From the NCBI GenBank assembly GCA_025936825.1, contig JAICSO010000003.1, forward strand, positions 62,001 to 126,000: DNA of 64,000 nucleotides, in the 5' to 3' direction. Shown here piece by piece: positions 1 through 64,000 of the stretch. This DNA comes from Terriglobales bacterium (GTDB lineage: Bacteria; Acidobacteriota; Terriglobia; Terriglobales; Acidobacteriaceae). The notes below the pieces were generated by a model. That model saw nothing but the letters and a program-made list of their open reading frames with translations, ran no database searches and had not been told where the DNA came from. Position 1 is the stretch's first letter. Each line of letters starts with the position of its first letter. Position numbers and translations under genes: made by a program.

Positions 1-2
1 CC

Positions 3-392
3 CAGAATAATTCCTGCTGCATCGGTGGATATCACAGTTCCAGCGGATTATTGTCGGCGCCGCAGTCATACGCTCACGCTACCTACGTAAGTCGCGTGGC
101 GGCCTTCGCGCAGGACGTTTCGGCGCTCTCGCACGAAGTTGGTGAGTGGGCGGACGACCCGCTCGTAGTCAATGTGAATGGCAACAATACGCCCTGCGGA
201 ATTCTGGAGAACGGCGATCCACTGGAAAACAACGCCAATTTCGGCGACTTTGGCTACACCGTCAACGGGTTCACCTACAACTTGCAGGATCTTGTGACTC
301 TGCCGTATTTTGGTGCTCCCCCAAGTACCTCTGTGAATGGCGAATTCACCTTCCACGGCCAAGGCCTGACTGTCTGTCAGAACGGCAGCTAG
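3..392 (+). CDS. C-terminal part of a secreted HEVGEW-motif protein (5' end outside window)
   Basis: The reading frame is open from the left edge (codons CAG AAT AAT TCC TGC TGC...), so a TTG at 51 is probably internal and the gene begins before the window. About 130 residues are visible. They contain the motif SHEVGEW-x-DDP, after which comes a stretch rich in Asn and Gly with paired Cys, ending in VCQNGS. The HE-x-x-E arrangement resembles the helix of zinc-dependent peptidases, and I recall similar HEVGEW proteins as large secreted proteins of unknown function in Acidobacteria. The function is not known. The missing N-terminus prevents a domain call. Confidence 0.7.
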   Translation, partial: QNNSCCIGGYHSSSGLLSAPQSYAHATYVSRVAAFAQDVSALSHEVGEWADDPLVVNVNGNNTPCGILENGDPLENNANFGDFGYTVNGFTYNLQDLVTLPYFGAPPSTSVNGEFTFHGQGLTVCQNGS

Positions 393-421
393 GATGCGTT
401 TTTTTTTGAGTGTTCGAACTG

Positions 422-455
422 GCCCGCTTCGGAAGAAGCGGGCTTGTTGTTTCTG
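422..455 (+). terminator. Intrinsic terminator after the HEVGEW gene
   Basis: GCCCGCTTC (422-430) and GAAGCGGGC (435-443) form a perfect 9-bp stem with a GGAA tetraloop, followed by the T-rich run TTGTTGTTTCTG. It lies 30 bp after the stop codon of the upstream gene. Confidence 0.85.
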
Positions 456-734
456 ATTTGCTTCGTGCCGGTTTGTGTCGTCCTGGAGATCAATTTGTTG
501 ACCTGCAGTCCCGCCTTTGGCTTATGATGTTGCAGCCCACGACATCCATGACTTCTCTGCGCGTACTTCCGCTCTCGAATGCCCGGCTCACCTGGTGGAG
601 CATCCTCGCCGCCGGACTCTGAACTTTCTTTACTCAAATCGGCAGCAGTATTTCGTTGCAACGAACCCGTGAGCGACGAACAGCAAGCCAGACGTCTTTG
701 CTCATAGCTCACCGCTCGCCGCCTCGAAGCTACT
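456..734. other. Intergenic region without a supported gene
   Basis: After the terminator no convincing coding region is seen. The 3' end (about 700-720) carries a short period-7 GCTC repeat (GCTCATAGCTCACCGCTCGCC has units of this kind) like those at 13164 and 47771. No Shine-Dalgarno is visible before the ATG at 735. Confidence 0.5.
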
Positions 735-2315
735 ATGGCAAACACCTACGACGTTATCGTGATCGGCGGTGGGCACAATGGCCTCACTCACGCGGCGTAT
801 CTCGCCCGCGCGGGGAAGAAGGTCATGGTTCTGGAACGCCGTCACGTGCTCGGGGGCGCCGCGGTAACGGAAGAGGTGTTCCCCGGATTCAAATTCTCCG
901 TCTGCTCGTATGTTGTTTCGCTACTGCGCCCGGAAATTATTCGCGATCTCGATCTTCCTCGCCATGGGTTGGAAATTCTTCCGCTCGACGGCACATTCAC
1001 GCCGATGCCGAATGGCGACTATCTGTGGCGCGTGAACGATCATGGCAAAACGTATCGCGAAATTGCCCGCCATTCGCGTCTTGACGCCGATACCTACGAA
1101 GATTTCGGCAAGGCCATGCCGGCGATCTGCCGTTTTGTAAAGCCGATTCTCGGCATGGTCCCGCCGGATCCAACGGGTCTCAATCCCAGGGACTTCTCGA
1201 AGTTGCTTGCGCTGGCTCGCCGCTTCCAGCAACTGGCGAGTGAAGATCGGTACAACCTGGTCCAGTTGATGACCATGAGCGCGGCCGATTTCCTCGATCA
1301 GTGGTTCGAAACCGATGTGCTCAAAGCTACGATGTCGGCATCGGGAATCATCGGTACTTTCTTAGGCGTGCGCTCGCCGGGAACCGCCTACGTATTGCTG
1401 CATCACTACATGGGGGAAATCGACGGAGCATTTCGCGCCTGGGGATTCGCCCGCGGCGGCACGGGAGGAATTTCGAACGCGATTGCCGAGGCCGCTGTGG
1501 AAGCAGGGGTCGAAATTCGCAAGCAGGCTGCGGTCTCTAAGATCATTGTGAAGAATGGACGCGCAGTGGGCGTGGCTCTCACGAATGGCGACGAGTTGTA
1601 CGCAAAAGTGATTTCATCCAGCGTCGATCCGCGGCTCACGTTTTTGAACTTCATTGAGAATAGCGATCTCCCGAGCGAGTTCCTTGATGAGGTTCGTCGC
1701 TACAAGTTCCGTGGATCATCCGGCAAGGTTAACCTCGCGCTCGATGCTCTGCCGGAATTCAAGTGCCTGCCCGGCACCGGAGCGCATCTTCGCGGCGCGA
1801 TTTCCATTTCGCCCAGCGTGGATTACATGGAACGCGCCTACGACGATGCGAAGTACGGCATGTTCTCGCGGCGTCCATACATCGACATGGTAATCCCTTC
1901 GCTCACTGACCCGAGCGTCGCGCCTCCAGGGAAGCACGTGATGTCGTGCTTCGTGCAGTACGCGCCCTACAAGCTGCGGCCCGGTCTCAACTGGGACGAT
2001 CTCCGGGACGAATTCGGCAACACGGTGATCGACACCGTAGCCGAATACGCGCCAAATCTGAAGAACATCATCCTGCATAAGCAGGTCGTAACGCCGCTGG
2101 ATCTCGAGCGCGAATGGGGATTGAGCGAGGGCAATATTTTTCAGGGAGAGCTTTCGCTCGAGCAACTGTTTTTCCTGCGGCCTGCGGCAGGATGGGCGCG
2201 CTTTCGAACCCCGATTCGCAACTTATACATGTGCGGATCGGCTACACATCCCGGCGGCGGAATCATGGGTGCTCCGGGGAGGCTGGCAGCGTTAGAGGTT
2301 TTAAAAGATGGATAG
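735..2315 (+). CDS. FAD-dependent oxidoreductase, phytoene desaturase/PYROXD2-like (copy 1)
   Basis: A 526-residue flavoprotein of the CrtI/amine-oxidase superfamily. The N-terminus has the Rossmann FAD motif VIGGGHNGLTHAAYLARAG followed by an acidic strand end (VLE) and the RRHVLGGAA segment typical of phytoene-desaturase-like enzymes. The C-terminus has the second FAD contact LYMCGSATHPGGGIMGAPG. Overall it fits the PYROXD2-like clade more than true carotenoid desaturases, and there is no crtB or other carotenoid gene nearby. The substrate is unknown. It is the first of two tandem paralogues and is separated from the second by 99 bp holding a hairpin repeat. Confidence 0.9.
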   Translation: MANTYDVIVIGGGHNGLTHAAYLARAGKKVMVLERRHVLGGAAVTEEVFPGFKFSVCSYVVSLLRPEIIRDLDLPRHGLEILPLDGTFTPMPNGDYLWRVNDHGKTYREIARHSRLDADTYEDFGKAMPAICRFVKPILGMVPPDPTGLNPRDFSKLLALARRFQQLASEDRYNLVQLMTMSAADFLDQWFETDVLKATMSASGIIGTFLGVRSPGTAYVLLHHYMGEIDGAFRAWGFARGGTGGISNAIAEAAVEAGVEIRKQAAVSKIIVKNGRAVGVALTNGDELYAKVISSSVDPRLTFLNFIENSDLPSEFLDEVRRYKFRGSSGKVNLALDALPEFKCLPGTGAHLRGAISISPSVDYMERAYDDAKYGMFSRRPYIDMVIPSLTDPSVAPPGKHVMSCFVQYAPYKLRPGLNWDDLRDEFGNTVIDTVAEYAPNLKNIILHKQVVTPLDLEREWGLSEGNIFQGELSLEQLFFLRPAAGWARFRTPIRNLYMCGSATHPGGGIMGAPGRLAALEVLKDG

Positions 2316-2328
2316 AGCAGCAATCAAG

Positions 2329-2404
2329 AGTCGCACGTCGGGCGTCGCATGTCACACGCAAAAGGGCGAGACTCGCGCACGACGTGCGGCCTGTGACGCG
2401 CGAC
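2329..2404. repeat. Palindromic intergenic repeat between the two oxidoreductase genes
   Basis: A left arm made of GTCGCACGTC/GTCGCATGTC-like units (2329-2359) is matched by a right arm of reverse-complementary units (GCACGACGTGC, TGTGACGCGCGAC; 2376-2404). It resembles other hairpin repeats in this window in design (short direct units, then their complements), though not in sequence. Confidence 0.5.
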
Positions 2405-2414
2405 GGTAAACCGA

Positions 2415-3992
2415 ATGCCAAACCCTCGTACCATCATCATCGGCGCCGGCCACAACGGCCTCGTGACCGCCTTCTATCTGGCTAGAGCCGGGCTGAAGCC
2501 GCTTGTGCTCGAACGCCGTGCGCAGGTTGGAGGGGCTGCCGTAACCGAAGAATTTCATCCCGGATTTCGCGTATCGACTCTCGCGCATTCGGCTGGGCCA
2601 ATTCGTCCCGACATCGTGCGCGACATGCAAGTGGAAAAGCATGGCTTGAAGTTGATCGTGCCTGAAGTCGCAGTCACCTCATTCTCCCCTGACGGTTGCG
2701 CACTGACTCTCTATCGGGATATCGAGCGCTCGGTTGAATCGATCGCAGCCTTCTCAAAACGCGATGCCGAGCGCTATCGCGAGTTCGCTGCCGCTCTCGC
2801 CAAGTTGTCGAAAATGATTGCGAAAGTGCTCGCACTCACGCCGCCGGAGATCGAGAATCCCGCAACCCAGGATCTTCTCAGCCTTCTGCAAGTCGGTCGG
2901 TCAGTTCGCGGCCTCGGCAAGAAGGACACTTACAATCTGCTGCGTTGGGCGCCAATGCCCGTCGCCGACCTTGTCGCCGAATTTTTCGAGACCGAATTGC
3001 TTCGCGCGACCATCGCTGCCCGGGGAATCTTTGGGACGGTGATGGGGCCATGGTCCGCCGGAAGTAGCTTGGTTCTCCTGCTGCGAGCCGCTGCCGATCC
3101 CACTCCTGCGGGCGGGAACTACTTTGCTACCGGCGGGATTGGCGCGCTTACTCAGGCGATGGCTTCTGCCGCGCAGCAGGCTGGAGCGGAGATTCGCACG
3201 AACGCCGAGGTCGCCGAAGTACGCATCGGCAATGGCGCGGCTCAAAGTGTGATTCTTTCTAGCGGAGAAGAGATTCCGGCCCGAGCTGTGATTTCCAATG
3301 CTGATCCCAAGCGAACCTTTCTGAAGCTGGTTGACCCCGTCCAACTGATGCCAACTTTCACTCGGCGCCTGCAGAACTATCGCGTGAACGGAACGGTCGC
3401 GAAACTCAACCTCGCGCTCTCCGCTCTGCCAACCTTTAAGGGCGTGAACAATGGGGCGCTTTCTGGGCGCATGCAGATTGGCCCTGAGATCGACTACATC
3501 GAACGCGCGTTCGACGAATCAAAGTATGGCAATTTCTCCCGCGCACCTTATCTTGAATTCACGATTCCATCTTTAACGGACGCCTCTCTCGCTCCGGCGG
3601 GTCAGCATGTAATGTCGATTTACATGCAATACGGGCCATACAAGTTGCGGGATGGCTCCTGGAGCGACGACGCGAAGCGGAAACAACTGGTCGACACGAT
3701 CATCACCACGATTTCGCAGTACGCACCTGACCTACGCGAGAAAATTCTCGGTCAGCAGATCATCACGCCCCTTGATCTCGAGGAGACCTACGGCTTGACC
3801 GGCGGACACATCTTCCACGGTGAACTGGCGCTCGACCAGGTCTTCACCATGCGGCCGTTTCTCGACTGTTCGCGATATCGCACGCCCATCAAGAATCTTT
3901 ACTTGTGCGGATCGGGTACCCATCCGGGAACCGGATTGACCGGCGCTTCCGGCGCCAACGCCGCCCGTGAAATACTGAAGGACCTGAAATAA
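2415..3992 (+). CDS. FAD-dependent oxidoreductase, phytoene desaturase/PYROXD2-like (copy 2)
   Basis: A 525-residue paralogue of the preceding gene, collinear over its whole length. It has the dinucleotide-binding motif IIGAGHNGLVTAFYLARAG, the shared block around residue 200 (ADLVAEFFETELLRATIAARG, 20 residues shown in part), and the C-terminal FAD contact LYLCGSGTHPGTGLTGASG. The two copies probably arose by tandem duplication and then diverged, so they may act on different substrates or as a heteromer. Its TAA stop shares one base with the ATG of the next ORF (TAATG), which indicates translational coupling with the 71-aa protein and purU. Confidence 0.9.
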   Translation: MPNPRTIIIGAGHNGLVTAFYLARAGLKPLVLERRAQVGGAAVTEEFHPGFRVSTLAHSAGPIRPDIVRDMQVEKHGLKLIVPEVAVTSFSPDGCALTLYRDIERSVESIAAFSKRDAERYREFAAALAKLSKMIAKVLALTPPEIENPATQDLLSLLQVGRSVRGLGKKDTYNLLRWAPMPVADLVAEFFETELLRATIAARGIFGTVMGPWSAGSSLVLLLRAAADPTPAGGNYFATGGIGALTQAMASAAQQAGAEIRTNAEVAEVRIGNGAAQSVILSSGEEIPARAVISNADPKRTFLKLVDPVQLMPTFTRRLQNYRVNGTVAKLNLALSALPTFKGVNNGALSGRMQIGPEIDYIERAFDESKYGNFSRAPYLEFTIPSLTDASLAPAGQHVMSIYMQYGPYKLRDGSWSDDAKRKQLVDTIITTISQYAPDLREKILGQQIITPLDLEETYGLTGGHIFHGELALDQVFTMRPFLDCSRYRTPIKNLYLCGSGTHPGTGLTGASGANAAREILKDLK

Positions 3993-4207
3993 TGGCGACT
4001 GACGCGCCAAACTCTAAGTACATTCATCTGTATGCGATCGTGAGAGTTGATTCGCCCGTAAACGAGGATTATCCAAGAAACAGCATCGCGGTCGTGAAGA
4101 TTTTTTCTTCGAGGAAATCGGCTGAACAGGAAGTTTCTAGACTCAACAAAGTCAATGACGACAAGCAGTGTCGTTATGAAGTGTACATCTCTAGGTTCAT
4201 AGAATGA
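3992..4207 (+). CDS. Small hypothetical protein (71 aa)
   Basis: This 71-residue protein has no family I recognise. It is charged, with no signal peptide or membrane segment, and is rich in Ser, Val and Lys (for example KIFSSRKSAEQEVSRLNKVND). An AAGGA Shine-Dalgarno lies 9 nt before the ATG. The start overlaps the stop of the upstream oxidoreductase by 1 bp, and its TGA overlaps the purU ATG (ATGA). This double overlap argues that it is a real, co-translated gene. Confidence 0.7.
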   Translation: MATDAPNSKYIHLYAIVRVDSPVNEDYPRNSIAVVKIFSSRKSAEQEVSRLNKVNDDKQCRYEVYISRFIE

Positions 4208-5055
4208 AGAAATCCGCCATCCTGCTGCTCAGCTGTCCCGACCGCAAAGGCGTGGTCGCCAGAATTGCGGGATTTATTTCGCAGCACGGCGGCAACATCC
4301 TCCATGCCGACGAGCACGGGGACGCCGATACACACACATTTTTGATGCGCGTCGAATTCGATCCCGCTGAATTCGACCTCCCGCTGCCGGACTTCGCCAG
4401 ATACTTCTCGCCCATCTCGGCCGAATTCGATATGCAATGGCGCCTTGCCCTTTCCGACTATCGTCCTCGCATGGCAATCCTGGTCTCGAAATTCGACCAC
4501 TGCCTCGTGGATTTGCTCTATCGCCATCAGAGCGGGGAACTAGGCTGCGACATTCCCTGCATCATGTCGAACCACTCCGATAGTCAGCGCGTCGCAGATT
4601 TCTACCACATCCCCTTTTTTCTTGTGCCAGTAAACAAGGAGAACAAGCAGGCCGCCGAGGCGCAAATTCGCGCTCAACTTGATCGCCACACCGTCGATTT
4701 CATCGTTCTCGCCCGCTACATGCAGATTCTCTCCGATGAGTTCGTTAGGGCGTATGCGCGCCGCATTATTAACATCCACCACTCGTTCCTGCCGGCATTC
4801 GTTGGAGCGAAACCGTATCACCAGGCTTTCGACCGCGGTGTAAAACTTATCGGAGCCACCAGCCATTACGTCACCGAGGTTCTCGATGATGGGCCGATCA
4901 TTGAGCAGGATGTAGCGCGCGTCTCGCACCGCGATTCCATGGCAGAGCTCATTCAAAAGGGTCGCGATTTGGAGAAGGTGGTCCTCTCCCGTGCCGTGCG
5001 CTGGCACATTGAGAATCGCGTGCTCTTGTACGGGAACAAGACGGTGGTCTTCTAA
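4204..5055 (+). CDS. purU: Formyltetrahydrofolate deformylase
   Basis: This 283-residue protein hydrolyses 10-formyl-THF to formate and THF, balancing the one-carbon pool. An N-terminal ACT domain (about residues 5-85, beginning LLLSCPDRKGVVARIAGFI) is followed by a formyltransferase-fold domain. The catalytic signature is INIHHSFLPAFVGAKPYHQA with the downstream GATSHYVTEVLDDGPIIEQD, giving the Asn, His and Asp used by this superfamily. Length and architecture match PurU. It is the last gene of an overlapping four-gene run with two FAD oxidoreductases, so those enzymes may produce or consume one-carbon units. That link is inference. Confidence 0.95.
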   Translation: MKKSAILLLSCPDRKGVVARIAGFISQHGGNILHADEHGDADTHTFLMRVEFDPAEFDLPLPDFARYFSPISAEFDMQWRLALSDYRPRMAILVSKFDHCLVDLLYRHQSGELGCDIPCIMSNHSDSQRVADFYHIPFFLVPVNKENKQAAEAQIRAQLDRHTVDFIVLARYMQILSDEFVRAYARRIINIHHSFLPAFVGAKPYHQAFDRGVKLIGATSHYVTEVLDDGPIIEQDVARVSHRDSMAELIQKGRDLEKVVLSRAVRWHIENRVLLYGNKTVVF

Positions 5056-5073
5056 AGACCAAAGCCTGTTTCC

Positions 5074-6321
5074 TCACCTTTGCAAAAACTCATCCGCATG
5101 CACCACGAATTCCGGATAAGCGTCGGCTCCGAGTTCGTGCAGGTCGAGTCCCTGCCGTTCGCCGTCAAGTGAGACGCGGTACGGAATAAAGCGGTTGAGC
5201 GTCCAGTTCAATCCATAGGTCAACGGGAAAATGAACCCAAGGAGTGTCGCGATGCCGACAATCTGCGCGGTGAACTGAGCGCCGCTTCCGGCAAAGATTC
5301 CCACCGCCAGCAATCCCCAAATGCCGCAGACCGCATGAACGGATATCGACCCGCAGGGGTCATCGATTCTAAGGTGAAGTTCAAACCACTCGACTGAAAG
5401 CACGACCAGTACCCCCGCGACGATTCCGGTGATGATTGCGGCAGCAGGCTTCAACACGGCACACCCCGCGCTGCTAGCAACGAGACCCGCCATCCAGCCG
5501 TTCGCGATCAGCGAAGCATCAGGCCGACGAAAACGAATGCGTGTGGTGACCGCGGAGGTTAGCGCCGCCGCAGCGGCGGCGAAAGTTGTATTGATGATTA
5601 CCAGCACCGCGCCTTCCGGTCGGATGGATGTATACAGCATTGCTCCGGCGGAGTTGAGTCCCAACCATCCGACCCCCGCCAGCATGCAACCGAAGAGAAC
5701 GAATACCTGATTGTGCGCAGGAATTGCCGCGGGCATCCCTTTCGGCGGGTACTTGCCTTGCCTCGGACCGAGAATCCACGCGACCGACAGCGCGGTCAGC
5801 CCGCCGACAACATTGATGAAACCGGAGCCACCGGAGTCCAGAAAGCCCACAGATCCCGTTCCGAACAGCCCCGCTCGGCTGTGCCAAGAGAAAAACGAGA
5901 ACACCGGATAAGTGAGTGCCGCGAACAAGCCGGCGGAAGCGCAAGCTGCGCCAAGCCGCAACCTGTCCGCCGAGGCACCGATGGGTATCAAAGAAGACAG
6001 TCCAACGCTAAATACTCCGAAGATCGCGACGACCAGAGTGAGAACGCCCGCACCCCGGAAGAAGAACATGGCAGGCTCAAGTACGGATTTTCCGCTCCCC
6101 CCGAACCAGATAAATAAGGGAGATCCCGCCGCTGCAAATCCGCACACGAAGTAAACCAATGCCGCTGTCGATACGACGCAAAGTGCGGTTGTGATCGCCT
6201 GTGCTGCGCTGCGTGAGCGCCCCAAGCCTGTATTGATCAGCGCCAGTCCTGCGATTGCGAACGGCTCTAAAAGAATGAAGACCAGGCAGAGCCCGAATGA
6301 GAGCTGCATGTCAGGATTCAT
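5074..6321 (-). CDS. Amt/Rh-family ammonium transporter-like protein with altered pore residues
   Basis: A 415-residue polytopic membrane protein with about 11 hydrophobic segments and Amt signatures: AGVGWLGLNSAGAM, DDPCGSISVHAVCGIWG and a C-terminal cytoplasmic tail. Compared with E. coli AmtB by eye, the second pore histidine (H318 equivalent, in ISVHAVCG) is kept. At the H168 position (8 residues after the conserved Asp of LDSGGSGFIN) there is Asn instead of His. The FQ-x-x-FA Phe-gate region reads FFRGAG. It may therefore conduct poorly, conduct something else or act as a sensor. No glnK is adjacent. It overlaps the upstream small membrane protein gene by 4 bp. Confidence 0.85.
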   Translation of the reverse strand: MNPDMQLSFGLCLVFILLEPFAIAGLALINTGLGRSRSAAQAITTALCVVSTAALVYFVCGFAAAGSPLFIWFGGSGKSVLEPAMFFFRGAGVLTLVVAIFGVFSVGLSSLIPIGASADRLRLGAACASAGLFAALTYPVFSFFSWHSRAGLFGTGSVGFLDSGGSGFINVVGGLTALSVAWILGPRQGKYPPKGMPAAIPAHNQVFVLFGCMLAGVGWLGLNSAGAMLYTSIRPEGAVLVIINTTFAAAAAALTSAVTTRIRFRRPDASLIANGWMAGLVASSAGCAVLKPAAAIITGIVAGVLVVLSVEWFELHLRIDDPCGSISVHAVCGIWGLLAVGIFAGSGAQFTAQIVGIATLLGFIFPLTYGLNWTLNRFIPYRVSLDGERQGLDLHELGADAYPEFVVHADEFLQR

Positions 6322-6569
6322 TCTTCATCCCCGCTGGCGGGAAGATGTCCGCGAAACACCAGCATTAAGCCGAGAATCTCCACTCCGAAACCCGCATAGA
6401 CAAACGCTGCTACAACATGTCCATGCAGAATGGCCAAGGCTGTCACTACGATGGCCCAGCCTGCCAGCAGCAATAGGAATCCGCCAAGTTTCATGTTTAC
6501 GGTTGAATGTCGATTGAGAATGCGAAGGCCATAATCACGATACAACGTCGGCAATCCCGCAGCATTCAT
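6318..6569 (-). CDS. Small membrane protein coupled to the Amt-like gene (83 aa)
   Basis: This 83-residue protein has two hydrophobic helices (about residues 28-48 and 52-70) separated by a short HGH-containing loop, and an acidic tail (SGDEE). I recognise no family. The TGA stop overlaps the Amt-like ATG, so the two are translationally coupled and the product probably partners with that channel. An alternative start is the internal Met at 6494 (MKLGGFLLLLAG). Neither start has a strong Shine-Dalgarno, so the N-terminal 25 residues are uncertain. Confidence 0.65.
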   Translation of the reverse strand: MNAAGLPTLYRDYGLRILNRHSTVNMKLGGFLLLLAGWAIVVTALAILHGHVVAAFVYAGFGVEILGLMLVFRGHLPASGDEE

Positions 6570-6616
6570 ATTTCCGATTAGCGGTATCGGTGTTCGTGTG
6601 GTGTGAGGATCCTTTT

Positions 6617-6688
6617 ACCACGGAGGCACGGAGACACGGAGCAAACAGTACAGAATGAATTCCTCCGTGACTCCGTGTCTCCGTGGTT
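6617..6688. repeat. CACGGAG-type hairpin repeat
   Basis: Three direct CACGGAG units (period 8) on the left are followed by an unrelated spacer and three complementary CTCCGTG units on the right, so the whole 72 bp can fold into a long hairpin. Diverged relatives occur at 25696, 29064, 29681, 47254 and 54860, with single arms at about 31027 and 37286. Confidence 0.8.
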
Positions 6689-6732
6689 CACTCTGCAACA
6701 ACATTCTTGCTACTGCGCTCAAAAATACGTCG

Positions 6733-6780
6733 CCCGATGACCCGATCACCCGATCACCAGATGCCCCGATCACCCGATCC
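6733..6780. repeat. CCGATCACCCGATCA short tandem repeat
   Basis: Degenerate tandem units of CCCGATCA fill the 5' flank of the Rieske gene. A short copy is found at 14948-14960, where it is read as the first codons of a dehydrogenase. Confidence 0.6.
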
Positions 6781-6787
6781 GCTGTGT

Positions 6788-6793
6788 TACGCT
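6788..6793 (+). promoter_or_regulatory. Candidate -10 element of the Rieske gene
   Basis: TACGCT lies 9 nt before the preferred ATG at 6803 and no Shine-Dalgarno is present, consistent with a leaderless transcript. No clear -35 is seen because the upstream bases are repeat. Confidence 0.35.
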
Positions 6794-6802
6794 GACCCTT
6801 CC

Positions 6803-7951
6803 ATGGCAGCGAATAACCCAGGGGTGCCCCACTTCTCCCCGGTTTTAGGAGAAGTGGGAACGAAGCTTCCAGACTCCCTCATGCTCACGGGATTCTGGTA
6901 CCGCGCTCTGCCCTCTGACCAAGTGGGCCGCGGCTCGCTGCACAAGGCGATGCTGCTGGAGATTCCGCTGGTTATTGGCCGAGACTCCGATGGGCGAGCT
7001 TTTGCTTTGCAGGATGCGTGTCCGCACCGGGGCATGCCGCTGCATTGCGGCCAATTCGACGGACGCCAGGTCGAATGCGGCTACCACGGCTGGAAATTCG
7101 ACGCGCAAACCGGCCAATGTCGGGTCATTCCATCGCTAACTGCCGATCAGAATCTCAAGATCGATCGCATTTACGCCGGGAACTTCGCCTGTGAAGAGCG
7201 CGACAGCTTCATCTGGGTTTTCGTTCCCGATCCTGCGCCAGTGGGCGCCGGCTTCACGCGTCGCGAAGAACCGGCATTTGCCGCCCCGCAATTGCCGACC
7301 TTCTCGAACCAGTACAAGACGGCGTATCTCACTGCCGAACTGCCATGCACTGTCGACCACGGAATCATAGGATTGATGGACCCGGCCCACGGACCATTTG
7401 TGCATCAGGCGTGGTGGTGGCGCACGCGACACAGTATTCACGAAAAGAAGAAGCATTTCGAGCCGATCCCGAACGGCTTCCGCATGAGCGCGCATAAGCC
7501 GAGCTCCAACAGTGCGCCCTACAAGCTGTTGCGGCTTCTGGCGAACGCCGATTCAACCACCACGACCATCGATTTCGTCTTGCCGAACTTGAGGCTGGAA
7601 ACCATCCGGGCAGGGAAGTATTGGTTTTCCTCGCTGACGACGGTTACGCCGATCACACGTAATCACTGCCGCATCGATGTGGTCGCCTGCTGGAACATCT
7701 TTCGCTGGATCCCATTCGCGCCGTCGCTTCTCAAATTTGTCTTCGCGAAGTTCGTGGAGCAGGACCGGCGCACGATGGAATTGCAGAGTGAAGGCCTGAA
7801 ATCCAACCCACACCTGATGTTGATTGATGACGCGGACCGCCCCGCCAAGTGGTACTTCGCCCTGAAAGCCGCGCACCTCGCTGCCAAGCAGAGTGGAACA
7901 GAAATGAAGCACCCGATCTCCGGGCCCACAACGCTGTCATGGCGAAGTTGA
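6803..7951 (+). CDS. Rieske [2Fe-2S] aromatic ring-hydroxylating-type oxygenase
   Basis: The product is a 382-residue oxygenase alpha-subunit-like protein. The Rieske domain (about residues 40-140) has C-P-H-R-G and, 16 residues on, C-x-x-H (ECGYHGWKFD), the Cys2His2 cluster ligands. The catalytic domain has DHGIIGLMDPAHGPFVH, which supplies the bridging Asp and the mononuclear iron histidines. The frame is open back to an ATG at 6683, but those 40 residues are encoded by CCGATCA repeats, so the ATG at 6803 is preferred. No ferredoxin or reductase is adjacent. The substrate is unknown; sterol or aromatic oxygenase-like roles are possible. Confidence 0.9.
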   Translation: MAANNPGVPHFSPVLGEVGTKLPDSLMLTGFWYRALPSDQVGRGSLHKAMLLEIPLVIGRDSDGRAFALQDACPHRGMPLHCGQFDGRQVECGYHGWKFDAQTGQCRVIPSLTADQNLKIDRIYAGNFACEERDSFIWVFVPDPAPVGAGFTRREEPAFAAPQLPTFSNQYKTAYLTAELPCTVDHGIIGLMDPAHGPFVHQAWWWRTRHSIHEKKKHFEPIPNGFRMSAHKPSSNSAPYKLLRLLANADSTTTTIDFVLPNLRLETIRAGKYWFSSLTTVTPITRNHCRIDVVACWNIFRWIPFAPSLLKFVFAKFVEQDRRTMELQSEGLKSNPHLMLIDDADRPAKWYFALKAAHLAAKQSGTEMKHPISGPTTLSWRS

Positions 7952-8249
7952 CGGGGTCGTGGTTGGCAGGAGCTTCGCTGCCAAGTCAGAACAATCTCTT
8001 CTACAAGGTGCTGAAGAATAGAACCAGTAAGCCGAGCAGCGTCTCACGTCGCACGTCTAGATCGCAGGCATCACTACGGAGTGCTGTAAGGCGTACGGTT
8101 CTAAGTCAAACCCAGGCCCCGGAGTGTTCGGATCGCTGCGGGATAGGCGCGCCAGTCGCGCAGCGACAGAGTCTAGATAGCCCCGCACGTGAGTGCGGGG
8201 AAGGTAGTGGGATAAATCGAGTCCGCTTCAGCGGACGGCACTGGTCTAC
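7952..8249. other. Intergenic region with two hairpins
   Basis: No gene is supported between the two convergent genes. Two stable stem-loops occur: CCCCGCAC-GTGA-GTGCGGGG (8181-8200) and GTCCGCT-TC-AGCGGAC (8221-8236). Both lie just past the stop of the minus-strand heme A synthase gene and lack a T-run, so they may protect 3' ends rather than terminate intrinsically. Confidence 0.5.
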
Positions 8250-9191
8250 TTACGCGGGGATCGTCCTGCCCTCGGGCACTTCTTGTGTCCGCGTCACTGC
8301 CGCGTGTCGCCAAACCTGAATGGTCAACACGAAGCTAATCGCCAACAGCAGCGCGCCAACTGATGTGTGCGCAACCGTTGAGATCACCATTGGATTGTTA
8401 GCCTGCGTTCCCACCCACGCGACGCGGGTGAGAAACGCCGCGAAGCCAAGCAGCAACTGGATCATCAGCGTGAATAGGAGCAGCGCTGCAGGCCGGCGGA
8501 TCGCCTCAATCCGGGGAAAGGAAATCAGCGCGCGAACCGAAGTCCAGGTGAGAATCAAAGCGACCGCAACTGCGTTCACCACATGCGGCCACCAACTCAT
8601 GCCGCGGTGCCGGAACATCCCGCCCAGCACCAGCTGCAAATACAAAATCGCAATCGTATAGAGACACAGAACGAGAACTTTGGGATGGCCGTTATCAGCG
8701 ATAGGAGAGGGCGCCTCCTCGACCCATCTGCGACCGGTAAAGACCGCAATCAGGACGGCGATGCAAAAGAACGTCTGGCCAACCGCGGAATGCGCCGTTG
8801 AAATAGCCGGAGGCAAAAAGTTCAGCACCGTGACGCCACCGAGAATTCCCTGGATCACAATCGTCGCCAGTGCCGCAAAGCCGAGATACTTCATCCAGCG
8901 GCGCCGATCCGAAAATAACGTCCAGAAGGCAATCACGATCGTGAGAATCCCAGTGACCGAGGCGATCATCCGGTGGCTGTGTTCATACACGATCCCGCCC
9001 ACCCATGGCGGCAACCGCAGAATGTGGCCGTAAGAAGTCGGCCAATCGGGAACAGACAGGCCCGCATCTTCGCTCGTGACCAGCGCTCCTGCAACGATTA
9101 CAACAAAGGTTAGAAATGCGACGAATACGGCAACACGATGGTGCCAAGGATTATAGGGAGTGGACTCAAACTTCACCAAAACCTCCAGCAA
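8250..9191 (-). CDS. ctaA: Heme A synthase (COX15/CtaA family)
   Basis: This 313-residue integral membrane enzyme, which oxidises the C8 methyl of heme O to give heme A for cytochrome oxidase, shows eight hydrophobic segments. The family motifs are DWPTSYGHILRLPPWVGG followed by the conserved EHSHRMIAS, then STAHSAVGQ and HRGMSWWPHVVNA, with a final AHTSVGALL. The repeated His residues are the expected heme ligands. The N-terminus begins close to the first helix. No ctaB or cytochrome oxidase subunit genes are next to it, so it is a stand-alone gene here. Confidence 0.9.
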   Translation of the reverse strand: MLEVLVKFESTPYNPWHHRVAVFVAFLTFVVIVAGALVTSEDAGLSVPDWPTSYGHILRLPPWVGGIVYEHSHRMIASVTGILTIVIAFWTLFSDRRRWMKYLGFAALATIVIQGILGGVTVLNFLPPAISTAHSAVGQTFFCIAVLIAVFTGRRWVEEAPSPIADNGHPKVLVLCLYTIAILYLQLVLGGMFRHRGMSWWPHVVNAVAVALILTWTSVRALISFPRIEAIRRPAALLLFTLMIQLLLGFAAFLTRVAWVGTQANNPMVISTVAHTSVGALLLAISFVLTIQVWRHAAVTRTQEVPEGRTIPA

Positions 9192-9234
9192 AACCCTTTA
9201 GTCTAGCAGAGAGAATTTTGGCCGAGGTTCGCTC

Positions 9235-10233
9235 CTACATGGCCGCGATCACGCTGTCCGCGAACTCCGAAGTGCCTGCTTTCCCACCCACATCTTTTGT
9301 CAGCTTGTCGCGATCGCGATAAACCTTCTCCAGCGCATTGCGGATCTTGAGTGCGGCGTCCGCCTGCCCAATGTGCCGCAGCATCAGCAGCGCTGAGCGC
9401 AACAGGGCAGTGGGGTTGGCAAGATTTTTTCCAGCAATGTCGGGCGCCGAACCGTGCACAGCTTCAAAGATCGCGCATTCGTCGCCCAGGTTGGCGCTCG
9501 GCACGAGACCTAAACCGCCGACTAGTCCGGCGCAGAGGTCCGAAATGATGTCGCCATACAGGTTCTCCATCACCAGAAGGTCGTACTGATAAGGATTCAT
9601 CACCAACTGCATGCAGGTGTTGTCCACGATGTGCTCGGCGTAGGTGATCTCGGGATATTCTTTGGCTACATTGCGAGAACATCGCAGGAACAGACCGTCC
9701 GACAACTTCATGATGTTGGCCTTGTGCACGGCATGCACTTTCTTGCGCTGGTTCTTGCGCGCGTATTCAAACGCGAAGCGTGAGATTCGCGTACAAGCCT
9801 TTTCCGTCATGATCTTCAAACTTTCGACCACGCCGGGCACAACTTCATGTTCGAGACCGGAGTAAAGACCCTCAGTGTTCTCGCGAATGATCACCAGGTC
9901 GATGTCGGGATATCGCGTAGGAATGTGCGGCAGATTCCGCACTGGGCGAAAGTTCGCGTAAAGATCGAATTGCTTTCGCAACTTGACGTTGATGCTGGCG
10001 AACCCGCCGCCGACGGGAGTGGTGATTGGTCCCTTCAGCGCCACGTGGGTCCGCTCGATGGAAGTGGTCAGTTCTTTCGGGATGTATTCCTTGTATTTTT
10101 CGTACGCATCCGCGCCAGCCAGAACTGTTTCCCATTCGAACTTCAGGCCGGTCGCTTCGAGGATGCGCACGACAGCCGCGGTCACTTCTGTGCCGATGCC
10201 GTCGCCAGGAATCAAAGTGATTTTATGGGTCAT
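9235..10233 (-). CDS. Isocitrate/isopropylmalate dehydrogenase family, probably NAD-dependent isocitrate dehydrogenase
   Basis: At 332 residues this beta-decarboxylating dehydrogenase starts ITLIPGDGIGTEVT. It has the substrate-phosphate region RENTEGLYSGLEHEV, the catalytic Tyr/Lys regions (HKANIMKLSDGLF) and the metal-site Asp stretch NLYGDIISDLCAGLVGGLG. The nucleotide-binding segment is EAVHGSAPDIAGKNLANPTA. The length and the IRENTEGLYSG variant fit NAD-isocitrate dehydrogenase better than LeuB, and no leu genes are nearby. Homoisocitrate dehydrogenase cannot be excluded by eye. An aconitase gene lies at 58.7 kb, far from here. Confidence 0.85.
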   Translation of the reverse strand: MTHKITLIPGDGIGTEVTAAVVRILEATGLKFEWETVLAGADAYEKYKEYIPKELTTSIERTHVALKGPITTPVGGGFASINVKLRKQFDLYANFRPVRNLPHIPTRYPDIDLVIIRENTEGLYSGLEHEVVPGVVESLKIMTEKACTRISRFAFEYARKNQRKKVHAVHKANIMKLSDGLFLRCSRNVAKEYPEITYAEHIVDNTCMQLVMNPYQYDLLVMENLYGDIISDLCAGLVGGLGLVPSANLGDECAIFEAVHGSAPDIAGKNLANPTALLRSALLMLRHIGQADAALKIRNALEKVYRDRDKLTKDVGGKAGTSEFADSVIAAM

Positions 10234-10248
10234 GAGAAGTTAGGAAAA

Positions 10249-10282
10249 TTGAATCATTGAATCATCGGAGGACTGAATCATT
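10249..10282. repeat. GAATCATTGAATCAT repeat (short copy)
   Basis: Three TGAATCATT/C units with period about 9 lie between the dehydrogenase start and the nrdR stop, and run into the last codons of nrdR. Longer two-armed copies are at 14843 and 52370. Confidence 0.7.
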
Positions 10283-10775
10283 GAAGCGGCTTGGCCGCTG
10301 CTTTCGCCTGCGGGTCCGACTCCTTGGTTTTGAGCAGATCCTTCAGCTCGGTCATGAATTCCTGAACGTCCTTAAAATCCAGGTAGACAGAGGCAAACCG
10401 TACGTACGCGACTTTGTCGTACCGCCGCAGTCGATTCATGATCAACTCGCCGACTTCGCTGGTCTTCCGCTCTCGCTCCGGCGATTCGATGATGAAGGCT
10501 TCCGCCTCGTTCACGATCTGCTCGAGCTTGCTGATCGGGACTGGCCGCTTTTCGCACGCCCGCAGCAGGCCATTCAGAACTTTTTGGCGGTCAAATTTCT
10601 CCCGGCGCCCGTCCTTTTTCACCACCATGTAAGGGATCTCATCGATACGCTCGTAGGTGGTGAAGCGCTTCTCGCACTTCAGGCACTCCCGGCGGCGGCG
10701 GATCGAATCGGCTTCTTTGCTCTCGCGCGAATCCACGACCTTGTCGTTGGCGTGGCCGCAAAAAGGACATTTCAT
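10278..10775 (-). CDS. nrdR: Transcriptional regulator NrdR (ribonucleotide reductase repressor)
   Basis: This 165-residue regulator senses ATP/dATP and represses nrd genes. The N-terminal zinc ribbon is CPFCGH followed by ECLKCEKRF, with the usual RRRRECLKC arginine patch. The ATP-cone domain begins VVKKDGRREKFDRQKVLNG. The frame extends 24 codons further upstream, but MKCPFCGH is the conserved N-terminus, so the ATG at 10775 is chosen. The C-terminal tail (KTKESDPQAKAAAKPLQ) is partly encoded by the GAATCATT repeat. No nrd gene is in the window. Confidence 0.95.
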   Translation of the reverse strand: MKCPFCGHANDKVVDSRESKEADSIRRRRECLKCEKRFTTYERIDEIPYMVVKKDGRREKFDRQKVLNGLLRACEKRPVPISKLEQIVNEAEAFIIESPERERKTSEVGELIMNRLRRYDKVAYVRFASVYLDFKDVQEFMTELKDLLKTKESDPQAKAAAKPLQ

Positions 10776-10825
10776 GATGGATGGGAAACTGAAGGCATTG
10801 TAGCAGTTAGGAAGCAGGCTCTCGG

Positions 10826-11008
10826 CATTCAGCACAGCACTCAGCACTCAGCATTCAGCCAACCGCTCGCGATGTCATTCCGAGGAGTGAAACGACGAGG
10901 AACCTGCTTCTCCCTTAAGGGAAAAGGTGCATCATCGTTCCCTCAAGCGATCGACGATGAAGGGTGCAATGGACGCTCTGAATGCTGACTGCTGAGCGCT
11001 GATTGCTT
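10826..11008. repeat. Composite repeat: CAGCACT arms enclosing a GTCATTCCGAGG element
   Basis: This 417-bp gap between nrdR and eno holds no gene. Left arm: CAGCACT/CAGCATT units of period 7 (10826-10861). Right arm: complementary GCTGA units (10975-11008). Nested between them at 10873-10920 is a GTCATTCCGAGGAGTGAAAC element of the type seen at 33904. A TATAAT at 11048-11053 downstream may belong to the eno promoter. Confidence 0.7.
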
Positions 11009-11054
11009 ACCCTGTGATCCGAATCACTCAGTCTCCAGACCCAATCATTTATAA

Positions 11055-12501
<1,447 letters not shown>

Positions 12502-12503
<2 letters not shown>

Positions 12504-12522
12504 ATCTGGGCCAGATCTTTTT
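12502..12522 (+). terminator. Possible intrinsic terminator after eno
   Basis: AGATCTGG-G-CCAGATCT is a perfect inverted repeat overlapping the eno stop codon and followed by TTTTT. The usable stem is short (6 bp with a 5-nt loop), so termination may be partial. Confidence 0.45.
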
Positions 12523-12552
12523 GGAACCGGTTCTGATTCAAAGGAGGAACCT

Positions 12553-13076
12553 ATGAAGCGCTTCTGGGGTTCCCTGTCAGTTGTCTTGTTTTGCGTGTGC
12601 ATCGGCTGGGCGCAGGCTGCCGCCGATGCTCGTGCTGGTAAAGAGGACATTCAGAAGCTTTTCACGACTCTGCATCTTTCCGAGATGATGCAGAATGTGA
12701 TGACGGCATCGATGCAGCAGCAGAAGCAGATCACTCACGACGCTATGAAGAAAAAGATGCCATCAATGACAGATGAGGACTTCAAGCGGATGGATACTTT
12801 CATGGACGATTTGTCAAAAGCATCGATCTCAATGGCATGTTGGACGACATGATCCCCGTCTATCAGCGCCATCTGACGAAACAGGACGTGGATTCGATGC
12901 TTGCGTTTTACAACACCCCGACGGGACAGAAGCTTCTGCGCGAGCAGCCTGCAATGATGGCGGAAGGCATGCAGGCGATGCAGCCGCGCATGCAAAAAAT
13001 GATGTCGGATCTCATGGACAAAGTAGAACAAATGGTCAGTGAGGAAACGAAATCGCCTGCCGCGACTGCGAAATAA
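12553..13076 (+). pseudogene. DUF2059-type secreted protein, frameshifted
   Basis: A signal peptide (MKRFWGSLSVVLFCVCIGWAQA) follows a strong AAAGGAGGA Shine-Dalgarno. The first frame runs to FKRMDTFMDD and then reads out of register to a stop at 12852. The second frame, from about 12810, continues with SIDLNGMLDDMIPVYQRHL and TKQDVDSMLAFYNTPTGQK to 13076. Together they make one 174-residue DUF2059 protein. Restoring one T in the TTT run at about 12810-12812 (GAT TTT GTC) would rejoin the frames. DUF2059 proteins are periplasmic with unknown function. It is either a recent mutation or a sequencing/assembly error. Confidence 0.75.
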
Positions 13077-13163
13077 ATTCGCGAAACGTACTTTTATCGA
13101 GCATTCAGAACGGTAAGTGCATTCAGTTACATATTTTTCCAGACATACTTCATAAATCGCTCA

Positions 13164-13226
13164 AAGCTCACGGCTCGCCGCTCAGAGCTAAAAGCTAAGA
13201 GCTAGGAGCTAGGAGCTAATAGCTAA
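13164..13226. repeat. AGCTAGG/GCTCA period-7 repeat
   Basis: Left part: GCTCACGGCTCGCCGCTCAGAGC-like units. Right part: GAGCTAG/AGAGCTA units in tandem (period 7), ending just before the gpmI start. It sits immediately upstream of gpmI with no Shine-Dalgarno between. Related copies are at about 700, 35723 and 47771. Confidence 0.65.
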
Positions 13227-13229
13227 TTC

Positions 13230-14837
13230 ATGTCTCGTCCTAAACCTCTCGTTCTTGTCATCCTCGATGGCTGGGGATATCGCGCCGAAACCAATGCCAA
13301 CGCGATCGCGCTCGCCCGCAAGCCAACCTACGATCGCCTGCTTCGCGAATATCCCAACACGCTGATCCATACCAGCGGCCCCTTTGTCGGCTTGCCCGAC
13401 GGCCAAATGGGCAACAGCGAAGTCGGACATCTCAACATCGGTGCTGGCCGCATCGTTCATATGGATTCGACCCGCATTGAGCTGATGATCCAGAACGGCG
13501 ACTTCTTCCAGCACCCTGTTCTGCTCAAGACCATGAAGAACGCCCGCACCAGCGGACGTCAGCTTCACCTGTTCGGCCTCGTCTCCGATGGCGGCGTGCA
13601 CTCCTACCAGACTCATCTGCATTCGCTCCTGAAGATGGCCAAGCAGAACCAGGTGGAGCGCGTCTTTGTCCACGCCTTCATGGATGGCCGCGACACGCTG
13701 CCGACCAACGGCGCCGGATATCTGGAGCAACTGCAGCAGGCCATGCGCGAGTACAACACCGGCAAGATCGCTACCGTGAGTGGACGCTACTACGCCATGG
13801 ATCGCGACCGCCGCTGGGAGCGTATTGCCAAGGCCTACAACGCGATGGTTTTCGGCGAGGCTGAAGGCGGTAAATACTCGGACGCGGTACAGGGCGTGAA
13901 GGAGTCCTACAACAAGGGTGTGACGGATGAGTTCATTGTGCCGTTCGTCTGCACGGGCGAGGGCGCACGTGCCTCCACCACCATCAGAGACGAGGATTCC
14001 TGCATCTGCTTCAACTTCCGCGCCGACCGCGTTCGCCAGATCACTCGTGCGCTCACCCGCAACAGCGGATTGAATGAGCACGGTGGCAGCGATCTGCAGG
14101 GAGCCGAAGATCTCGACGCGACCATCCCGCGCGATCGTGTGCCGAACAATCTTCACTACGTCTGCATGACGCAGTACGACAAGAAATTCAGTTTGCCTGT
14201 GGTGATTCCGCCCGAGTCGATCGAGAACATCCTGGCAAACGTAATGGGTCAGATGAACATGCGTAACCTGCGCGTGGCGGAGACGGAAAAGTACGCGCAC
14301 GTCACTTACTTCTTCAATGGCGGAGTCGAGCAGCCATTTCCCGGGGAAGATCGCGCGCTCGTGGCCTCACCCAAAGTTGCGACCTACGATCTCAAGCCCG
14401 AAATGAGTGCTGCCGGAATTGCCGACACCGTCGTGAAAGCGGTGGAAGACGGCACCTTCGACGTCATTGTCGTGAACTTCGCTAATGCCGATATGGTTGG
14501 CCACTCCGGCAAACTTGAGCCCACGATCAAAGCGGTCGAGACTGTGGACGCTTGCCTCGGCCGAATCGAACTCGCGGTTCGCTCGAAGGGAGGAGCGATC
14601 CTGATCACCGCCGACCACGGCAATGCCGAGATGATGGTTGATCCCGTCAGCGGCGGCCCGCACACCTATCACACGACGAACCCGGTTCCCTTCATTGTCA
14701 TCGCGGAGAATGCGAAGCAATTCAAGCTGAAGTCAGGCGGTTCGTTGCGCGATATTTCGCCAACGATCTTGGGTATGCTTGGTCTGCCGGAGCCAAAAGA
14801 AATGACCGGAGCCGATTTACGACTGAAGATCGGGTAA
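13230..14837 (+). CDS. gpmI: 2,3-bisphosphoglycerate-independent phosphoglycerate mutase
   Basis: This 535-residue Mn-dependent enzyme of the alkaline phosphatase superfamily interconverts 3- and 2-phosphoglycerate. The N-terminus [10 protein letters not shown] carries the first metal Asp. The phosphorylated Ser lies in [34 protein letters not shown] and [14 protein letters not shown] are substrate-binding segments, and [12 protein letters not shown] with [12 protein letters not shown] complete the metal sites. The length is normal for iPGM. It follows eno, so the two genes cover consecutive glycolytic steps. The 5' flank is a period-7 repeat rather than a visible ribosome binding site. Confidence 0.97.
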
Positions 14838-14842
14838 ATTTG

Positions 14843-14932
14843 ATTGAATCATCGAATCATCGGATCATTGAATCATTTCAAGATCGCTGGTTCCGTCCGT
14901 CAATGATTCAATCCCTCAATGATTCAATTCTT
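14843..14932. repeat. Two-armed GAATCATTGAATCAT repeat
   Basis: Left arm: five TGAATCATC/T units of period about 9 (14843-14880). Right arm: complementary AATGATTCAAT units (14902-14930), with a 20-bp spacer. Translated in the downstream frame it reads as SNHRIIESF/MIQSLNDSI, so it gives a false N-terminal extension to the next gene. Confidence 0.8.
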
Positions 14933-15964
14933 ATGACCCATTCGTCCGATCACCCGATTCCCCCGCCCGCCCACTCGATCAAAGTTCTCATTGCCGCCTA
15001 CAGCCGTCTGGCTCTCTGGACCGCGCCCGCTTGGTTCACTGACCGCCTGCGAACGGACTTCCCACAGCTCAACATCACGCAAATCACTTCGGGCGATCGG
15101 CTTTCGCAAGAGCTTTCCGATGCGACCGTCCTCTTCGGCGGCTCCTTTGGCCCCGAGGACCTTCGCGAGGTCAAGCAACTCCGATGGATCCATTCCCCTG
15201 CCGCTGCCGTCCATGACCTGCTCTTTCCTGAACTCGTGAACAGCGAAATCATCCTGACCAATACCCGAGACGTTCACGGGGTCGTCGTCGCCGAACAGGT
15301 GATGGCAATGATGTTCGCCCTCGCGCGCCGAATCCCCGAGTCGGTGCGCTTCCAGTTGAAACGCACCTGGGGCCAGCCGATTCTCTCGGAAGAGCACCGC
15401 ATCCCGCAGGAACTCGGCGACGCCACGCTCGGCTTGGTTGGCCTGGGAAGCATTGGCCGCAATGTTGCATCGCGCGCTTCTGCGATCGGGATGAAGATTA
15501 TTGCAGTCCGGGAGCACGCTGATCGGCCGAAGCCGGAACATGTAGACGAAGTGCTGCCCACCTCTCAGCTGAACAAGCTGCTCTCGCGCAGTGACTACGT
15601 TGTCTTATCTCCGCCGGTTACTCCCGCGACGCGTGGCATGATCGGCCGCGCACAGCTGGCTGCGATGAAGAAGGATGGCTATCTCATCAACGTCGGGCGC
15701 GGCCCTCTCGTCGACGAAGCCGCACTGATCGAGGCCTTGCGCTCGCGCCAGATCGCCGGCGCCGCCCTCGATGTCTTTGATCAGGAACCGCTACCGCCGG
15801 AGTCTCCGCTGTGGGATTTGGAAAATCTGCTCATCACTCCGCACACCGGCGGCATGACAGGAAAGATGTGGGAGCGGCATTATGCGCTCTTTGCCGATAA
15901 CCTTCGACGGTTTTTGTCCGGCCGGCGATTGCTCGCGGTGGTGGACAAGCACGCTGGATATTGA
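14933..15964 (+). CDS. D-2-hydroxyacid dehydrogenase (NAD-binding)
   Basis: A 343-residue member of the D-isomer-specific 2-hydroxyacid dehydrogenase family. The NAD-binding Rossmann motif is GLVGLGSIGRNVASRA, the catalytic Arg lies in INVGRGPLVDEAALIEAL, and the catalytic His in LLITPHTGG. The frame extends to an ATG at 14840, but those 31 codons are GAATCATT repeat, so the ATG at 14933 (MTHSSDHPIPP) is taken. The N-terminal substrate domain lacks features that would tell phosphoglycerate from other hydroxyacids; there is no ACT domain. Confidence 0.9.
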   Translation: MTHSSDHPIPPPAHSIKVLIAAYSRLALWTAPAWFTDRLRTDFPQLNITQITSGDRLSQELSDATVLFGGSFGPEDLREVKQLRWIHSPAAAVHDLLFPELVNSEIILTNTRDVHGVVVAEQVMAMMFALARRIPESVRFQLKRTWGQPILSEEHRIPQELGDATLGLVGLGSIGRNVASRASAIGMKIIAVREHADRPKPEHVDEVLPTSQLNKLLSRSDYVVLSPPVTPATRGMIGRAQLAAMKKDGYLINVGRGPLVDEAALIEALRSRQIAGAALDVFDQEPLPPESPLWDLENLLITPHTGGMTGKMWERHYALFADNLRRFLSGRRLLAVVDKHAGY

Positions 15965-16022
15965 GGACGTCCGCAGGTTGACCTCATCCGTGGCCGCTCG
16001 CATTGCAAGCCGGCCATAGACT

Positions 16023-16028
16023 TATAAT
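16023..16028 (+). promoter_or_regulatory. -10 element upstream of the POTRA gene
   Basis: A perfect TATAAT is 7 nt before the ATG at 16036 and overlaps another in-frame ATG at 16027. The expected transcription start falls at or next to the 16036 start codon, so the mRNA is probably leaderless. Confidence 0.5.
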
Positions 16029-16035
16029 GCCGCTC

Positions 16036-16896
16036 ATGTCGCGAATTGCGATGTTCATCTTCTGCTTGGCATGCTCCCGGCAAGCGTGGGCCCAGGCTTC
16101 TTTGTTTAGTTCTCAAGAACCTTGCGCAGCTGCCATTCAGAGCGACGATCGGTCTAGCATCGTTGACGTTGCCGAGATTTCGTTTTGAGGTTCAGACCTC
16201 CAATTGCCAACTTCCGAGCAAAGCAGTATTGCCTCGGAAGTAGAGAGCACCATTCATGGCACCTCGGTAAAAGATGTCACGGACAAAGCGCTAGAACTCG
16301 TGCGTGAGGGTTGGCAGGATCGCGGATACTTGCAAGCCCGTGTCACGGGAGATGCAAAGCCAATCTCAAGCACCCCCATCAGCCAGCGGATAAGCCTTTC
16401 TGTCCACGTGGAAGAAGGATTTCAATACAGGCTTCAAGAGATTACTTTCAAATACAACAAGGTCTTCTACTCGAACGTTCTGCGGTCGCTTTTCCCGATC
16501 GAGACTGGCGAAGTGGTTGAACGACAGAAGATTGCGAAGGGATTAGAGAATCTGAAACAGGCGTACGACAATCAGGGATATCTTAACTACACTCCCGTCC
16601 CTACCCCCAGCTATGACGACACGAATAGATCAATGTCTTGGGAAATCGACATTGACGAGGGCAAACAATTCTATGTCAGAGACATCAAGGTGCTCGGCCT
16701 TGGCGACGCTATTCGACAGAAATTCTTGGACAAGTTCTTACTCAAGCGCCGCGACGTCTACAACAAGAACTTAGTCAAGCTCTCTCTCGAACAGCAGGGG
16801 TTGAATCTCCCAGAGTGCGTGTGCCGCGGAATGCTTCACATGGATGCAAGGGACGGAATCGTAGACATCGCGCTAGATTTCCGGCCCTGTAACTGA
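16036..16896 (+). pseudogene. POTRA-domain outer-membrane-assembly-like protein, interrupted by an in-frame TGA
   Basis: The frame begins with a signal peptide (MSRIAMFIFCLACSRQAWAQA), continues to VDVAEISF and then meets a TGA at 16186-16188. The same frame stays open afterwards for about 230 residues with POTRA-like content: a GWQDRGYLQARVTGDAKPI segment, then VHVEEGFQYRLQEITFKYNK, ARKIAKGLENL-type helix (RQKIAKGLENLKQAYDNQGY) and IDEGKQFYVRDIKVLG. A TTG at 16204 could start a product without a signal peptide. Likely a nonsense mutation in a BamA-like periplasmic protein, or a sequencing error. GC content is lower than that of its neighbours. Confidence 0.65.
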
Positions 16897-16919
16897 AACT
16901 GCCGCCCGTGGCTCTACCC

Positions 16920-17819
16920 CTACTCCTTCGCCTTCACCCTAACCACCGTAATCTTCGAGAAGCCTTCCTCGAATGTCGGCGGCTTGAGCTTGGCGGACAT
17001 CTTGCGCATTACGTCCTCTTCCACCACGCGGTGCCGGCGGCTGTTGCGTTCCAGGCAGACTTCGAGCGGCACGTCGAAATAGACAGCCTGCACCTCATAT
17101 CCGAAATCTTTCGCGAGCTTGATCCAACTGGCGCGGTCGTGCGGCGTGAGGTTGGTCGCATCCACGTAATTCAGCGGACGACGGGCGACAAGGCGCGCGC
17201 GCAACATGGAGCGCAGGTTCGAGAAGACAAGATCCTGAAATCGCTGCTCAGTGGGATCGTCAAACAGCAGAGCGCGAATCAGGTCGCTCGAAAGCGGATT
17301 CAGATTGTGCCGCTTGAACCACGAACTCTTGCCGGACCCGGGCAGTCCAATGGCCAAAACGACAGTTCCTTTCGAAGCACGCGGACGCTGTCCAACCGAT
17401 GCAACTGGTGCTGCGGCAACAGCAGCGGCCTCGGATGGTTCCTCCGCAACCCCGGCCTGAACTGGTGTTGGATCGGTGGGAACCATTGCCGGTTTCGGCC
17501 CCGTGCGTCTCCTCCCGCGGCCGCCACGGCGTCTTCTGCGTGGACGGCGGGTGTCACCGGCTGTCGCAGGCGCATTACCGTCTGCTACGGCATCTTCGGG
17601 TTCGGGTACTTCGGCCTCTCCCCCCTCGCCTGTGCCGCCAGTTTCGACTTCAGGTGGCTCCGCAGCCGGCTGGAACTCTTCTTCCTTTTGCGGAGGGGCA
17701 GTGGTCTGCGTCTGCTGATCGGACTCAAAGTATGCCGGCTGCAATGGCGCAGGCTGGCTCGCGGCCGCCTCGTCGGTCTTCTTGCGCCGCTTCAATCGAT
17801 CTTTCATCCATTTGCGCAT
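16920..17819 (-). CDS. P-loop kinase/ATPase (AAA_33, polynucleotide-kinase-like) with Arg-rich linker
   Basis: The C-terminal 155 residues form a P-loop domain with Walker A GLPGSGKSS, a DLIRALLF segment, and the YVDATNLTPHDRASW motif, like the kinase domain of polynucleotide kinase/predicted kinases. A Walker A followed by LSSD and a lid Arg region (NSRRHRVVEEDV) support phosphoryl transfer. The N-terminal half is low-complexity: acidic, Pro-rich, then an RRPRRRRRGGRGRRR stretch suggesting RNA binding. The start is uncertain; ATG at 17819 (MRKWMKD) is chosen over 17855 and 17804. An RNA end-processing role is inference. Confidence 0.8.
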   Translation of the reverse strand: MRKWMKDRLKRRKKTDEAAASQPAPLQPAYFESDQQTQTTAPPQKEEEFQPAAEPPEVETGGTGEGGEAEVPEPEDAVADGNAPATAGDTRRPRRRRRGGRGRRRTGPKPAMVPTDPTPVQAGVAEEPSEAAAVAAAPVASVGQRPRASKGTVVLAIGLPGSGKSSWFKRHNLNPLSSDLIRALLFDDPTEQRFQDLVFSNLRSMLRARLVARRPLNYVDATNLTPHDRASWIKLAKDFGYEVQAVYFDVPLEVCLERNSRRHRVVEEDVMRKMSAKLKPPTFEEGFSKITVVRVKAKE

Positions 17820-18044
17820 AAAGGGCTTGTAACATACTGATGGGCTTCGGGGCAATTCGGAGCGTGGTACCGTACGCGCTTGACTCGCTAAACCGTGGCG
17901 TCATGCTGGAAAGTCGGCGCTCTCCAGCCGCGCGAGGGATGTCGCATGAAGATTTCGGCACTGCACGCCTGATCCTTCGTCCCCGCTGGTGAAAGCGCGG
18001 GACTTCGGGATGACTCCAGAAGTTCTAAACATGAAGGAGCACTC
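17820..18044. other. Intergenic region between divergent genes
   Basis: This spacer of 225 bp holds the promoters of the divergently transcribed P-loop kinase and split-barrel genes. No repeat or clear consensus promoter is seen. A GAAGGAGCAC Shine-Dalgarno precedes the rightward gene. Confidence 0.4.
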
Positions 18045-18401
18045 ATGCCTGTTCCCGCTGAAATCTCCGGCCAGAAATACATCTCGCTGACCACCTTCCG
18101 CAAAACTGGTGTACCCGTGCGCACGCCTTTGTGGTTTGCCGAAGCGCAGGGCAAGCTCTACTTTATGACCCGCAATGATTTCGGCAAATACAAACGCATT
18201 CGCAACAATCCTAAAGTCCTGGTTGCCCCTTGCACCATGCGCGGCAAAGTCACCGGCCCTGATTTTCCAGCGACCGCGCGCATCCTTCCGCGTGATCAAT
18301 GGCCCAGCGCAAAGCGTCTGCTGAACCAGAAGTACTGGCTGGCTAGGTTGCCGTTCTGGAGCAGCAAGAATGAGTTCCTGGAGATTGAATTCCAGGGCTG
18401 A
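18045..18401 (+). CDS. Split-barrel F420/FMN-dependent oxidoreductase family protein (PPOX class)
   Basis: This 118-residue protein fits the pyridoxamine-phosphate-oxidase-like split beta-barrel, PPOX-class F420-dependent group. Typical are YISLTTFRKTGVPVRTPLWF near the N-terminus, LYFMTRNDFGKYKRIRNN for cofactor phosphate binding, and VLVAPCTMRGKVTG. AAGGAGCACTC precedes the ATG. The cofactor (F420 or FMN) cannot be decided from the sequence. It is a single-gene unit, convergent with the amidase. Confidence 0.85.
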   Translation: MPVPAEISGQKYISLTTFRKTGVPVRTPLWFAEAQGKLYFMTRNDFGKYKRIRNNPKVLVAPCTMRGKVTGPDFPATARILPRDQWPSAKRLLNQKYWLARLPFWSSKNEFLEIEFQG

Positions 18402-18502
18402 AGTCGCGAGTGGCTGAGTTATCCCTTCCGAGGCTTCGTGTCTGTGAACGTTGGTCGTAACCAGGATGAGGCCATAGCGAAACAATATCAGGGAGAACGA
18501 AA

Positions 18503-20152
18503 CTACATTTTCATCGTCGGCAGAAACTTCGGTGGCTTTCGCACTTTCGTTAGCTGCTCGAACCCATATGCGATCTTGATTAGCACCGGCTCGCTCCAGG
18601 CCCGCCCGAAGAATGAAATCCCGACCGGCAATCCGAAGACGAACCCTGCCGGAACGTTGACATTCGGGTACCCCGCCACCGCCGCTGCGTTCGAACTGCC
18701 TCCAGTGAAATGATCTCCGTTCGCGAGATCCGTCAGCCATGCGGGACCGCCAGTCGGAGCCATCAGCGCGTCGAGATGGTGCTTGTCCATCACGCCATCG
18801 ATTCCTTGGTCGCGCGCCAGTTTGTGGTTGGCCGCGAGCGCATCAACGTATTCTTTGTCGGTTAGCGACCCCTTGGCCTGAGCCTTCACGAACATGTCCT
18901 GCCCGAAATACGGCATTTCCTTTTCTTTGTTCTTGTCGTTGAAGGCAATCACGTCTGCCAGGCTCTTGACCTCCGCGTCGGGGCGCCCCGCCAGATATGC
19001 ATTCAGATCTGCCTTCAACTCATACATCAGCACGGTGAGTTCGCTGTCATCAAACTTCCCATGCGATTCGAGGTCCCCCGGATCGACGATCTCGGCGCCC
19101 GCCGATTTCATCTCCGCGATGGCTTCGTTCATCAGCTTGTCGACAGCGTCGCTGAACCCGAAATACTTGCGCGCCACTCCAATCCTCGCGCCTTTCAAAC
19201 CGTTCGCGTCGAGAAACTGGGTGTAATCCTTCTGCTTTTTGGCATCGGCATCAGCTGTCGCACTGTCGGCTGGATCAGTACCCGCAAGTATCCCGAGCAA
19301 GATTGCTGCATCTCGAACCGTGCGCGCCATTGGCCCGGCTGTGTCCTGGCTGTGCGAAATTGGAATAATCCCTCTTCGGCTCACGAGTCCAACGGTAGGC
19401 TTAATCCCGACTAGTCCGTTCGAGGACGACGGGCAAACTATCGAGCCGTCGGTTTCGGTTCCAACTGCTACCGTGCAGAAATTCCCCGAAGCAGCCGCAC
19501 CCGATCCGGAGCTCGAGCCGCAAGGGTTGCGATCCAGCGCATAGGGATTCTTTGTCAATCCGCCGCGTCCACTCCATCCGCTGGTCGAATGACTTGACCG
19601 AATATTCGCCCACTCACTCAGATTTGTTTTGCCGAGAATGACCGCGCCGGCTTCTCGCAGCCTCTGCGCCACCGCCGAATCGCGTGCCGGCTTTGACCCT
19701 ACCAACGCCAGCGACCCAGCTGTTGTCTGCATCTTGTCGGCGGTGTCGATGTTGTCCTTGATGAGTACGGGTATTCCGTGCATCGGGCCCCGTGATTTAC
19801 TCTTCCGCTCTTTGTCCAGAGCTTGCGCAATCGCCATCGCGTCGGGATTCACTTCAATCACGCTATTCACGTGACCTTTGTCCAGTTCTTCGATTCGTGC
19901 CAGATAAGCCTTGGTCAGTGCCTGAGCCGTAAGCGCGCCAGACTGCATCTTGGCTTGCAGGTCCGCAATCGTGGCTTCCTCGAATTCAAATGACTTCGCC
20001 GCAACAGGCTCCGGTGCTGCCAGCGCGAGCACACGCCCTGCAGAGAGCGCCGGGACTGCTGCGATCCCCGCCGCCGTCGACTTCAGCAATGATCGGCGGG
20101 AAACTCCTGAAGAATCAGGTGAGTTGACAGCAGAAGAAGACTTGAAAGACAA
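18503..20152 (-). CDS. Secreted amidase (amidase signature family)
   Basis: This 549-residue protein has a twin-arginine type leader (SRRSLLKSTAAGIAAVPALS), so it is probably exported folded. The amidase signature triad is visible: catalytic Lys in GIPVLIKDNIDTADKMQTTAG, the Gly/Ser loop CGSSSGSGAAASGNF, and the cis-Ser/nucleophile region VGTETDGSIVCPSSSNGLVG. It resembles GatA-type amidases but is longer and secreted, with no gatB or gatC nearby, so a role in tRNA amidation is unlikely. The natural substrate (peptide or aliphatic amide) is unknown. Confidence 0.92.
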   Translation of the reverse strand: MSFKSSSAVNSPDSSGVSRRSLLKSTAAGIAAVPALSAGRVLALAAPEPVAAKSFEFEEATIADLQAKMQSGALTAQALTKAYLARIEELDKGHVNSVIEVNPDAMAIAQALDKERKSKSRGPMHGIPVLIKDNIDTADKMQTTAGSLALVGSKPARDSAVAQRLREAGAVILGKTNLSEWANIRSSHSTSGWSGRGGLTKNPYALDRNPCGSSSGSGAAASGNFCTVAVGTETDGSIVCPSSSNGLVGIKPTVGLVSRRGIIPISHSQDTAGPMARTVRDAAILLGILAGTDPADSATADADAKKQKDYTQFLDANGLKGARIGVARKYFGFSDAVDKLMNEAIAEMKSAGAEIVDPGDLESHGKFDDSELTVLMYELKADLNAYLAGRPDAEVKSLADVIAFNDKNKEKEMPYFGQDMFVKAQAKGSLTDKEYVDALAANHKLARDQGIDGVMDKHHLDALMAPTGGPAWLTDLANGDHFTGGSSNAAAVAGYPNVNVPAGFVFGLPVGISFFGRAWSEPVLIKIAYGFEQLTKVRKPPKFLPTMKM

Positions 20153-20261
20153 GCGTGCCTCCTGAATCGTAGTTCAGCAGCACGGAATTATATAGCTCAG
20201 CCTCACGCGAGGGTGTTTGATGTGATCGATGGGAAAGGCGGACAACCCGAGCACCAACAGC

Positions 20262-20345
20262 GGAGCGGCGCAAGAATAAAGCCCAGCGTAAGCCGTGGGT
20301 CTGCACAAGAAATGACGTAGCCCCGGAGGGGCGTAAGACGGGTCC
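20262..20345. repeat. GCCCCGGAGGGGC dispersed repeat
   Basis: The order of blocks is GCGGCGCAAGAATAAAGCCC, a TAAGCC segment, then GTAGCCCCGGAGGGGCGTAAGAC. The same order of blocks occurs at 47318-47402 (AAGCAGCGCAAGAATAAAGC ... AAAGCCCCGAAGGGGCGAAAGAC). The central GCCCC-GGAGGGGC forms a short hairpin. It fills the gap between two minus-strand genes. Confidence 0.75.
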
Positions 20346-20375
20346 ATTTAATGCAAAGTAGACGAAGCAGGAAAG

Positions 20376-22076
20376 CTACCGCGCCGGTTCCGTCACCTTC
20401 AGAACCTGATCGCCCGGAACATCACGCAGCGCCTGCACGACTCCCGATGGCCAATGAATCTCGATCGTCTCAGCCTTGTTGTCAGCGCCTAATCCAAAAT
20501 GCACTGGCCCGTAGCTCGATGACGCATATCCCACACTGGTGGTCATGTGGTTGTACTGAGCGCCGACAGTCTTGCTCACAACTTTAATTCGCGCGCCAAT
20601 GCCGTCCCGATTGCTTTTGGTGCCGCGCAACGCCACTTCCAGCCAGTGCCCCGAATTGGCGCTGCGGTTCATCCAGATTTCGGCTTCTGCTCCCAACGCC
20701 GAGACCACCACGTCAATCCGTCCATCTCCGTCGAGATCCGCGAAGGCGCAGCCGCGGTGCCGGCCTTTAGGCCCAGCATCGAATCCCGCTTGTTCCGTGA
20801 GCGCTTGCCATTTGCCGTTCTTGCCCAGATTGCGGAACACGGTATTCCAATGATTCACCGGCTGTCCCGGCGTGTCGTGCGCTTCGACATGGCCGCCGCT
20901 GACGAAAACATCTTTCCAGCCGTCGTTGTCGAAATCGTAGAGCGCCACTCCGAACCCAGACATCGGCCGGCTTAGCGTGCGCATGCCGCTGTCGGTCGTG
21001 ACCTCTTTGAAATCGCCCTTACCCGTGTTCTGAAAAATCGGAAACGTCTGGTTCGGCAGCGCCACAAAAACAATGTCCGGATATCCGTCGTTGTTGTAAT
21101 CACGGAAATCCAGCCCCATGCCCGATATGTACGCGCCGTCTTCTGGCAGCGCCACTCCGCTCATAAACGCCGATTCCTCGAACTTCTTCCCGATATTGTG
21201 AAACAGATAGTTGTCGAGCGCGTCGTTGGTCACAAACAGGTCAGGCTTGCCGTCGAGGTCGTAGTCCGCCATGCCCACACCCATGGCCTTGCCGACGTGA
21301 TCGCTCACACCCCATTCTTTCGATGCATTGCGGAACGTTCCATCGCCATTGTTTAGAAATAGTAAGCTCGGTTGCCCTTTGTAATACTTGGGATGGCAGT
21401 AATCCGCAACGTTGCCGTTCTTGCACAGCGCCTTGTCGGAATAATCCCATTGCATGTAGTTGGCGACGAACAGATCGAGCAGCCCGTCATTGTTGACATC
21501 AACCCAGACTGCCGTGATCTCCCAGTAAGCTCCGTACTGCGGATCGCGTTTGTTCAAGACGGCATCCAGCCCCGACTTCACGGTTACATCGGTGAACGTG
21601 CCGTCGCCGTTGTTGTGATACAGCGCGCCGTGGTGCAAGCCTGCAACGAACAGATCCGGATGTCCATCGTTGTCGTAATCGGCCACTCCAACTCCCATGT
21701 CGTAGCCGGTGCCGGCGAGCCCCGCGGCATCAGTGACGTCAGTGAACACGCCATTGCCGTCGTTCCGGAATAGACGGTTGCGGTACTTGGGATCGTCTTT
21801 CTTAAGCGTGGAGATGTTGGCGCCATTACAAAAGAAAATATCGGGACGCCCGTCGCCGTTGTAGTCGAACACCGCCACTCCGCCGGTCATGGTTTCCGGC
21901 GCATTGCGGGCTTCGGTCTCGCTGTTCTCAACCCGGAACGGAACTGTTTTGAGTTCGAAGTGAATGGAGGATGGAGCATCTGCGGCCAAAAGCCATGCAC
22001 TGACGGCCGCGACGAACGCCAGGATTCTGGTGATAGCGCGCAATCTGAACATGCGGAGACGGATGGCCGATGCCAC
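20376..22076 (-). CDS. FG-GAP repeat protein with ASPIC/UnbV domain (CRTAC1-like)
   Basis: This 566-residue secreted protein starts with a basic N-terminus and a hydrophobic signal segment (ITRILAFVAAVSAWLLA). At least eight VCBS/FG-GAP beta-propeller repeats follow, with Ca-binding DxDxDG loops such as DYDNDGHPDLFVAG, DVNNDGLLDLFVAN and DLDGDGRIDVVVS. The C-terminal ASPIC/UnbV domain contains IGARIKVVSKTVGAQYN, GYASSSYGPVHFGLG and IEIHWPSG. These proteins are abundant in Acidobacteria and Planctomycetes. They are presumed to be surface adhesion or carbohydrate-binding proteins, but no activity is established. Confidence 0.92.
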   Translation of the reverse strand: MASAIRLRMFRLRAITRILAFVAAVSAWLLAADAPSSIHFELKTVPFRVENSETEARNAPETMTGGVAVFDYNGDGRPDIFFCNGANISTLKKDDPKYRNRLFRNDGNGVFTDVTDAAGLAGTGYDMGVGVADYDNDGHPDLFVAGLHHGALYHNNGDGTFTDVTVKSGLDAVLNKRDPQYGAYWEITAVWVDVNNDGLLDLFVANYMQWDYSDKALCKNGNVADYCHPKYYKGQPSLLFLNNGDGTFRNASKEWGVSDHVGKAMGVGMADYDLDGKPDLFVTNDALDNYLFHNIGKKFEESAFMSGVALPEDGAYISGMGLDFRDYNNDGYPDIVFVALPNQTFPIFQNTGKGDFKEVTTDSGMRTLSRPMSGFGVALYDFDNDGWKDVFVSGGHVEAHDTPGQPVNHWNTVFRNLGKNGKWQALTEQAGFDAGPKGRHRGCAFADLDGDGRIDVVVSALGAEAEIWMNRSANSGHWLEVALRGTKSNRDGIGARIKVVSKTVGAQYNHMTTSVGYASSSYGPVHFGLGADNKAETIEIHWPSGVVQALRDVPGDQVLKVTEPAR

Positions 22077-22289
22077 CTCTGATTCTAGCGCTTGCGCCGC
22101 ACCGAAGCACCCGCTCAGTTAAAGCTAACCACTTACGAAACGATTCGTCCAAGAATATGCGGTAGTGTGTCCAATCACTCGCGACAGGCCGTCTCCAACC
22201 AGAACTTGCACGAAACTGCTAAAATCGCTGGTTTCCTCCGCAGCCGAAGAGTTACTCGGCCCATCGAAGTCGCCTTAAAAGGAGTGTTC

Positions 22290-25200
22290 ATGGTTCCTTC
22301 CAGGAAGTGGATTGCCTTCTTCGTCGTTCTCATCTCGATTGCTGCCGCTGCGCAGGAGTCGCAAGAAGGCCGCCTCATGCGCTTTCCCGATATCTACAAA
22401 GACAAGGTCGCGTTCGTGTACGGCGGCGACATCTGGTTGGCATCGACTTCCGGCGGTGTCGCGCGCCGCATCACGGAAGGACCCGGTCGCGAGCTCTTTC
22501 CGAAATTCTCGCCCGATGGCAAGTGGATCGCTTTCACCGGCCAATATGACGGCAATTTTAATGTCTACGTCATGCCTTCCGATGGCGGACAGCCACGGCA
22601 GTTGACTTTCTACCAGGGCAGCGCGCAACCGCTTAGCGACCGCATGGGCATCCATGATGAAGTTGTAACCTGGACGCCCGATAGCAAACGCATCGTCTTC
22701 CTCACGCGCCGGGATGCTTCGAACGGTTGGGTGAAGCGGCCTTACACAGTGAGTGTCGACGGCGGCCTTCCCGAGCCGCTCCCGATGGACCAGGGCGGCC
22801 TGCTCTCCTACTCCGCCGACGGCTCGAAGCTGGCCTACAACGTTATCTTTCGCAACTTTCGTCAGTGGAAGCGTTATACCGGCGGCCTAGCGCAGTCGAT
22901 CACTGTGTACGATCTCAAGAACAACACCAGCTTCGACCTGCCGCACACCGAATGGACAGACACCTTTCCCATGTGGCATGGCAACACGATCTACTTCAGC
23001 TCCGATCGCGGTTCCGAGCATAAGCTAAATCTGTACTCCTACGATATTGGCTCGAAGCAAGTCGAGCAGTTAACGCATTTTGATGAGTGGGACGTCATGT
23101 GGCCGAGCCTGGGTCCTGACGCAATCGTCTTCGAGAACGCTGGCTATTTGTACACATTCGACTTCCAGACGAAGCAGCCGAAAAAGCTAAGTATCTCGCT
23201 GCCCGCTGATCGTCCGCAGACCTTGAAGCATTGGGACAGCGTCGGCCGCCCCATCAGAGACTTTGATATCGCTCCAGATGGTAAGCGTGCCGTGTTTTCC
23301 GCCCGTGGGGATGTCTTCACCGCGCCTGCCAAAGAGGGCAGCATTCGCAACCTGACTCGCACGCCCGGAATCCGCGAGCATAAGGTTTCATGGTCTCCGG
23401 ATGGACGCTGGATCGCATACGTTTCCGACCGCACCGGCGAAGACGAAATTTACGTTGCCCCACAAGACGGTCTGGGAAAAGAACAGCAGATCACCAGCGG
23501 TCACAAGGGCTTTATGTTTCCGCCGCAGTGGTCACCGGACAGCAAGAAGCTCGCATGGGCCGACCAGAAGTTGAACCTCTGGTATGTCGACACCACCGAA
23601 AAGAAGCCAGTGAAGGTCGATCAGGCCCACTACGGCGAGATCACCAATTACAACTGGTCTCCCGACAGCAAGTGGCTCACGTACGACAAGAACGGCGAGA
23701 ACCAATACTCGGTCGTTTATCTCTACTCGCTCGCCGATGCGAAGTCCACCGCTGCGACCTCCAGCATGAATAACAGCTATGCCGCGGTGTTCGATCCGGA
23801 AGGGAAGTATCTCTACTACTTTTCCGACCGCGACTTCAATGAAGTGCTCGGAAATATCGACTTCGAGTTCGCCAATCCGAAGACCACGCGAGTTTATGTC
23901 GCAACGCTGAGCAAAGACGAGCCTTCTCCTTTTGGCGTACAAAGCGACGAAACCGAGGTGAAGAAGTCCGAGCCGTCGCCTATGGCCTCGGATGCAGTCG
24001 ACGAACGCAAAGCGAAGCCTGGTAAGGAAGTGAAAGCTGGCGAGCCGGCAAAAGAAGCTGAAAAAGAAAAGGAGAAACAGAAGCCGGTCGAGGTGAAGAT
24101 CGATCTGGATGGCATTCAGGATCGCGTCACCGCCCTTGCGACCAGCCCCGCGGTTGTGCGCACGCTCGCTGCTGCCAAGGGTTATGTCTACTATCTCACG
24201 CAGCCCATCCAGGGCCTCTCTGGCCCAATCGCCGGTGAGAGTTCCGCCATTCACTCGTATGACATGAAGGAACGCAAAGAGAAGACGCTGATTGAAAACG
24301 TGCAGAACTTCGCGCTCTCCTTCGATGGCTCCAAGCTCCTCTATGAAGGCGAGGGCGGCGGGGGCCGCACTGCTCACACTTTCGGCATCATCGATGCGAA
24401 GGCCGAGCAAAAGAAAGTGGGCGAAGGCGCCATCAGCCTTGCCGGAATGAAAGCGGAAATCGATCCTCCCGCTGAATGGAAACAGATGTTCAACGAGGTT
24501 TGGCGGCAGGAGCGCGACTACTTCTACGAAGCTTCGATGAACGGCGTCGATTGGCAGAAGATGCACGACAAGTACGCGCAGCTATTGCCGTACGTCTCTG
24601 ACCGCTACTCTCTGACTTACATTCTTGGCGACCTGATTGGCGAGCTTTCCAACTCGCACACTTACGTCGGTGGCGGAGACTACGCCGATCTCCATCCGGT
24701 TAACGTTGGCCTGCTCGGAGTCGATTTCGATCTTGATCAGTCCAGTGGCATGTACCGCATCAAGAAGATTTATCCCGGCGAGAACTGGGATCCCGAACTT
24801 CGCTCCCCTCTGACTGAACCTGGTATCAATGTGAAAGAGGGCGAATACCTCCTCGCCGTCAACGGGCGTCCGCTGCGCGCTCCACAGAATCCGTACGAGC
24901 TGTTCGTGAACACGGCGAATGACGTGGTCACCCTCACTGTGAACTCGAAGGCTTCAGAAGACGGTTCGCACAATGTTCAAGTCAAGCCGATTAACGACGA
25001 GTACAACCTCCGCGAACTGAACATGATCACCACCAATCGCAAGAAGGTGGACGAAGCCACCGGCGGCAAGGTCGGCTACGTCTACTTGCCCGACATGGGC
25101 GACGCCGGCCTGAACGAGTTCATGAAGCAGTACTTCCCACAGATTCGCAAGCAGGGGATTATTTTTGACGTTCGCTACAACGGTGGCGGGTTCGTCGACG

Positions 25201-25682
25201 AACTTATTTTTGCGCGGCTCCGGCGCATCATTTCGTCGATGGACTCTGCCCGCAATTGGGAGAGCGGTACCCGTCCAGCGAACACCTTCTATGGCGCGAT
25301 GGTTTGTCTTACCAACCACTACGCTGCATCGGATGGCGACATCTTCAGTTACGCATTCAAGAAGTACGGCCTTGGTCCTCTCATTGGCGAGCGTACATGG
25401 GGCGGCGTGCGCGGCATTCGCGGTAACATTCCGCTGATGGACGGCGGCTACATCACGCGGCCCGAGTTCGCCCTCTATGGTTTGGACAGCAAGTGGATCA
25501 TCGAGAACCACGGGGTGCAGCCGGACATTGTGGTCGAGAATCGTCCGGAAGAAGTAGTGAAGGGCAAAGACCCGCAACTGGAGCGTTCGATCCAGGAAGT
25601 CATGAAGCTGATTCAGCAGAATCCCAAGAAGCTGCCGCCGCGGCCTCCAGATCTGCCGCCATACCCGCAGGGGCCGGGGTAG
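22290..25682 (+). CDS. Tricorn-type protease homologue (beta-propellers, PDZ, S41 peptidase)
   Basis: At 1130 residues this matches tricorn proteases. A signal peptide (WIAFFVVLISIAAAAQ) is followed by PD40/WD-like beta-propeller repeats (FSPDGKWIAFTGQYDGN, SWSPDGRWIAYVSD, WSPDSKKLAWADQ). A Lys/Glu-rich linker at about 580-620 separates the propellers from the C1, PDZ-like and C2 S41 domains. The nucleophile Ser is in NHYAASDGDIFSYAFKKYG. An AAAAGGAGTG Shine-Dalgarno precedes the ATG at 22290; an upstream ATG at 22092 is in frame but lacks these features. Unlike the archaeal cytosolic enzyme it appears exported, to degrade peptides in the periplasm. Confidence 0.93.
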   Translation: MVPSRKWIAFFVVLISIAAAAQESQEGRLMRFPDIYKDKVAFVYGGDIWLASTSGGVARRITEGPGRELFPKFSPDGKWIAFTGQYDGNFNVYVMPSDGGQPRQLTFYQGSAQPLSDRMGIHDEVVTWTPDSKRIVFLTRRDASNGWVKRPYTVSVDGGLPEPLPMDQGGLLSYSADGSKLAYNVIFRNFRQWKRYTGGLAQSITVYDLKNNTSFDLPHTEWTDTFPMWHGNTIYFSSDRGSEHKLNLYSYDIGSKQVEQLTHFDEWDVMWPSLGPDAIVFENAGYLYTFDFQTKQPKKLSISLPADRPQTLKHWDSVGRPIRDFDIAPDGKRAVFSARGDVFTAPAKEGSIRNLTRTPGIREHKVSWSPDGRWIAYVSDRTGEDEIYVAPQDGLGKEQQITSGHKGFMFPPQWSPDSKKLAWADQKLNLWYVDTTEKKPVKVDQAHYGEITNYNWSPDSKWLTYDKNGENQYSVVYLYSLADAKSTAATSSMNNSYAAVFDPEGKYLYYFSDRDFNEVLGNIDFEFANPKTTRVYVATLSKDEPSPFGVQSDETEVKKSEPSPMASDAVDERKAKPGKEVKAGEPAKEAEKEKEKQKPVEVKIDLDGIQDRVTALATSPAVVRTLAAAKGYVYYLTQPIQGLSGPIAGESSAIHSYDMKERKEKTLIENVQNFALSFDGSKLLYEGEGGGGRTAHTFGIIDAKAEQKKVGEGAISLAGMKAEIDPPAEWKQMFNEVWRQERDYFYEASMNGVDWQKMHDKYAQLLPYVSDRYSLTYILGDLIGELSNSHTYVGGGDYADLHPVNVGLLGVDFDLDQSSGMYRIKKIYPGENWDPELRSPLTEPGINVKEGEYLLAVNGRPLRAPQNPYELFVNTANDVVTLTVNSKASEDGSHNVQVKPINDEYNLRELNMITTNRKKVDEATGGKVGYVYLPDMGDAGLNEFMKQYFPQIRKQGIIFDVRYNGGGFVDELIFARLRRIISSMDSARNWESGTRPANTFYGAMVCLTNHYAASDGDIFSYAFKKYGLGPLIGERTWGGVRGIRGNIPLMDGGYITRPEFALYGLDSKWIIENHGVQPDIVVENRPEEVVKGKDPQLERSIQEVMKLIQQNPKKLPPRPPDLPPYPQGPG

Positions 25683-25695
25683 TCAGAAACGTTTC

Positions 25696-25766
25696 CCACA
25701 AAGGACACGAAGGGGCACTAAGGAAGCGAAGAACTCCTTCGTGATCCTTCGTGCCCTCAGTGGTTC
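25696..25766. repeat. CACGGAG-family hairpin repeat (CAAAGGACACGAAGG variant)
   Basis: Left arm CCACAAAGGACACGAAGG-type units and right arm CCTTCGTGATCCTTCGTG-type units pair around a short spacer, just after the tricorn gene. Confidence 0.75.
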
Positions 25767-25819
25767 AAGGTTTTTGCAGGCCAGGCACTTAGCGCCTGCA
25801 AAGCCGATGTCCCTCCACG

Positions 25820-25825
25820 TATAAT
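25820..25825 (+). promoter_or_regulatory. -10 element of the GT2 gene (leaderless)
   Basis: TATAAT is 8 nt before the ATG at 25834 and there is no Shine-Dalgarno, so transcription should begin at or within 1-2 nt of the start codon. Confidence 0.5.
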
Positions 25826-25833
25826 TAGCTTTC

Positions 25834-26811
25834 ATGCCCAAATACTCGATTGTGATCCCCCTGCACAACGAGCAGGAGAATGTCACCGATCTCTACGATC
25901 GTCTTAAAGCCGTCATGGAGACGAACGGCGAGAGCTTTGAGATCGTGCTGGTGGATGACGGCTCCTCCGACGACACCTTCCAGCTTCTCCGTCAAATTGC
26001 CGGCGTCGATAGCCGAGTGACCGTTGTGCGCCTCCGCCGCAACTTTGGGCAAACATCCGCGCTGGCTGCTGGCTTCGACCACGCGCGTGGCGAATATATC
26101 ATCGCCATGGATGGCGACCTGCAGCACGACCCCGCCGACATCCCGATGTTCCTGGAGAAAATTTCCGAGGGCTACGACATCGTCAGTGGCTGGCGCAAGG
26201 TTCGCATCGACAACTTCTGGTTGCGGCGCATTCCCTCGCGCTGCGCCAACTGGCTTATGGCCAAGCTGAGCGGCGTGGACATCCACGACTTCGGCACGAC
26301 ATTCAAAGCCTATCGCCGCGACATTCTGGAGCAAGTGCCGCTCTACGGCGAACTGCACCGGTTTATCCCAGCGTTAGCGTCATGGCACGGCGCTTCCATC
26401 TGCGAAGTGCCCATCCGCAATGTGAACCGCGAACGCGGCGCCTCGCACTATGGCATTTCGCGCACATTCCGCGTCTTCTTCGATCTGATCACGATACGCT
26501 TCCTGCTCAAATATCTCGGCCGCCCTCTGCACTTCTTTGGAACGGTAGGGATGATAGGCGTTTTTGCAGGAATCGGGATTACCGCATGGCTGGGTATCGA
26601 GAAATTCATTCGCCACGTCGGCGTGATGGCGGCGCACGGACCGCTCATGATCTTTGCCGCCGTCCTTTTACTGGCAGGTCTGAATCTGCTGGCGATTGGG
26701 CTACTGGGCGAACTCCAGGTGCGCCACTACCACGAACCCACCCGCCGCGCCCCGTACTCTCTGGATCGCGTCATCCGCTCCCACAGCGAAGAGCAAAGCG
26801 TGCCGGAGTAG
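25834..26811 (+). CDS. Glycosyltransferase family 2 with C-terminal membrane anchor (ArnC/DPM1-like)
   Basis: A 325-residue GT-A enzyme of the polyprenyl-phosphate glycosyltransferase group. The nucleotide-sugar site is VLVDDGSSDDTFQLL, and the metal-binding Asp motif is AMDGDLQHDPADIP. FKAYRRDILEQV and NRERGASHYGISRTF are typical of DPM1/ArnC/GtrB-like proteins. Two transmembrane helices (about 235-255 and 270-292) anchor it with the active site in the cytoplasm. It probably transfers a sugar to undecaprenyl phosphate. No flippase or partner glycosyltransferase is adjacent, so the glycan is unknown. Confidence 0.9.
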   Translation: MPKYSIVIPLHNEQENVTDLYDRLKAVMETNGESFEIVLVDDGSSDDTFQLLRQIAGVDSRVTVVRLRRNFGQTSALAAGFDHARGEYIIAMDGDLQHDPADIPMFLEKISEGYDIVSGWRKVRIDNFWLRRIPSRCANWLMAKLSGVDIHDFGTTFKAYRRDILEQVPLYGELHRFIPALASWHGASICEVPIRNVNRERGASHYGISRTFRVFFDLITIRFLLKYLGRPLHFFGTVGMIGVFAGIGITAWLGIEKFIRHVGVMAAHGPLMIFAAVLLLAGLNLLAIGLLGELQVRHYHEPTRRAPYSLDRVIRSHSEEQSVPE

Positions 26812-26866
26812 GTGTGGTGTGGCGCGGGCGCCCTCGCCCGCGAGGACGGGGGCGGGTCCGTAGTGC

Positions 26867-27907
26867 CTAATTCTTACAAGCGCCCATCACTGAATCACTG
26901 TCAACCCTCTGCAGTACGAACTGTCCATCGTATGATCCCATCTGCCCGAATCCGGAGAAGTCGCTTCGGTTGTTCGGATGGGTTTTGTGGAACTGATGTA
27001 TTTCCGAAGAGACGGTATCCACCCGTCCTGTAAAAGTCGCTGTAACGCAGTGATCGACGAACTTATTCGGGTTCTTCTTGTAGGAATCATTGTCCGCCTT
27101 TGCCATGGCCTCGACTTGTTTCTCGAATTGCTCGAATTTCGAATCACGAACCAGAGTTATCGGTATCGGCAGGATCAGTTTTCCATCAGCATCTTCCGCC
27201 CCGGGCATTGCTCCTCCGCCGACGTGTGCAGCTAAACTCGGAGGCCCTTCACCCCCCGCGTATTCAAACCAGAGCGATTCGTCGCAATCGTCGCTGCTCA
27301 AACTCGAATACTCGAAGTTCCCGGAATAGTGTCCTCGAATTCGCACAAGCTTGTTGTTCCAAGCAGCGGGGTTCTGCAGAACCGCGCAAATGCTAGTTTC
27401 TACCGGAATCTGATGGGCCGCTTTGTCGGACTCGTCCTGATTTACAGGGATAATGCATGCCAGCATTCCGTCCGACGTCGTTTCCAGCTTTACTGGCTGA
27501 ACGCACTCCGATATTTGCGTGTGACTGTCGTCAGTAACCTTTGAACGAGAAGTTACTACAGCTGGAAACGGCGGAAAGAATCGGTAGGTAACGACAAAAA
27601 CCTTGCCGGTTTCATCTCCGGCGATGCCGTACCCGGAACTAAGGTAAGTTTTCGCACGGTCCAAATACGCAAGGAAGAATGGTTTGCCCTCTTCAAACGC
27701 CTTCTGTCCGCACGCAGCCACCGAGTTTTCTGGTTTGCTGTCAGAGATGGTTCCGCAATCAATCCCATTCTTGCCCGAAATGTCCCTCAGTTCGTTCATG
27801 AATGCTGAAGGAGATAGAGGGAAAAGTTTCGACGGGGGTGGCGCCTGCGCAACACCGGCAAATTGACAAGTGAATATCAGAATGCAAAGCAGCAGCGAAT
27901 GGCGCAT
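26867..27907 (-). CDS. Secreted hypothetical protein (346 aa)
   Basis: The N-terminus is a signal peptide (LLLCILIFTCQFAGVAQA). The middle holds a module starting ICAVLQNPAAWNNKLVRIRGHYSGNFEYSSL (20 residues at most quoted per motif: NPAAWNNKLVRIRGHYSG), with Cys pairs; similar modules recur in acidobacterial secreted proteins of unknown function. Six or more Cys residues suggest disulfides in the periplasm. No enzymatic motif is visible. Codon use is slightly more AT-rich than in neighbouring genes. Confidence 0.75.
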   Translation of the reverse strand: MRHSLLLCILIFTCQFAGVAQAPPPSKLFPLSPSAFMNELRDISGKNGIDCGTISDSKPENSVAACGQKAFEEGKPFFLAYLDRAKTYLSSGYGIAGDETGKVFVVTYRFFPPFPAVVTSRSKVTDDSHTQISECVQPVKLETTSDGMLACIIPVNQDESDKAAHQIPVETSICAVLQNPAAWNNKLVRIRGHYSGNFEYSSLSSDDCDESLWFEYAGGEGPPSLAAHVGGGAMPGAEDADGKLILPIPITLVRDSKFEQFEKQVEAMAKADNDSYKKNPNKFVDHCVTATFTGRVDTVSSEIHQFHKTHPNNRSDFSGFGQMGSYDGQFVLQRVDSDSVMGACKN

Positions 27908-27918
27908 ACTGAGCGAAG

Positions 27919-29022
27919 CTAGAATACCTCTTTATTTACCACATACGGCATCTTCTTTACGTCTCCGCCGTAGTTGCCTTCCAGTACGTCAATTAGGCCT
28001 TGCACACACCGCCCCGCCATGCCTTTGTCGGGATCGGACGAAAGCCGCGTGATCTTCCCGGCACTGGCAAAGTGCGGCAGCAGGCGGCAACGGTCTTCGA
28101 TCGCAGGATCACGCAAAGGGGAGTCCGCTGGGAGAGGCTCCTTCTCGTAAACGTCCAGCGCGGCTCCCGCAATCCAGTTCTCTTTCAAAGCACGAGCGAG
28201 TGCCGCCTCATCGACGACCGGGCCGCGGGAGGTGTTCACCAGAAGCGCAGTGGGCTTCATCATCCGCAGCGTGCGCTCGTTGAATAGATGAAAGGTCGGG
28301 GTTGAGCTCTCGCCCGCGCGAATCAAGGGTACGTGAACGCTGATGAAATCCGCCTCACGTAGCGCCTCTTCAAACGAGACATATTTAATCCCCGTTTTCT
28401 CGCGCTGAATGCCGCGCGCATGGCGCAGATCCATCGTCTCCTGAATGCCCTTGATGAACTCGTGGTTCTGATATGCCGGGTCGTAGCACAGGATGTTCAT
28501 GTCGAAACCCGCGCACTTCTTGATCATCGCCAGCCCAATGCGCCCGGTGCCAATAATTGCAATCGTCTTTCCGGTGACCTCGTCGCCGAGGAAGGGAAGA
28601 TACGGATGCCAGAATCCCCATTTGTTTTCCCGTGTGAGGTGCTCGGCCGGCCAGAGCCGCCGCGCCAGGTCTCCCATGATGAAGAATGCGAACTCCGCAG
28701 TGGCCTCAGTCAGCACATCGGCTGTATTCGTGAACGGGACCTTGTAGCGGTTGGCGTCGGCCCGATTGATGTTGTCGAAGCCGACCGCCAGTTGCGCAAC
28801 GACTTTCAGCGTGCCTTTGCCGGCTTCGAAGACCTCGGCATCGATCTGATCCCGCAAAGTCGTGATCAGCCCATCAATGCGGGAACGTACCTTTTCGAGA
28901 AGCAGGGATTTTGGCGGTGCCTTCGGGTCGGGATAAACCTCAAGCTGATACCCACGCTTACGCAACACATCCAGTGCCGGACCAATATCGCAGGTAGCAA
29001 ATACGCGAAAGTTCTTGCTCAT
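27919..29022 (-). CDS. D-2-hydroxyacid dehydrogenase (glyoxylate/phosphoglycerate dehydrogenase-like)
   Basis: This 367-residue member of the 2-hydroxyacid dehydrogenase family has the NAD motif IAIIGTGRIGLAMIKKCAG, the catalytic Arg in LVNTSRGPVVDEAALARAL, and a His in LLPHFASAGKITR. The insertion around residues 225-245 (MDLRHARGIQREKTG) is longer than in standard GhrB or SerA. The open frame continues to 29151, but that extension is encoded by a CGCAAAG repeat, so the ATG at 29022 (MSKNFRVF) is chosen. The substrate is not resolved. It is a second hydroxyacid dehydrogenase besides the one at 14933. Confidence 0.9.
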   Translation of the reverse strand: MSKNFRVFATCDIGPALDVLRKRGYQLEVYPDPKAPPKSLLLEKVRSRIDGLITTLRDQIDAEVFEAGKGTLKVVAQLAVGFDNINRADANRYKVPFTNTADVLTEATAEFAFFIMGDLARRLWPAEHLTRENKWGFWHPYLPFLGDEVTGKTIAIIGTGRIGLAMIKKCAGFDMNILCYDPAYQNHEFIKGIQETMDLRHARGIQREKTGIKYVSFEEALREADFISVHVPLIRAGESSTPTFHLFNERTLRMMKPTALLVNTSRGPVVDEAALARALKENWIAGAALDVYEKEPLPADSPLRDPAIEDRCRLLPHFASAGKITRLSSDPDKGMAGRCVQGLIDVLEGNYGGDVKKMPYVVNKEVF

Positions 29023-29063
29023 AAAACCAATCTCTTCCTCGTTCTGAAAGTAATGCAAAACAC

Positions 29064-29145
29064 TGAACCGCAAAGATCGCAAAGTACGCCGAGAAATCTT
29101 TTGTTTGTTTTCCTCTGCCATCTCGGCGTACTCGGCGATCAGTCT
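29064..29145. repeat. CACGGAG-family hairpin repeat (CGCAAAGATCGCAAAG variant)
   Basis: AACCGCAAAGATCGCAAAG and TACGCCGAG units on the left are answered by CTCGGCGTACTCGGCGATC on the right, around a T-rich spacer. It sits upstream of the dehydrogenase start. Confidence 0.7.
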
Positions 29146-29147
29146 TC

Positions 29148-29663
29148 TCACTCAAACAGCCAGCGCGTTGCCGTAGGCGCAAACTTCTTTTCCCAAAAAC
29201 CGAACGCGACCTTCGGCTTCAAATAGAACACCGGATCCTTGAGTGCGATCATGTTCTCGCCCATTTCGCCGAGAGGGAATTTGTACTTCTTCTCGTAAAG
29301 CTTTACGAACTCGCGAATGCATTCCACGTTGCGCTCGGTTTCCACCGCTCCTTCCAGGATCACCGCCTCTGCAGCATTTTCGTTGCACATCGTGCAATTC
29401 GGGTTCGCTGCAAGGTTCTTTGCTTTTCGCGACTCCTTGCCTGTGCTGAAGTAGAGCACGCCGTCCATCCATAAGGCCCAGACCACCATCACGTGTGGGC
29501 GCCCGTCCGGACGGGTGGTCGCGATCCAATACTGTTTGCTCTTCTTCAGCCTGTCCTCCGCCCATTTCCACGACAAGAGGCCTTTCTTGCTTTTTGGTAA
29601 GCCATAGCCTTTCATTTGTGGACGTGTTGGCTTCGGTTGTCTGCTCTTGGTTTGTGTTCGCAT
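29148..29663 (-). CDS. Pyridoxamine 5'-phosphate oxidase-like split-barrel protein
   Basis: This 171-residue protein has the split beta-barrel flavin-binding pattern: YWIATTRPDGRPHVMVVWAL, then VLYFSTGKESRKAKNLAANP, where the Ser/Lys/Arg contact cofactor phosphate. The C-terminal half (YEKKYKFPLGEMGENMIAL and WLFE) is typical of the general-stress/F420-type members. The N-terminal 15 residues are basic and may not be part of the fold. It is a different subfamily from the 118-aa protein at 18045. Cofactor and substrate are unknown. Confidence 0.85.
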   Translation of the reverse strand: MRTQTKSRQPKPTRPQMKGYGLPKSKKGLLSWKWAEDRLKKSKQYWIATTRPDGRPHVMVVWALWMDGVLYFSTGKESRKAKNLAANPNCTMCNENAAEAVILEGAVETERNVECIREFVKLYEKKYKFPLGEMGENMIALKDPVFYLKPKVAFGFWEKKFAPTATRWLFE

Positions 29664-29680
29664 GATATTTGCCTAAGCGT

Positions 29681-29795
29681 CAACCGCAAAGATCGCAAAG
29701 TACGCAAAAATGGCCTGAATCGGTTTTGTGCGATCTTCCCTCCTTGGCGGTTTAATCTCTTTGTCTCTGCGATCTCCGCGTGCTCTGTGGTCAAA
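29681..29795. repeat. CACGGAG-family hairpin repeat, second CGCAAAG copy
   Basis: CAACCGCAAAGATCGCAAAG (left) and CTTGGCGG / GTCTCTGCGATCTCCGCG (right) lie between the split-barrel and aminotransferase genes; the right end overlaps the aminotransferase stop. Confidence 0.65.
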
Positions 29796-30984
29796 TGCCC
29801 TTGGTCTTAACCCAACCCGCAATCCGCTCCAAGGCGTTCCCGAGGTTCTCCATGGAGTTGGCCACGCTGAACCGCAAATACCCTTCTCCGAACTCGCCGA
29901 ATGATGCTCCTGACAAACATGCGATTCCGGCTTCATCGAGCAGGGCGTCGGAGAGTTCCTTCGATCGCAAACCGGTGCCTGTGATGTTTGGGAACGCATA
30001 AAACGCACCTTTTGGCATCCGACAGGAGAACCCGCGAATCTGGTTCAACCCCTCTACAAACACTTTGGCCCGCGCATGAAACTCGTCGCGCATGCGATCG
30101 ACGGAGGTCTGGTCTCCCCGCAGCGCCTCAACTCCCGCCATCTGCGTAAAGCTAGCCGTGCAGGAATTCGAGTTGACCATCAGCCGGGAGAAGTGTGCCG
30201 CCAGATCGGCGCGCATCACGCCATATCCGATCCGCCAGCCCGTCATGGCATAAGCCTTCGAGAATCCATCCAGCAGAATCGTCCGTTCCTTGAAACCCGG
30301 TTCCGACATGATCGAATGGTGCTCTCCCTCGAAGACCAGCCGGCCATAGATCTCATCAGACAGCACGAAGATGTCGCGGTCTCCAATGGCCGCAGCGATC
30401 TGCTCGATTTCCGCCTTCGAGAGCACGCCACCCGTTGGGTTCTGGGGGGAATTCAGGATGATAAGCCGCGTGCGATCGGTGATCAGGGAAGAGAACTCAT
30501 CGACATCGAACGCGAAGTCTTTCTCTTCACGCAAGCGGATTGGCACTGGCCTCCCACCGACATAGCGGATCATCGACTCATATATGGGGAAGCCGGGATT
30601 CGGATAAATGACTTCGTCGCCGTCGTCCACTAGAGCAAGGATGGAGTAGAAGATGATCGGTTTACCGCCAGGGACGACTACAACCTCGTCAGCGCTGACT
30701 GAAACTCCGCGCGTGCGGCTGACTTCGGCAGCGATAGCCTCGCGCAGTTCGGGATAGCCGGCGGAGGGGCCGTAGTGCGTCCATCCGGCATTAAGCGCAT
30801 TGACCCCGGCGTTGACGATGTTAGAGGGCGTTGCGAAATCGGGCTCGCCGATTTCAAGGTGAATGATGCTCTTGCCCTGGCATTCCAGGTCGCGCGCCCG
30901 GCCCAGCACCTGAAATGCGCTTTCAGTGCCCAGTCGCGACATGCGCTCTGCTAACCGCAATTCGATCTGTCCCGTGCGGCCCAT
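29791..30984 (-). CDS. PLP-dependent aminotransferase, class I/II (aspartate aminotransferase-like)
   Basis: A 397-residue fold-type I aminotransferase. HYGPSAGYPELREAIA and VVVPGGKPIIFYSI form the substrate and phosphate sites. ILNSPQNPTGGVLS supplies the Asn, the PLP-binding Lys is in DGFSKAYAMTGWRIGYG, and the carboxylate-binding Arg lies in the C-terminal GYLRFSVA. The arrangement fits the AspC/alanine aminotransferase-like Iγ group. The upstream -10-like TACAAT (about 31002-31007 on the minus strand) is near the ATG. Amino acid specificity cannot be assigned. Confidence 0.92.
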   Translation of the reverse strand: MGRTGQIELRLAERMSRLGTESAFQVLGRARDLECQGKSIIHLEIGEPDFATPSNIVNAGVNALNAGWTHYGPSAGYPELREAIAAEVSRTRGVSVSADEVVVVPGGKPIIFYSILALVDDGDEVIYPNPGFPIYESMIRYVGGRPVPIRLREEKDFAFDVDEFSSLITDRTRLIILNSPQNPTGGVLSKAEIEQIAAAIGDRDIFVLSDEIYGRLVFEGEHHSIMSEPGFKERTILLDGFSKAYAMTGWRIGYGVMRADLAAHFSRLMVNSNSCTASFTQMAGVEALRGDQTSVDRMRDEFHARAKVFVEGLNQIRGFSCRMPKGAFYAFPNITGTGLRSKELSDALLDEAGIACLSGASFGEFGEGYLRFSVANSMENLGNALERIAGWVKTKGI

Positions 30985-31099
30985 AGGCGCAAAGCCCGTT
31001 TATTGTACTACCGACAGAAGTGAATTCACCACGGAGGCACCGAGAGCACGGAGAAAGATTCGTCCAAGTTTTTCGTAAGGGTGTGTCAGCGATTCGTTC

Positions 31100-31816
31100 C
31101 TAGTAACTTTCGCCCTTCGACACCGCCAGATATGTGAGCTTCCCGTCGGTAAACCTCACCTCGATGTACAACTCCAGGTCGTACGAATCGTAGCTGTCGT
31201 GAAATTCCTTGTCTGTGAGATCGGAGTGTTCGGAGCGCAGCTGCGCCAGCTTATCGTCAGGCGTGTGCTTCTCAATATCCCGGTAATAGATGAAGCGGTT
31301 CGGGAAGGAGAAATCAGGTTTGCCGAGGACCTGTTCGACCTCGGTCGGAGAAATCCCTAACCCTAATCCGCTTTTCGTCCGCAGTGACGGCTTGAGCTGT
31401 GTCGACCCCGCGCATAATGCCTGGCCATTCCACGGCTGCCCTTCGGTAAAAAGGTAAAAAGACTCGTTGGATTCTCCATGCTCAAACACCAGGCGCACGG
31501 ATGGATTTTGCCCGAACACGTAGCAGAACTGTTCGCGCCCGTTATTTCCTTTGCTCCTGAGGGCTGAAATCGTCCAGCCCAATTTTTCCCGCAAATTGCG
31601 AAACGGAGTATCGCCTTCCAAATTCAGGCCGGCAATCTCAAAATTCGCTGCTGCGAGTTCGTCACCCTTTGGTTTGTTGTTGGGCCACTCGAAGTTCTCG
31701 TTCAGCACCGACCACCAATCCGTGCGGTCTGCCAGTCGCACCGTTGTGTTGGTGTCTTGCGAAAGCGTAAGGGATGGAAGGAGAAGCGCAAGGATGAAAG
31801 CAGTAAGGGTCCTCAT
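31100..31816 (-). CDS. Secreted hypothetical protein with a SmpA/BamE-like segment (238 aa)
   Basis: A signal peptide (LTAFILALLLPSLTLSQD) leads into a protein of unknown function. Residues 150-180 contain LGLGISPTEVEQVLGKPD, the pattern seen in small outer-membrane lipoproteins of the SmpA/OmlA (BamE) fold, here without a lipobox. The C-terminus ends in a beta-strand-rich segment (LELYIEVRFTDGKLTYLAV). It is 39 bp downstream of the SH3/TPR protein and probably co-transcribed with it. Confidence 0.7.
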   Translation of the reverse strand: MRTLTAFILALLLPSLTLSQDTNTTVRLADRTDWWSVLNENFEWPNNKPKGDELAAANFEIAGLNLEGDTPFRNLREKLGWTISALRSKGNNGREQFCYVFGQNPSVRLVFEHGESNESFYLFTEGQPWNGQALCAGSTQLKPSLRTKSGLGLGISPTEVEQVLGKPDFSFPNRFIYYRDIEKHTPDDKLAQLRSEHSDLTDKEFHDSYDSYDLELYIEVRFTDGKLTYLAVSKGESY

Positions 31817-31855
31817 GCAGGCGAAGGCCCAATGTTTAGGTTGACCTGCATGGAT

Positions 31856-32776
31856 CTATTGTCCGTTCCCATACGTCGGAATTCCTTGCTGCACCATGTA
31901 CAACAAACGTTGCGCCCGGTCTGCCCAATCGCTCTGCGGCGCCTGAGATATCACGCGCTGTGTTGTCGAGATGGAGCGGCTTTTGGCTTCATCGGATTTC
32001 TTAAGATTCTCTTCCGTCTTGTAAATCTCAATCAGGGCCGACCAGCGATAAGCCGCCTGATACAAGGCCTCGGCGACGGCCGGAGACTGCGGAAAGTCTT
32101 TCGCGTAATTCTCGTAAATCTCGGCTTCTTTCGCTGGGCACTTCGATTGTCCTTGCCAGTCGCCACAAAGCTTGTTGTCGATGAAATGAAACGCGGCGAG
32201 GTAAGCCCATTTTGTGCCAGGGAACTTCTTGATGACTTTCTTGAAGTAGTCCTCATTCATCCCCTTGCGGAGATAAGACTCCTGCTCATGAGCCGATGGC
32301 AGCGACATCACGTCCGCTTTCTCAATTTGCCAGCGGATGTCGGCGGAACGATACATTCCCTCGGCTGCGATTGGCGAATTGGGAAAGAGTTCGGCCACCT
32401 CGGCGTATAACCGTAAAGCATCCTGCGCGGCATAGCGACGTCCATGAGGGCGACTGGCCTCGTCCTCCGAATCGACTGCCTCGCCAAAAAGAATCTGGTC
32501 GCCATTTGGCGTGCTGGGCTGAATCAGTCCCTTGTTCTCCATCCAGCCCGTGACAATGCGCTCTTCGGTGACGTTCGCTTCTACGTGCGCCCAGTTGCCG
32601 CTGGCGCCGAGAAAAATCACTTCGCGCCCGCGATCCAGATCCACTAATTTCTGGGAACTGGCGTCGGGTGAAAGGTAAATTGGTGCAACACGAATCGTGG
32701 CCGCATGCACGGCGTCGAGCGCCGGCAGGGCAGGGCAGAGCACTAGGACGAAGCTGAGCGCCAACAGATGTTTCAT
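31856..32776 (-). CDS. Periplasmic protein with SH3-like and TPR-like regions (306 aa)
   Basis: After a signal peptide (LLALSFVLVLCPALPALDAVHA) comes a bacterial SH3-like domain (about residues 27-90: IRVAPIYLSPDASSQKLVDL ... GNWAHVEAN). The rest is alpha-helical with TPR-type spacing, e.g. ALRLYAEVAELFPNSPIAAEG, KKVIKKFPGTKWAYLAAFH and YENYAKDFPQSPAVAEALYQ. This resembles the helical repeat of BamD/YbgF-type proteins, which bind cell-envelope partners. The function is unknown. Possibly an operon with the 238-aa protein. Confidence 0.75.
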   Translation of the reverse strand: MKHLLALSFVLVLCPALPALDAVHAATIRVAPIYLSPDASSQKLVDLDRGREVIFLGASGNWAHVEANVTEERIVTGWMENKGLIQPSTPNGDQILFGEAVDSEDEASRPHGRRYAAQDALRLYAEVAELFPNSPIAAEGMYRSADIRWQIEKADVMSLPSAHEQESYLRKGMNEDYFKKVIKKFPGTKWAYLAAFHFIDNKLCGDWQGQSKCPAKEAEIYENYAKDFPQSPAVAEALYQAAYRWSALIEIYKTEENLKKSDEAKSRSISTTQRVISQAPQSDWADRAQRLLYMVQQGIPTYGNGQ

Positions 32777-32886
32777 TCAGGTTCCTGAGATCCCAAGCGA
32801 TATGGTACAGCGGGTAGACGGTCCCCAGCCAGTATGACCGTGGCGGAAACGCTCCTGAAGACTTGGATGCGGCCAGCGAATTGCGT

Positions 32887-33837
32887 CTAAACCCGCAAAC
32901 GCTCCAGCATCTCCGGGTCAATATTGCCGCCGCTGATCAGGGCAACGGCGGCTTTGGACACCGGTAGCGTGTCGCGGTGGAATAACCAGGCAGCGGGCGC
33001 TACCGCGCCGCTGGGTTCGGCCACGGTCTTGGGATTCCGCGCGAGTGTGCGAACAGCCTCATCAATTTCTGCTTCAGATACGGTCACAACGTCATCCACG
33101 TAGCGGCGTATGTAGTCGAACGTGATCGTCCCGACGTACATGGCGCGCAGACCGTCGGCGGAAGTGGATGCAACTTGCTCTGCAGGCAACTTCACGATCT
33201 GGCCGGCGCGTAGACTCGCCTGCGCATCGGCCGCGAGCTCCGGTTCGACACCGATCACTTTGACGTGAGGCTTGAGCGATTTCACTGCTGTGGCGATGCC
33301 ACTGATCACCCCTCCACCGCCAACAGGAACCAGCACCAGGTCCACATCCGGCAAGTCCTCCACGATCTCCAATCCGAGAGTTCCTTGACCTGCGATGATC
33401 TGCTCGTCGTCATAAGGAGGAATCATCGTGTAGCCGTGCTTGGCCGCGAGTTCCTCCGCCTTGGTCATACGCTCGACTCCGCTTGGTCCTACGTAAACAA
33501 CTTCGGCGCCGAGCGCTTCGGTGGCCTCGCGCTTCACTGCCGGAGCTACACGCGGCATCACAATAACCGCTTTGCTGTTGAGTGCTCGCGCTGCGTAGGC
33601 GACCCCTTGCGCATGATTTCCGCTGGAATACGCAATTACGCCACGGGATCGCTCTTCGGGCGTGAGCGACGCGATCTTGTTGTAAGCCCCGCGAATCTTG
33701 AATGCACCGACGGGCTGGAGGTTCTCCGGTTTCAGGTAAAGCGTGCTTCCGCCGTGCTCAAGCGGAATGAGCGGCGTGCGGATGGCCACACCGGATAGGC
33801 GGTCGCGAGCTTGTTGAATGTCAGAGAGGGTGATCAT
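32887..33837 (-). CDS. Threonine/serine dehydratase-type PLP enzyme
   Basis: This 316-residue fold-type II PLP enzyme has the Schiff-base Lys in GAFKIRGAYNKIASL, the Asn-containing SSGNHAQGVAYAA loop, and the Gly loop VPVGGGGVISG that holds the PLP phosphate. It lacks the C-terminal ACT-like regulatory domain of biosynthetic IlvA, so it fits catabolic threonine dehydratase or serine racemase. AGGGTGATC precedes the ATG region. Serine racemase activity would supply D-Ser for peptidoglycan, but this cannot be decided by sequence reading. Confidence 0.9.
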   Translation of the reverse strand: MITLSDIQQARDRLSGVAIRTPLIPLEHGGSTLYLKPENLQPVGAFKIRGAYNKIASLTPEERSRGVIAYSSGNHAQGVAYAARALNSKAVIVMPRVAPAVKREATEALGAEVVYVGPSGVERMTKAEELAAKHGYTMIPPYDDEQIIAGQGTLGLEIVEDLPDVDLVLVPVGGGGVISGIATAVKSLKPHVKVIGVEPELAADAQASLRAGQIVKLPAEQVASTSADGLRAMYVGTITFDYIRRYVDDVVTVSEAEIDEAVRTLARNPKTVAEPSGAVAPAAWLFHRDTLPVSKAAVALISGGNIDPEMLERLRV

Positions 33838-33903
33838 TGAGATGACCGCGTAGCAACTTTAGAGTTGATGGCTGATCTTCACATCTCAGAACTTTTATAT
33901 CTT

Positions 33904-34015
33904 GTCATTCCGAGAAATGGGCGAAGCGGAATGACGAGGAACCTGTTCCTCCCCTGCTAAAACGGTGCTGCCCCAGAAAAGCAGGTTCCTCGTCGCTGCG
34001 CTTCTCGGAATGACA
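33904..34015. repeat. GTCATTCCGAG hairpin repeat
   Basis: GTCATTCCGAGAAATGGGCG with GAGGAACCTG on the left mirrors CAGGTTCCTCGTCGCTGCGC and CTCGGAATGAC on the right: a 112-bp inverted repeat between two minus-strand genes. A one-armed copy is nested at 10873, and a diverged GTCATCCTGAGCGAAGCG copy is at 53836. Confidence 0.85.
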
Positions 34016-34035
34016 TCGTAAAAGGTCGTGGAGCG

Positions 34036-35700
34036 CTAGATCTCCAAAATGACCGGCATGATCAGCGGCCGCTTCTGTGTTTGCTTCGAGATGAACCGCT
34101 TCAAATCAGCGCGGATTTTTTCTTTGATCACGCCGTAATCTGCGCGCTCTTCTTCGCTGGATTGCCCCAGCGTCTGCTGTACGACTGCTTTGGCCTCATC
34201 CCAAAACCCGTTCTCGCCGCCGGAGAACCCGCGCGTCACGATCTCCGGTGTGACCTCGACTTTGCCGGTCAGCTTATTGATTGCGATGATCGGCAAGACA
34301 AATCCATCTTCGCTGAGATGGCGCCGATCTTTAATTACGAGATCTTCGACCACGTCAGTGCGCGAGCCGGAGTCGATGCAGATGCGCCCGACGTTTACCT
34401 TCCCGGCTTTTCTGGCACCCAGTTCATCGAACTCCAGGATGTCGCCGCTCTCAATCAGCATGACGTTGCCGACCGAGCCGCGCATGGACTGTGCCAACTC
34501 GGCGTGCAGCTTCAGTTGCCGGTACTCGCCGTGAATTGGGATGAAGTACTTCGGCTTGACCAGGTTGATGATGAGCTTGAGTTCTTCCTGGCTGGCGTGG
34601 CCGCTGACGTGGACCGGCGGAGACGAACCGTCGTCATAAATGACGTGTGCCTCGCGCCGGAACAGATGGTCCACCATGCGGTAGATTGCTTTTTCGTTGC
34701 CTGGAATGATTCGCGACGAGAGCACCACCGTGTCGCCCTTTTCGATTTTCGCGTGCTTATGATTGTCCACAGCCGCGCGCGAAAGCGCTGACATCGGCTC
34801 GCCCTGCGTGCCGCTGATCATCACACACACTTTTTCCGGCGCGTAATTCTTGATTTCGCCAGGATGGATCAGCAGTCCGTCAGGGATTTCCAAATACCCA
34901 AGATCTTCCGCGATCTCCGAAGAACTGTTCATGGATCGCCCCACAAACGCCACTTTGCGCTTGTGCTCCCATGCCAGTTCGACTGCGAGCTTGATCCGGT
35001 GAATCGACGACGAGAAGCACGAGATGAACAGTCGTCTCTCAGTGCGCGCAAAGACCTCATCGAATTTCCGGCGCACTGCCCGCTCGCTTGGTGTGTAACC
35101 TCGACGCTCGACGTTCGTGGAATCTTGAAACAGCGCCAGCACGCCTTCCTTGCCATATTCGGCGAACGCGTGCAGATCGAAGAGCCGATTGTCGGTTGGC
35201 GTGGGATCAACTTTGAAATCGCCGGTGTGAATCATGACGCCGAGCGGCGTGTGAATCGCGAGCGCCACGCAATCGACGAGACTGTGCGTTACCTGGATGG
35301 GATGGATCGTGAAAGGCCCGATCTTGAACCGGTCGCCAGGCCGAATCTCGCGTAGGTCCGCGTTGTCGAGTAATCCATGCTCATCGAGCTTGTCTTCGAC
35401 GTAGGCGAGGGTGAACTCCGTGCCCCACACCGGAACATTCAGCTCGGAAAGGATCCACGGCAACGCGCCGATGTGGTCTTCGTGACCATGCGTCAGAACA
35501 ATCGCGCGTACCCTGTGGCGGTTCTCGATCAGGTAGGAAATGTCGGGAACGACGATGTCCACGCCCAGGAGTTCCGCTTCCGGGAACATCATGCCGGCAT
35601 CGATGACGATGATGTCCTCGCCCCAGCGCACGGCCATGCAGTTCATGCCGAATTCGCCGAGGCCGCCGAGCGGCACGATATGCAGTTTTCCTGAGGGCAT
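34036..35700 (-). CDS. rnj: Ribonuclease J
   Basis: At 554 residues this is a beta-CASP metallo-beta-lactamase ribonuclease of the RNase J family, with 5'-3' exo- and endonuclease activity in mRNA decay and rRNA processing. The zinc motif is LTHGHEDHIGALPW, followed by VTHSLVDCVALAI and HTGDFKVDPTPTD. The beta-CASP domain (FISCFSSSIHRIKLAVELAW) and ISGTQGEPMSAL follow, then HVSGHASQEEL and IPIHGEYRQLKLHAELA. A candidate -10 TACGAT (35714-35719) ends 13 nt before the ATG and there is no Shine-Dalgarno, so the leader is very short. Confidence 0.96.
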   Translation of the reverse strand: MPSGKLHIVPLGGLGEFGMNCMAVRWGEDIIVIDAGMMFPEAELLGVDIVVPDISYLIENRHRVRAIVLTHGHEDHIGALPWILSELNVPVWGTEFTLAYVEDKLDEHGLLDNADLREIRPGDRFKIGPFTIHPIQVTHSLVDCVALAIHTPLGVMIHTGDFKVDPTPTDNRLFDLHAFAEYGKEGVLALFQDSTNVERRGYTPSERAVRRKFDEVFARTERRLFISCFSSSIHRIKLAVELAWEHKRKVAFVGRSMNSSSEIAEDLGYLEIPDGLLIHPGEIKNYAPEKVCVMISGTQGEPMSALSRAAVDNHKHAKIEKGDTVVLSSRIIPGNEKAIYRMVDHLFRREAHVIYDDGSSPPVHVSGHASQEELKLIINLVKPKYFIPIHGEYRQLKLHAELAQSMRGSVGNVMLIESGDILEFDELGARKAGKVNVGRICIDSGSRTDVVEDLVIKDRRHLSEDGFVLPIIAINKLTGKVEVTPEIVTRGFSGGENGFWDEAKAVVQQTLGQSSEEERADYGVIKEKIRADLKRFISKQTQKRPLIMPVILEI

Positions 35701-35843
35701 GAAGGAACTTCTGATCGTAGCATGAGAGCTAGGAGCGGTGAGCTATCGGCCGCGAGCATTCCACCGTGCGATTGCGGCAGATTGCCCGCTGTTCATTGCT
35801 CATCGACCGCCGCTCTTGCGAAGGCTATAGAATTAAGTTCAGC

Positions 35844-36518
35844 ATGGCCGACAAATCCTGGCTTCGCCGCCGCGTCGAGAAAGCGCTCTATCGAGCACTG
35901 TGGCGTGCCTACAAGACCGTCCGCATTGATCCCGATCGCTTTCTCATGGAGCTTCGCGCCGGCCATGGCTTGCCGATTACGAGCTTCCAGGGTGCCTTTT
36001 CTGTCGATCCGCCAATCCTTGACGATATAGCTGAGAACATCATTCATTCCGGCATGAAGATGGCGGCTGCCGAAGGCGCGGGATTCGGTCTTGGTGGAAT
36101 CATCACGATTCTTCCCGACTTCAGCATTCTCGCGGGCATTACTCTTCGAACCATCCAGAAACTCAGCCTGCTCTACGGCTTCGAGTACAACACTGACGAA
36201 GAGATGGCCGAACTATGGATAGCTGCCGCCAGCGCTGCCGGAGTGGATCTCGGGCGAGAGTTGCTGGAGAAAAACGTGGTGAACCGGCTAATCCCGCGCA
36301 TCATCCAACAGATTGCCGCGAAGGCCAGCACCGAATTCGTGGAAAAATGGGCGGGAAGACTGGTTCCAGTGGTCAGTTCGTTGATCGGCGGCACGTTGAA
36401 TTACTATTTTGTGCGCGGATGGGGCGAACGCGCTCACACTCATTTCCGCGAGAAGCACCTCGCGCGCAAGCAGCAACTGCTGCAGGCAGCAGACCTTGAG
36501 ACCCGCCCGGCAATTTGA
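35844..36518 (+). CDS. EcsC-like protein (224 aa)
   Basis: The protein shows the EcsC-type pattern: a Gly-rich hydrophobic segment GAGFGLGGIITILPDFSILAGI followed by TLRTIQKLSLLYGF, then a second hydrophobic stretch LVPVVSSLIGGTLNYYFV near the C-terminus (motifs abbreviated). EcsC-family proteins are of unclear function and are named after the third gene of the Bacillus ecs ABC-transporter locus. The ATG at 35844 is chosen because TAGAAT (35828-35833) lies 10 nt before it; the frame is open upstream without conservation. It may share a transcript with modA, 14 bp downstream. Confidence 0.8.
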   Translation: MADKSWLRRRVEKALYRALWRAYKTVRIDPDRFLMELRAGHGLPITSFQGAFSVDPPILDDIAENIIHSGMKMAAAEGAGFGLGGIITILPDFSILAGITLRTIQKLSLLYGFEYNTDEEMAELWIAAASAAGVDLGRELLEKNVVNRLIPRIIQQIAAKASTEFVEKWAGRLVPVVSSLIGGTLNYYFVRGWGERAHTHFREKHLARKQQLLQAADLETRPAI

Positions 36519-36532
36519 AAGTCCGTTGATCT

Positions 36533-37285
36533 ATGAAAGCATTTCTTCTCAGCGTTCTGCTTCTGGTGTGTACCGCGCCGCTGCTTGCGCAAGAACTGAC
36601 CGTTGCGGCGGCCGCAGATCTGCGTCCCGCTCTCGACGAAATCAACGCCAAGTTTAAGGCCGAATCGGGGATCGAGCTACACATCAGCTATGGTTCCTCG
36701 GGAAACTTCTTCCAGCAGTTGCAGAACGGCGCGCCCTTTGATGTGTTCCTCTCCGCCAACGTGGACTATCCAAAAAAGCTAGCGCAAGCAGGGCTGGTTG
36801 CTTCCGGGACGTACTACGAGTTCGCTCGAGGCAGCATTGTCCTAATCGTGCCGTACGATTCCAAGATTGATCTGACCGAGGGTCTTCATGCACTGCTCAC
36901 GCCTGCCGTCAAGAAGATTGCGATAGCGAATCCGAGTCATGCTCCTTACGGACAGGCGGCCGTCGCAGCGATCAAAAGCATGGGAATTTACGACTGGGTC
37001 GCACCACATCTCGTAATGGGGGAGAATATTTCGGAAGCGGCGTCTTTCGTTCTCTCAGGGGCTGCAGACGTCGGCATTGTTGCGAAATCTCTGGCGCTCG
37101 CCCCAGCTGCGGCCAAGCGGGCCAAATTCGTGGATATAGCCGCGAAGAATTATCCGCCCTTGTTGCAGGCAATGGTTGTGATGAAATCGGCGAAAGATCA
37201 GTCCGCCGCGGCACGCTTTGAAACCTTCATGCGATCGGAAGACACCAAGAAGATTCTCCAACAGTTTGGATTCGATCTTCCCTAG
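36533..37285 (+). CDS. modA: Molybdate ABC transporter substrate-binding protein (orphan)
   Basis: A signal peptide (FLLSVLLLVCTAPLLAQE) is followed by a 230-residue periplasmic binding protein. The oxyanion-binding residues are in TVAAAADLRPALDEI and HISYGSSGNFFQQLQNGAPF, with LSANVDYPKKL and ANPSHAPYGQAA completing the ModA pattern. Molybdate or tungstate is the expected ligand. No modB or modC is next to it, and the following genes are on the other strand, so the permease must be encoded elsewhere or this is a stand-alone binder. Confidence 0.92.
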   Translation: MKAFLLSVLLLVCTAPLLAQELTVAAAADLRPALDEINAKFKAESGIELHISYGSSGNFFQQLQNGAPFDVFLSANVDYPKKLAQAGLVASGTYYEFARGSIVLIVPYDSKIDLTEGLHALLTPAVKKIAIANPSHAPYGQAAVAAIKSMGIYDWVAPHLVMGENISEAASFVLSGAADVGIVAKSLALAPAAAKRAKFVDIAAKNYPPLLQAMVVMKSAKDQSAAARFETFMRSEDTKKILQQFGFDLP

Positions 37286-37336
37286 GTGTTCCTTCGTGTA
37301 ACTTCGTGGCCTTTGTGGTGAGGATGTCTGAAGTGA

Positions 37337-37969
37337 TTACAGCCAGCCCTTCGTTCTCGCGATTCTTGCCGCTTCGACGCGATTTGCCGCACCGAGCTTG
37401 CTGATTGCCTCGGAGAGATAGTTCCGGACTGTCCCTTCAGATAAGCTCAATTTTTCCGCTATATCCATGCTAGCCATGCCTTCGCCTGCGAGCCTCAGCA
37501 CCTGACGTTCCCGGTCCGTGAGAGGATCTGGTTCGACCCACGCTTCCGCCGCAAGCTCCGGATCGATAACACGAAGACCGCTCTGTACCCGCCGCACGGC
37601 CTCTGCCAGTTTCTCAGCCGCCATGTCCTTCAGAAGATAACCCGATGCTCCAGCATCGAGAGCGCGTCGCAGATACCCGGCGCGTGCAAAGGTCGTCAAG
37701 ATGATGACGCGCGTGGCTGCTTTCCTACGTTTGAGTTCTGCGGCCACATCGAGCCCACTCATCTCGGGCATTTCGATGTCTGTCAAGAAAATGTCGGGCT
37801 TCTGGGCAAGCACCGCATCCAGCGCGTCTGCCCCATTACGCGATCGAGACACCACGCTGATATCGCCTTCAATCTCGAGCAGAGTCGCCAATGCCCCGAG
37901 CACCATGCCCTGGTCCTCGGCGATTGAGACCCTGATGGTCTTGCGACCGGTTTTCGTTGCTGGCGTCAA
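37337..37969 (-). CDS. NarL/DesR-family response regulator
   Basis: A 210-residue two-domain regulator. The receiver starts IRVSIAEDQGMVLGALATLL, and the phospho-acceptor Asp is in FLTDIEMPEMSGLDVAAEL; the conserved Lys is in YLLKDMAAEKL. The LuxR-type HTH (about residues 145-205) contains LTDRERQVLRLAGEG and LSLSEGTVRNYLSEAISKLG. Its start overlaps the kinase stop by 4 bp. It is the last gene of the ABC-exporter operon and the likely binder of the paired TGACAAATGTCA sites upstream of that operon (inference). Confidence 0.93.
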   Translation of the reverse strand: MTPATKTGRKTIRVSIAEDQGMVLGALATLLEIEGDISVVSRSRNGADALDAVLAQKPDIFLTDIEMPEMSGLDVAAELKRRKAATRVIILTTFARAGYLRRALDAGASGYLLKDMAAEKLAEAVRRVQSGLRVIDPELAAEAWVEPDPLTDRERQVLRLAGEGMASMDIAEKLSLSEGTVRNYLSEAISKLGAANRVEAARIARTKGWL

Positions 37970-39054
37970 TGGTTCCCATTCCCCGTGAGCGGAAATTCAA
38001 ATTTCAGCTTGGTGCCCGAAGCAGTATCTCGGATCAACGTGCCACCCAGTGCTTCAATTCGTTCTCGCATTCCGCGTAAACCGTTACCTTCTTCCTGAAG
38101 CCCGCCACGGCCGTCGTCTTCCACGCTGAGCACACAGGCGCCATTTTCCCTGGCCAGCCGCAGACGACAGTTCCTGGCATGCGAGTGGCGAACTACGTTT
38201 GTCACTGCCTCTCGCATAATCAGTGCCACCACGCTCTCTTGCGCTGGACTGAGGCTGATGTCGACTGTGTCCGACTCGGCCAAAATTCCCGCGCTCGCTA
38301 AGGTCAGTTTCGCACGCTGAATCTCATCGCTGATCTTGTAGTTGCTATACCCACGCAGCGTGCTGCGAATTTCAGCCATGGCATCGCGCGAGGCTTTCTC
38401 GATGTCTGCGATCTCGTCCTTCGCCTTCTCCGGATGTCGATCGATGAGCTTTCCGGCAAGGGTCGACTTCACGATGATCAGAGATAGCGTGTGTCCCAGC
38501 ACATCGTGCAAGTCGCGGGCAATGCGTTCCCGCTCTGCGACTTTTGCCAAATGCTCGATCTCTTCGTGGGCCATGCGCAGCTTGGTGTCAGCCCGATTTT
38601 TTTCCGCGAAGTGGATGTTCGAACCTACAACCCCGAGGACAACAACGACCGAGACCGTCCAAAAGCCAGATGGAGTATGGAACACGGCAGCATGAATCAC
38701 AATGACTGCAATCAGAGTGACAAGAGCCGTGAATGATCTTGCAATCGTTCGAAAGATCCAGGGAATGAACGAAGAGCCGAGGATGATGAAAACTGAAGAG
38801 CCTGGGTTGTGGTTAGCTAGAGTGAGGCCTTCTGCCACCATGCCGGCTACGAGTATGTAGCTCAAGGGCGGCTTTGACCAGAAGATGCCGAAGTACATGA
38901 TTAGAAACGCGAGGGTCGCGACGATAGTAATCGTCCACTCCCGAGAGTCGGCGTGATTAACGATTGGGCCCCACAGAAAAAAAGCCAGAAACACCAGCCA
39001 CACATAAGGTGCCCATCCGTGCTCGCGATTCTTGGGTAACAAGGCCGGCATCAC
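37966..39054 (-). CDS. DesK-family sensor histidine kinase
   Basis: This 362-residue kinase has a membrane sensor region of about five transmembrane helices (residues 15-150) and then a coiled-coil linker. The HisKA_3 phospho-acceptor is in ERERIARDLHDVLGHTLSLI, and the ATPase domain has NVVRHSHARNCRLRL and EDDGRGGLQEEGNGLRGMRE. Like DesK it senses within the membrane, with no large extracellular domain. It is coupled to the response regulator by a 4-bp overlap and lies 3 bp after the 52-aa membrane microprotein. Confidence 0.92.
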   Translation of the reverse strand: MMPALLPKNREHGWAPYVWLVFLAFFLWGPIVNHADSREWTITIVATLAFLIMYFGIFWSKPPLSYILVAGMVAEGLTLANHNPGSSVFIILGSSFIPWIFRTIARSFTALVTLIAVIVIHAAVFHTPSGFWTVSVVVVLGVVGSNIHFAEKNRADTKLRMAHEEIEHLAKVAERERIARDLHDVLGHTLSLIIVKSTLAGKLIDRHPEKAKDEIADIEKASRDAMAEIRSTLRGYSNYKISDEIQRAKLTLASAGILAESDTVDISLSPAQESVVALIMREAVTNVVRHSHARNCRLRLARENGACVLSVEDDGRGGLQEEGNGLRGMRERIEALGGTLIRDTASGTKLKFEFPLTGNGNH

Positions 39055-39057
39055 TGT

Positions 39058-39216
39058 TTACATTCTATTCTGGCGCGATTTCCGCATGCGCGCTGTTGCA
39101 TAGCTGAGAACTGCCGCCGCTGGCGCCACTATCACCAGCAGGTCAAGCCGCCGCAGCAACAGCAGCCAGGCAACAGTCGCAATGATCAGAATCCATGTTG
39201 TCCATTGCGAGGTCAT
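39058..39216 (-). CDS. 52-aa membrane microprotein between exporter and kinase
   Basis: The ATG at 39216 is 3 nt after the permease stop and the TAA at 39058 is 3 nt before the kinase ATG, so this short frame fills the operon gap exactly. The sequence starts MTSQWTTWILIIATVAW and continues LLLLRRLDLLVIVAPAAAVL, predicting two membrane helices with an Arg-Arg turn, and ends in a basic tail (ARMRKSRQNRM). I know no family. Its position suggests that it links the ABC exporter to the kinase, as small membrane modulators do elsewhere. This is inference. Confidence 0.65.
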   Translation of the reverse strand: MTSQWTTWILIIATVAWLLLLRRLDLLVIVAPAAAVLSYATARMRKSRQNRM

Positions 39217-39219
39217 AAT

Positions 39220-40023
39220 CTATCCATTCAGTTTCTGGTCCCGCTGGTGCCCAACCCACGCCACTCCCATGCAAAGCAGCGTGAATCCCGCCAGCGTCTG
39301 CCAATGAATTGCCATCGCGCCGCCCTGACCCGCTCCCACCACGTTGAATGCCAATTGCGACAAGTGATACGGCGGCAAAATCAGGGCAATCTTCTGCACG
39401 AAATGCGGCAGGAACATGAACGGCATCCATAGGCCGGAGCAGAATGACATTGGCAGATAGAACAAATTGATGACAGCAGGTGCCGAGTTTGGACTGGCGA
39501 AATAACCGATTGCCAGGCCCATCGCACAGAAGGGAACCGAGCCCGCAAGCAGCGTTCCCAGCAGTTTGGCTGCCGTGACGGCAGGCAGGTGAACTCCGCC
39601 GAATGCCATTCCCATGGCCATCAACGCAACCACATCCACGGTGCTGAAAATCAGGCTCATTACGACCTTCGCGAAAAAGTAGGCAAAGATCGGCATTGGA
39701 CTTGCCCGTTTCACCTGCAACCACCCGAGTCCGCGTTCTGATGCAAGCCCCGCGGCAGTTCCAAACAATGACGCGCCCATCACACCGAAGGTTCCATACG
39801 CTGGGATCAGATACACCGTCGTGCTGATATTCCCGATTGTCTGCCTGCCCATGACTAGCCCGAACAGAACATAGAACATGAGCGGCAGGACCACCGTGGA
39901 AACCGAATACATCGGGAAGCGCAGGTTTTTCAAGAATTCGTATTTTGCTTCCTTCGCACAGATGGCGACCAGGTTGGGTCGCCGCAGCGGAAGAGTGCCG
40001 ATCGCAGTTGCTGTTGTCGCCAT
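39220..40023 (-). CDS. ABC-2 type transporter permease
   Basis: This 267-residue ABC-2 family permease has six hydrophobic segments, beginning with FLKNLRFPMYSVSTVVLPLMFYVLFG (motif split: FLKNLRFPMYSV then LPLMFYVLFG) and with the family's NLFYLPMSFCSGLWMPFMFLP near the fifth helix. It partners the ATPase gene 46 bp upstream. The frame is open to 40155, but MATTATAIGTLPLRRPN at 40023 is the better start because the upstream part contains a repeat arm (CTCTGTG/CTCTGCG). Substrates of such exporters are usually lipids, peptides or antibiotics; here unknown. Confidence 0.9.
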   Translation of the reverse strand: MATTATAIGTLPLRRPNLVAICAKEAKYEFLKNLRFPMYSVSTVVLPLMFYVLFGLVMGRQTIGNISTTVYLIPAYGTFGVMGASLFGTAAGLASERGLGWLQVKRASPMPIFAYFFAKVVMSLIFSTVDVVALMAMGMAFGGVHLPAVTAAKLLGTLLAGSVPFCAMGLAIGYFASPNSAPAVINLFYLPMSFCSGLWMPFMFLPHFVQKIALILPPYHLSQLAFNVVGAGQGGAMAIHWQTLAGFTLLCMGVAWVGHQRDQKLNG

Positions 40024-40069
40024 GAATGACTCCGTTTTCCTCTGTGAAACGCCCTCTGCGTGGTTCGGT

Positions 40070-41059
40070 TTACGCTCGTGCGCCGTCCTCGCGCGTGAGC
40101 GCCAGGAAGGCCTCATCCAACCCCGCGCTGCTGACTTCGATTCCCGCAATCTCAAGGTCGAGTTGCAGCAACTGCCGCAGCACGTTTTCGGGTCGCGATG
40201 TCTGGATCACCACTGCCTCGCGGTCCGTTTGTACATCTGCTACACCCGTCATCTTGCGGATCACCTCGAGTGGCAGTTCCGTGACGCAGCGAATCTTCTT
40301 TCCTGCGGTTCGCGACTTGATTTCAGCAGGCGTCCCTTCAGCAATAACCCGTCCCTTGTTGATCACCACAATCCTGTCGGCCAGCGCGTCGGCCTCTTCC
40401 AGGTAATGCGTTGTCAGCACAACCGTCTTGCCCCGCCGCAACAGGCTGCGAATCTCATCCCACAGCAAGTGCCTAGCTTCGACATCGAGGCCCACGGTCG
40501 GCTCATCCAGAAAAAGTAGGTCCGGATTCCCGCAAATTGCCAACGCAAACAGCACACGCTGCTTTTGCCCTCCGGAAAGCAATCCGAACTTTCGATCTTT
40601 CAGCTCGTCAAGCCCTGCAATGGCCAGCGTCTCGGAAATGGGGAGCGGGTTCGGATAGTAGGAAGAAAACAGGTCCACGTGTTCCCGCACACGCAGGGTT
40701 TCCGGAACACGCCCAACCTGCATCATTGCGCCCACGCGTATATGCGTATCCACGCTGGCGGGATCGCCGCCAAACACCGTCATCCGCCCAGCATTCGGTT
40801 TTGCCAGTCCCAGCAGCAGTCGGATCGCCGTGGTCTTTCCCGCACCATTCGGTCCGAGTAGCGCGACCAGTTCCCCCGAACGGACTTCAAAGTTGAAGTC
40901 CGACAGCGCCCGCACGCTGCCATAGTTCTTGCTTACCGACTCGAACTTCGCGACAGCGGTTTTCGCCCACGGCTCGCTGGCGGGTGCCCCGGTTCTCGCT
41001 GGTTTTGGAAGAAGCTGCGGTTTTGCCATATCCATATTTCCACCGATGCCTTGAGGCAT
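40070..41059 (-). CDS. ABC transporter ATP-binding protein
   Basis: At 329 residues this is a DrrA/CcmA-type ATPase. Walker A is GPNGAGKTTAIRLLLG, the Q-loop region GAMMQVGRVPETLRV, the signature LSGGQKQRVLFAL, and Walker B LLFLDEPTVGLDVEA, followed by the switch His in TTHYLEEADALAD. The C-terminal extension (residues 230-325) is the usual DUF4162-like tail. A GGAGA Shine-Dalgarno 8 nt before the ATG at 41059 supports this start over MDMAK at 41035. It is the first gene of the exporter-microprotein-DesK-DesR operon. Confidence 0.93.
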   Translation of the reverse strand: MPQGIGGNMDMAKPQLLPKPARTGAPASEPWAKTAVAKFESVSKNYGSVRALSDFNFEVRSGELVALLGPNGAGKTTAIRLLLGLAKPNAGRMTVFGGDPASVDTHIRVGAMMQVGRVPETLRVREHVDLFSSYYPNPLPISETLAIAGLDELKDRKFGLLSGGQKQRVLFALAICGNPDLLFLDEPTVGLDVEARHLLWDEIRSLLRRGKTVVLTTHYLEEADALADRIVVINKGRVIAEGTPAEIKSRTAGKKIRCVTELPLEVIRKMTGVADVQTDREAVVIQTSRPENVLRQLLQLDLEIAGIEVSSAGLDEAFLALTREDGARA

Positions 41060-41138
41060 AACTCATTTCTCCGATCTACGCCTAGATCATGGCGGACACA
41101 ACTCACACGCAACAGTGGAGTTCATCACCAGGCGAAAA

Positions 41139-41188
41139 TGACAAATGTCAGCGTGACAAATGTCAGGCGAGAGGCCGTCGCGTATAAT
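41139..41188. promoter_or_regulatory. Two direct copies of TGACAAATGTCA next to a -10 element
   Basis: TGACAAATGTCA at 41139-41150 and again at 41154-41165, 15 bp apart, each an imperfect dyad (TGACA-N2-TGTCA). A perfect TATAAT follows at 41183-41188, leading to the phosphatase gene, while the exporter operon starts 80 bp to the left on the other strand. The layout fits a dimeric regulator binding twice between divergent promoters; the DesR-like regulator of the exporter operon is the obvious candidate. Confidence 0.6.
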
Positions 41189-41214
41189 TCCTCTCTTTCG
41201 GAGCCTGGGGGAGA

Positions 41215-41976
41215 ATGAAAGTTCGTCCGGGGATCGAAGTCGCCGGCCTCACCGATGTTGGGTGCCATCGGGAAAACAACGAGGACAATTACGCTTACTG
41301 GGAGCCGCAGGATGACGCCGAGTTCCAGCGACTCGGTCGACTGGCCGTTGTGGCTGATGGTATGGGCGGCGCAGAAGGCGGTCAGCACGCGAGTCGAATT
41401 GCGGTTGAGGCGGTCTGCGACATCTACGCGGCTTCTCCGGACGCGGATCCGCAGCAGCGCCTGCTGGCGGGATTCCACGAAGCCAATAACCGTGTTCTGC
41501 AGGAAGCCCATGCGAACCCGATGCTCCGCGGTATGGGGACTACCCTGACCGCTTGCGCCCTCCTCGGGAACCAACTCTATTTCGCCCACGTCGGCGACAG
41601 CCGGTTGTTTCTTGTCAGTGACGGCGAGGCTCGCCAGTTCTCTCGGGACCATTCGCTCGTTGCCCGATTAATAGAAAGCGGCACGATACGCCCCGAAGAC
41701 GCGGAAACCCATCCCCAAAAGCATGTGCTGACGGCTGCCGTTGGTGTTGCCGAAGATCTCCAGCCAGACATGCCCTCCTCACCGGTCGAACTTAGGCCAT
41801 CGGATGTCCTAGTCCTCTGCACCGACGGCCTTTGGGGGCAGATGACTTCCGCGGAAATCGCAGAGATCGCGTGGAAATCGGCGCCGAAAGATGCCTGCAA
41901 GTCCCTCGTCCAACTCGCCAAGGTACGCGGCGGACCGGACAACATCACGGTGCAGGTACTACGCGTCTCCGCATAA
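41215..41976 (+). CDS. PP2C-family serine/threonine protein phosphatase (Stp1-like)
   Basis: This 253-residue phosphatase dephosphorylates Ser/Thr residues with two Mn/Mg ions. The metal Asp residues are in TDVGCHRENNEDNYAY, VVADGMGGAEGGQHAS and LVLCTDGLWGQMTSAE, with the last Asp in GGPDNITVQVL. LYFAHVGDSRLFL and FSRDHSLVARLIESG fit the Stp1/PrpC group. A GGAGCCTGGGGGAG stretch before the ATG provides the Shine-Dalgarno. No PknB-type kinase is adjacent. Confidence 0.95.
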   Translation: MKVRPGIEVAGLTDVGCHRENNEDNYAYWEPQDDAEFQRLGRLAVVADGMGGAEGGQHASRIAVEAVCDIYAASPDADPQQRLLAGFHEANNRVLQEAHANPMLRGMGTTLTACALLGNQLYFAHVGDSRLFLVSDGEARQFSRDHSLVARLIESGTIRPEDAETHPQKHVLTAAVGVAEDLQPDMPSSPVELRPSDVLVLCTDGLWGQMTSAEIAEIAWKSAPKDACKSLVQLAKVRGGPDNITVQVLRVSA

Positions 41977-42128
41977 CCCAGAGGGAGAGAGTTTGGCTGC
42001 CTTCGACCACATCTTCCTCTTCGGCGTTCCTCTGTGAAACTCTGTGTTCCCTGTGGTAGGTTTTCTTCTTTTGGTGTTTTGCTGTTCGATTTTGCTTCTG
42101 TGTTCTAATTCGCATCGTTAAAGCCCCT

Positions 42129-43046
42129 GTGTTTCGTCCTCTCATTACGCGTGTGTTGTACACGCTGCCAGTACTCTGGCTCGTGGTCTCAGTTGTTTTC
42201 CTGCTGATCCACCTCGTTCCCGGCGATCCGATTATGCAGATGCTGGGGGAAGGCGCACCCGCCAGTGATGTCGCTGCCACCCGCCACGCTTATGGCCTCG
42301 ACATTCCCCTCGGCCAGCAATACCTACGCTACTGGAGGGGCGTCTTGCACGGGGACCTGGGTCCATCCATACGGTACGGTGAGGGAGTGAGCCAATTGAT
42401 TGCTCAGCGGTATCCCTTCACGCTGCAATTGACGCTGGCTTCCTTGTTCGTCGCAATTCTGATTTCGATTCCCGCAGGCGTCCGCTCCGCGCAACGCCGC
42501 GGCCACTGGGACGACAAACTGCTCAGTGTGGTTAGCCTGTTCGGTCTCTCGTTCCCCAACTTCGCCCTTGGCCCAATTTTGATTTTGTTTTTTGCGATCA
42601 AACTAGGATGGCTTCCAGTCTCAGGCACCGGCACTCTTGCGCATCTTGTCCTGCCTGGAATCACCATGGGTAGCGCGCTGGCCGCCATCCTCACGCGCAT
42701 GGTCCGCACATCGATGCTGGAAGAACTCGGACAGGATTACATACGCACAGCGCGTGCGAAGGGCCTGTCGGAGCGCGCTGTTGTCTATCGCCATGCCTTG
42801 CGGAATGCGATGTTGCCGGTGCTGACGGTGATCGGGTTACAGTTCGGTGCGCTGCTGGCCGGCGCAATTGTGACGGAAACTATCTTTTCCTGGCCCGGCA
42901 TCGGACGCCTAACTATTCAGGCCATCGGCAATCGCGACTACTACCTTGTGCAGGGGTGCATTCTTGCTATCGGCCTGACGTACGTGCTAGTGAATTTCCT
43001 TACAGACTTGTTGTATTCGGTCGCCAACCCGCGAATTCGTCAGTAA
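42129..43046 (+). CDS. Peptide/nickel-type ABC transporter permease (DppB-like, orphan)
   Basis: A 305-residue inner-membrane permease of the DppB/OppB family, with the N-terminal pattern YTLPVLWLVVSVVFLLIHLVPGDPI (in part) and the EAA loop QDYIRTARAKGLSERAVVY contacting the ATPase. SWPGIGRLTIQAIGNRDYYL is the conserved C-terminal block. The start is a GTG at 42129. DppC, DppD/F and a binding protein normally accompany this gene, but none is in the window; the next gene is on the opposite strand. It is either split from its operon or a remnant. Confidence 0.88.
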   Translation: MFRPLITRVLYTLPVLWLVVSVVFLLIHLVPGDPIMQMLGEGAPASDVAATRHAYGLDIPLGQQYLRYWRGVLHGDLGPSIRYGEGVSQLIAQRYPFTLQLTLASLFVAILISIPAGVRSAQRRGHWDDKLLSVVSLFGLSFPNFALGPILILFFAIKLGWLPVSGTGTLAHLVLPGITMGSALAAILTRMVRTSMLEELGQDYIRTARAKGLSERAVVYRHALRNAMLPVLTVIGLQFGALLAGAIVTETIFSWPGIGRLTIQAIGNRDYYLVQGCILAIGLTYVLVNFLTDLLYSVANPRIRQ

Positions 43047-43108
43047 GTTCCGCGTGGAGGGTGTCTCGTACCTTGATGTTCAAATAGCTGGTCATGTAAC
43101 GAGCTCTG

Positions 43109-44155
43109 TTACGCACCGCTCTTCATGTACTTATCAAGGAAATCAATCACCGTCTTCCATGTGGGGGTGAACGGGGTAGGATTCGTCACTGCACATCCGG
43201 AAGACGACGTTGAACGCATGGTGGCAGCCTCGCGCAGGCTGTCGTTGGTCAGGAATCCATTCCAGTTTCCGTGTGGAGCTTTCGGCAAGCTGATAAATAT
43301 TGCGTCGTTGCACGCCTTATTCAGCGCTATGTAAAAAGCTTCACCCTGGTTGTGCGGCACCAACTGGTCCGAATCGCCATGCAAGATCATGATCGGCGGA
43401 TCATCCGTGGTGATATAAGTCATCGGGCTCGCTGCTTTAACCTTGTCCGGGCAGTCCTGAATAGTGCAGCCCAGCAGTCGCGATTCGGGAGAAGTTGGGC
43501 TGTCGTGGCAGAACGCGGTGAATGTGGTCGACTTGGGATCGCATGGCTTCAGCGCCCAGGCATCCATCGTCAGAAAGTTTGTCGGCGGGTAGAACGCCAC
43601 CGCCGCCCGCACTTTGCTGCTGACTCCAGTGACACCTACATTACCCTCCATCTCCGGCGCATCGCCTGTCACTGCTGCCATTGCAGCCGTCCAACCGCCC
43701 GAACTATCTCCCATGATAGCGATGTGATTCGGGTCGAGCCCATACTTCGCGGCATTGGCGCGCAGCCAGCGGATTGCTGCCTTGATGTCATGGAGTTGCC
43801 CCGGAAATTTCACCTGAAAACTGGAACGGATCGAAACCCCCGCCACCGCGTAACCCGCGGGGTTCAGTTGCGCTGCGAGAATGCCGGCCAGGTCCTTGCC
43901 GTTGGTTGCCATCCAAGCCGAACCGCCTGTCCAGATCACAACCGGCAGGGGCTTCGAACTGTCGCTCGGGATGTAAAGATCCAGCTTGTGCCCAGTTGTG
44001 CGCACAGGATCGGCCGGAGCGTAATCCAGATTGGCGTAGTTTGGAGTCGCACGCGCCCCAGCAGCACTGTCCTGGGCTGATAGGTTCCTAGTTGCGCATG
44101 CGATGACGATAAGCATTCCACAGCAAGCCGAGACTCTCCAGCCGGCTCTATGCAT
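43109..44155 (-). CDS. Secreted alpha/beta-hydrolase (esterase/BD-FAE-like)
   Basis: This 348-residue hydrolase follows a signal peptide (SACCGMLIVIACATRNLSAQ). The nucleophile elbow is IMGDSSGGWTAAMAA (G-D-S-S-G), with the oxyanion segment VVIWTGGSAWMATNG in place of the usual HGGG. ADDPIMILHGDSDQLVPHNQ-type sequence (PPIMILHGDSDQLVPHNQGE) holds the catalytic Asp region, and the His is in LPKAPHGNWNGF. This pattern fits feruloyl/acetyl esterases and carboxylesterases. The ATG at 44155 is chosen over 44194 because it places the signal peptide at the N-terminus. Confidence 0.88.
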   Translation of the reverse strand: MHRAGWRVSACCGMLIVIACATRNLSAQDSAAGARATPNYANLDYAPADPVRTTGHKLDLYIPSDSSKPLPVVIWTGGSAWMATNGKDLAGILAAQLNPAGYAVAGVSIRSSFQVKFPGQLHDIKAAIRWLRANAAKYGLDPNHIAIMGDSSGGWTAAMAAVTGDAPEMEGNVGVTGVSSKVRAAVAFYPPTNFLTMDAWALKPCDPKSTTFTAFCHDSPTSPESRLLGCTIQDCPDKVKAASPMTYITTDDPPIMILHGDSDQLVPHNQGEAFYIALNKACNDAIFISLPKAPHGNWNGFLTNDSLREAATMRSTSSSGCAVTNPTPFTPTWKTVIDFLDKYMKSGA

Positions 44156-44265
44156 GTTTGCCGCTCCCGAATCTACAAGGCTTCTTCTTGCCAAGCGCCT
44201 CAGGATACACGTTCGGCAATTACTTGAACAATGAAGGAGCGAGACTCTATGTCAAATATGACGTC

Positions 44266-45225
44266 CTACGCAGGTCTTTGATCACTGAGCAGCGGCAGAC
44301 TCTCCGGTGATTGCCCTCCGCCGACGGGATCGGCGATCTTCTTTAGCTCGGGATAATGCTCGATCAGCGCCTCCGGTGCGAGCACGCGCTTGCCAGTTAG
44401 CATGTTTTTCATCTGCAGCGCATTCACTCCGGCTTTTGCCTCAAAATGGTTGTTCGTCACGACAAATGTGATCTTCGCCTTCCCGGCAATTGACTCCACC
44501 CGCTCCTTCCATCCCTCAAGCTCGTTCGGCTTATAGAGGTAGTTGTAGCGGTCCGCGCTCTTCTCCGCCTCAAACCACTGATCGTAGTTGCGCCCATGCA
44601 GCCGGACATAGCCAATAGCTGAAGTTACATGGGCGGTCGGCTCGAGCGAGCGTCCCAGCTGGGGTTGGTCGATATTGCAGAAGCTGACGTTGCGTTCTTC
44701 GAAATAGGTGATCGTTTCCGGATTGTTCCAAGTGGAATGCCGCACCTCGACCACGCGCGGATATTCGATGAACTGCCGCAGCAAGGTCTCCAGATACTCG
44801 CGATTCAGCGAAGTGTTCTTGAACGAGACAGGGAACTGGATCAGCAGAGCTCCGAACTTCCCGGTTGCAGCCAATGCTTCCAAGCCCTCTCGTGCCAGGC
44901 GTTCGTCGTCATCATTCGGCTTGATCGAAACAGCAGAAGTGGGCTCCATAGCCGCAAGAGGAGAATGCGTGAATGAACGGTGCAGCTTGGCCGTGAACAG
45001 AAAATCGGGATTTGCTTCGGATACGATCCGCGCCCAAAGCTTGGCGATCTCTGGTTTAATGTGACCGTAGAACGAGGTATTGATCTCGACCATGTCGAAG
45101 CAGCGTGCCACCAGTTCCAGCGGATGCTGCTTGCGGCGCGTCATCCCCGGCGGATAGAAAACTCCTTCCCAGTCTTTGTACGACCAGCCCGCGGGGCCAA
45201 CTCGGATTTTGGATTGATCAGACAC
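44266..45225 (-). CDS. DUF72 family protein
   Basis: This 319-residue TIM-barrel-like protein belongs to DUF72 (YecE). Characteristic are RVGPAGWSYKDWEGVFYP near the N-terminus, EINTSFYGHIKPE, LLIQFPVSFKN and VVEVRHSTWNN, and the C-terminal FVVTNNHFEAKAGVNAL. The molecular function is unknown, though conserved acidic and aromatic residues suggest a nuclease or isomerase-like pocket. Translation begins with GTG at 45225, 6 nt after a TAAAAT -10, so the mRNA is probably leaderless. Confidence 0.92.
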   Translation of the reverse strand: MSDQSKIRVGPAGWSYKDWEGVFYPPGMTRRKQHPLELVARCFDMVEINTSFYGHIKPEIAKLWARIVSEANPDFLFTAKLHRSFTHSPLAAMEPTSAVSIKPNDDDERLAREGLEALAATGKFGALLIQFPVSFKNTSLNREYLETLLRQFIEYPRVVEVRHSTWNNPETITYFEERNVSFCNIDQPQLGRSLEPTAHVTSAIGYVRLHGRNYDQWFEAEKSADRYNYLYKPNELEGWKERVESIAGKAKITFVVTNNHFEAKAGVNALQMKNMLTGKRVLAPEALIEHYPELKKIADPVGGGQSPESLPLLSDQRPA

Positions 45226-45231
45226 CAGGCT

Positions 45232-45237
45232 ATTTTA
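45232..45237 (-). promoter_or_regulatory. -10 element of the DUF72 gene (leaderless)
   Basis: TAAAAT on the minus strand ends 6 nt before the GTG start and no Shine-Dalgarno intervenes. Confidence 0.45.
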
Positions 45238-45327
45238 GAGTTTCTATTGATTAGTCACTCCGAGCGAAGTCTTGCCCTCGGATTGCAAAACAAGAGCGGG
45301 GCTGACGCTGCTATATGACCCAATCCT

Positions 45328-46023
45328 TTACTTTGCCGCCGCCCTAGCCCTCTCCGCATTGACCGCGACATCACGCTGCAGCACGACTTCCAACGTCGTC
45401 CCCGGCATCAGTTTGACTTCGTTCCCATGGCTGAACATCGCGATACCTACGCCGACCGCCGCTCCAAGGCCCGCTCCCGCCAGCGCACCACCGCGGCTAC
45501 CGCTCGCGAGACCACCCGCCATGGCCCCACCTTCGGCAGCAGGAACGGCCACCTCGGCAGCTTTCCTTCCCTTGTCGCTATCGGCGCGAATGGTACCCTC
45601 TTTGTCTTTTACCTTCGCTTTGTCAACTGCCGGCGCGTTCTCAATGGATCCCGGCAGCATCACCGTATATCCGCTGGGATAAATCAATGTCGTAAAGTGC
45701 ATCATCACTTCTGCGCGTCCTTTGAAGCGCGGGGCGGGCTTGATCTGCATAATGCGTCCCTGTACGTACGTCCCCGCAGGAATCACGATGCGTTCATTCA
45801 GGACAACCGGAAACGTTGTCTGTGCATAAACTGGGTCGCCCTGCTGATTGCTCTTGGTCGATATGGCATTTTCCAGCTTGATGGGGACGTTTGTGCCAGC
45901 GGGAATCACAATCTCGTCTGTGTTCGCATGCGCTCCCGGCACAAGTCCTGGCTGACTCGTTCTTGGCGTGTCCTGCGCCACCGCTGCGCTCGCCAGCAAG
46001 AGCAATGAAAGTAAGGTGCGCAT
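45328..46023 (-). CDS. Secreted protein with VirB10/TrbI-like barrel and glycine-zipper segment (231 aa)
   Basis: A signal peptide (LLSLLLLASAAVAQ) is followed by a region like the beta-barrel of VirB10/TrbI: IVIPAGTNVPIKLENAISTK, GDPVYAQTTFPVVLNERIVIPAGTYVQGRI (in part). Residues 160-195 form a glycine-zipper-like helix (GGAMAGGLASGSRGGALAGA), which can insert in membranes. The C-terminal segment LMPGTTLEVVLQRDVAV returns to a barrel pattern. No type IV secretion genes are nearby, so it is probably a stand-alone envelope protein, a type common in Acidobacteria. Function unknown. Confidence 0.78.
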   Translation of the reverse strand: MRTLLSLLLLASAAVAQDTPRTSQPGLVPGAHANTDEIVIPAGTNVPIKLENAISTKSNQQGDPVYAQTTFPVVLNERIVIPAGTYVQGRIMQIKPAPRFKGRAEVMMHFTTLIYPSGYTVMLPGSIENAPAVDKAKVKDKEGTIRADSDKGRKAAEVAVPAAEGGAMAGGLASGSRGGALAGAGLGAAVGVGIAMFSHGNEVKLMPGTTLEVVLQRDVAVNAERARAAAK

Positions 46024-46118
46024 ACTTCCTCCTTAATCCCTTTCCAGGTACGATGCGGCGTTGCCCGGCAAAGTAACTTCCGCGTGCTATCATGCCACGT
46101 TTCTGCCAGGAGGGCCTC

Positions 46119-47162
46119 ATGTTCCGCTTCATCCCGCTTCTTCTGCTCGCCGCAATTTCGGCCAACGCACAAAATTGGGGCGCTCAGCTCTCCGATCTAA
46201 CCAAGGTGCAGAACTACAGATTACGGCGTTCTTCCAGTTATGACCGCACAGGCGGCAATGCTGATGCCCGCCAGGTTGCGCCGGGCGACACTATCACCGT
46301 GCTGGACGAGAACGGGCCCGGCCAGATTTCTCACATCTGGTTCACGATCGCCGATAAGGAAGACAAGCACCTCAAGAAGGTTGTTCTGCGAGCGTATTGG
46401 GATGGCGAGACGACACCGAGCATTGAAGCGCCGATCGGTGATTTCTTTGGCCTTGGGAATGGTGAATATTTTCTGTACCAATCAGCGCCCCTCGCGGTCG
46501 GCGCCGACAAAGCCCTCAACTGTTTTTTTGTCATGCCCTTCCGCAAACACGCTCGCATCACCGTGACCAATGAGGGCAGTGAGCGCATCGACGCCCTGTA
46601 CTGGAACATCGACTGGCGCCAGCTTTCGTCGCCGCTCCCGGCTGACACGCTTTATTTCCATGCGCAGTATCGGCAGGCAACGCCGAACGCCGCCGTTCCC
46701 GACGCAAAGACCAACCCTGACGGCAAGAACAATTATGTATGGATGGAGGCCACCGGTCGCGGCCACTTTGTCGGCGTGACCATGTCGGTAGTCGAGAATG
46801 CCGACCGCTGGTGGGGTGAGGGCGACGACATGTTTTTCATTGATGGCCAGAACCTGCCTTCGATTAACGGCACCGGTAGTGAGGACTACTTCCTTGGCGC
46901 TTGGGATTTCGGCGGTAAGCCGTTTTCCTATCAGTCATTCGGGGCACCGGTTGTCGGTCCGGAGAAGCAAGGATCGAAGTGGTCGCTCTACCGCTTCCAC
47001 CTGGATTCGCCGATCACGTTTCAGAAATCTCTGCGCGCGACCATCGAGCACGGAACCTCGGATGATCGCGGTGACAACTTCTACTCTGTCGCCTACTGGT
47101 ATCAAACCGAACCGCACGCCGCCTTCCCAACGCTGCCGTCGGTGGGGGAGCGGTTGAAATAA
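46119..47162 (+). CDS. DUF2961 protein, glycoside hydrolase family 172-like
   Basis: A signal peptide (RFIPLLLLAAISANAQ) follows a strong CCAGGAGGGCC Shine-Dalgarno. The 347-residue protein shows DUF2961 features: a trimer-forming jelly roll with GPGQISHIWFTIADKED, the PIGDFFGLGNGEYFLYQSAP loop, DGQNLPSINGTGSEDYFLGA (carrying the Glu/Asp active-site residues) and FHLDSPITFQKSL. Family members characterised so far act on fructose- and arabinose-containing glycans (GH172), so a furanose-releasing activity is plausible. It is shorter than many members, with one instead of two jelly-roll domains clearly visible. Confidence 0.85.
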   Translation: MFRFIPLLLLAAISANAQNWGAQLSDLTKVQNYRLRRSSSYDRTGGNADARQVAPGDTITVLDENGPGQISHIWFTIADKEDKHLKKVVLRAYWDGETTPSIEAPIGDFFGLGNGEYFLYQSAPLAVGADKALNCFFVMPFRKHARITVTNEGSERIDALYWNIDWRQLSSPLPADTLYFHAQYRQATPNAAVPDAKTNPDGKNNYVWMEATGRGHFVGVTMSVVENADRWWGEGDDMFFIDGQNLPSINGTGSEDYFLGAWDFGGKPFSYQSFGAPVVGPEKQGSKWSLYRFHLDSPITFQKSLRATIEHGTSDDRGDNFYSVAYWYQTEPHAAFPTLPSVGERLK

Positions 47163-47253
47163 GCCGGAGAAGTGAACGACGTGAAATAGTCCAATTGAAA
47201 TAAGCACAGAAGACTTGCATCGACGGCGTCGTTCAGCGTAGCCGGGACCGGAG

Positions 47254-47402
47254 TCTTTACTTTCCTCTGTGGCGTTCCTCGGTGTACCTCGGTTTCCTCG
47301 GTGGTGAGAAGTTTCAGCCGCGAAGCAGCGCAAGAATAAAGCCCCGGGCGTGAGCCCGGGGTAAGAAGCCGTGCGACCAAAGCCCCGAAGGGGCGAAAGA
47401 CT
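47254..47402. repeat. CACGGAG-family arm next to a GCCCCGAAGGGGC element
   Basis: Period-9 TCCTCTGTGG/TCCTCGGTG units (47258-47312) are followed by the GCAAGAATAAAGCCCCGGGC ... GCCCCGAAGGGGCGAAAGAC block (47318-47402), the second copy of the 20262 element. The pair fills the 241-bp convergent gap after the GH172-like gene. Confidence 0.75.
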
Positions 47403-47403
47403 C

Positions 47404-47688
47404 TTATTTGTGCTCTGCCAATCTCCGCAACTGGTTCTCTCGAACATTCCCCATGAACTGCGACTGCAAACGTTGCGCGCACAACTCGCCACACACGTGC
47501 AGCGTGCCTTCGCGATTGGCAATCTCCTCATCCCATGCGCACAAATACAACACCGGCTGATTGAAATTCACCGCCGAGGTCCACATCAGCCACCATCGGT
47601 CGGAGGTCTTCTTTAACACTCCGCAATTGGGGCCGGCACAGCGATAGAACGCATCTGCAACGGGGTTCCGGAGATTACCAAGCTTCAT
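47404..47688 (-). CDS. Small Cys-rich hypothetical protein (94 aa)
   Basis: This 94-residue protein has two Cys pairs: FYRCAGPNCGVLKK and HVCGELCAQRL, separated by a Trp-rich core (WWLMWTSAVNF) and LYLCAWDEE. Four to five Cys plus His suggest a zinc-binding fold. A CCAGGAG Shine-Dalgarno 10 nt before the ATG at 47688 supports this start rather than 47739. I know no family. It is a single-gene unit between repeats. Confidence 0.65.
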   Translation of the reverse strand: MKLGNLRNPVADAFYRCAGPNCGVLKKTSDRWWLMWTSAVNFNQPVLYLCAWDEEIANREGTLHVCGELCAQRLQSQFMGNVRENQLRRLAEHK

Positions 47689-47770
47689 GCGAGAACGGCT
47701 CCTGGCAGGCTTAGGCCATTCTAGAGCTTTTAGGGGCAACTGCGAGTATCGGGAAGGGCACGAGTTAGCG

Positions 47771-47850
47771 GCGAGCTCTGAGCAGGCGGAATCAAGCTTG
47801 CTCGCAGCTCATTGCTCACCTGCTCAACGCTTACTGCTCGTTGCTAAAGC
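47771..47850. repeat. GCTC period-7 repeat
   Basis: Units like GAGCTCTGAGCAGGC (left) and GCTCATTGCTCACCTGCTC (right) lie in the gap between the Cys-rich gene and the muramidase gene, and form a hairpin with AAGCTTGCTCGC in between. Confidence 0.6.
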
Positions 47851-47862
47851 CAAGGCAGCGGG

Positions 47863-50136
47863 CTACTTGTAGATCAGGTACCGCTCCCGAGCTTGCTGGA
47901 ACTTCTGCAACTCATCTTGCCAATCCAATGCGATCCGCCTGGGATCTTCGCCGTGAATCAATGAGTTCATGATCGTTTGATTTGCAACAATCTCGGCCAT
48001 CTTTTCGATGTGGAACTGCTCGGGATAAAGCGCGTGTAGCGCGGTCGCGATTTCTAATCCCATCTCTGGCGAATCGAGAAATTCACGCGCGGTGACGAAA
48101 ATGTTTATTCCGTGACACGCCTGCCCGGAGTAGTTGCTGGATGTCGGCGTAAACGTGATCGGAACAAACCGCACTCCCGGAATCTGCCGCGCATTCAGGT
48201 AGGAGGACAGCTCCCGCGCATTGATCCATGGGGCACCAAGAAGCTCAAACGGCGTGTCCGTTCCGCGTCCGACAGAAACATTGGTCCCCTCGACCAGCGC
48301 GACACCGGGATAGAGCGTTGCCTCATTCAAGCTGCGGAGATTCGGCGACGGATTCGTCCACTCCAGACCGGTTTCATCAAACCAGTCACCGCGCATCCAC
48401 CCCTGCATCGGCACGACTGTGAGCTTGGCGTGGATGTTGTGTTCGGCGTTGAACATCTGCGCCAGTTCGCCCAACGTCATCCCATGGCGCACCGGAATGG
48501 GCCCGTAGTTGGTGAAATTCTCGCGGCCGGGCTCCGACGGCGGACCCTGAACCACTGCGCCCATCAAAGGATTCGGCCGGTCCAATACGAATACAGCGAT
48601 CCCTGCCTTTGCCGCAGCCTCAAGGAAATATCCCAGCGTCGTCTCATACGTATAGAAGCGCACTCCAGCGTCCTGTATATCGATGACCACCCCACCAAGA
48701 TTGCGCAGCACGTCCATCGGCGGACGCCGCGCTGCATCCGTCCCGCCATAGACGCTGTAGACAGGAATTTTCGTCGCGCTATCCACCGAGTTGCCGATCT
48801 TGGTTGTGTCAACTGTGCCCGTAACTCCATGCTCGGGGCTGAAGATGGCGGTGAGTTGCACTCCATTCGCGTGCGCCAGTACATCAATCGTCCGCTGCCC
48901 GGAAGAATCCAAGCCAGTCTGGTTTGTGAGTAATCCTACGCGCTTCCCTTTGAGCGGCGCGAAATCCTGGCCTTCCAGAACATCGATCCCGACCTGTACT
49001 GAGCCGTTGCGATTTGCAACTCGCCGCTGCACAGGCATGCTCTCGTTGTATCCGGTGATTGCTTTCCAGCGGAGTGCGTCCTGCTCGGATGGTGCCAGGT
49101 TCAGCGCTGCCGCCACTGCAGTCGCAACTTTCGAACGCAGCGAAATCGCCGTACCTTGTCCCCGCGGATGGACCGCGTTGGTCAGCAGAACGATGTAGGT
49201 ATTCGTCGTCGGGTCAATCCACAGCGACGTGCCCGTAAATCCCGTGTGTCCATACGACCCAACCGCAAGCAGTTCGCCACGATTGTGCGACATCGGCGAA
49301 TCGATATCCCACCCCAGCCCGCGCAGAGTCGATGCATTTGCCGGTTGCTCCGGCGTGGTCATCTTCTGGATTGCAAGCGGCGATAGAACCGAGCTCCCTC
49401 CCAGGAGCGCCTGGGCAAACTTTGCCAGATCGTCAGCCGCGGAGAACAGTCCGGCCTCTCCCGCAACTCCTCCCATTCGTCGAACCGTCGGATCGTGAAC
49501 GACTCCGCGCAGCATTTGACCGCGCTGGTCGTATTCGGTCGGAGCGATTTCCGGCAGCCAACTTGCGGGAGGGTGGAATGCGGTCTTCGTCATTCCGAGA
49601 GGCGCGAAGATGTTCTGGGCACAGTACGAATCCAGCGATATCCCGGTTATGCGCTCGATGATTGCGCCCAACACAATGTAGTCCACATCGCTGTACACGA
49701 ACCGGCTTTCTGGCGGCGCAATGGGCGTGATCGAAAACGCCATGCTGTAGCCGGTGTCGCGACCCGACCACGGAGACTTCAAATCGAGCGACGGCGGCAG
49801 GCCGGAGTAGTGCGTCATTAGATCCCGAACCGTGATATCGCCCTTGTCGTTCTGCCCAAATTCAGGAATGTACTTCGCCACAGGGTCATTCAGCCGGATT
49901 TTGCCCTGTTCCATCAACTGCATCGCCGCGGTGGTGGTTGCAACCACTTTCGTGAGCGACGCGATATCGAAGATCGTATCCACGGTCATGGCTGAGCGCG
50001 TGGGTTCGAGCGAGCGCATGCCATATGCTTTGCGATAAATGGCCTGTCCATCATGACCAATGACCAACACCGCACCGGGTATTTCATGATTGTCGATCGA
50101 GGTCTGAACAATGGAATCGACCACTGCAAGCCGCAA
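47863..50136 (-). CDS. Serine hydrolase (beta-lactamase family) fused to NamZ-type exo-beta-N-acetylmuramidase
   Basis: The N-terminal ~370 residues are a class C-like serine hydrolase: SxxK in IASLTKVVATT (S60, K63), YxN-like VYSDVDYIVLG, and the third motif region GHTGFTGTSLWIDP. The C-terminal ~370 residues are DUF1343/NamZ: LKGKRVGLLTNQTGLDSSG, IFSPEHGVTG, DIQDAGVRFYTYETTLG and DRPNPLMG. NamZ frees MurNAc from peptidoglycan chain ends. TTG at 50136 is the nearest permissible start, but the same frame continues to 50241 with a clear signal peptide (SGLFAACVLLAAIAAFAQ) that has no ATG, GTG or TTG start, so the 5' end is unresolved. Divergent from the next serine hydrolase and murQ. Confidence 0.9.
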   Translation of the reverse strand: MRLAVVDSIVQTSIDNHEIPGAVLVIGHDGQAIYRKAYGMRSLEPTRSAMTVDTIFDIASLTKVVATTTAAMQLMEQGKIRLNDPVAKYIPEFGQNDKGDITVRDLMTHYSGLPPSLDLKSPWSGRDTGYSMAFSITPIAPPESRFVYSDVDYIVLGAIIERITGISLDSYCAQNIFAPLGMTKTAFHPPASWLPEIAPTEYDQRGQMLRGVVHDPTVRRMGGVAGEAGLFSAADDLAKFAQALLGGSSVLSPLAIQKMTTPEQPANASTLRGLGWDIDSPMSHNRGELLAVGSYGHTGFTGTSLWIDPTTNTYIVLLTNAVHPRGQGTAISLRSKVATAVAAALNLAPSEQDALRWKAITGYNESMPVQRRVANRNGSVQVGIDVLEGQDFAPLKGKRVGLLTNQTGLDSSGQRTIDVLAHANGVQLTAIFSPEHGVTGTVDTTKIGNSVDSATKIPVYSVYGGTDAARRPPMDVLRNLGGVVIDIQDAGVRFYTYETTLGYFLEAAAKAGIAVFVLDRPNPLMGAVVQGPPSEPGRENFTNYGPIPVRHGMTLGELAQMFNAEHNIHAKLTVVPMQGWMRGDWFDETGLEWTNPSPNLRSLNEATLYPGVALVEGTNVSVGRGTDTPFELLGAPWINARELSSYLNARQIPGVRFVPITFTPTSSNYSGQACHGINIFVTAREFLDSPEMGLEIATALHALYPEQFHIEKMAEIVANQTIMNSLIHGEDPRRIALDWQDELQKFQQARERYLIYK

Positions 50137-50334
50137 GTCGTTCTGCTGAGCGAACGCAGCGATAGCGGCGAGCAGAACGCACGCGGCGAACAGCCCTGAT
50201 TTCCTGAGCCAAGTTGGTATAAAGGCGAGGATGTCTCGAATTTACAACAGCTCCGGCATGACCGATCAAGTTACGGACGAACGGGTGCCATCTGTGCCAA
50301 TCCGCAGCACGCGCCGCGGTTTTATGCTGGTGTA

Positions 50335-51426
50335 GTGAGGGAAGGGCTCGCACATCAGGAGAAGCGGTTCGCCGATGCGTTTCGCATTATTGAGGAAGCG
50401 GTCGCTGTTCGAGCGTTTCCCGGTGTTTCGGTCGCAGTCACGGTGTCAGGCGAACTGCTCGCACTGAAATCCTTCGGGCGATTCACATTCGACTGTCACT
50501 CGCCTACAGTCACGACCAAAACTATTTTCGATATCGCGTCGGTCACCAAGGTCGTTGCGACCACCTCGATGGCAATGATCCTGTATGAGCGCGGCCTGCT
50601 CGATTTGGAAGCACCGGTCGTGGGCGTCCTGCCGGGGTTCGCTTCTGACGATCCGCGGCGAAATGAAGTCAGCTTCCGCATGCTGCTCACGCATAGTTCC
50701 GGCCTTCCCGCCTACGAGAAACTCTTTTTGCGTGCGTCAACGAGGAAGATGCTGTTGGATGAGGCCTTCAAGGTTCTTTTGAAGTCTTCGCCTGGAACTC
50801 ACGCCGAATACAGCGATATTGGATTCATTCTGCTCGGCGTCGCACTGGAGCGCATCGCGGGAGAAGGACTCGACACCTTCGTTCAGCGGGAGGTTTTTGG
50901 CCCGCTTGGGATGGTGCACACCACTTTCAACCCACCGGTTCACTCGCGGCACCTCATCCCGCCCACCGCCCACGACCAGAGCTTTCGGAAACGAATCATT
51001 CAAGGCGAGGTCCAGGACGAAAACGCGAGCGTCCCTGGAGGGGTCGCCGGTCACGCTGGCCTGTTCTCGACGGCCGAAGACGTGGCTACGTTCGCGCAAT
51101 GCATGCTCAACGGCGGTGCGCCCATCCTTCGCCCGGAAACGGTGACGCTCTTTACGCGCCGGGAAAGTTCTCCCCCAGGCACATCTCGCGCGCTTGGATG
51201 GGACACACCTTCAGCGCCGTCGCAATCGGGCAAATACTTTTCCGCGGCATCGTTTGGGCACTTGGGCTATACGGGAACATCCTTGTGGATCGATCCCGAG
51301 CGACAACTTTCGGTCACGTTCCTGACGAACCGGACCTGGCCGGATTGCGCAAACCAGGCAATCAAGATAATTCGCCCACGATTTCATGATGCGGTAGTTG
51401 AAGCGCTGAACACTGCGGGGACATAA
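50335..51426 (+). CDS. Serine hydrolase, beta-lactamase/PBP4*-like family
   Basis: At 363 residues this is a cytosolic-looking serine hydrolase: no signal peptide, GTG start at 50335. Motif 1 is S69-x-x-K72 in DIASVTKVVATTSM, motif 2 the Tyr in HAEYSDIGFILLG, and motif 3 near GHLGYTGTSLWIDPE. It is a close relative of the N-terminal half of the divergent fusion protein. It ends 4 bp before murQ, so the two are co-translated. D-Ala-containing muropeptides are a likely substrate, as cytosolic recycling esterase/peptidase; this is inference from the context. Confidence 0.88.
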   Translation: MREGLAHQEKRFADAFRIIEEAVAVRAFPGVSVAVTVSGELLALKSFGRFTFDCHSPTVTTKTIFDIASVTKVVATTSMAMILYERGLLDLEAPVVGVLPGFASDDPRRNEVSFRMLLTHSSGLPAYEKLFLRASTRKMLLDEAFKVLLKSSPGTHAEYSDIGFILLGVALERIAGEGLDTFVQREVFGPLGMVHTTFNPPVHSRHLIPPTAHDQSFRKRIIQGEVQDENASVPGGVAGHAGLFSTAEDVATFAQCMLNGGAPILRPETVTLFTRRESSPPGTSRALGWDTPSAPSQSGKYFSAASFGHLGYTGTSLWIDPERQLSVTFLTNRTWPDCANQAIKIIRPRFHDAVVEALNTAGT

Positions 51427-51430
51427 ACGA

Positions 51431-52369
51431 ATGGCGAGAAATCGCAAGACGCAGTTCGGGGTGAGTGGGCTTACCACTGAGCAACCAAATCCTTTTGCGC
51501 GTGAATTGGACACGAAATCTGCCCTCGACATCGCCCGCATTATCAACGCTGAGGACGCGAAAGTTGCGGCAGCGGTTCAAAAGGTCATTCCGCAGATCGC
51601 CACGGCGATCGATTGGGTTGCACAGTCGTTGCGAAACCGCGGCCGCCTGATTTACGTTGGCGCCGGGACCAGTGGTCGTATCGCCGCGCTGGATGCCGCC
51701 GAGTGTCCTCCGACGTTCAATACAAATCCGAATATGGTGCAATTTGTGATTGCGGGAGGGAAAAGAGCCCTGGCTGGTGCTACGGAGGCTGATGAGGATT
51801 CCCGTGCTCTTGGCATCCACGAAATGCGAAGGAAGCGTGTGGGCCAGTATGACGTGGTTGTCGGCCTCGCGGCCAGCGGGCGCACGCCGTTTACCGTCGC
51901 TGCTGTCGAACATGCTCGCCGATCCCGAGCTAAGACGGTTGCCATCACCTGCAATCGCGGTACGCCGCTGGCGAAGGTGGCCGAGCTTGCGATTGTGGTC
52001 GACACCGGTCCGGAAGTCCTCGCGGGGTCCACCCGAATGAAAGCCGGTACCGCAGAGAAAATGGTGCTGAACATCCTTTCGACCGGCGCCATGGTGCGCC
52101 TCGGCTACGTTTATGGCAACCTGATGGTGAACCTGCACCGCAAGAATTCGAAGCTGGCAGAGCGCTCGGTGAGTATCGTGCAGCAGGCGCTGGGAGTTCG
52201 GCAGCGGGAGGCGTTGGATATTCTGGGCAACGCCCGCAACAACGTTCCCGTCGCCATCGTGATGTCAAAAGCGGGTGTTTCGCGCGGGATTGCCGCAGAA
52301 TCTCTGGTGCGAGCCAAAGGTCATGTTCGCAACGCCATCGCTTTGGCCAAGAAGATGCAAGAGAATTGA
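51431..52369 (+). CDS. murQ: N-acetylmuramic acid 6-phosphate etherase
   Basis: This 312-residue SIS-domain enzyme cleaves the lactyl ether of MurNAc-6-phosphate to give GlcNAc-6-phosphate and D-lactate. The signature is YVGAGTSGRIAALDAAECPPTF with the catalytic Glu, followed by VVGLAASGRTPFTVAAVEHA and the sugar-phosphate Ser residues. GSTRMKAGTAEKMVLNIL and VNLHRKNSKLAERSV complete the family. With NamZ next door (released MurNAc) it forms a peptidoglycan recycling set. The kinase that makes MurNAc-6-P (MurK or a PTS) is not in the window. Confidence 0.95.
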   Translation: MARNRKTQFGVSGLTTEQPNPFARELDTKSALDIARIINAEDAKVAAAVQKVIPQIATAIDWVAQSLRNRGRLIYVGAGTSGRIAALDAAECPPTFNTNPNMVQFVIAGGKRALAGATEADEDSRALGIHEMRRKRVGQYDVVVGLAASGRTPFTVAAVEHARRSRAKTVAITCNRGTPLAKVAELAIVVDTGPEVLAGSTRMKAGTAEKMVLNILSTGAMVRLGYVYGNLMVNLHRKNSKLAERSVSIVQQALGVRQREALDILGNARNNVPVAIVMSKAGVSRGIAAESLVRAKGHVRNAIALAKKMQEN

Positions 52370-52468
52370 ATCATTGAAGGATTGAATCATCGGAAGATTG
52401 AGTCGTTTATAAGCAGGTCGGCGCGTGTTTAATGATTCAATGATCCGATGTTTCAATGATTCAATCGC
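52370..52468. repeat. Two-armed GAATCATTGAATC repeat
   Basis: TTGAATCATTGAAGGATTGAATCATC units on the left and complementary AATGATTCAATGATCC units on the right flank an unrelated 25-bp spacer. It is the third copy of the 14843 element and separates murQ from murA. Confidence 0.8.
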
Positions 52469-52536
52469 AATGAAGATTGCGATTCAAGTCGACGTTGGCA
52501 GCGTCCCACACTGTGCGTGATTGAACACGAACTCAT

Positions 52537-53820
52537 ATGGATAAATTAGTCATTCGCGGCGGCAATCCTCTTCTCGGCACTGTCCGCATCAGCGGTGCAA
52601 AAAATGCCGCGCTGCCGGCAATGGCCGCCGCGCTACTCACGGAAGAGCCGGTCATCCTTGAAAATATTCCCCACGTCCGCGATATCGAGACCACCCGCAA
52701 GCTGCTCTCGGCAATGGGCGCCGAGGTCGAACTCGGATACGGCCGCGCGAAGAACCGCACCACCATCTGCTGCAAGAACCTGAGCTCTCCGGAAGCGTCG
52801 TATGAACTGGTCAAGACGATGCGCGCGTCCACGCTTGTGCTTGGTCCACTAGTCGCACGTTGCGGCCGTGCGCGCGTTTCGCTTCCCGGAGGTTGCGCCA
52901 TTGGCGCGCGTCCCATTGATCTTCACATCAAAGGTCTCGAACGCCTGGGCGCGAAAATCGACCAGCAGCACGGATACGTAGAAGCCTCGGCCGAGCGACT
53001 TAAGGGCGCTGAGATCGTCTTCGACAAGATTACAGTAACTGGCACTGAAGACCTGCTCATGGCGGCAGCGCTCGCTGACGGCGAGACCGTCATGCAGAAT
53101 TGCGCGCGCGAGCCGGAAGTCGCCGATCTCGCTGACCTGCTCAATAAAATGGGCGCAAAGATCGAAGGCGCAGGCACAGCGACGATCCGAATTAAAGGTG
53201 TGCCAAAGCTGAAGGGAGCGAAGCACCGCATCATTCCAGACCGTATTGAAGCGGCAACCTTCATTCTCGCCGGCGCGCTTACGGATGGCGATCTCAACAT
53301 TTCTGGATGCGAGCCGAAGCATCTCGGTGCTTTGCTACAAAAGCTCGAAGAAGTGGGAGTGAAGACGAAGAGCACTCGGGATTCCGTGCGCGTTGAAGGC
53401 AGCAGTGCGCTCAAAGCTGCCGACGTAAACACCGAGGAATATCCTGGCTTCCCAACCGACGTTCAAGCACAGTACATGGCCCTGGCAACACAGGCCGAAG
53501 GCACATCGATCATTACCGAGAACATTTTTGAGAACCGTTTCATGCACGCGCTCGAGATGGTCCGCATGGGCGCGAACATCAAGATCGAAGGCCGCCGCGC
53601 CGTGGTTCGCGGCAAGTCGCAGTTAGGCGGCGCGGCCGTGCTGGCATCTGATCTTCGGGCCTCGGCGTCTCTCGTATTGGCCGCCCTAGTGGCCGAGGGC
53701 GAGACCATCATTGACCGCGTGTACCACATCGACCGTGGCTACGAAAACATTGAGGAGAAGCTGCGCGGCGTGGGTGCCCAGATTCGCAGGATCGGAGAGA
53801 TTCTGCCGAAAAAGCGATGA
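52537..53820 (+). CDS. murA: UDP-N-acetylglucosamine 1-carboxyvinyltransferase
   Basis: This 427-residue enzyme makes the first committed step of peptidoglycan synthesis, adding enolpyruvate from PEP to UDP-GlcNAc. The catalytic Cys is C120 in [18 protein letters not shown] (fosfomycin-sensitive type). The N-terminal [20 protein letters not shown] and the C-terminal [20 protein letters not shown] are typical. The length is normal. Upstream bases include a repeat and no Shine-Dalgarno. It completes a 6-kb block of cell-wall genes. Confidence 0.97.
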
Positions 53821-53835
53821 CTAACATCTGCTCTG

Positions 53836-53922
53836 TCATCCTGAGCGAAGCGAAGGACCTATGCAATCTGTTCGGAAATGCATAGGCCCTTCGGCGGCTA
53901 AAGCCACCTCAGGATGACAAGA
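53836..53922. repeat. GTCATCCTGAGCGAAGCG hairpin repeat
   Basis: GTCATCCTGAGCGAAGCGAA with GGACCTATGCA on the left and TGCATAGGCCC with CTCAGGATGAC on the right. This sequence type is widely seen in other bacterial genomes as an intergenic repeat. It separates the convergent murA and peroxiredoxin genes and could stabilise both mRNA 3' ends. Confidence 0.85.
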
Positions 53923-53936
53923 GTAAGAGACAAACA

Positions 53937-54626
53937 CTACTTTGGTTGTTTCCCCATCCGCAAGTACGGCTTCAGCGTTCTTAACCCTTCGGGAAATTTC
54001 TTCTTCACTTCTTCCTCGGGCATGGCGGCGGGGACGCAAACATCGCCACCGGGTTGCCAGTTCGCCGGAGTTGAAACTCCCGCGCGAGCTGTGAGCTGTA
54101 GCGAATCCAGGATCCGCAAAATCTCCGCGAAGTTACGCCCCGTGCTCATCGGATAAATCAGCATCGTCTTGATCTTCTTATCCGGGCCAATGACAAAGAC
54201 AGTCCGCACGGTGATGTTGTCCGCCGGGGTGCGGCCTTCCGAAGTGCTGCCGGCACTGGCGGGAAGCATGTTGTACAGCTTGGCGATTTCCAGTTTCGGA
54301 TCGCCGATCATCGGATAGTTGACCTTATGCCCTTGCGTCTCCTCAATATCACCAGCCCATTTTCCATGGCTGCTGACGGGATCCACACTCAAACCGATGA
54401 TCTTGGTGTTGCGCTTCTTGAATTCTGGCTCCAGTCCTGCCATGTAGCCGAGCTCGGTGGTGCAGACGGGCGTGAAGTCTTTGGGATGCGAGAACAGAAC
54501 TGCCCATCCGTTCCCGATCCAGTCGTGGAAGTGGATTGTGCCCTGGGTGGTTTCGGCCGTGAAATCGGGCGCTACATCGTTAATGCGAAGCATGGCTGGT
54601 GTGGACTCAAGCGTTGCGGTACTCAT
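53937..54626 (-). CDS. 1-Cys/Prx6-type peroxiredoxin
   Basis: A 229-residue peroxiredoxin of the Prx6 (AhpE-independent, 1-Cys) group that reduces peroxides using thiols. The peroxidatic Cys is C55 in SHPKDFTPVCTTELG, and Arg of the active site is in TVRTVFVIGPDKKIK. A further Cys, C197, lies in the Prx6 C-terminal motif PGGDVCVPAAMPEEE. A strong GGAGGAGAAATC Shine-Dalgarno is at the ATG at 54626; the frame is open beyond, but that part is leader RNA. The leader holds a Cys-rich ORF and a terminator (separate entries), so expression is probably governed by cysteine supply. Confidence 0.95.
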   Translation of the reverse strand: MSTATLESTPAMLRINDVAPDFTAETTQGTIHFHDWIGNGWAVLFSHPKDFTPVCTTELGYMAGLEPEFKKRNTKIIGLSVDPVSSHGKWAGDIEETQGHKVNYPMIGDPKLEIAKLYNMLPASAGSTSEGRTPADNITVRTVFVIGPDKKIKTMLIYPMSTGRNFAEILRILDSLQLTARAGVSTPANWQPGGDVCVPAAMPEEEVKKKFPEGLRTLKPYLRMGKQPK

Positions 54627-54676
54627 GATTTCTCCTCCTTGGAATGTCTGGAAACCCGCCTGACTCGGTTGCGGGC

Positions 54677-54713
54677 AAAAAAACAAAACCCACCCGGATG
54701 GCGCCGGGTGGGT
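54677..54713 (-). terminator. Intrinsic terminator/attenuator in the peroxiredoxin leader
   Basis: On the minus strand ACCCACCCGG (54713-54704) pairs perfectly with CCGGGTGGGT (54697-54688) across the loop CGCCAT, and is followed by TTTTGTTTTTTT. It ends 51 nt before the peroxiredoxin start, where no upstream gene on that strand needs a terminator. An alternative pairing, GUGGGU at 54735-54730 with ACCCAC at 54713-54708, would prevent it from forming. Confidence 0.85.
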
Positions 54714-54727
54714 CGGAAACCTTCTGC

Positions 54728-54787
54728 TTACCCACAGACCGGCGCGCGAGTACAACAACAGCAGCACGGCATGCAGAAAGCTCGCAT
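54728..54787 (-). CDS. Cysteine-rich leader peptide (19 aa) of the peroxiredoxin attenuator
   Basis: The minus-strand frame ATG (54787-54785) to TAA (54730-54728) reads MRAFCMPCCCCCTRAPVCG: 7 Cys in 19 residues, with five consecutive Cys codons at 54766-54752. A second in-frame ATG is at 54772. The first ATG is only 6 nt after the -10 TATCCT, so the ORF may be leaderless, as I recall for mycobacterial polycysteine leader ORFs. Its stop codon lies 14 nt before the terminator stem, and its last two codons contain the GUGGGU that can form an antiterminator. Translation stalled at Cys codons should therefore permit read-through into the peroxiredoxin gene. Confidence 0.8.
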   Translation of the reverse strand: MRAFCMPCCCCCTRAPVCG

Positions 54788-54793
54788 GCCGAT

Positions 54794-54822
54794 AGGATAC
54801 GCAGGGCAGAATTCGACGTCAA
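54794..54822 (-). promoter_or_regulatory. Sigma70-type promoter of the peroxiredoxin leader
   Basis: On the minus strand TTGACG (54822-54817) is followed after exactly 17 bp by TATCCT (54799-54794). The expected start of transcription is at about 54787, the first base of the leader ORF's ATG. Confidence 0.65.
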
Positions 54823-54859
54823 ACCCGCTACTAGTTCCCGTCGGACAAAACCAAAACCT

Positions 54860-54998
54860 TTACCACAGAGGACACAGAGGCACACAGAGGAACGCCACAA
54901 AGGAAACGTGGAAGAAGGGAGCGGAGGACGTTGGCCTCTTTGCTCTTGGCCTTCCTCTCTGTTTTTCTCCGTGAGCTCTGTGCCCTCCGTGGTAAAAA
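54860..54998. repeat. CACAGAG-type hairpin repeat
   Basis: ACCACAGAGGACACAGAGGC units on the left are complemented by CTCTGTGCCCTCCGTGGTAA at the right, around an 80-bp spacer. It belongs to the CACGGAG family. Read on the plus strand it makes the phzF frame appear to start at 54931. Confidence 0.75.
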
Positions 54999-55062
54999 TT
55001 TTGATTTCCCTTGCGCCCGTAAATTCCTGCACCTTTGTACCTGTCTCGCCAATCCAATCCGC

Positions 55063-55956
55063 ATGGTAGGCCAGGCACGCAAGTTCGCGTTTACCCAGTT
55101 TGATGTCTTCACTTCCAAGCCACTGGAAGGCAATCCCCTCGCCGTCGTGCACGACGCCACAGGCTTGGACGACTCCGAGATGCAGGCCATTGCCCGCGAG
55201 ATGAACCTCTCGGAGACGACTTTTATCTTTCCCCGAGACAAAGGTTCGGAGAGCGAGCGCGGCGTTCGTGTGCGCATCTTCACGGTGCAGGAGGAACTCC
55301 CTTTTGCCGGACATCCCACGCTCGGCACTGCGTTTTTCCTCCGCGGAAACTCTGGCGCAAGTGAGGTTAAGCTCGACCTCAATGTTGGAACCATTCCGGT
55401 GAAGTTCGAAGAACGCGCTGGCGAATCTGTCTTCGGCGAGATGACCCAATGCGATCCGGAGTTCGGCATGATTCACGATCGCAAAAAAATTGCCGAAGTC
55501 AGCGGCATCCCTGCAGAAGATATTTCCGAGGATGCTCCGATCCAGACCGTTTCGACCGGGACTCCGTTCACCATGGTTCCATTGCGCTCTCTGGAGGCGG
55601 CGCGCCGCTTGCAAATCAACCAACAACGCTCCGCGGAGTATCTCCAAGGCACTGGCGGGAAATTTTTCTTCTGTGTCACGCGGGAGACTGTTGACTCCTC
55701 GGCGCGCGTTCATGCGCGCATGCTTTTCTATAACGGCGAAGATCCCGCGACCGGTTCGGCATCCGGTTGCTGCGCCGCATGGATGGTCCAACATGGAATT
55801 GCGCGGCCTGACGAGCGAGTCATGATCGAGCAGGGCGTCGAGATGAAGCGTCCCAGCCGAATTTTTGTTCGTGCCTCTCGCAGCAATGACAGAGTGGTTA
55901 ATGTACGGGTCGGTGGAAATGTTGTTGAAGTTTTGCGCGGGGAATTTTTTTTCTGA
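55063..55956 (+). CDS. PhzF-family isomerase-like protein
   Basis: This 297-residue protein has the PhzF/YddE two-lobe fold: FTQFDVFTSKPLEGNPLAVV at the N-terminus, the catalytic Glu in AREMNLSETTFIF, LPFAGHPTLGTAFFL, and the C-terminal DPATGSASGCCAAWMVQHG. PhzF itself isomerises DHHA in phenazine synthesis, but no other phz gene is near, and most family members have unknown substrates. ATG at 55063 is chosen because the 44 upstream codons lie in a CACAGAG repeat. Divergent from the peroxiredoxin leader. Confidence 0.9.
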   Translation: MVGQARKFAFTQFDVFTSKPLEGNPLAVVHDATGLDDSEMQAIAREMNLSETTFIFPRDKGSESERGVRVRIFTVQEELPFAGHPTLGTAFFLRGNSGASEVKLDLNVGTIPVKFEERAGESVFGEMTQCDPEFGMIHDRKKIAEVSGIPAEDISEDAPIQTVSTGTPFTMVPLRSLEAARRLQINQQRSAEYLQGTGGKFFFCVTRETVDSSARVHARMLFYNGEDPATGSASGCCAAWMVQHGIARPDERVMIEQGVEMKRPSRIFVRASRSNDRVVNVRVGGNVVEVLRGEFFF

Positions 55957-56158
55957 ATGCATAGCCTCGCGCATCCGCGAAAAATCAGCTCACGCACATA
56001 CGCCGCGCTTTTGCAACAAGCAATTTTCCCGTTTGCATTCGCGTTACTTGCCACACCGCAACTCCGCCGATAGGATTCATCTCGCTCTAGTCAATTATTC
56101 AACCAAAATTTTTCCCATTTTCGCCGCGGTCGTAAGGCCGCATTGGTAGGAATGTCCG
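55957..56158. other. Intergenic region without recognised feature
   Basis: AT-rich spacer between phzF and the response regulator. No repeat, terminator or -35/-10 pair with convincing spacing was found; a TAGGAATG Shine-Dalgarno-like stretch immediately precedes the next gene. Confidence 0.4.
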
Positions 56159-56599
56159 ATGAAACCGAAAAGAACGATTCTCTGCGTCGATGACAATGAA
56201 CAGTCCCTCTCCATTCGCAAAGTGCTGCTCGAGACGCGCGGCTATCGCGTGCTCGCGTTCACCGATGCCAAGCAGGCTTTGGATCGCTTCGCGCTGGGCG
56301 GCGTAGACCTGGTCCTGACCGATCTGGTCATGCCAGGCGTCGATGGCTCCAAGCTGATCCAGGGTGTGAAGAACATGTCTCCCGAAACCCCAGCCATCCT
56401 GGTTTCGGGAACTGTCAAAATTTATGAACACGAAAGCTCCGCGGACCTTTTCCTTGCGAAAGGTATGTATATGCCCGCGGACCTTCTGGAGCGCATACGC
56501 GTGATGCTTGTCCGCAAGCGCGGTCCCAAACGCTCTCATTTCCGTACCCAGGGTCCTCCACAGAATCCCGCATTGAGTTGCAGTGCCGCCTCCGCTTAA
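56159..56599 (+). CDS. Single-domain response regulator
   Basis: At 146 residues this is a CheY-like receiver without an output domain. The acidic pocket is ILCVDDNEQSLSIRKVLLE, the phospho-acceptor Asp is in VDLVLTDLVMPGVDGSKLI, the Ser/Thr switch in ILVSGTVKIYE, and the Lys in FLAKGMYMPADLLERI, where the usual Lys-Pro is Lys-Gly. About 30 basic, unstructured residues follow (RKRGPKRSHFRTQGPP). No histidine kinase is adjacent. It may take part in a phosphorelay or act by protein contact. Confidence 0.9.
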   Translation: MKPKRTILCVDDNEQSLSIRKVLLETRGYRVLAFTDAKQALDRFALGGVDLVLTDLVMPGVDGSKLIQGVKNMSPETPAILVSGTVKIYEHESSADLFLAKGMYMPADLLERIRVMLVRKRGPKRSHFRTQGPPQNPALSCSAASA

Positions 56600-56627
56600 C
56601 AGGCGGGGAAAAACTTCACAGTACGCA

Positions 56628-56661
56628 GGCGCGGTTCAAGGGTGAATCGCGCCCTTTTCTT
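56628..56661 (+). terminator. Intrinsic terminator after the response regulator gene
   Basis: GGCGCGGTTCA (56628-56638) and TGAATCGCGCC (56643-56653) form an 11-bp stem with one G-U pair and a 4-nt loop, followed by CTTTTCTTC. Confidence 0.75.
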
Positions 56662-56725
56662 CGTCTGAACATCGCCAGCAACTCCAGCAGCGCCCGCGAT
56701 TGAGTAAGATAGTCCTTCCGCTGCT

Positions 56726-58153
56726 ATGGACCTGCCGCGCCAAAGCGATTCCGCAACATCTGTTTCCAATGGGCGCGAGCAGTCAACTCGTCCCGAGCAG
56801 GTCTCCCTCGAAGGATTGCACGGCACGATCGATGTCCCCCACCATCAGGCCGGATTTTTTCAGCAGTGGCGCGCCTTCATCGGGCCGGCCATTCTCGTCA
56901 GCGTTGGCTATATGGATCCCGGCAATTGGGGCACCGATCTCGCCGGCGGTGCACAGTTTAAGTACGGCCTTTTGTGGGTCATTGCGCTGGCCAGCCTGAT
57001 GGCGATCTTTATGCAAGTGATCGCCGCTCGTCTTGGGGTGGTTACTGGCAAGGATCTTGCGCAGTGCTGCCGCGACTGGTTGCCTTCGTGGACGCGCTGG
57101 CCGAACTGGTTCTTCTGCGAGTCCGCGATTGCCGCCTGCGATCTGGCCGAAGTCCTCGGCAGCGCGGTCGCCATCAATCTCATGTTTCACATTCCCATGC
57201 TCTGGGCCGTGATCATCACCGGCCTCGATGTACTGCTGTTGCTTGCGCTCCAGCGCTACGGGATGCGAACCATTGAGGCTATCGTCCTGCTGCTCATCCT
57301 AACCATCGGCGTCTGCTACCTGATGGAAATTTTCGTGCTCCCGCAAACCCATCCCGACTTCTTGGAGATGGGAAAAGCGCTGGTTACCCCAGGGTTTCGC
57401 CACGCGGGAATGTTGTACGTCGCTATCGGAATCATCGGCGCGACCGTGATGCCGCACAATCTGTACCTCCATTCGGCCCTGGTGCAGAGCCGCAAGTTGC
57501 AGAAGGATGAAGCATCCATTCGCGCGGCGATCCGCTTTAACACCATCGATTCCACGACCGCGCTCGCGGTGGCGTTTCTGGTGAACGCCGCCATTCTCGT
57601 TCTGGCTGCAATCGTCTTTTATGGCAAGACCAGTGTGACGGTTGCCGGAGGCGAGGTGGTTACATTCAGCGCCAATAGTGACTGGGTGCGCATCGCGTAT
57701 CTGACGTTGGCGCCGCTGGTTGGAACGTCCGTCGCCAGTACTCTGTTTGTGATATCGCTTCTGGCCAGTGGGCAAAGCAGCACGATAACCGGCACACTTG
57801 CGGGGCAAGTCGTCATGGAAGGCTTCATGCGTTGGCGCATTCAACCATGGGTGCGCCGGCTGATCACGCGAGGGATGGCGATCATACCGGCGATCATCGT
57901 CATCGGCGCTCGCGGGGATGCCAGCGTCAATGACCTGCTCACGTTGAGTCAGGTCGTACTGGCCCTACAGCTGCCTTTCGCGATGTTTCCGCTACTTGCC
58001 TTTACGAGTTCGCGTAAACGTATGGGCCTCTGGCGAAGTGGACGTTTTCTTTTGATTGCCGGCTGGACAAGCGCAATTCTGATTACGGGACTTGATTTGT
58101 GGGGATTACCTGAGTCATTGAAGACCGCGTGGCACGTCATTATCGGCAGTTAG
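56726..58153 (+). CDS. mntH: Nramp-family Mn2+/divalent metal transporter
   Basis: This 475-residue proton-coupled metal transporter has 11-12 transmembrane helices. The TM1 metal-binding motif is GYMDPGNWGTD and TM6 has GATVMPHNLYLHSAL with the Met/His residues. The consensus transport loop is ASGQSSTITGTLAGQVVMEGF. The N-terminal 45 residues before the first helix are polar and longer than in E. coli MntH. A universal stress protein gene follows after 14 bp. Manganese supply would support peroxide defence and Mn-dependent enzymes such as GpmI and PP2C. No yybP-ykoY or Mntr site was recognised. Confidence 0.95.
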   Translation: MDLPRQSDSATSVSNGREQSTRPEQVSLEGLHGTIDVPHHQAGFFQQWRAFIGPAILVSVGYMDPGNWGTDLAGGAQFKYGLLWVIALASLMAIFMQVIAARLGVVTGKDLAQCCRDWLPSWTRWPNWFFCESAIAACDLAEVLGSAVAINLMFHIPMLWAVIITGLDVLLLLALQRYGMRTIEAIVLLLILTIGVCYLMEIFVLPQTHPDFLEMGKALVTPGFRHAGMLYVAIGIIGATVMPHNLYLHSALVQSRKLQKDEASIRAAIRFNTIDSTTALAVAFLVNAAILVLAAIVFYGKTSVTVAGGEVVTFSANSDWVRIAYLTLAPLVGTSVASTLFVISLLASGQSSTITGTLAGQVVMEGFMRWRIQPWVRRLITRGMAIIPAIIVIGARGDASVNDLLTLSQVVLALQLPFAMFPLLAFTSSRKRMGLWRSGRFLLIAGWTSAILITGLDLWGLPESLKTAWHVIIGS

Positions 58154-58167
58154 ATCAGGGGTGGCCG

Positions 58168-58584
58168 ATGTACAAAACGATTCTCGTCACGCTCGATGGC
58201 ACGCCAAGCGACCGTGCCATCATCGAGCACGTTCAGCAACTTGCGAAACTTGCGCAGAGCCGCGTTGTACTTCTCCACGTTGCAGACGGCTGGGCTGCGC
58301 GAACCTACGGCCGCGACGCAATCAGCCCTGAGATCTCAGAAGATACCGCTTACCTGCAAAAAGTTCTTGGCGAATTTCAGCAGGCCGGTGTTATCGCCAC
58401 TTCCGAACTTGCGTTCGGCGACCCCAGCCGTGAAATTGTCCGCTGGGTCAAAGAGAAGGGCTGCGATCTGATCGCCATGAGCACCCACGGCCACAAGTTC
58501 CTCGCAGACATCTTTCTAGGAACGACAGCGAACCGGGTACAGCATGCGGTGAGCGTGCCGGTATTGTTGCTGAGAGCGAAGTAG
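58168..58584 (+). CDS. Universal stress protein (UspA family)
   Basis: This 138-residue alpha/beta protein has the Usp start YKTILVTLDGTPSDRAIIEH, the VVLLHVADGWA strand and the ATP-binding pattern G-x9-G-T in MSTHGHKFLADIFLGTTANR, ending VSVPVLLLRAK. It follows mntH by 14 bp with CAGGGGTGG as the Shine-Dalgarno, so the two are co-transcribed. Usp proteins coupled to transporters often regulate them by ATP binding; that role here is inference. Confidence 0.93.
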   Translation: MYKTILVTLDGTPSDRAIIEHVQQLAKLAQSRVVLLHVADGWAARTYGRDAISPEISEDTAYLQKVLGEFQQAGVIATSELAFGDPSREIVRWVKEKGCDLIAMSTHGHKFLADIFLGTTANRVQHAVSVPVLLLRAK

Positions 58585-58691
58585 CATTCAGCACTCAGCA
58601 CTCAGCCCGTCGATTTGTCCGCTCGTTCTGCACTGAATGCGGAATTCTAAAACGGCAGGGCTGAATGCTCACTGCTGAGTGCTGAATGCTG
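58585..58691. repeat. CAGCACTCAGC period-7 hairpin repeat
   Basis: CATTCAGCACTCAGCACTCA units are mirrored by CTGAATGCTCACTGCTGAGT about 70 bp on. Same design as 10826 and 63099. Confidence 0.8.
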
Positions 58692-58755
58692 CCTTTCCAG
58701 CTAAACTAATATGTAACCCAAAAATCCAGCTCACCCGACGGAGACCAGCGCTTCC

Positions 58756-61449
58756 ATGGACAGCTTCCACTCGCGTTCGAAACTGAAGGTTGGCAGCAAA
58801 GAATACGAAATCTACCGCCTTGACGCTCTCGATAAGGCTGGGGTCTCGACCAAGCACCTGCCATTTTCGCTTCGTATCCTTCTCGAAAATCTCCTTCGCA
58901 CGGAAGACGGCCGAAACGTTCGCCCCGAGGACATTCGTGCGCTTGCCGCATGGAACAGCAACACTAAGTCGGAGAAGGAGATCGCCTTCACCCCTAGCCG
59001 TGTGCTGATGCAGGACTTTACCGGAGTTCCCGCTGTTGTGGACCTCGCCGCCATGCGTGACGCCATGACCGCGCTCGGCGGCAATCCGTCGCTGATCAAC
59101 CCGCTCCAACCGGCGGAACTCGTCATAGACCACTCCGTTCAGGTGGATGAATTCGGCACGCCGCAAGCTTTTGCGCTCAACGCCGAGTTGGAATTCATGC
59201 GGAACAAAGAGCGCTATGCCTTCCTACGCTGGGGACAGGATTCTTTCCGCAACATGGCAATTGTTCCCCCGGACACTGGCATCGTGCACCAGGTCAACCT
59301 CGAATATCTGGCGCGGGTTGTGTTTGTGAAGGAATCACCGGGGAAGCGCGTCGCGTATCCCGATACTCTCGTCGGTACCGATTCGCACACCACAATGATT
59401 AACGGCCTTGGGGTTCTTGGGTGGGGCGTCGGTGGAATCGAAGCCGAAGCGGCAATGCTGGGACAGCCCGTCAGCATGCTGATTCCGCAAGTTGTAGGTG
59501 TGAAACTCACCGGTCGTCTGCGCGAAGGTGCGACAGCAACGGACCTGGTTCTAACCATCACGGAAATGCTGCGGAAGCATGGCGTGGTTGGGAAGTTTGT
59601 CGAGTACTTCGGGCCAGGCCTCCGCGATCTGCCCCTTGCTGATCGCGCCACCATCGGCAATATGTCGCCCGAATACGGCGCGACTTGCGGGATCTTCCCA
59701 GTCGATAAGGAGACATTGAGCTACCTGCGCCTCACCGGCCGCTCGGAAGAGCAGATCACTTTGGTTGAAGCCTATTGCCGCGAGCAAGGGTTGTTCCATG
59801 ACGAAGACACCCCCGAGGCTCAGTACTCAGAACTTCTGGCACTTGATCTTGCGACCGTGGAGCCGAGTGTTGCTGGCCCCAAGCGTCCGCAAGACCGTGT
59901 AGTGCTCTCGGAGGCCAAGGAATCATTCGAGAAAGCGCTACCGAATTTGATCAAGGCTACAAAGGCGGGGGCTCCGGCGGTTCCATCCAATGGCAATGGC
60001 CACCTGCATCACGGAAGTGTGGTGATTGCGGCGATCACCAGTTGCACTAACACTTCGAATCCTTCCGTTATGCTTGCCGCGGGGATCTTAGCTAAGAAAG
60101 CCGTCGAGCGCGGACTCGAAGTGCCCCAATGGGTGAAGACCTCACTTGCTCCCGGTTCCAAAGTCGTTCGTGACTATCTTGAAGCGGCAGGTCTCACCGG
60201 TTATCTGGAGAAGCTCAAGTTCCACATCGTTGGTTACGGCTGCACGACATGCATCGGGAATTCCGGGCCGCTGCCGGTCGAAGTCGCCGAGGAGATCGAC
60301 GAGAAAAATCTTGTAGTGGCCTCAGTTCTCTCGGGCAATCGCAATTTTGAGGGCCGTATCAATCCTGATGTTCGCGCGAACTACTTGATGTCGCCGCCGC
60401 TCGTGGTGGCCTTCGCACTGGCCGGACGCATTGACACCGACCTGCGAATGGATCCCATTGGCAATGGCAAGGACGGTAAGCCGGTTTATCTTGCGGACAT
60501 TTGGCCCAGCCAGAGAGAGGTGGACGAAGCCGTTCAGCAGATTTCTTCCGACATGTTCCGCAAGAGCTATGCAGACGTTTTCGCCGGTGACGAGCACTGG
60601 CGCTCGCTGCCCGTCCCTAAAGGCGATACATACAAGTGGGATCGAAACTCAACCTACATCCGCCGCGCGCCCTACTTCGATGACATGGCGGTGAAGCCTG
60701 GCAGTGTTGCCGATATTACGGATGCCCGCGTGCTTGCCGTGCTCGGCGACAGCGTCACCACCGACCACATTTCTCCCGCAGGGTCCATCAAGAAGGACAG
60801 CCCTGCAGGGAAGTACCTGCTCGAGCATGGCGTTCTTCCCGCCGACTTCAATTCGTATGGCTCGCGCCGAGGAAATCATGAGGTGATGGTGCGCGGAACT
60901 TTCGCCAACGTCCGCCTGCGCAACAAAATGGTTCCCGGCGTAGAAGGGGGCTTTACTGAGCACCTGCCGGATGGCGCTCAGATGACGATCTTCGAAGCGT
61001 CGGAAAAGTACATCGCGGAAGGCGTGCCGCTGGTGATCCTGGCTGGAAAGGAATACGGTTCGGGATCATCGCGCGACTGGGCCGCCAAAGGCCCGCGCCT
61101 GCTCGGAGTACATGCCGTCATTGCCGAAAGCTACGAACGGATTCACCGCTCGAATCTGGTTGGCATGGGCATTCTGCCTTTGCAGTTCATCGCAGGAGAA
61201 TCCGCTGAGACTCTCGGCCTGACGGGAGACGAAGTCTTCGAGATCACAGGAATCGCGGCTTTGATCGAGAAGTTCTCCTCCGGCGCTCGCGTGAAAGTCC
61301 GCGCCAAGAGCAGTTCGGGCACGAAGGAGTTCGGGGCCATCCTCCGCATTGACACGCCTCAGGAAGCTCTGTATTACGCCAACGGCGGGATTCTGCAGTA
61401 TGTGCTACGGCAGTTGCTGGCCGGCAGCAGGGAGACGGTGGGCGCCTAG
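58756..61449 (+). CDS. acnA: Aconitate hydratase A
   Basis: This 897-residue [4Fe-4S] enzyme converts citrate to isocitrate. The cluster cysteines are in [18 protein letters not shown] and [16 protein letters not shown]. Active-site segments include [20 protein letters not shown] and the C-terminal swivel domain's [18 protein letters not shown]. The length and domain order (1-2-3-linker-4) are those of AcnA/IRP1-type rather than AcnB. It pairs functionally with the isocitrate dehydrogenase-type gene at 9235 but is not linked to it. Confidence 0.97.
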
Positions 61450-61476
61450 AAAGCTTTCTTCTGAGGGGAGGAAGAG

Positions 61477-62535
61477 TTGCTCCGATTAGCGTTGCTCGGC
61501 GCGCTCCTACTGGTGCTGGCTGGGTGTTCGCCGCGTAAAAACATTGACGGGCTAAACCGTCAGCTTCTGAGAGCCGCACGCACCGGCGATACCGCCCTCG
61601 CGCAGAAGCTCCTGAGAGAAGGAGCAAACATTGAAAGTACGGACCTGGGAGGCTCGACGCCTTTGGCTATTGCTGTGGACTACGGCCATATGGAAACAGC
61701 CAAAATGCTGCTGCAGAAGGGAAGCAGTTTGGCGAATGCGGGTCTCGCGGGGGATGATGCGTTCATTGAATCCGCAAGAAACGGTAGCGTCCATCGAGTT
61801 CAGTTCTTGTTGGTAAGGAACCCAAGCACAAAAGAGAAGAACGATGCTTTGTTCGCCTCCGCTGAAACAGCCCCAGCTAGAGTGGCCGTTGTCGACGACG
61901 CAAAAGTGTCTGCCGGTGTTCCTCAAGATAACGGTGTCCTTCTTGAAGAGGGAAAAATAGCAAACTTACTTCTTGCAAACGGAGCCGAGCTGGAAGCTCG
62001 CGACGTAGAAGGTGCGACTCCACTGATTCGCGCGGCGGAGTTCGGCAACAGCGATGTCGTAAAGGTGTTACTGGATCATGGCGCCGATATCGAAGCGCGC
62101 GATAACAACGGACAGACCCCACTCATAGCTGCGGCTTGTGAATGCGCAAGCATCGACATGCCGGAAACGATCGATGTCTTGAAGCTTCTCGTGGCGAAGA
62201 AGGCGGACGTGAACGCCAACGATAAGGACGGAGAGACCGCTTTGATGGCGGCAGCCGCGGCCGGTGAAACCAGCAATGTGCTCTTCCTCCTCGATTCCGG
62301 GGCACAAATGAATGCCAGGGACCACGATGGTGACACTGCTCTCATGCTGGCTGCCGGTGCGGGTCCTTACAATGCGGTCAGGGCGCTCGAAACCACTGAT
62401 GCTGCTAAATTGCTAGTTGCTCGCGGAGCAGATCCAGGTATTCGGAATAAGCACGGCCAAACGGCGTTGAATCTCGCCGTCAAATCTGGTCGCAATGACA
62501 TTGCCGCAATCCTGAGGGGCGTTATAAAGCACTGA
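61477..62535 (+). CDS. Ankyrin-repeat lipoprotein
   Basis: TTG start at 61477 behind a strong GAGGGGAGGAAGAG Shine-Dalgarno. A lipoprotein signal (LLGALLLVLAGC) gives a lipidated Cys at about residue 16. The rest is at least seven ankyrin repeats, such as LGGSTPLAIAVDYGHMETAKMLL, EGATPLIRAAEFGNSDVVKVLL and DGETALMAAAAAGETSNVLFLL (each quoted in part). A poorly conserved segment at about residues 105-155 breaks the array. Surface or periplasmic protein binding is likely; the partner is unknown. It follows acnA by 27 bp and may be co-transcribed with it. Confidence 0.88.
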   Translation: MLRLALLGALLLVLAGCSPRKNIDGLNRQLLRAARTGDTALAQKLLREGANIESTDLGGSTPLAIAVDYGHMETAKMLLQKGSSLANAGLAGDDAFIESARNGSVHRVQFLLVRNPSTKEKNDALFASAETAPARVAVVDDAKVSAGVPQDNGVLLEEGKIANLLLANGAELEARDVEGATPLIRAAEFGNSDVVKVLLDHGADIEARDNNGQTPLIAAACECASIDMPETIDVLKLLVAKKADVNANDKDGETALMAAAAAGETSNVLFLLDSGAQMNARDHDGDTALMLAAGAGPYNAVRALETTDAAKLLVARGADPGIRNKHGQTALNLAVKSGRNDIAAILRGVIKH

Positions 62536-62541
62536 TATAAT
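62536..62541 (+). promoter_or_regulatory. -10 element of hslV
   Basis: TATAAT at the end of the ankyrin gene is 14 nt before the hslV ATG, giving a leader of about 7 nt. There is no Shine-Dalgarno. Confidence 0.5.
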
Positions 62542-62555
62542 CACTACTTGCCCTC

Positions 62556-63098
62556 ATGCCGCAGAAGCGCCTGATTCGTTCCACTACAGTCTTGTGTGTT
62601 CGTCGCGATGGCCATGTGGTCATGGCTGGCGACGGCCAGGTCACGCTCGGTTCCAGCGTGATGAAGCACAATGCCAAGAAGATCCGGCGCCTGTATCAGG
62701 AGAAGATTCTTGCGGGGTTCGCGGGTTCGACCGCCGATGCCTTTTCACTTTTCAGCCGCTTCGAATCCAAGCTGGAGCAGTATCACGGCAACATCGGCCG
62801 TGCCGCCGTGGAACTGGCAAAAGACTGGCGTACGGACAAGTTTCTGCGCCATCTGGAAGCTTTGCTGTTGGTTTCCGACAAGGAACAAACCTTCCTGCTC
62901 AGCGGCCAAGGCGATGTGATCGAGCCGGATGGCGGCATCGCTGCGATCGGCAGTGGCGGCCCGTTTGCCGAAGCTGCCGCCAAGGCTCTTGCCGAGCACA
63001 CGCAACTTTCGGCACGTCAGATCGCCGAAGAATCTATGAAGATTGCCGGCAAAATGTGCATCTATACCAATGATAAGGTGACGATCGAAGAATTGTAG
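62556..63098 (+). CDS. hslV: ATP-dependent protease peptidase subunit HslV
   Basis: This 180-residue Ntn-hydrolase forms the double-hexamer core of the HslVU protease. The catalytic Thr becomes the N-terminus after removal of nine residues ([19 protein letters not shown]). [37 protein letters not shown] and [14 protein letters not shown]-type C-terminal sequence ([13 protein letters not shown]) match the family. hslU follows on the same strand after a hairpin repeat. Confidence 0.97.
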
Positions 63099-63170
63099 CC
63101 GTCAGCCATCAGCCATCAGCCGTCAGGAAGGCGGTTCTGGCTGAGGGCTGATGGCTGAAGGCTGACAGCT
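63099..63170. repeat. CAGCCATCAGCC period-7 hairpin between hslV and hslU
   Basis: GTCAGCCATCAGCCATCAGC units are mirrored by GGCTGATGGCTGAAGGCTGA around the spacer GGAAGGCGGTTCTG. It fills the space inside an otherwise tight operon and could lower or stabilise hslU expression. Confidence 0.85.
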
Positions 63171-63172
63171 AC

Positions 63173-64000
63173 ATGGCCATTTACCTCCCCGCTACCGCCG
63201 AAGAAGAACAGCTTGCGCTGGATGAACTGACGCCGCGTGAAATCGTGGCCGAGCTCGACAAGTATGTCGTCGGCCAGAAGGACGCGAAGCGCGCTGTTGC
63301 CATCGCTCTGCGCAACCGCATGCGCCGTCAGAAGCTTCCTCCCGACCTCGCCGAAGAAGTTATTCCAAAGAACATCATCATGATTGGCCCGACCGGCGTG
63401 GGTAAGACGGAAATTGCGCGCCGCCTGGCCAAGCTTGCCAATTCGCCATTCCTCAAGGTAGAGGCTTCGAAGTTCACCGAAGTTGGTTACGTGGGCCGCG
63501 ACGTCGAGTCCATGATCCGTGACCTGGTTGAGATCGCCATCGACAACATCCGTGCCGAGAAATTGGAAGATGTCGCCGACAAAGCCGAATTGAACGCGGA
63601 AGAGCGCCTGCTCGACATCCTGCTTCCGCCTGCGGCACCATCAAGCTCACACGAGCCGGCAGGTTTTCAGCTTGAAGCTTCGTCCGGCGACTCCTATTCG
63701 CGCACGCGCGAAAAGCTTCGCCAGCAATTGCGTGAAGGTAAGCTTGACGATCGCACAGTCGAAATCGAAACCCGAGAGCGCAATTTCCCATCCTTCGAAA
63801 TCATCTCCAACCAGGGCGTCGAAGAGATGGACGTCAACATCAAGGACATGTTGCCCAACATCTTTGGCCAGCGCACCAAGAAGCGGAAGATGAAGGTTAA
63901 CGAGGCTTTCGAGTACTTGATCCAGGAAGAAGAGCAGCGGCTCATCGACATGGACCAGGTCACGCGCATGGCAATCGACCGCGTCGAAGACGCCGGCATC
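63173..64000 (+). CDS. hslU: ATP-dependent protease ATPase subunit HslU (3' end outside window)
   Basis: The first 276 residues of the AAA+ unfoldase are present and the frame is open to the right edge. The N-domain has [17 protein letters not shown] and RNRMRRQKL; Walker A is [17 protein letters not shown], followed by [19 protein letters not shown]. The I-domain insertion (about residues 110-215) shows the typical charged, variable sequence and [17 protein letters not shown]. The ATG at 63173 directly follows the hairpin repeat. It unfolds substrates for HslV. Confidence 0.96.

Follow-up and report, generated by a model that had tools for sequence, protein, structure and literature searches.

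The window analysed here, 64,000 nucleotides of a contig from a Terriglobales bacterium, carries on its minus strand a gene for a 1-Cys (Prx6-type) peroxiredoxin (Prx), preceded by a promoter, a short cysteine-rich open reading frame and an intrinsic terminator (Table 1). The leader ORF, MRAFCMPCCCCCTRAPVCG, is 19 codons long from its ATG at 54787 and encodes seven cysteines, five of them in a row. On re-reading the sequence we found the promoter (TTGACG-17 bp-TATCCT), the 6-nt gap and the 19-codon, 7-Cys ORF that an initial annotation had described, all at the positions claimed. The Shine-Dalgarno sequence and Prx6-type start that it had placed further downstream were likewise present (AGGAGG, 54639-54634; ATG, 54626), and the gene product matched Prx domains. 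The terminator and its T-tract stood as well, with two corrections: the stem has 11 pairs (8 of them G-C) rather than 10, and begins 13 rather than 14 nt past the leader stop codon. The guess that the DNA came from an acidobacterium agrees with the nearest named relatives of the Prx, which come from Acidobacteriota metagenome genomes and reach at most 78% identity.

Table 1. Features of the peroxiredoxin locus of the window
Feature	Position	Strand	Basis or remark
-35 element TTGACG	54817..54822	(-)	consensus match
-10 element TATCCT	54794..54799	(-)	6 nt upstream of leader ATG; predicted leaderless start
Leader ORF MRAFCMPCCCCCTRAPVCG	54728..54787	(-)	conserved in homologous loci
Five consecutive Cys codons TGC TGC TGT TGT TGT	54752..54766	(-)	proposed stall site
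Antiterminator 5' arm, upper part GCGCCGG	54739..54745	(-)	fold calculation
Antiterminator 5' arm, lower part GUGGGU	54730..54735	(-)	leader ORF 3' end
Antiterminator 3' arm ACCCACCCGGCGC	54701..54713	(-)	overlaps terminator 5' arm
Intrinsic terminator hairpin, 11 bp	54687..54714	(-)	sequence and fold calculation
T-tract TTGTTTTTTT	54677..54686	(-)	terminator tail
Shine-Dalgarno AGGAGG of peroxiredoxin gene	54634..54639	(-)	sequence
1-Cys (Prx6-type) peroxiredoxin gene, 229 aa	53937..54626	(-)	AhpC-TSA and 1-cysPrx_C domains

No Rfam family (T-box, SAM or other riboregulators) reached its gathering score within 54500-54900 of the window; the only matches were to sRNAs below threshold and were rejected (Hrs10, 23.2 bits against 108; anti-hemB, 15.8 against 49.5). 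The minimum-energy fold shows a 5' helix. Upstream of the promoter, at 54860-54985, lie imperfect repeats of the ACAGAGG type, and tracts resembling them, as judged by eye, adjoin some homologous loci (L112, L114). A PhzF-family gene at 54931-55956 is divergent from the Prx gene; a similar-looking gene adjoins the Prx of genome G147 (L112).

A predicted switch in the leader RNA

The initial annotation had proposed that GUGGGU in the last leader codons (54735-54730) pairs with ACCCAC in the first terminator arm (54713-54708). This pairing can form, but its extent was underestimated, since it is only half of the full alternative pairing: by fold calculation, GCGCCGG at 54745-54739 can also pair with CCGGCGC at 54707-54701. 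The full antiterminator, about twice as long as had been stated, has 13 bp and a 3-nt bulge and a computed energy of -21.6 kcal/mol, against -21.3 kcal/mol for the terminator hairpin. Compared with shuffled segments, its duplex stands at a fraction of 0.010.

We then masked the part of the RNA covered by the ribosome, which was taken to shield 12 nt from the first base of the A-site. With the A-site at Cys8-Cys11, and before the terminator 3' arm is made, the antiterminator folds at -24.4 to -24.7 kcal/mol; at Cys12 the value is -14.8 kcal/mol, and with the ribosome at the leader stop codon it reaches only -1.7 kcal/mol. When the whole hairpin is available and the ribosome is stalled, the terminator form wins at equilibrium (-30.5 versus -24.7 kcal/mol). 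A stalled ribosome alone thus does not reverse the order of stability, and the switch depends on timing during transcription.

Conservation upstream of peroxiredoxin genes

We collected the upstream regions of 159 Prx loci, none shorter than 250 nt: 83 from the same family and 76 from named loci. Prx was present in 83 of the 150 same-family genomes searched; from the 86 rows that the family search returned, G448:C184 (contig edge) and G476:C44 (partial) were excluded from the count, and L039, L050, L058, L093 and L158 were excluded for having less than 250 nt upstream. A strict filter required an ORF of at most 35 codons with 15% Cys and a -10-like element 4-8 nt upstream, a relaxed one an ORF of at most 40 codons containing CC.C or C.CC. 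Leaders were found at 33 of the 159 loci by the strict filter, at 49 by the relaxed one and at 54 by either, against 0-1, 0-3 and 0-5, respectively, in 20 dinucleotide shuffles; the reverse strand gave 1. For the 83 family regions alone, shuffling ten times produced 0-3 leaders. The initial annotation would have been refuted had homologous loci kept neither the Cys run nor the terminator; 49 of the 83 family loci have the leader (29 strict and 20 relaxed only, with L174 doubtful), and 50 of the 52 leaders read in detail have a terminator by hairpin finder. Six of the 34 family loci that failed the filter have weaker CC leaders matched by the covariance model R1 (see below). Among named loci, the leader occurs in 5 of the 23 classed as Acidobacteriota from their record titles (L037, L044, L045, L049, L072) and, with the same filters, in none of the 53 from other phyla.

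The detailed set leaves out L142, whose leader is identical to that of L044, and the doubtful L174; in a few leaders, for example L177, the hairpin finder picked a hairpin other than the conserved one. At 37 of the 52 leaders the start codon lies 3-10 nt downstream of the -10 element of a TTGA/TANNNT pair; the commonest gap is 6 nt (15 cases), and no pair with such spacing was found at the other 15. Cysteine is encoded by TGT 153 times and by TGC 147 times, so the amino acid is kept while the codon varies. The leaders fall into two types, CCC..[AT]P.CG-stop (the window type) and MCMCCCC..RV-stop. When 399 class genomes were scanned with a stringent pattern for the window-type switch, 4 matched, and every match lay upstream of a Prx gene.

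Some copies depart from this scheme. The hairpin finder detected no terminator downstream of the Cys leader in L138 and L144; their sequences suggest that the leader was retained and the terminator eroded or lost, which would leave Prx expression unregulated. L141 and L149 have a premature in-frame stop soon after CCC, and the later antiterminator-like sequence and the terminator remain. The early stop would leave the antiterminator uncovered, and such leaders should therefore not switch normally; from their sequences they look like altered or decaying copies. At L127 (G251:C4:50841-51509) one TGA is reported inside the Prx reading frame.

Poly-Cys leaders upstream of sulfur genes

The genome of the window has three such leaders: that of Prx, L309 and L344. 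L309 (G000:C34), whose leader MNASRKSCCQCCFCCCPCLHTGMRKLLT is followed by a terminator, lies before CysG-type, methyltransferase and CysH-like genes; same-genus homologues of these genes, at L312, matched Pfam NAD_binding_7/Sirohm_synth_M, TP_methylase and PAPS_reduct. The L344 leader, MAMLKTCTQKLMACCCCACCVPSGDGE, precedes a gene with a NIR_SIR domain (sulfite/nitrite-reductase-type, hereafter Sir-type). The L309 promoter (TTGACA, 18 bp, TACGAT, 11 nt to the leader ATG, with a second ATG upstream in frame) reads less clearly than that of the Prx leader, and we claim no leaderless start for it. In the L312 genome a gene that by eye resembles a LysR-type regulator follows CysH (33132-34020); a transcription factor may act alongside attenuation.

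Sir-type genes were found in 59 of 100 genomes searched. A poly-Cys leader lies within 900 nt upstream in 26 of the 30 best Sir-type loci (ten shuffles, 0-4; reverse strand, 2), and L255, scored as a miss, has a match to the second model, R2, directly upstream. The Sir-type proteins score below the curated NCBIfam cut-offs for sulfite and nitrite reductase alike; we prefer sulfite reductase because of the Cys leaders and the nearby CysH genes. CysH itself was rejected as the usual direct target: among the 30 best CysH loci an adjacent poly-Cys leader was seen only at L279, the query's own, and the three filter hits in the other 29 (L282, L299, L303) were judged to be chance.

R1, built from 23 window-type Prx leaders, matched 49 of 150 family genomes at E ≤ 0.01. 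Its best 30 loci all lie upstream of Prx, 26 of this subfamily and 4 of a second one; 19 are training sequences and 11 are new, although the G411 leader is identical to that of L044, used in training. We examined 50 of the 51 family matches, reading twenty of the 21 beyond the best 30. These lower matches lie upstream of second-subfamily Prx (L229, L230, L232, L233), sulfurtransferase (L231), CysH (L234) and NirA/Sir-type genes (L239, and L237 by likeness), the genes being named by family search only where tested. L235, L236, L238, L240 and L241 were rejected as weak, partial matches to the terminator region without a Cys leader. Across the class, R1 matched 9 of 299 genomes: six from the family, two from another family, before genes resembling the Sir-type gene of L344, and G199, where the match is at a contig end and the downstream gene beyond view.

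That the window holds a mere chance run of Cys codons beside an ordinary terminator is scarcely credible. Four TGY codons in succession do match 91 times in its genome (50 for the reversed control pattern), but the shuffle and reverse-strand controls contradict coincidence, as do the near-universal terminators of the detailed set (50/52) and the spread of R1 matches over 35 of the 79 sampled genera of the family.

R2, built from 19 Sir-type and two CysG-operon leaders, matched 73 of 150 family genomes, a number in which weak and reverse-strand terminator matches are counted. Among its best 30 loci, 29 lie upstream of Sir or CysG genes and the 30th upstream of a Sir match; 19 are training sequences, and most top matches of both models are sequences used to build them. 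The R2 lists are longer than what was examined (50 family and 20 class matches). Among 20 further family loci, which were chosen, 17 have a Cys leader: nine before Sir-type genes, three before CysK (L356-L358), and the others before CysG (L360), a sulfonate-binding protein (SsuA, L361), a rhodanese-domain gene (L351, by likeness), a carbonic anhydrase (L354) and an unclear gene (L359); not all of these genes were confirmed by family search. L349, L350 and L352 were rejected, having no Cys leader. Two of these matches, L349 (G448:C44:11382-11479) and L350 (G245:C1:307211-307306), lie before aspartokinase-like genes. The short ORF before the L349 gene has Thr and Ile codons and no Cys codons; by its sequence it could be an attenuator of the threonine type, its terminator resembling those of the Cys leaders.

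Across the class, R2 matched 76 of 299 genomes at E ≤ 1e-6. All 20 chosen class loci, 19 of them outside the family, have a Cys-containing leader; the model favours this outcome, and the informative part is the downstream gene. These genes encode sulfurtransferases (five), a rhodanese-domain protein (one), Sir-type proteins (five), CysD (L368), a sulfate-binding protein (L370), TauE/SafE permeases (L374 and L381; L382 and L383 by eye) and three large proteins. Two of the last, at L366 and L367 (and, by likeness, the gene at L364), are outer-membrane types, with CarboxypepD_reg-barrel and porin features; it is possible that they serve the uptake of sulfur compounds. The gene kinds matched without having been in training are thus sulfurtransferase, CysH and Sir for R1, and CysK, SsuA, CysD, sulfate-binding protein, TauE and sulfurtransferases for R2.

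The signal could in principle be other than charged tRNA: the nascent poly-Cys peptide might itself stall the ribosome through metal binding or thiol oxidation, and the gene would then answer to a metal or an oxidant. A peroxiredoxin downstream, and the suitability of poly-Cys chemistry for metals and oxidants, would fit such a sensor. We nevertheless consider it improbable, for the residues flanking the Cys run vary between leader types while the Cys codons stay, and leaders before CysK, CysD, sulfate-binding-protein and Sir-type genes fit cysteine supply better. Cys-tRNA is most likely the signal, because R1 and R2 found similar leaders before other genes of cysteine and sulfate assimilation. 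The leader before the CysG-CysH genes adds support.

Antiterminator pairing across leader types

The pairing analysis covered 76 leaders: 25 of window-type Prx, 25 of second-type Prx and 26 of Sir/CysG type. L138 and L144 were excluded for want of a terminator, which left 50 Prx leaders; from 26 Sir leaders L265 and L271 were dropped, and L309 and L312 were added. The segment after the Cys run was paired with the terminator 5' arm and compared with shuffled segments. Mean duplex energies were -21.8 versus -15.0 kcal/mol when shuffled for the window type (18 of 25 leaders at a fraction ≤0.05), -18.6 versus -12.6 kcal/mol for the second type (16 of 25) and -20.2 versus -13.7 kcal/mol for the Sir/CysG type (22 of 26), that is, 56 of 76 overall. 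The antiterminators of L196, L197, L277 and L278 were no better than chance in this comparison. Arms exchanged between types pair worse; Sir-type leaders, for instance, average -20.2 kcal/mol with their own arm and -15.6 with window-type arms. In the masking calculation, the terminator arm was paired upstream, over at least 8 nt, in 74 of 76 leaders with the ribosome stalled and in 1 of 76 with it at the stop codon, but by number of paired bases only 12 of the 76 beat shuffled sequence at 0.05.

Of the antiterminator cells in the window-type alignment, 88.5% pair; sliding the alignment lowers this to 40-46%. No two-sided compensatory change was found there, and this alignment gives no covariation support; the conservation sought among Prx relatives after the initial annotation was thus met for Cys codons and terminators but not for covariation of the Prx-type antiterminator. 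In the Sir-type alignments, one or both of which omit L251, L252, L262, L277 and L278, 87.1% of cells pair, and two pairs change on both sides (10 cells); the covariation score is reached by 11 of 500 shuffles. Covariation support in the Sir-type antiterminator is modest.

These pairings also bear on whether the leader controls Prx at all. It might simply encode a small protein and end in a terminator of its own, with Prx transcribed from a separate promoter downstream; short Cys-rich proteins exist, and the ~37 nt between the T-tract and the Shine-Dalgarno sequence has space for part of a promoter. This arrangement is very unlikely, as a consensus scan of 53800-55100 for sigma-70-like sites returned the leader promoter alone, and in most leaders the 3' end of the ORF pairs with the terminator arm.

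Discussion

We conclude, with high though not complete confidence, that the window leader is a transcription attenuator, mediated by the ribosome and sensing charged tRNA-Cys, and that Prx belongs to a cysteine-attenuation regulon. The analysis itself shows the sequence elements and that they are conserved, their potential to pair, and the similar leaders before sulfur genes. Such an attenuator calls for a short leader ORF rich in the regulatory codon, which sequence and conservation provide; for an intrinsic terminator between leader and gene, which the sequence provides; and for an exclusive antiterminator exposed by a stalled ribosome, which is met only by overlap and energy calculation. 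The attenuator reading of the initial annotation is largely supported by the leaders, the terminators and a computed switch; it is qualified by the antiterminator length, by the lack of Prx-type covariation and by the 34 of 83 family loci that fail the leader filter.

Under this reading, transcription would begin at or beside the leader start codon and a ribosome would load on the leaderless message. With ample Cys-tRNA it would reach the stop codon and cover both 5' antiterminator segments, and the terminator hairpin and T-tract would end transcription before the Prx gene. With scarce Cys-tRNA it would stall in the Cys run; the antiterminator (54745-54730/54713-54701) could then form ahead of synthesis of the terminator 3' arm, and RNA polymerase would read on. 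Transcript start, leader translation, stalling, termination and the cysteine response are inferred only, there being no expression or ribosome-profiling data. L141 and L149 offer natural tests of whether the position of the ribosome at the stop matters.

Prx seems to be part of the cysteine-attenuation regulon. Why it should have joined is inference: a cell short of cysteine is also short of thiol buffering, and peroxide may deplete cysteine or make the cognate tRNA synthetase less active. A broader proposal is that the class runs much of its cysteine regulon by poly-Cys attenuators, and not mainly by a transcription factor, with the Prx branch serving as a thiol-redox sensor: peroxide would drain cysteine or inactivate its tRNA synthetase, Cys-tRNA would fall, the ribosome would stall and the peroxidase would be made. 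We offer this only tentatively, and would at present sooner doubt than assert it.

On this reading, cysteine attenuation reaches a phylum new to it, where the predicted terminator/antiterminator switch is complete, and an antioxidant enzyme is tied to cysteine supply. Amino-acid sensing and peroxide defence would thereby be linked, in a way open to direct test, in soil bacteria that have been little studied. The results also point to a cysteine regulon of several genes; the attenuators of this phylum are described, in the accessible part of PMC2965389, as mostly without assigned function. In the literature available to us, with subscription papers mostly outside its coverage, we found no acidobacterial case of cysteine attenuation and no peroxiredoxin under such control.

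Comparison with known systems

The PBC-28-3 motif, which precedes AhpC-like genes, resembles the window leader in being a candidate cis-regulatory RNA before a peroxiredoxin. According to the accessible part of PMC8632094, it is a long covarying stem next to the start codon, thought to bind protein, and no uORF is described for it there, unlike the window leader. The same source, again in its accessible part, predicts the uORFC-8-2 motif before cysS in Rhodobacterales, which shares with our leaders a uORF with tandem Cys codons, an intrinsic terminator and predicted read-through at low Cys-tRNA, but is described with a single target, two conserved Cys codons and a different structure, and without mention there of a leaderless start. 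The acidobacterial leaders do not qualify as members, since they precede Prx and sulfur genes and not cysS in Rhodobacterales.

Classical trp, his and leu attenuators combine stall codons with mutually exclusive antiterminator and terminator. The window leader shares both features, and differs in its start codon, predicted to lie at the 5' end, in its Cys codons and in its antioxidant-enzyme target.

In mycobacteria, cysteine-responsive attenuators made of polycysteine leaderless sORFs have reportedly been described by Canestrari et al. in 2020. Like them, the window leader is a short ORF with contiguous Cys codons; in both cases such ORFs lie upstream of sulfur-related genes. The mycobacterial sORFs have a leaderless start, for which the window leader offers promoter geometry only (ATG 6 nt after the -10 element). 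A forerunner on these sORFs is Shell et al. 2015 (PMC4633059, accessible in part), and the portion of PMC9031893 at hand describes the mycobacterial case as regulation of translation. Predicted Cys leaders in Actinobacteria had no conserved terminator hairpins, according to the available part of PMC1262725. Unlike the mycobacterial case, the window leader has an intrinsic terminator and an antiterminator, belongs to Acidobacteriota and has a peroxiredoxin as its target. As far as these partly accessible sources allow, we therefore regard the window leader as working like the mycobacterial polycysteine attenuators but, because of its terminator, do not class it as one of them.
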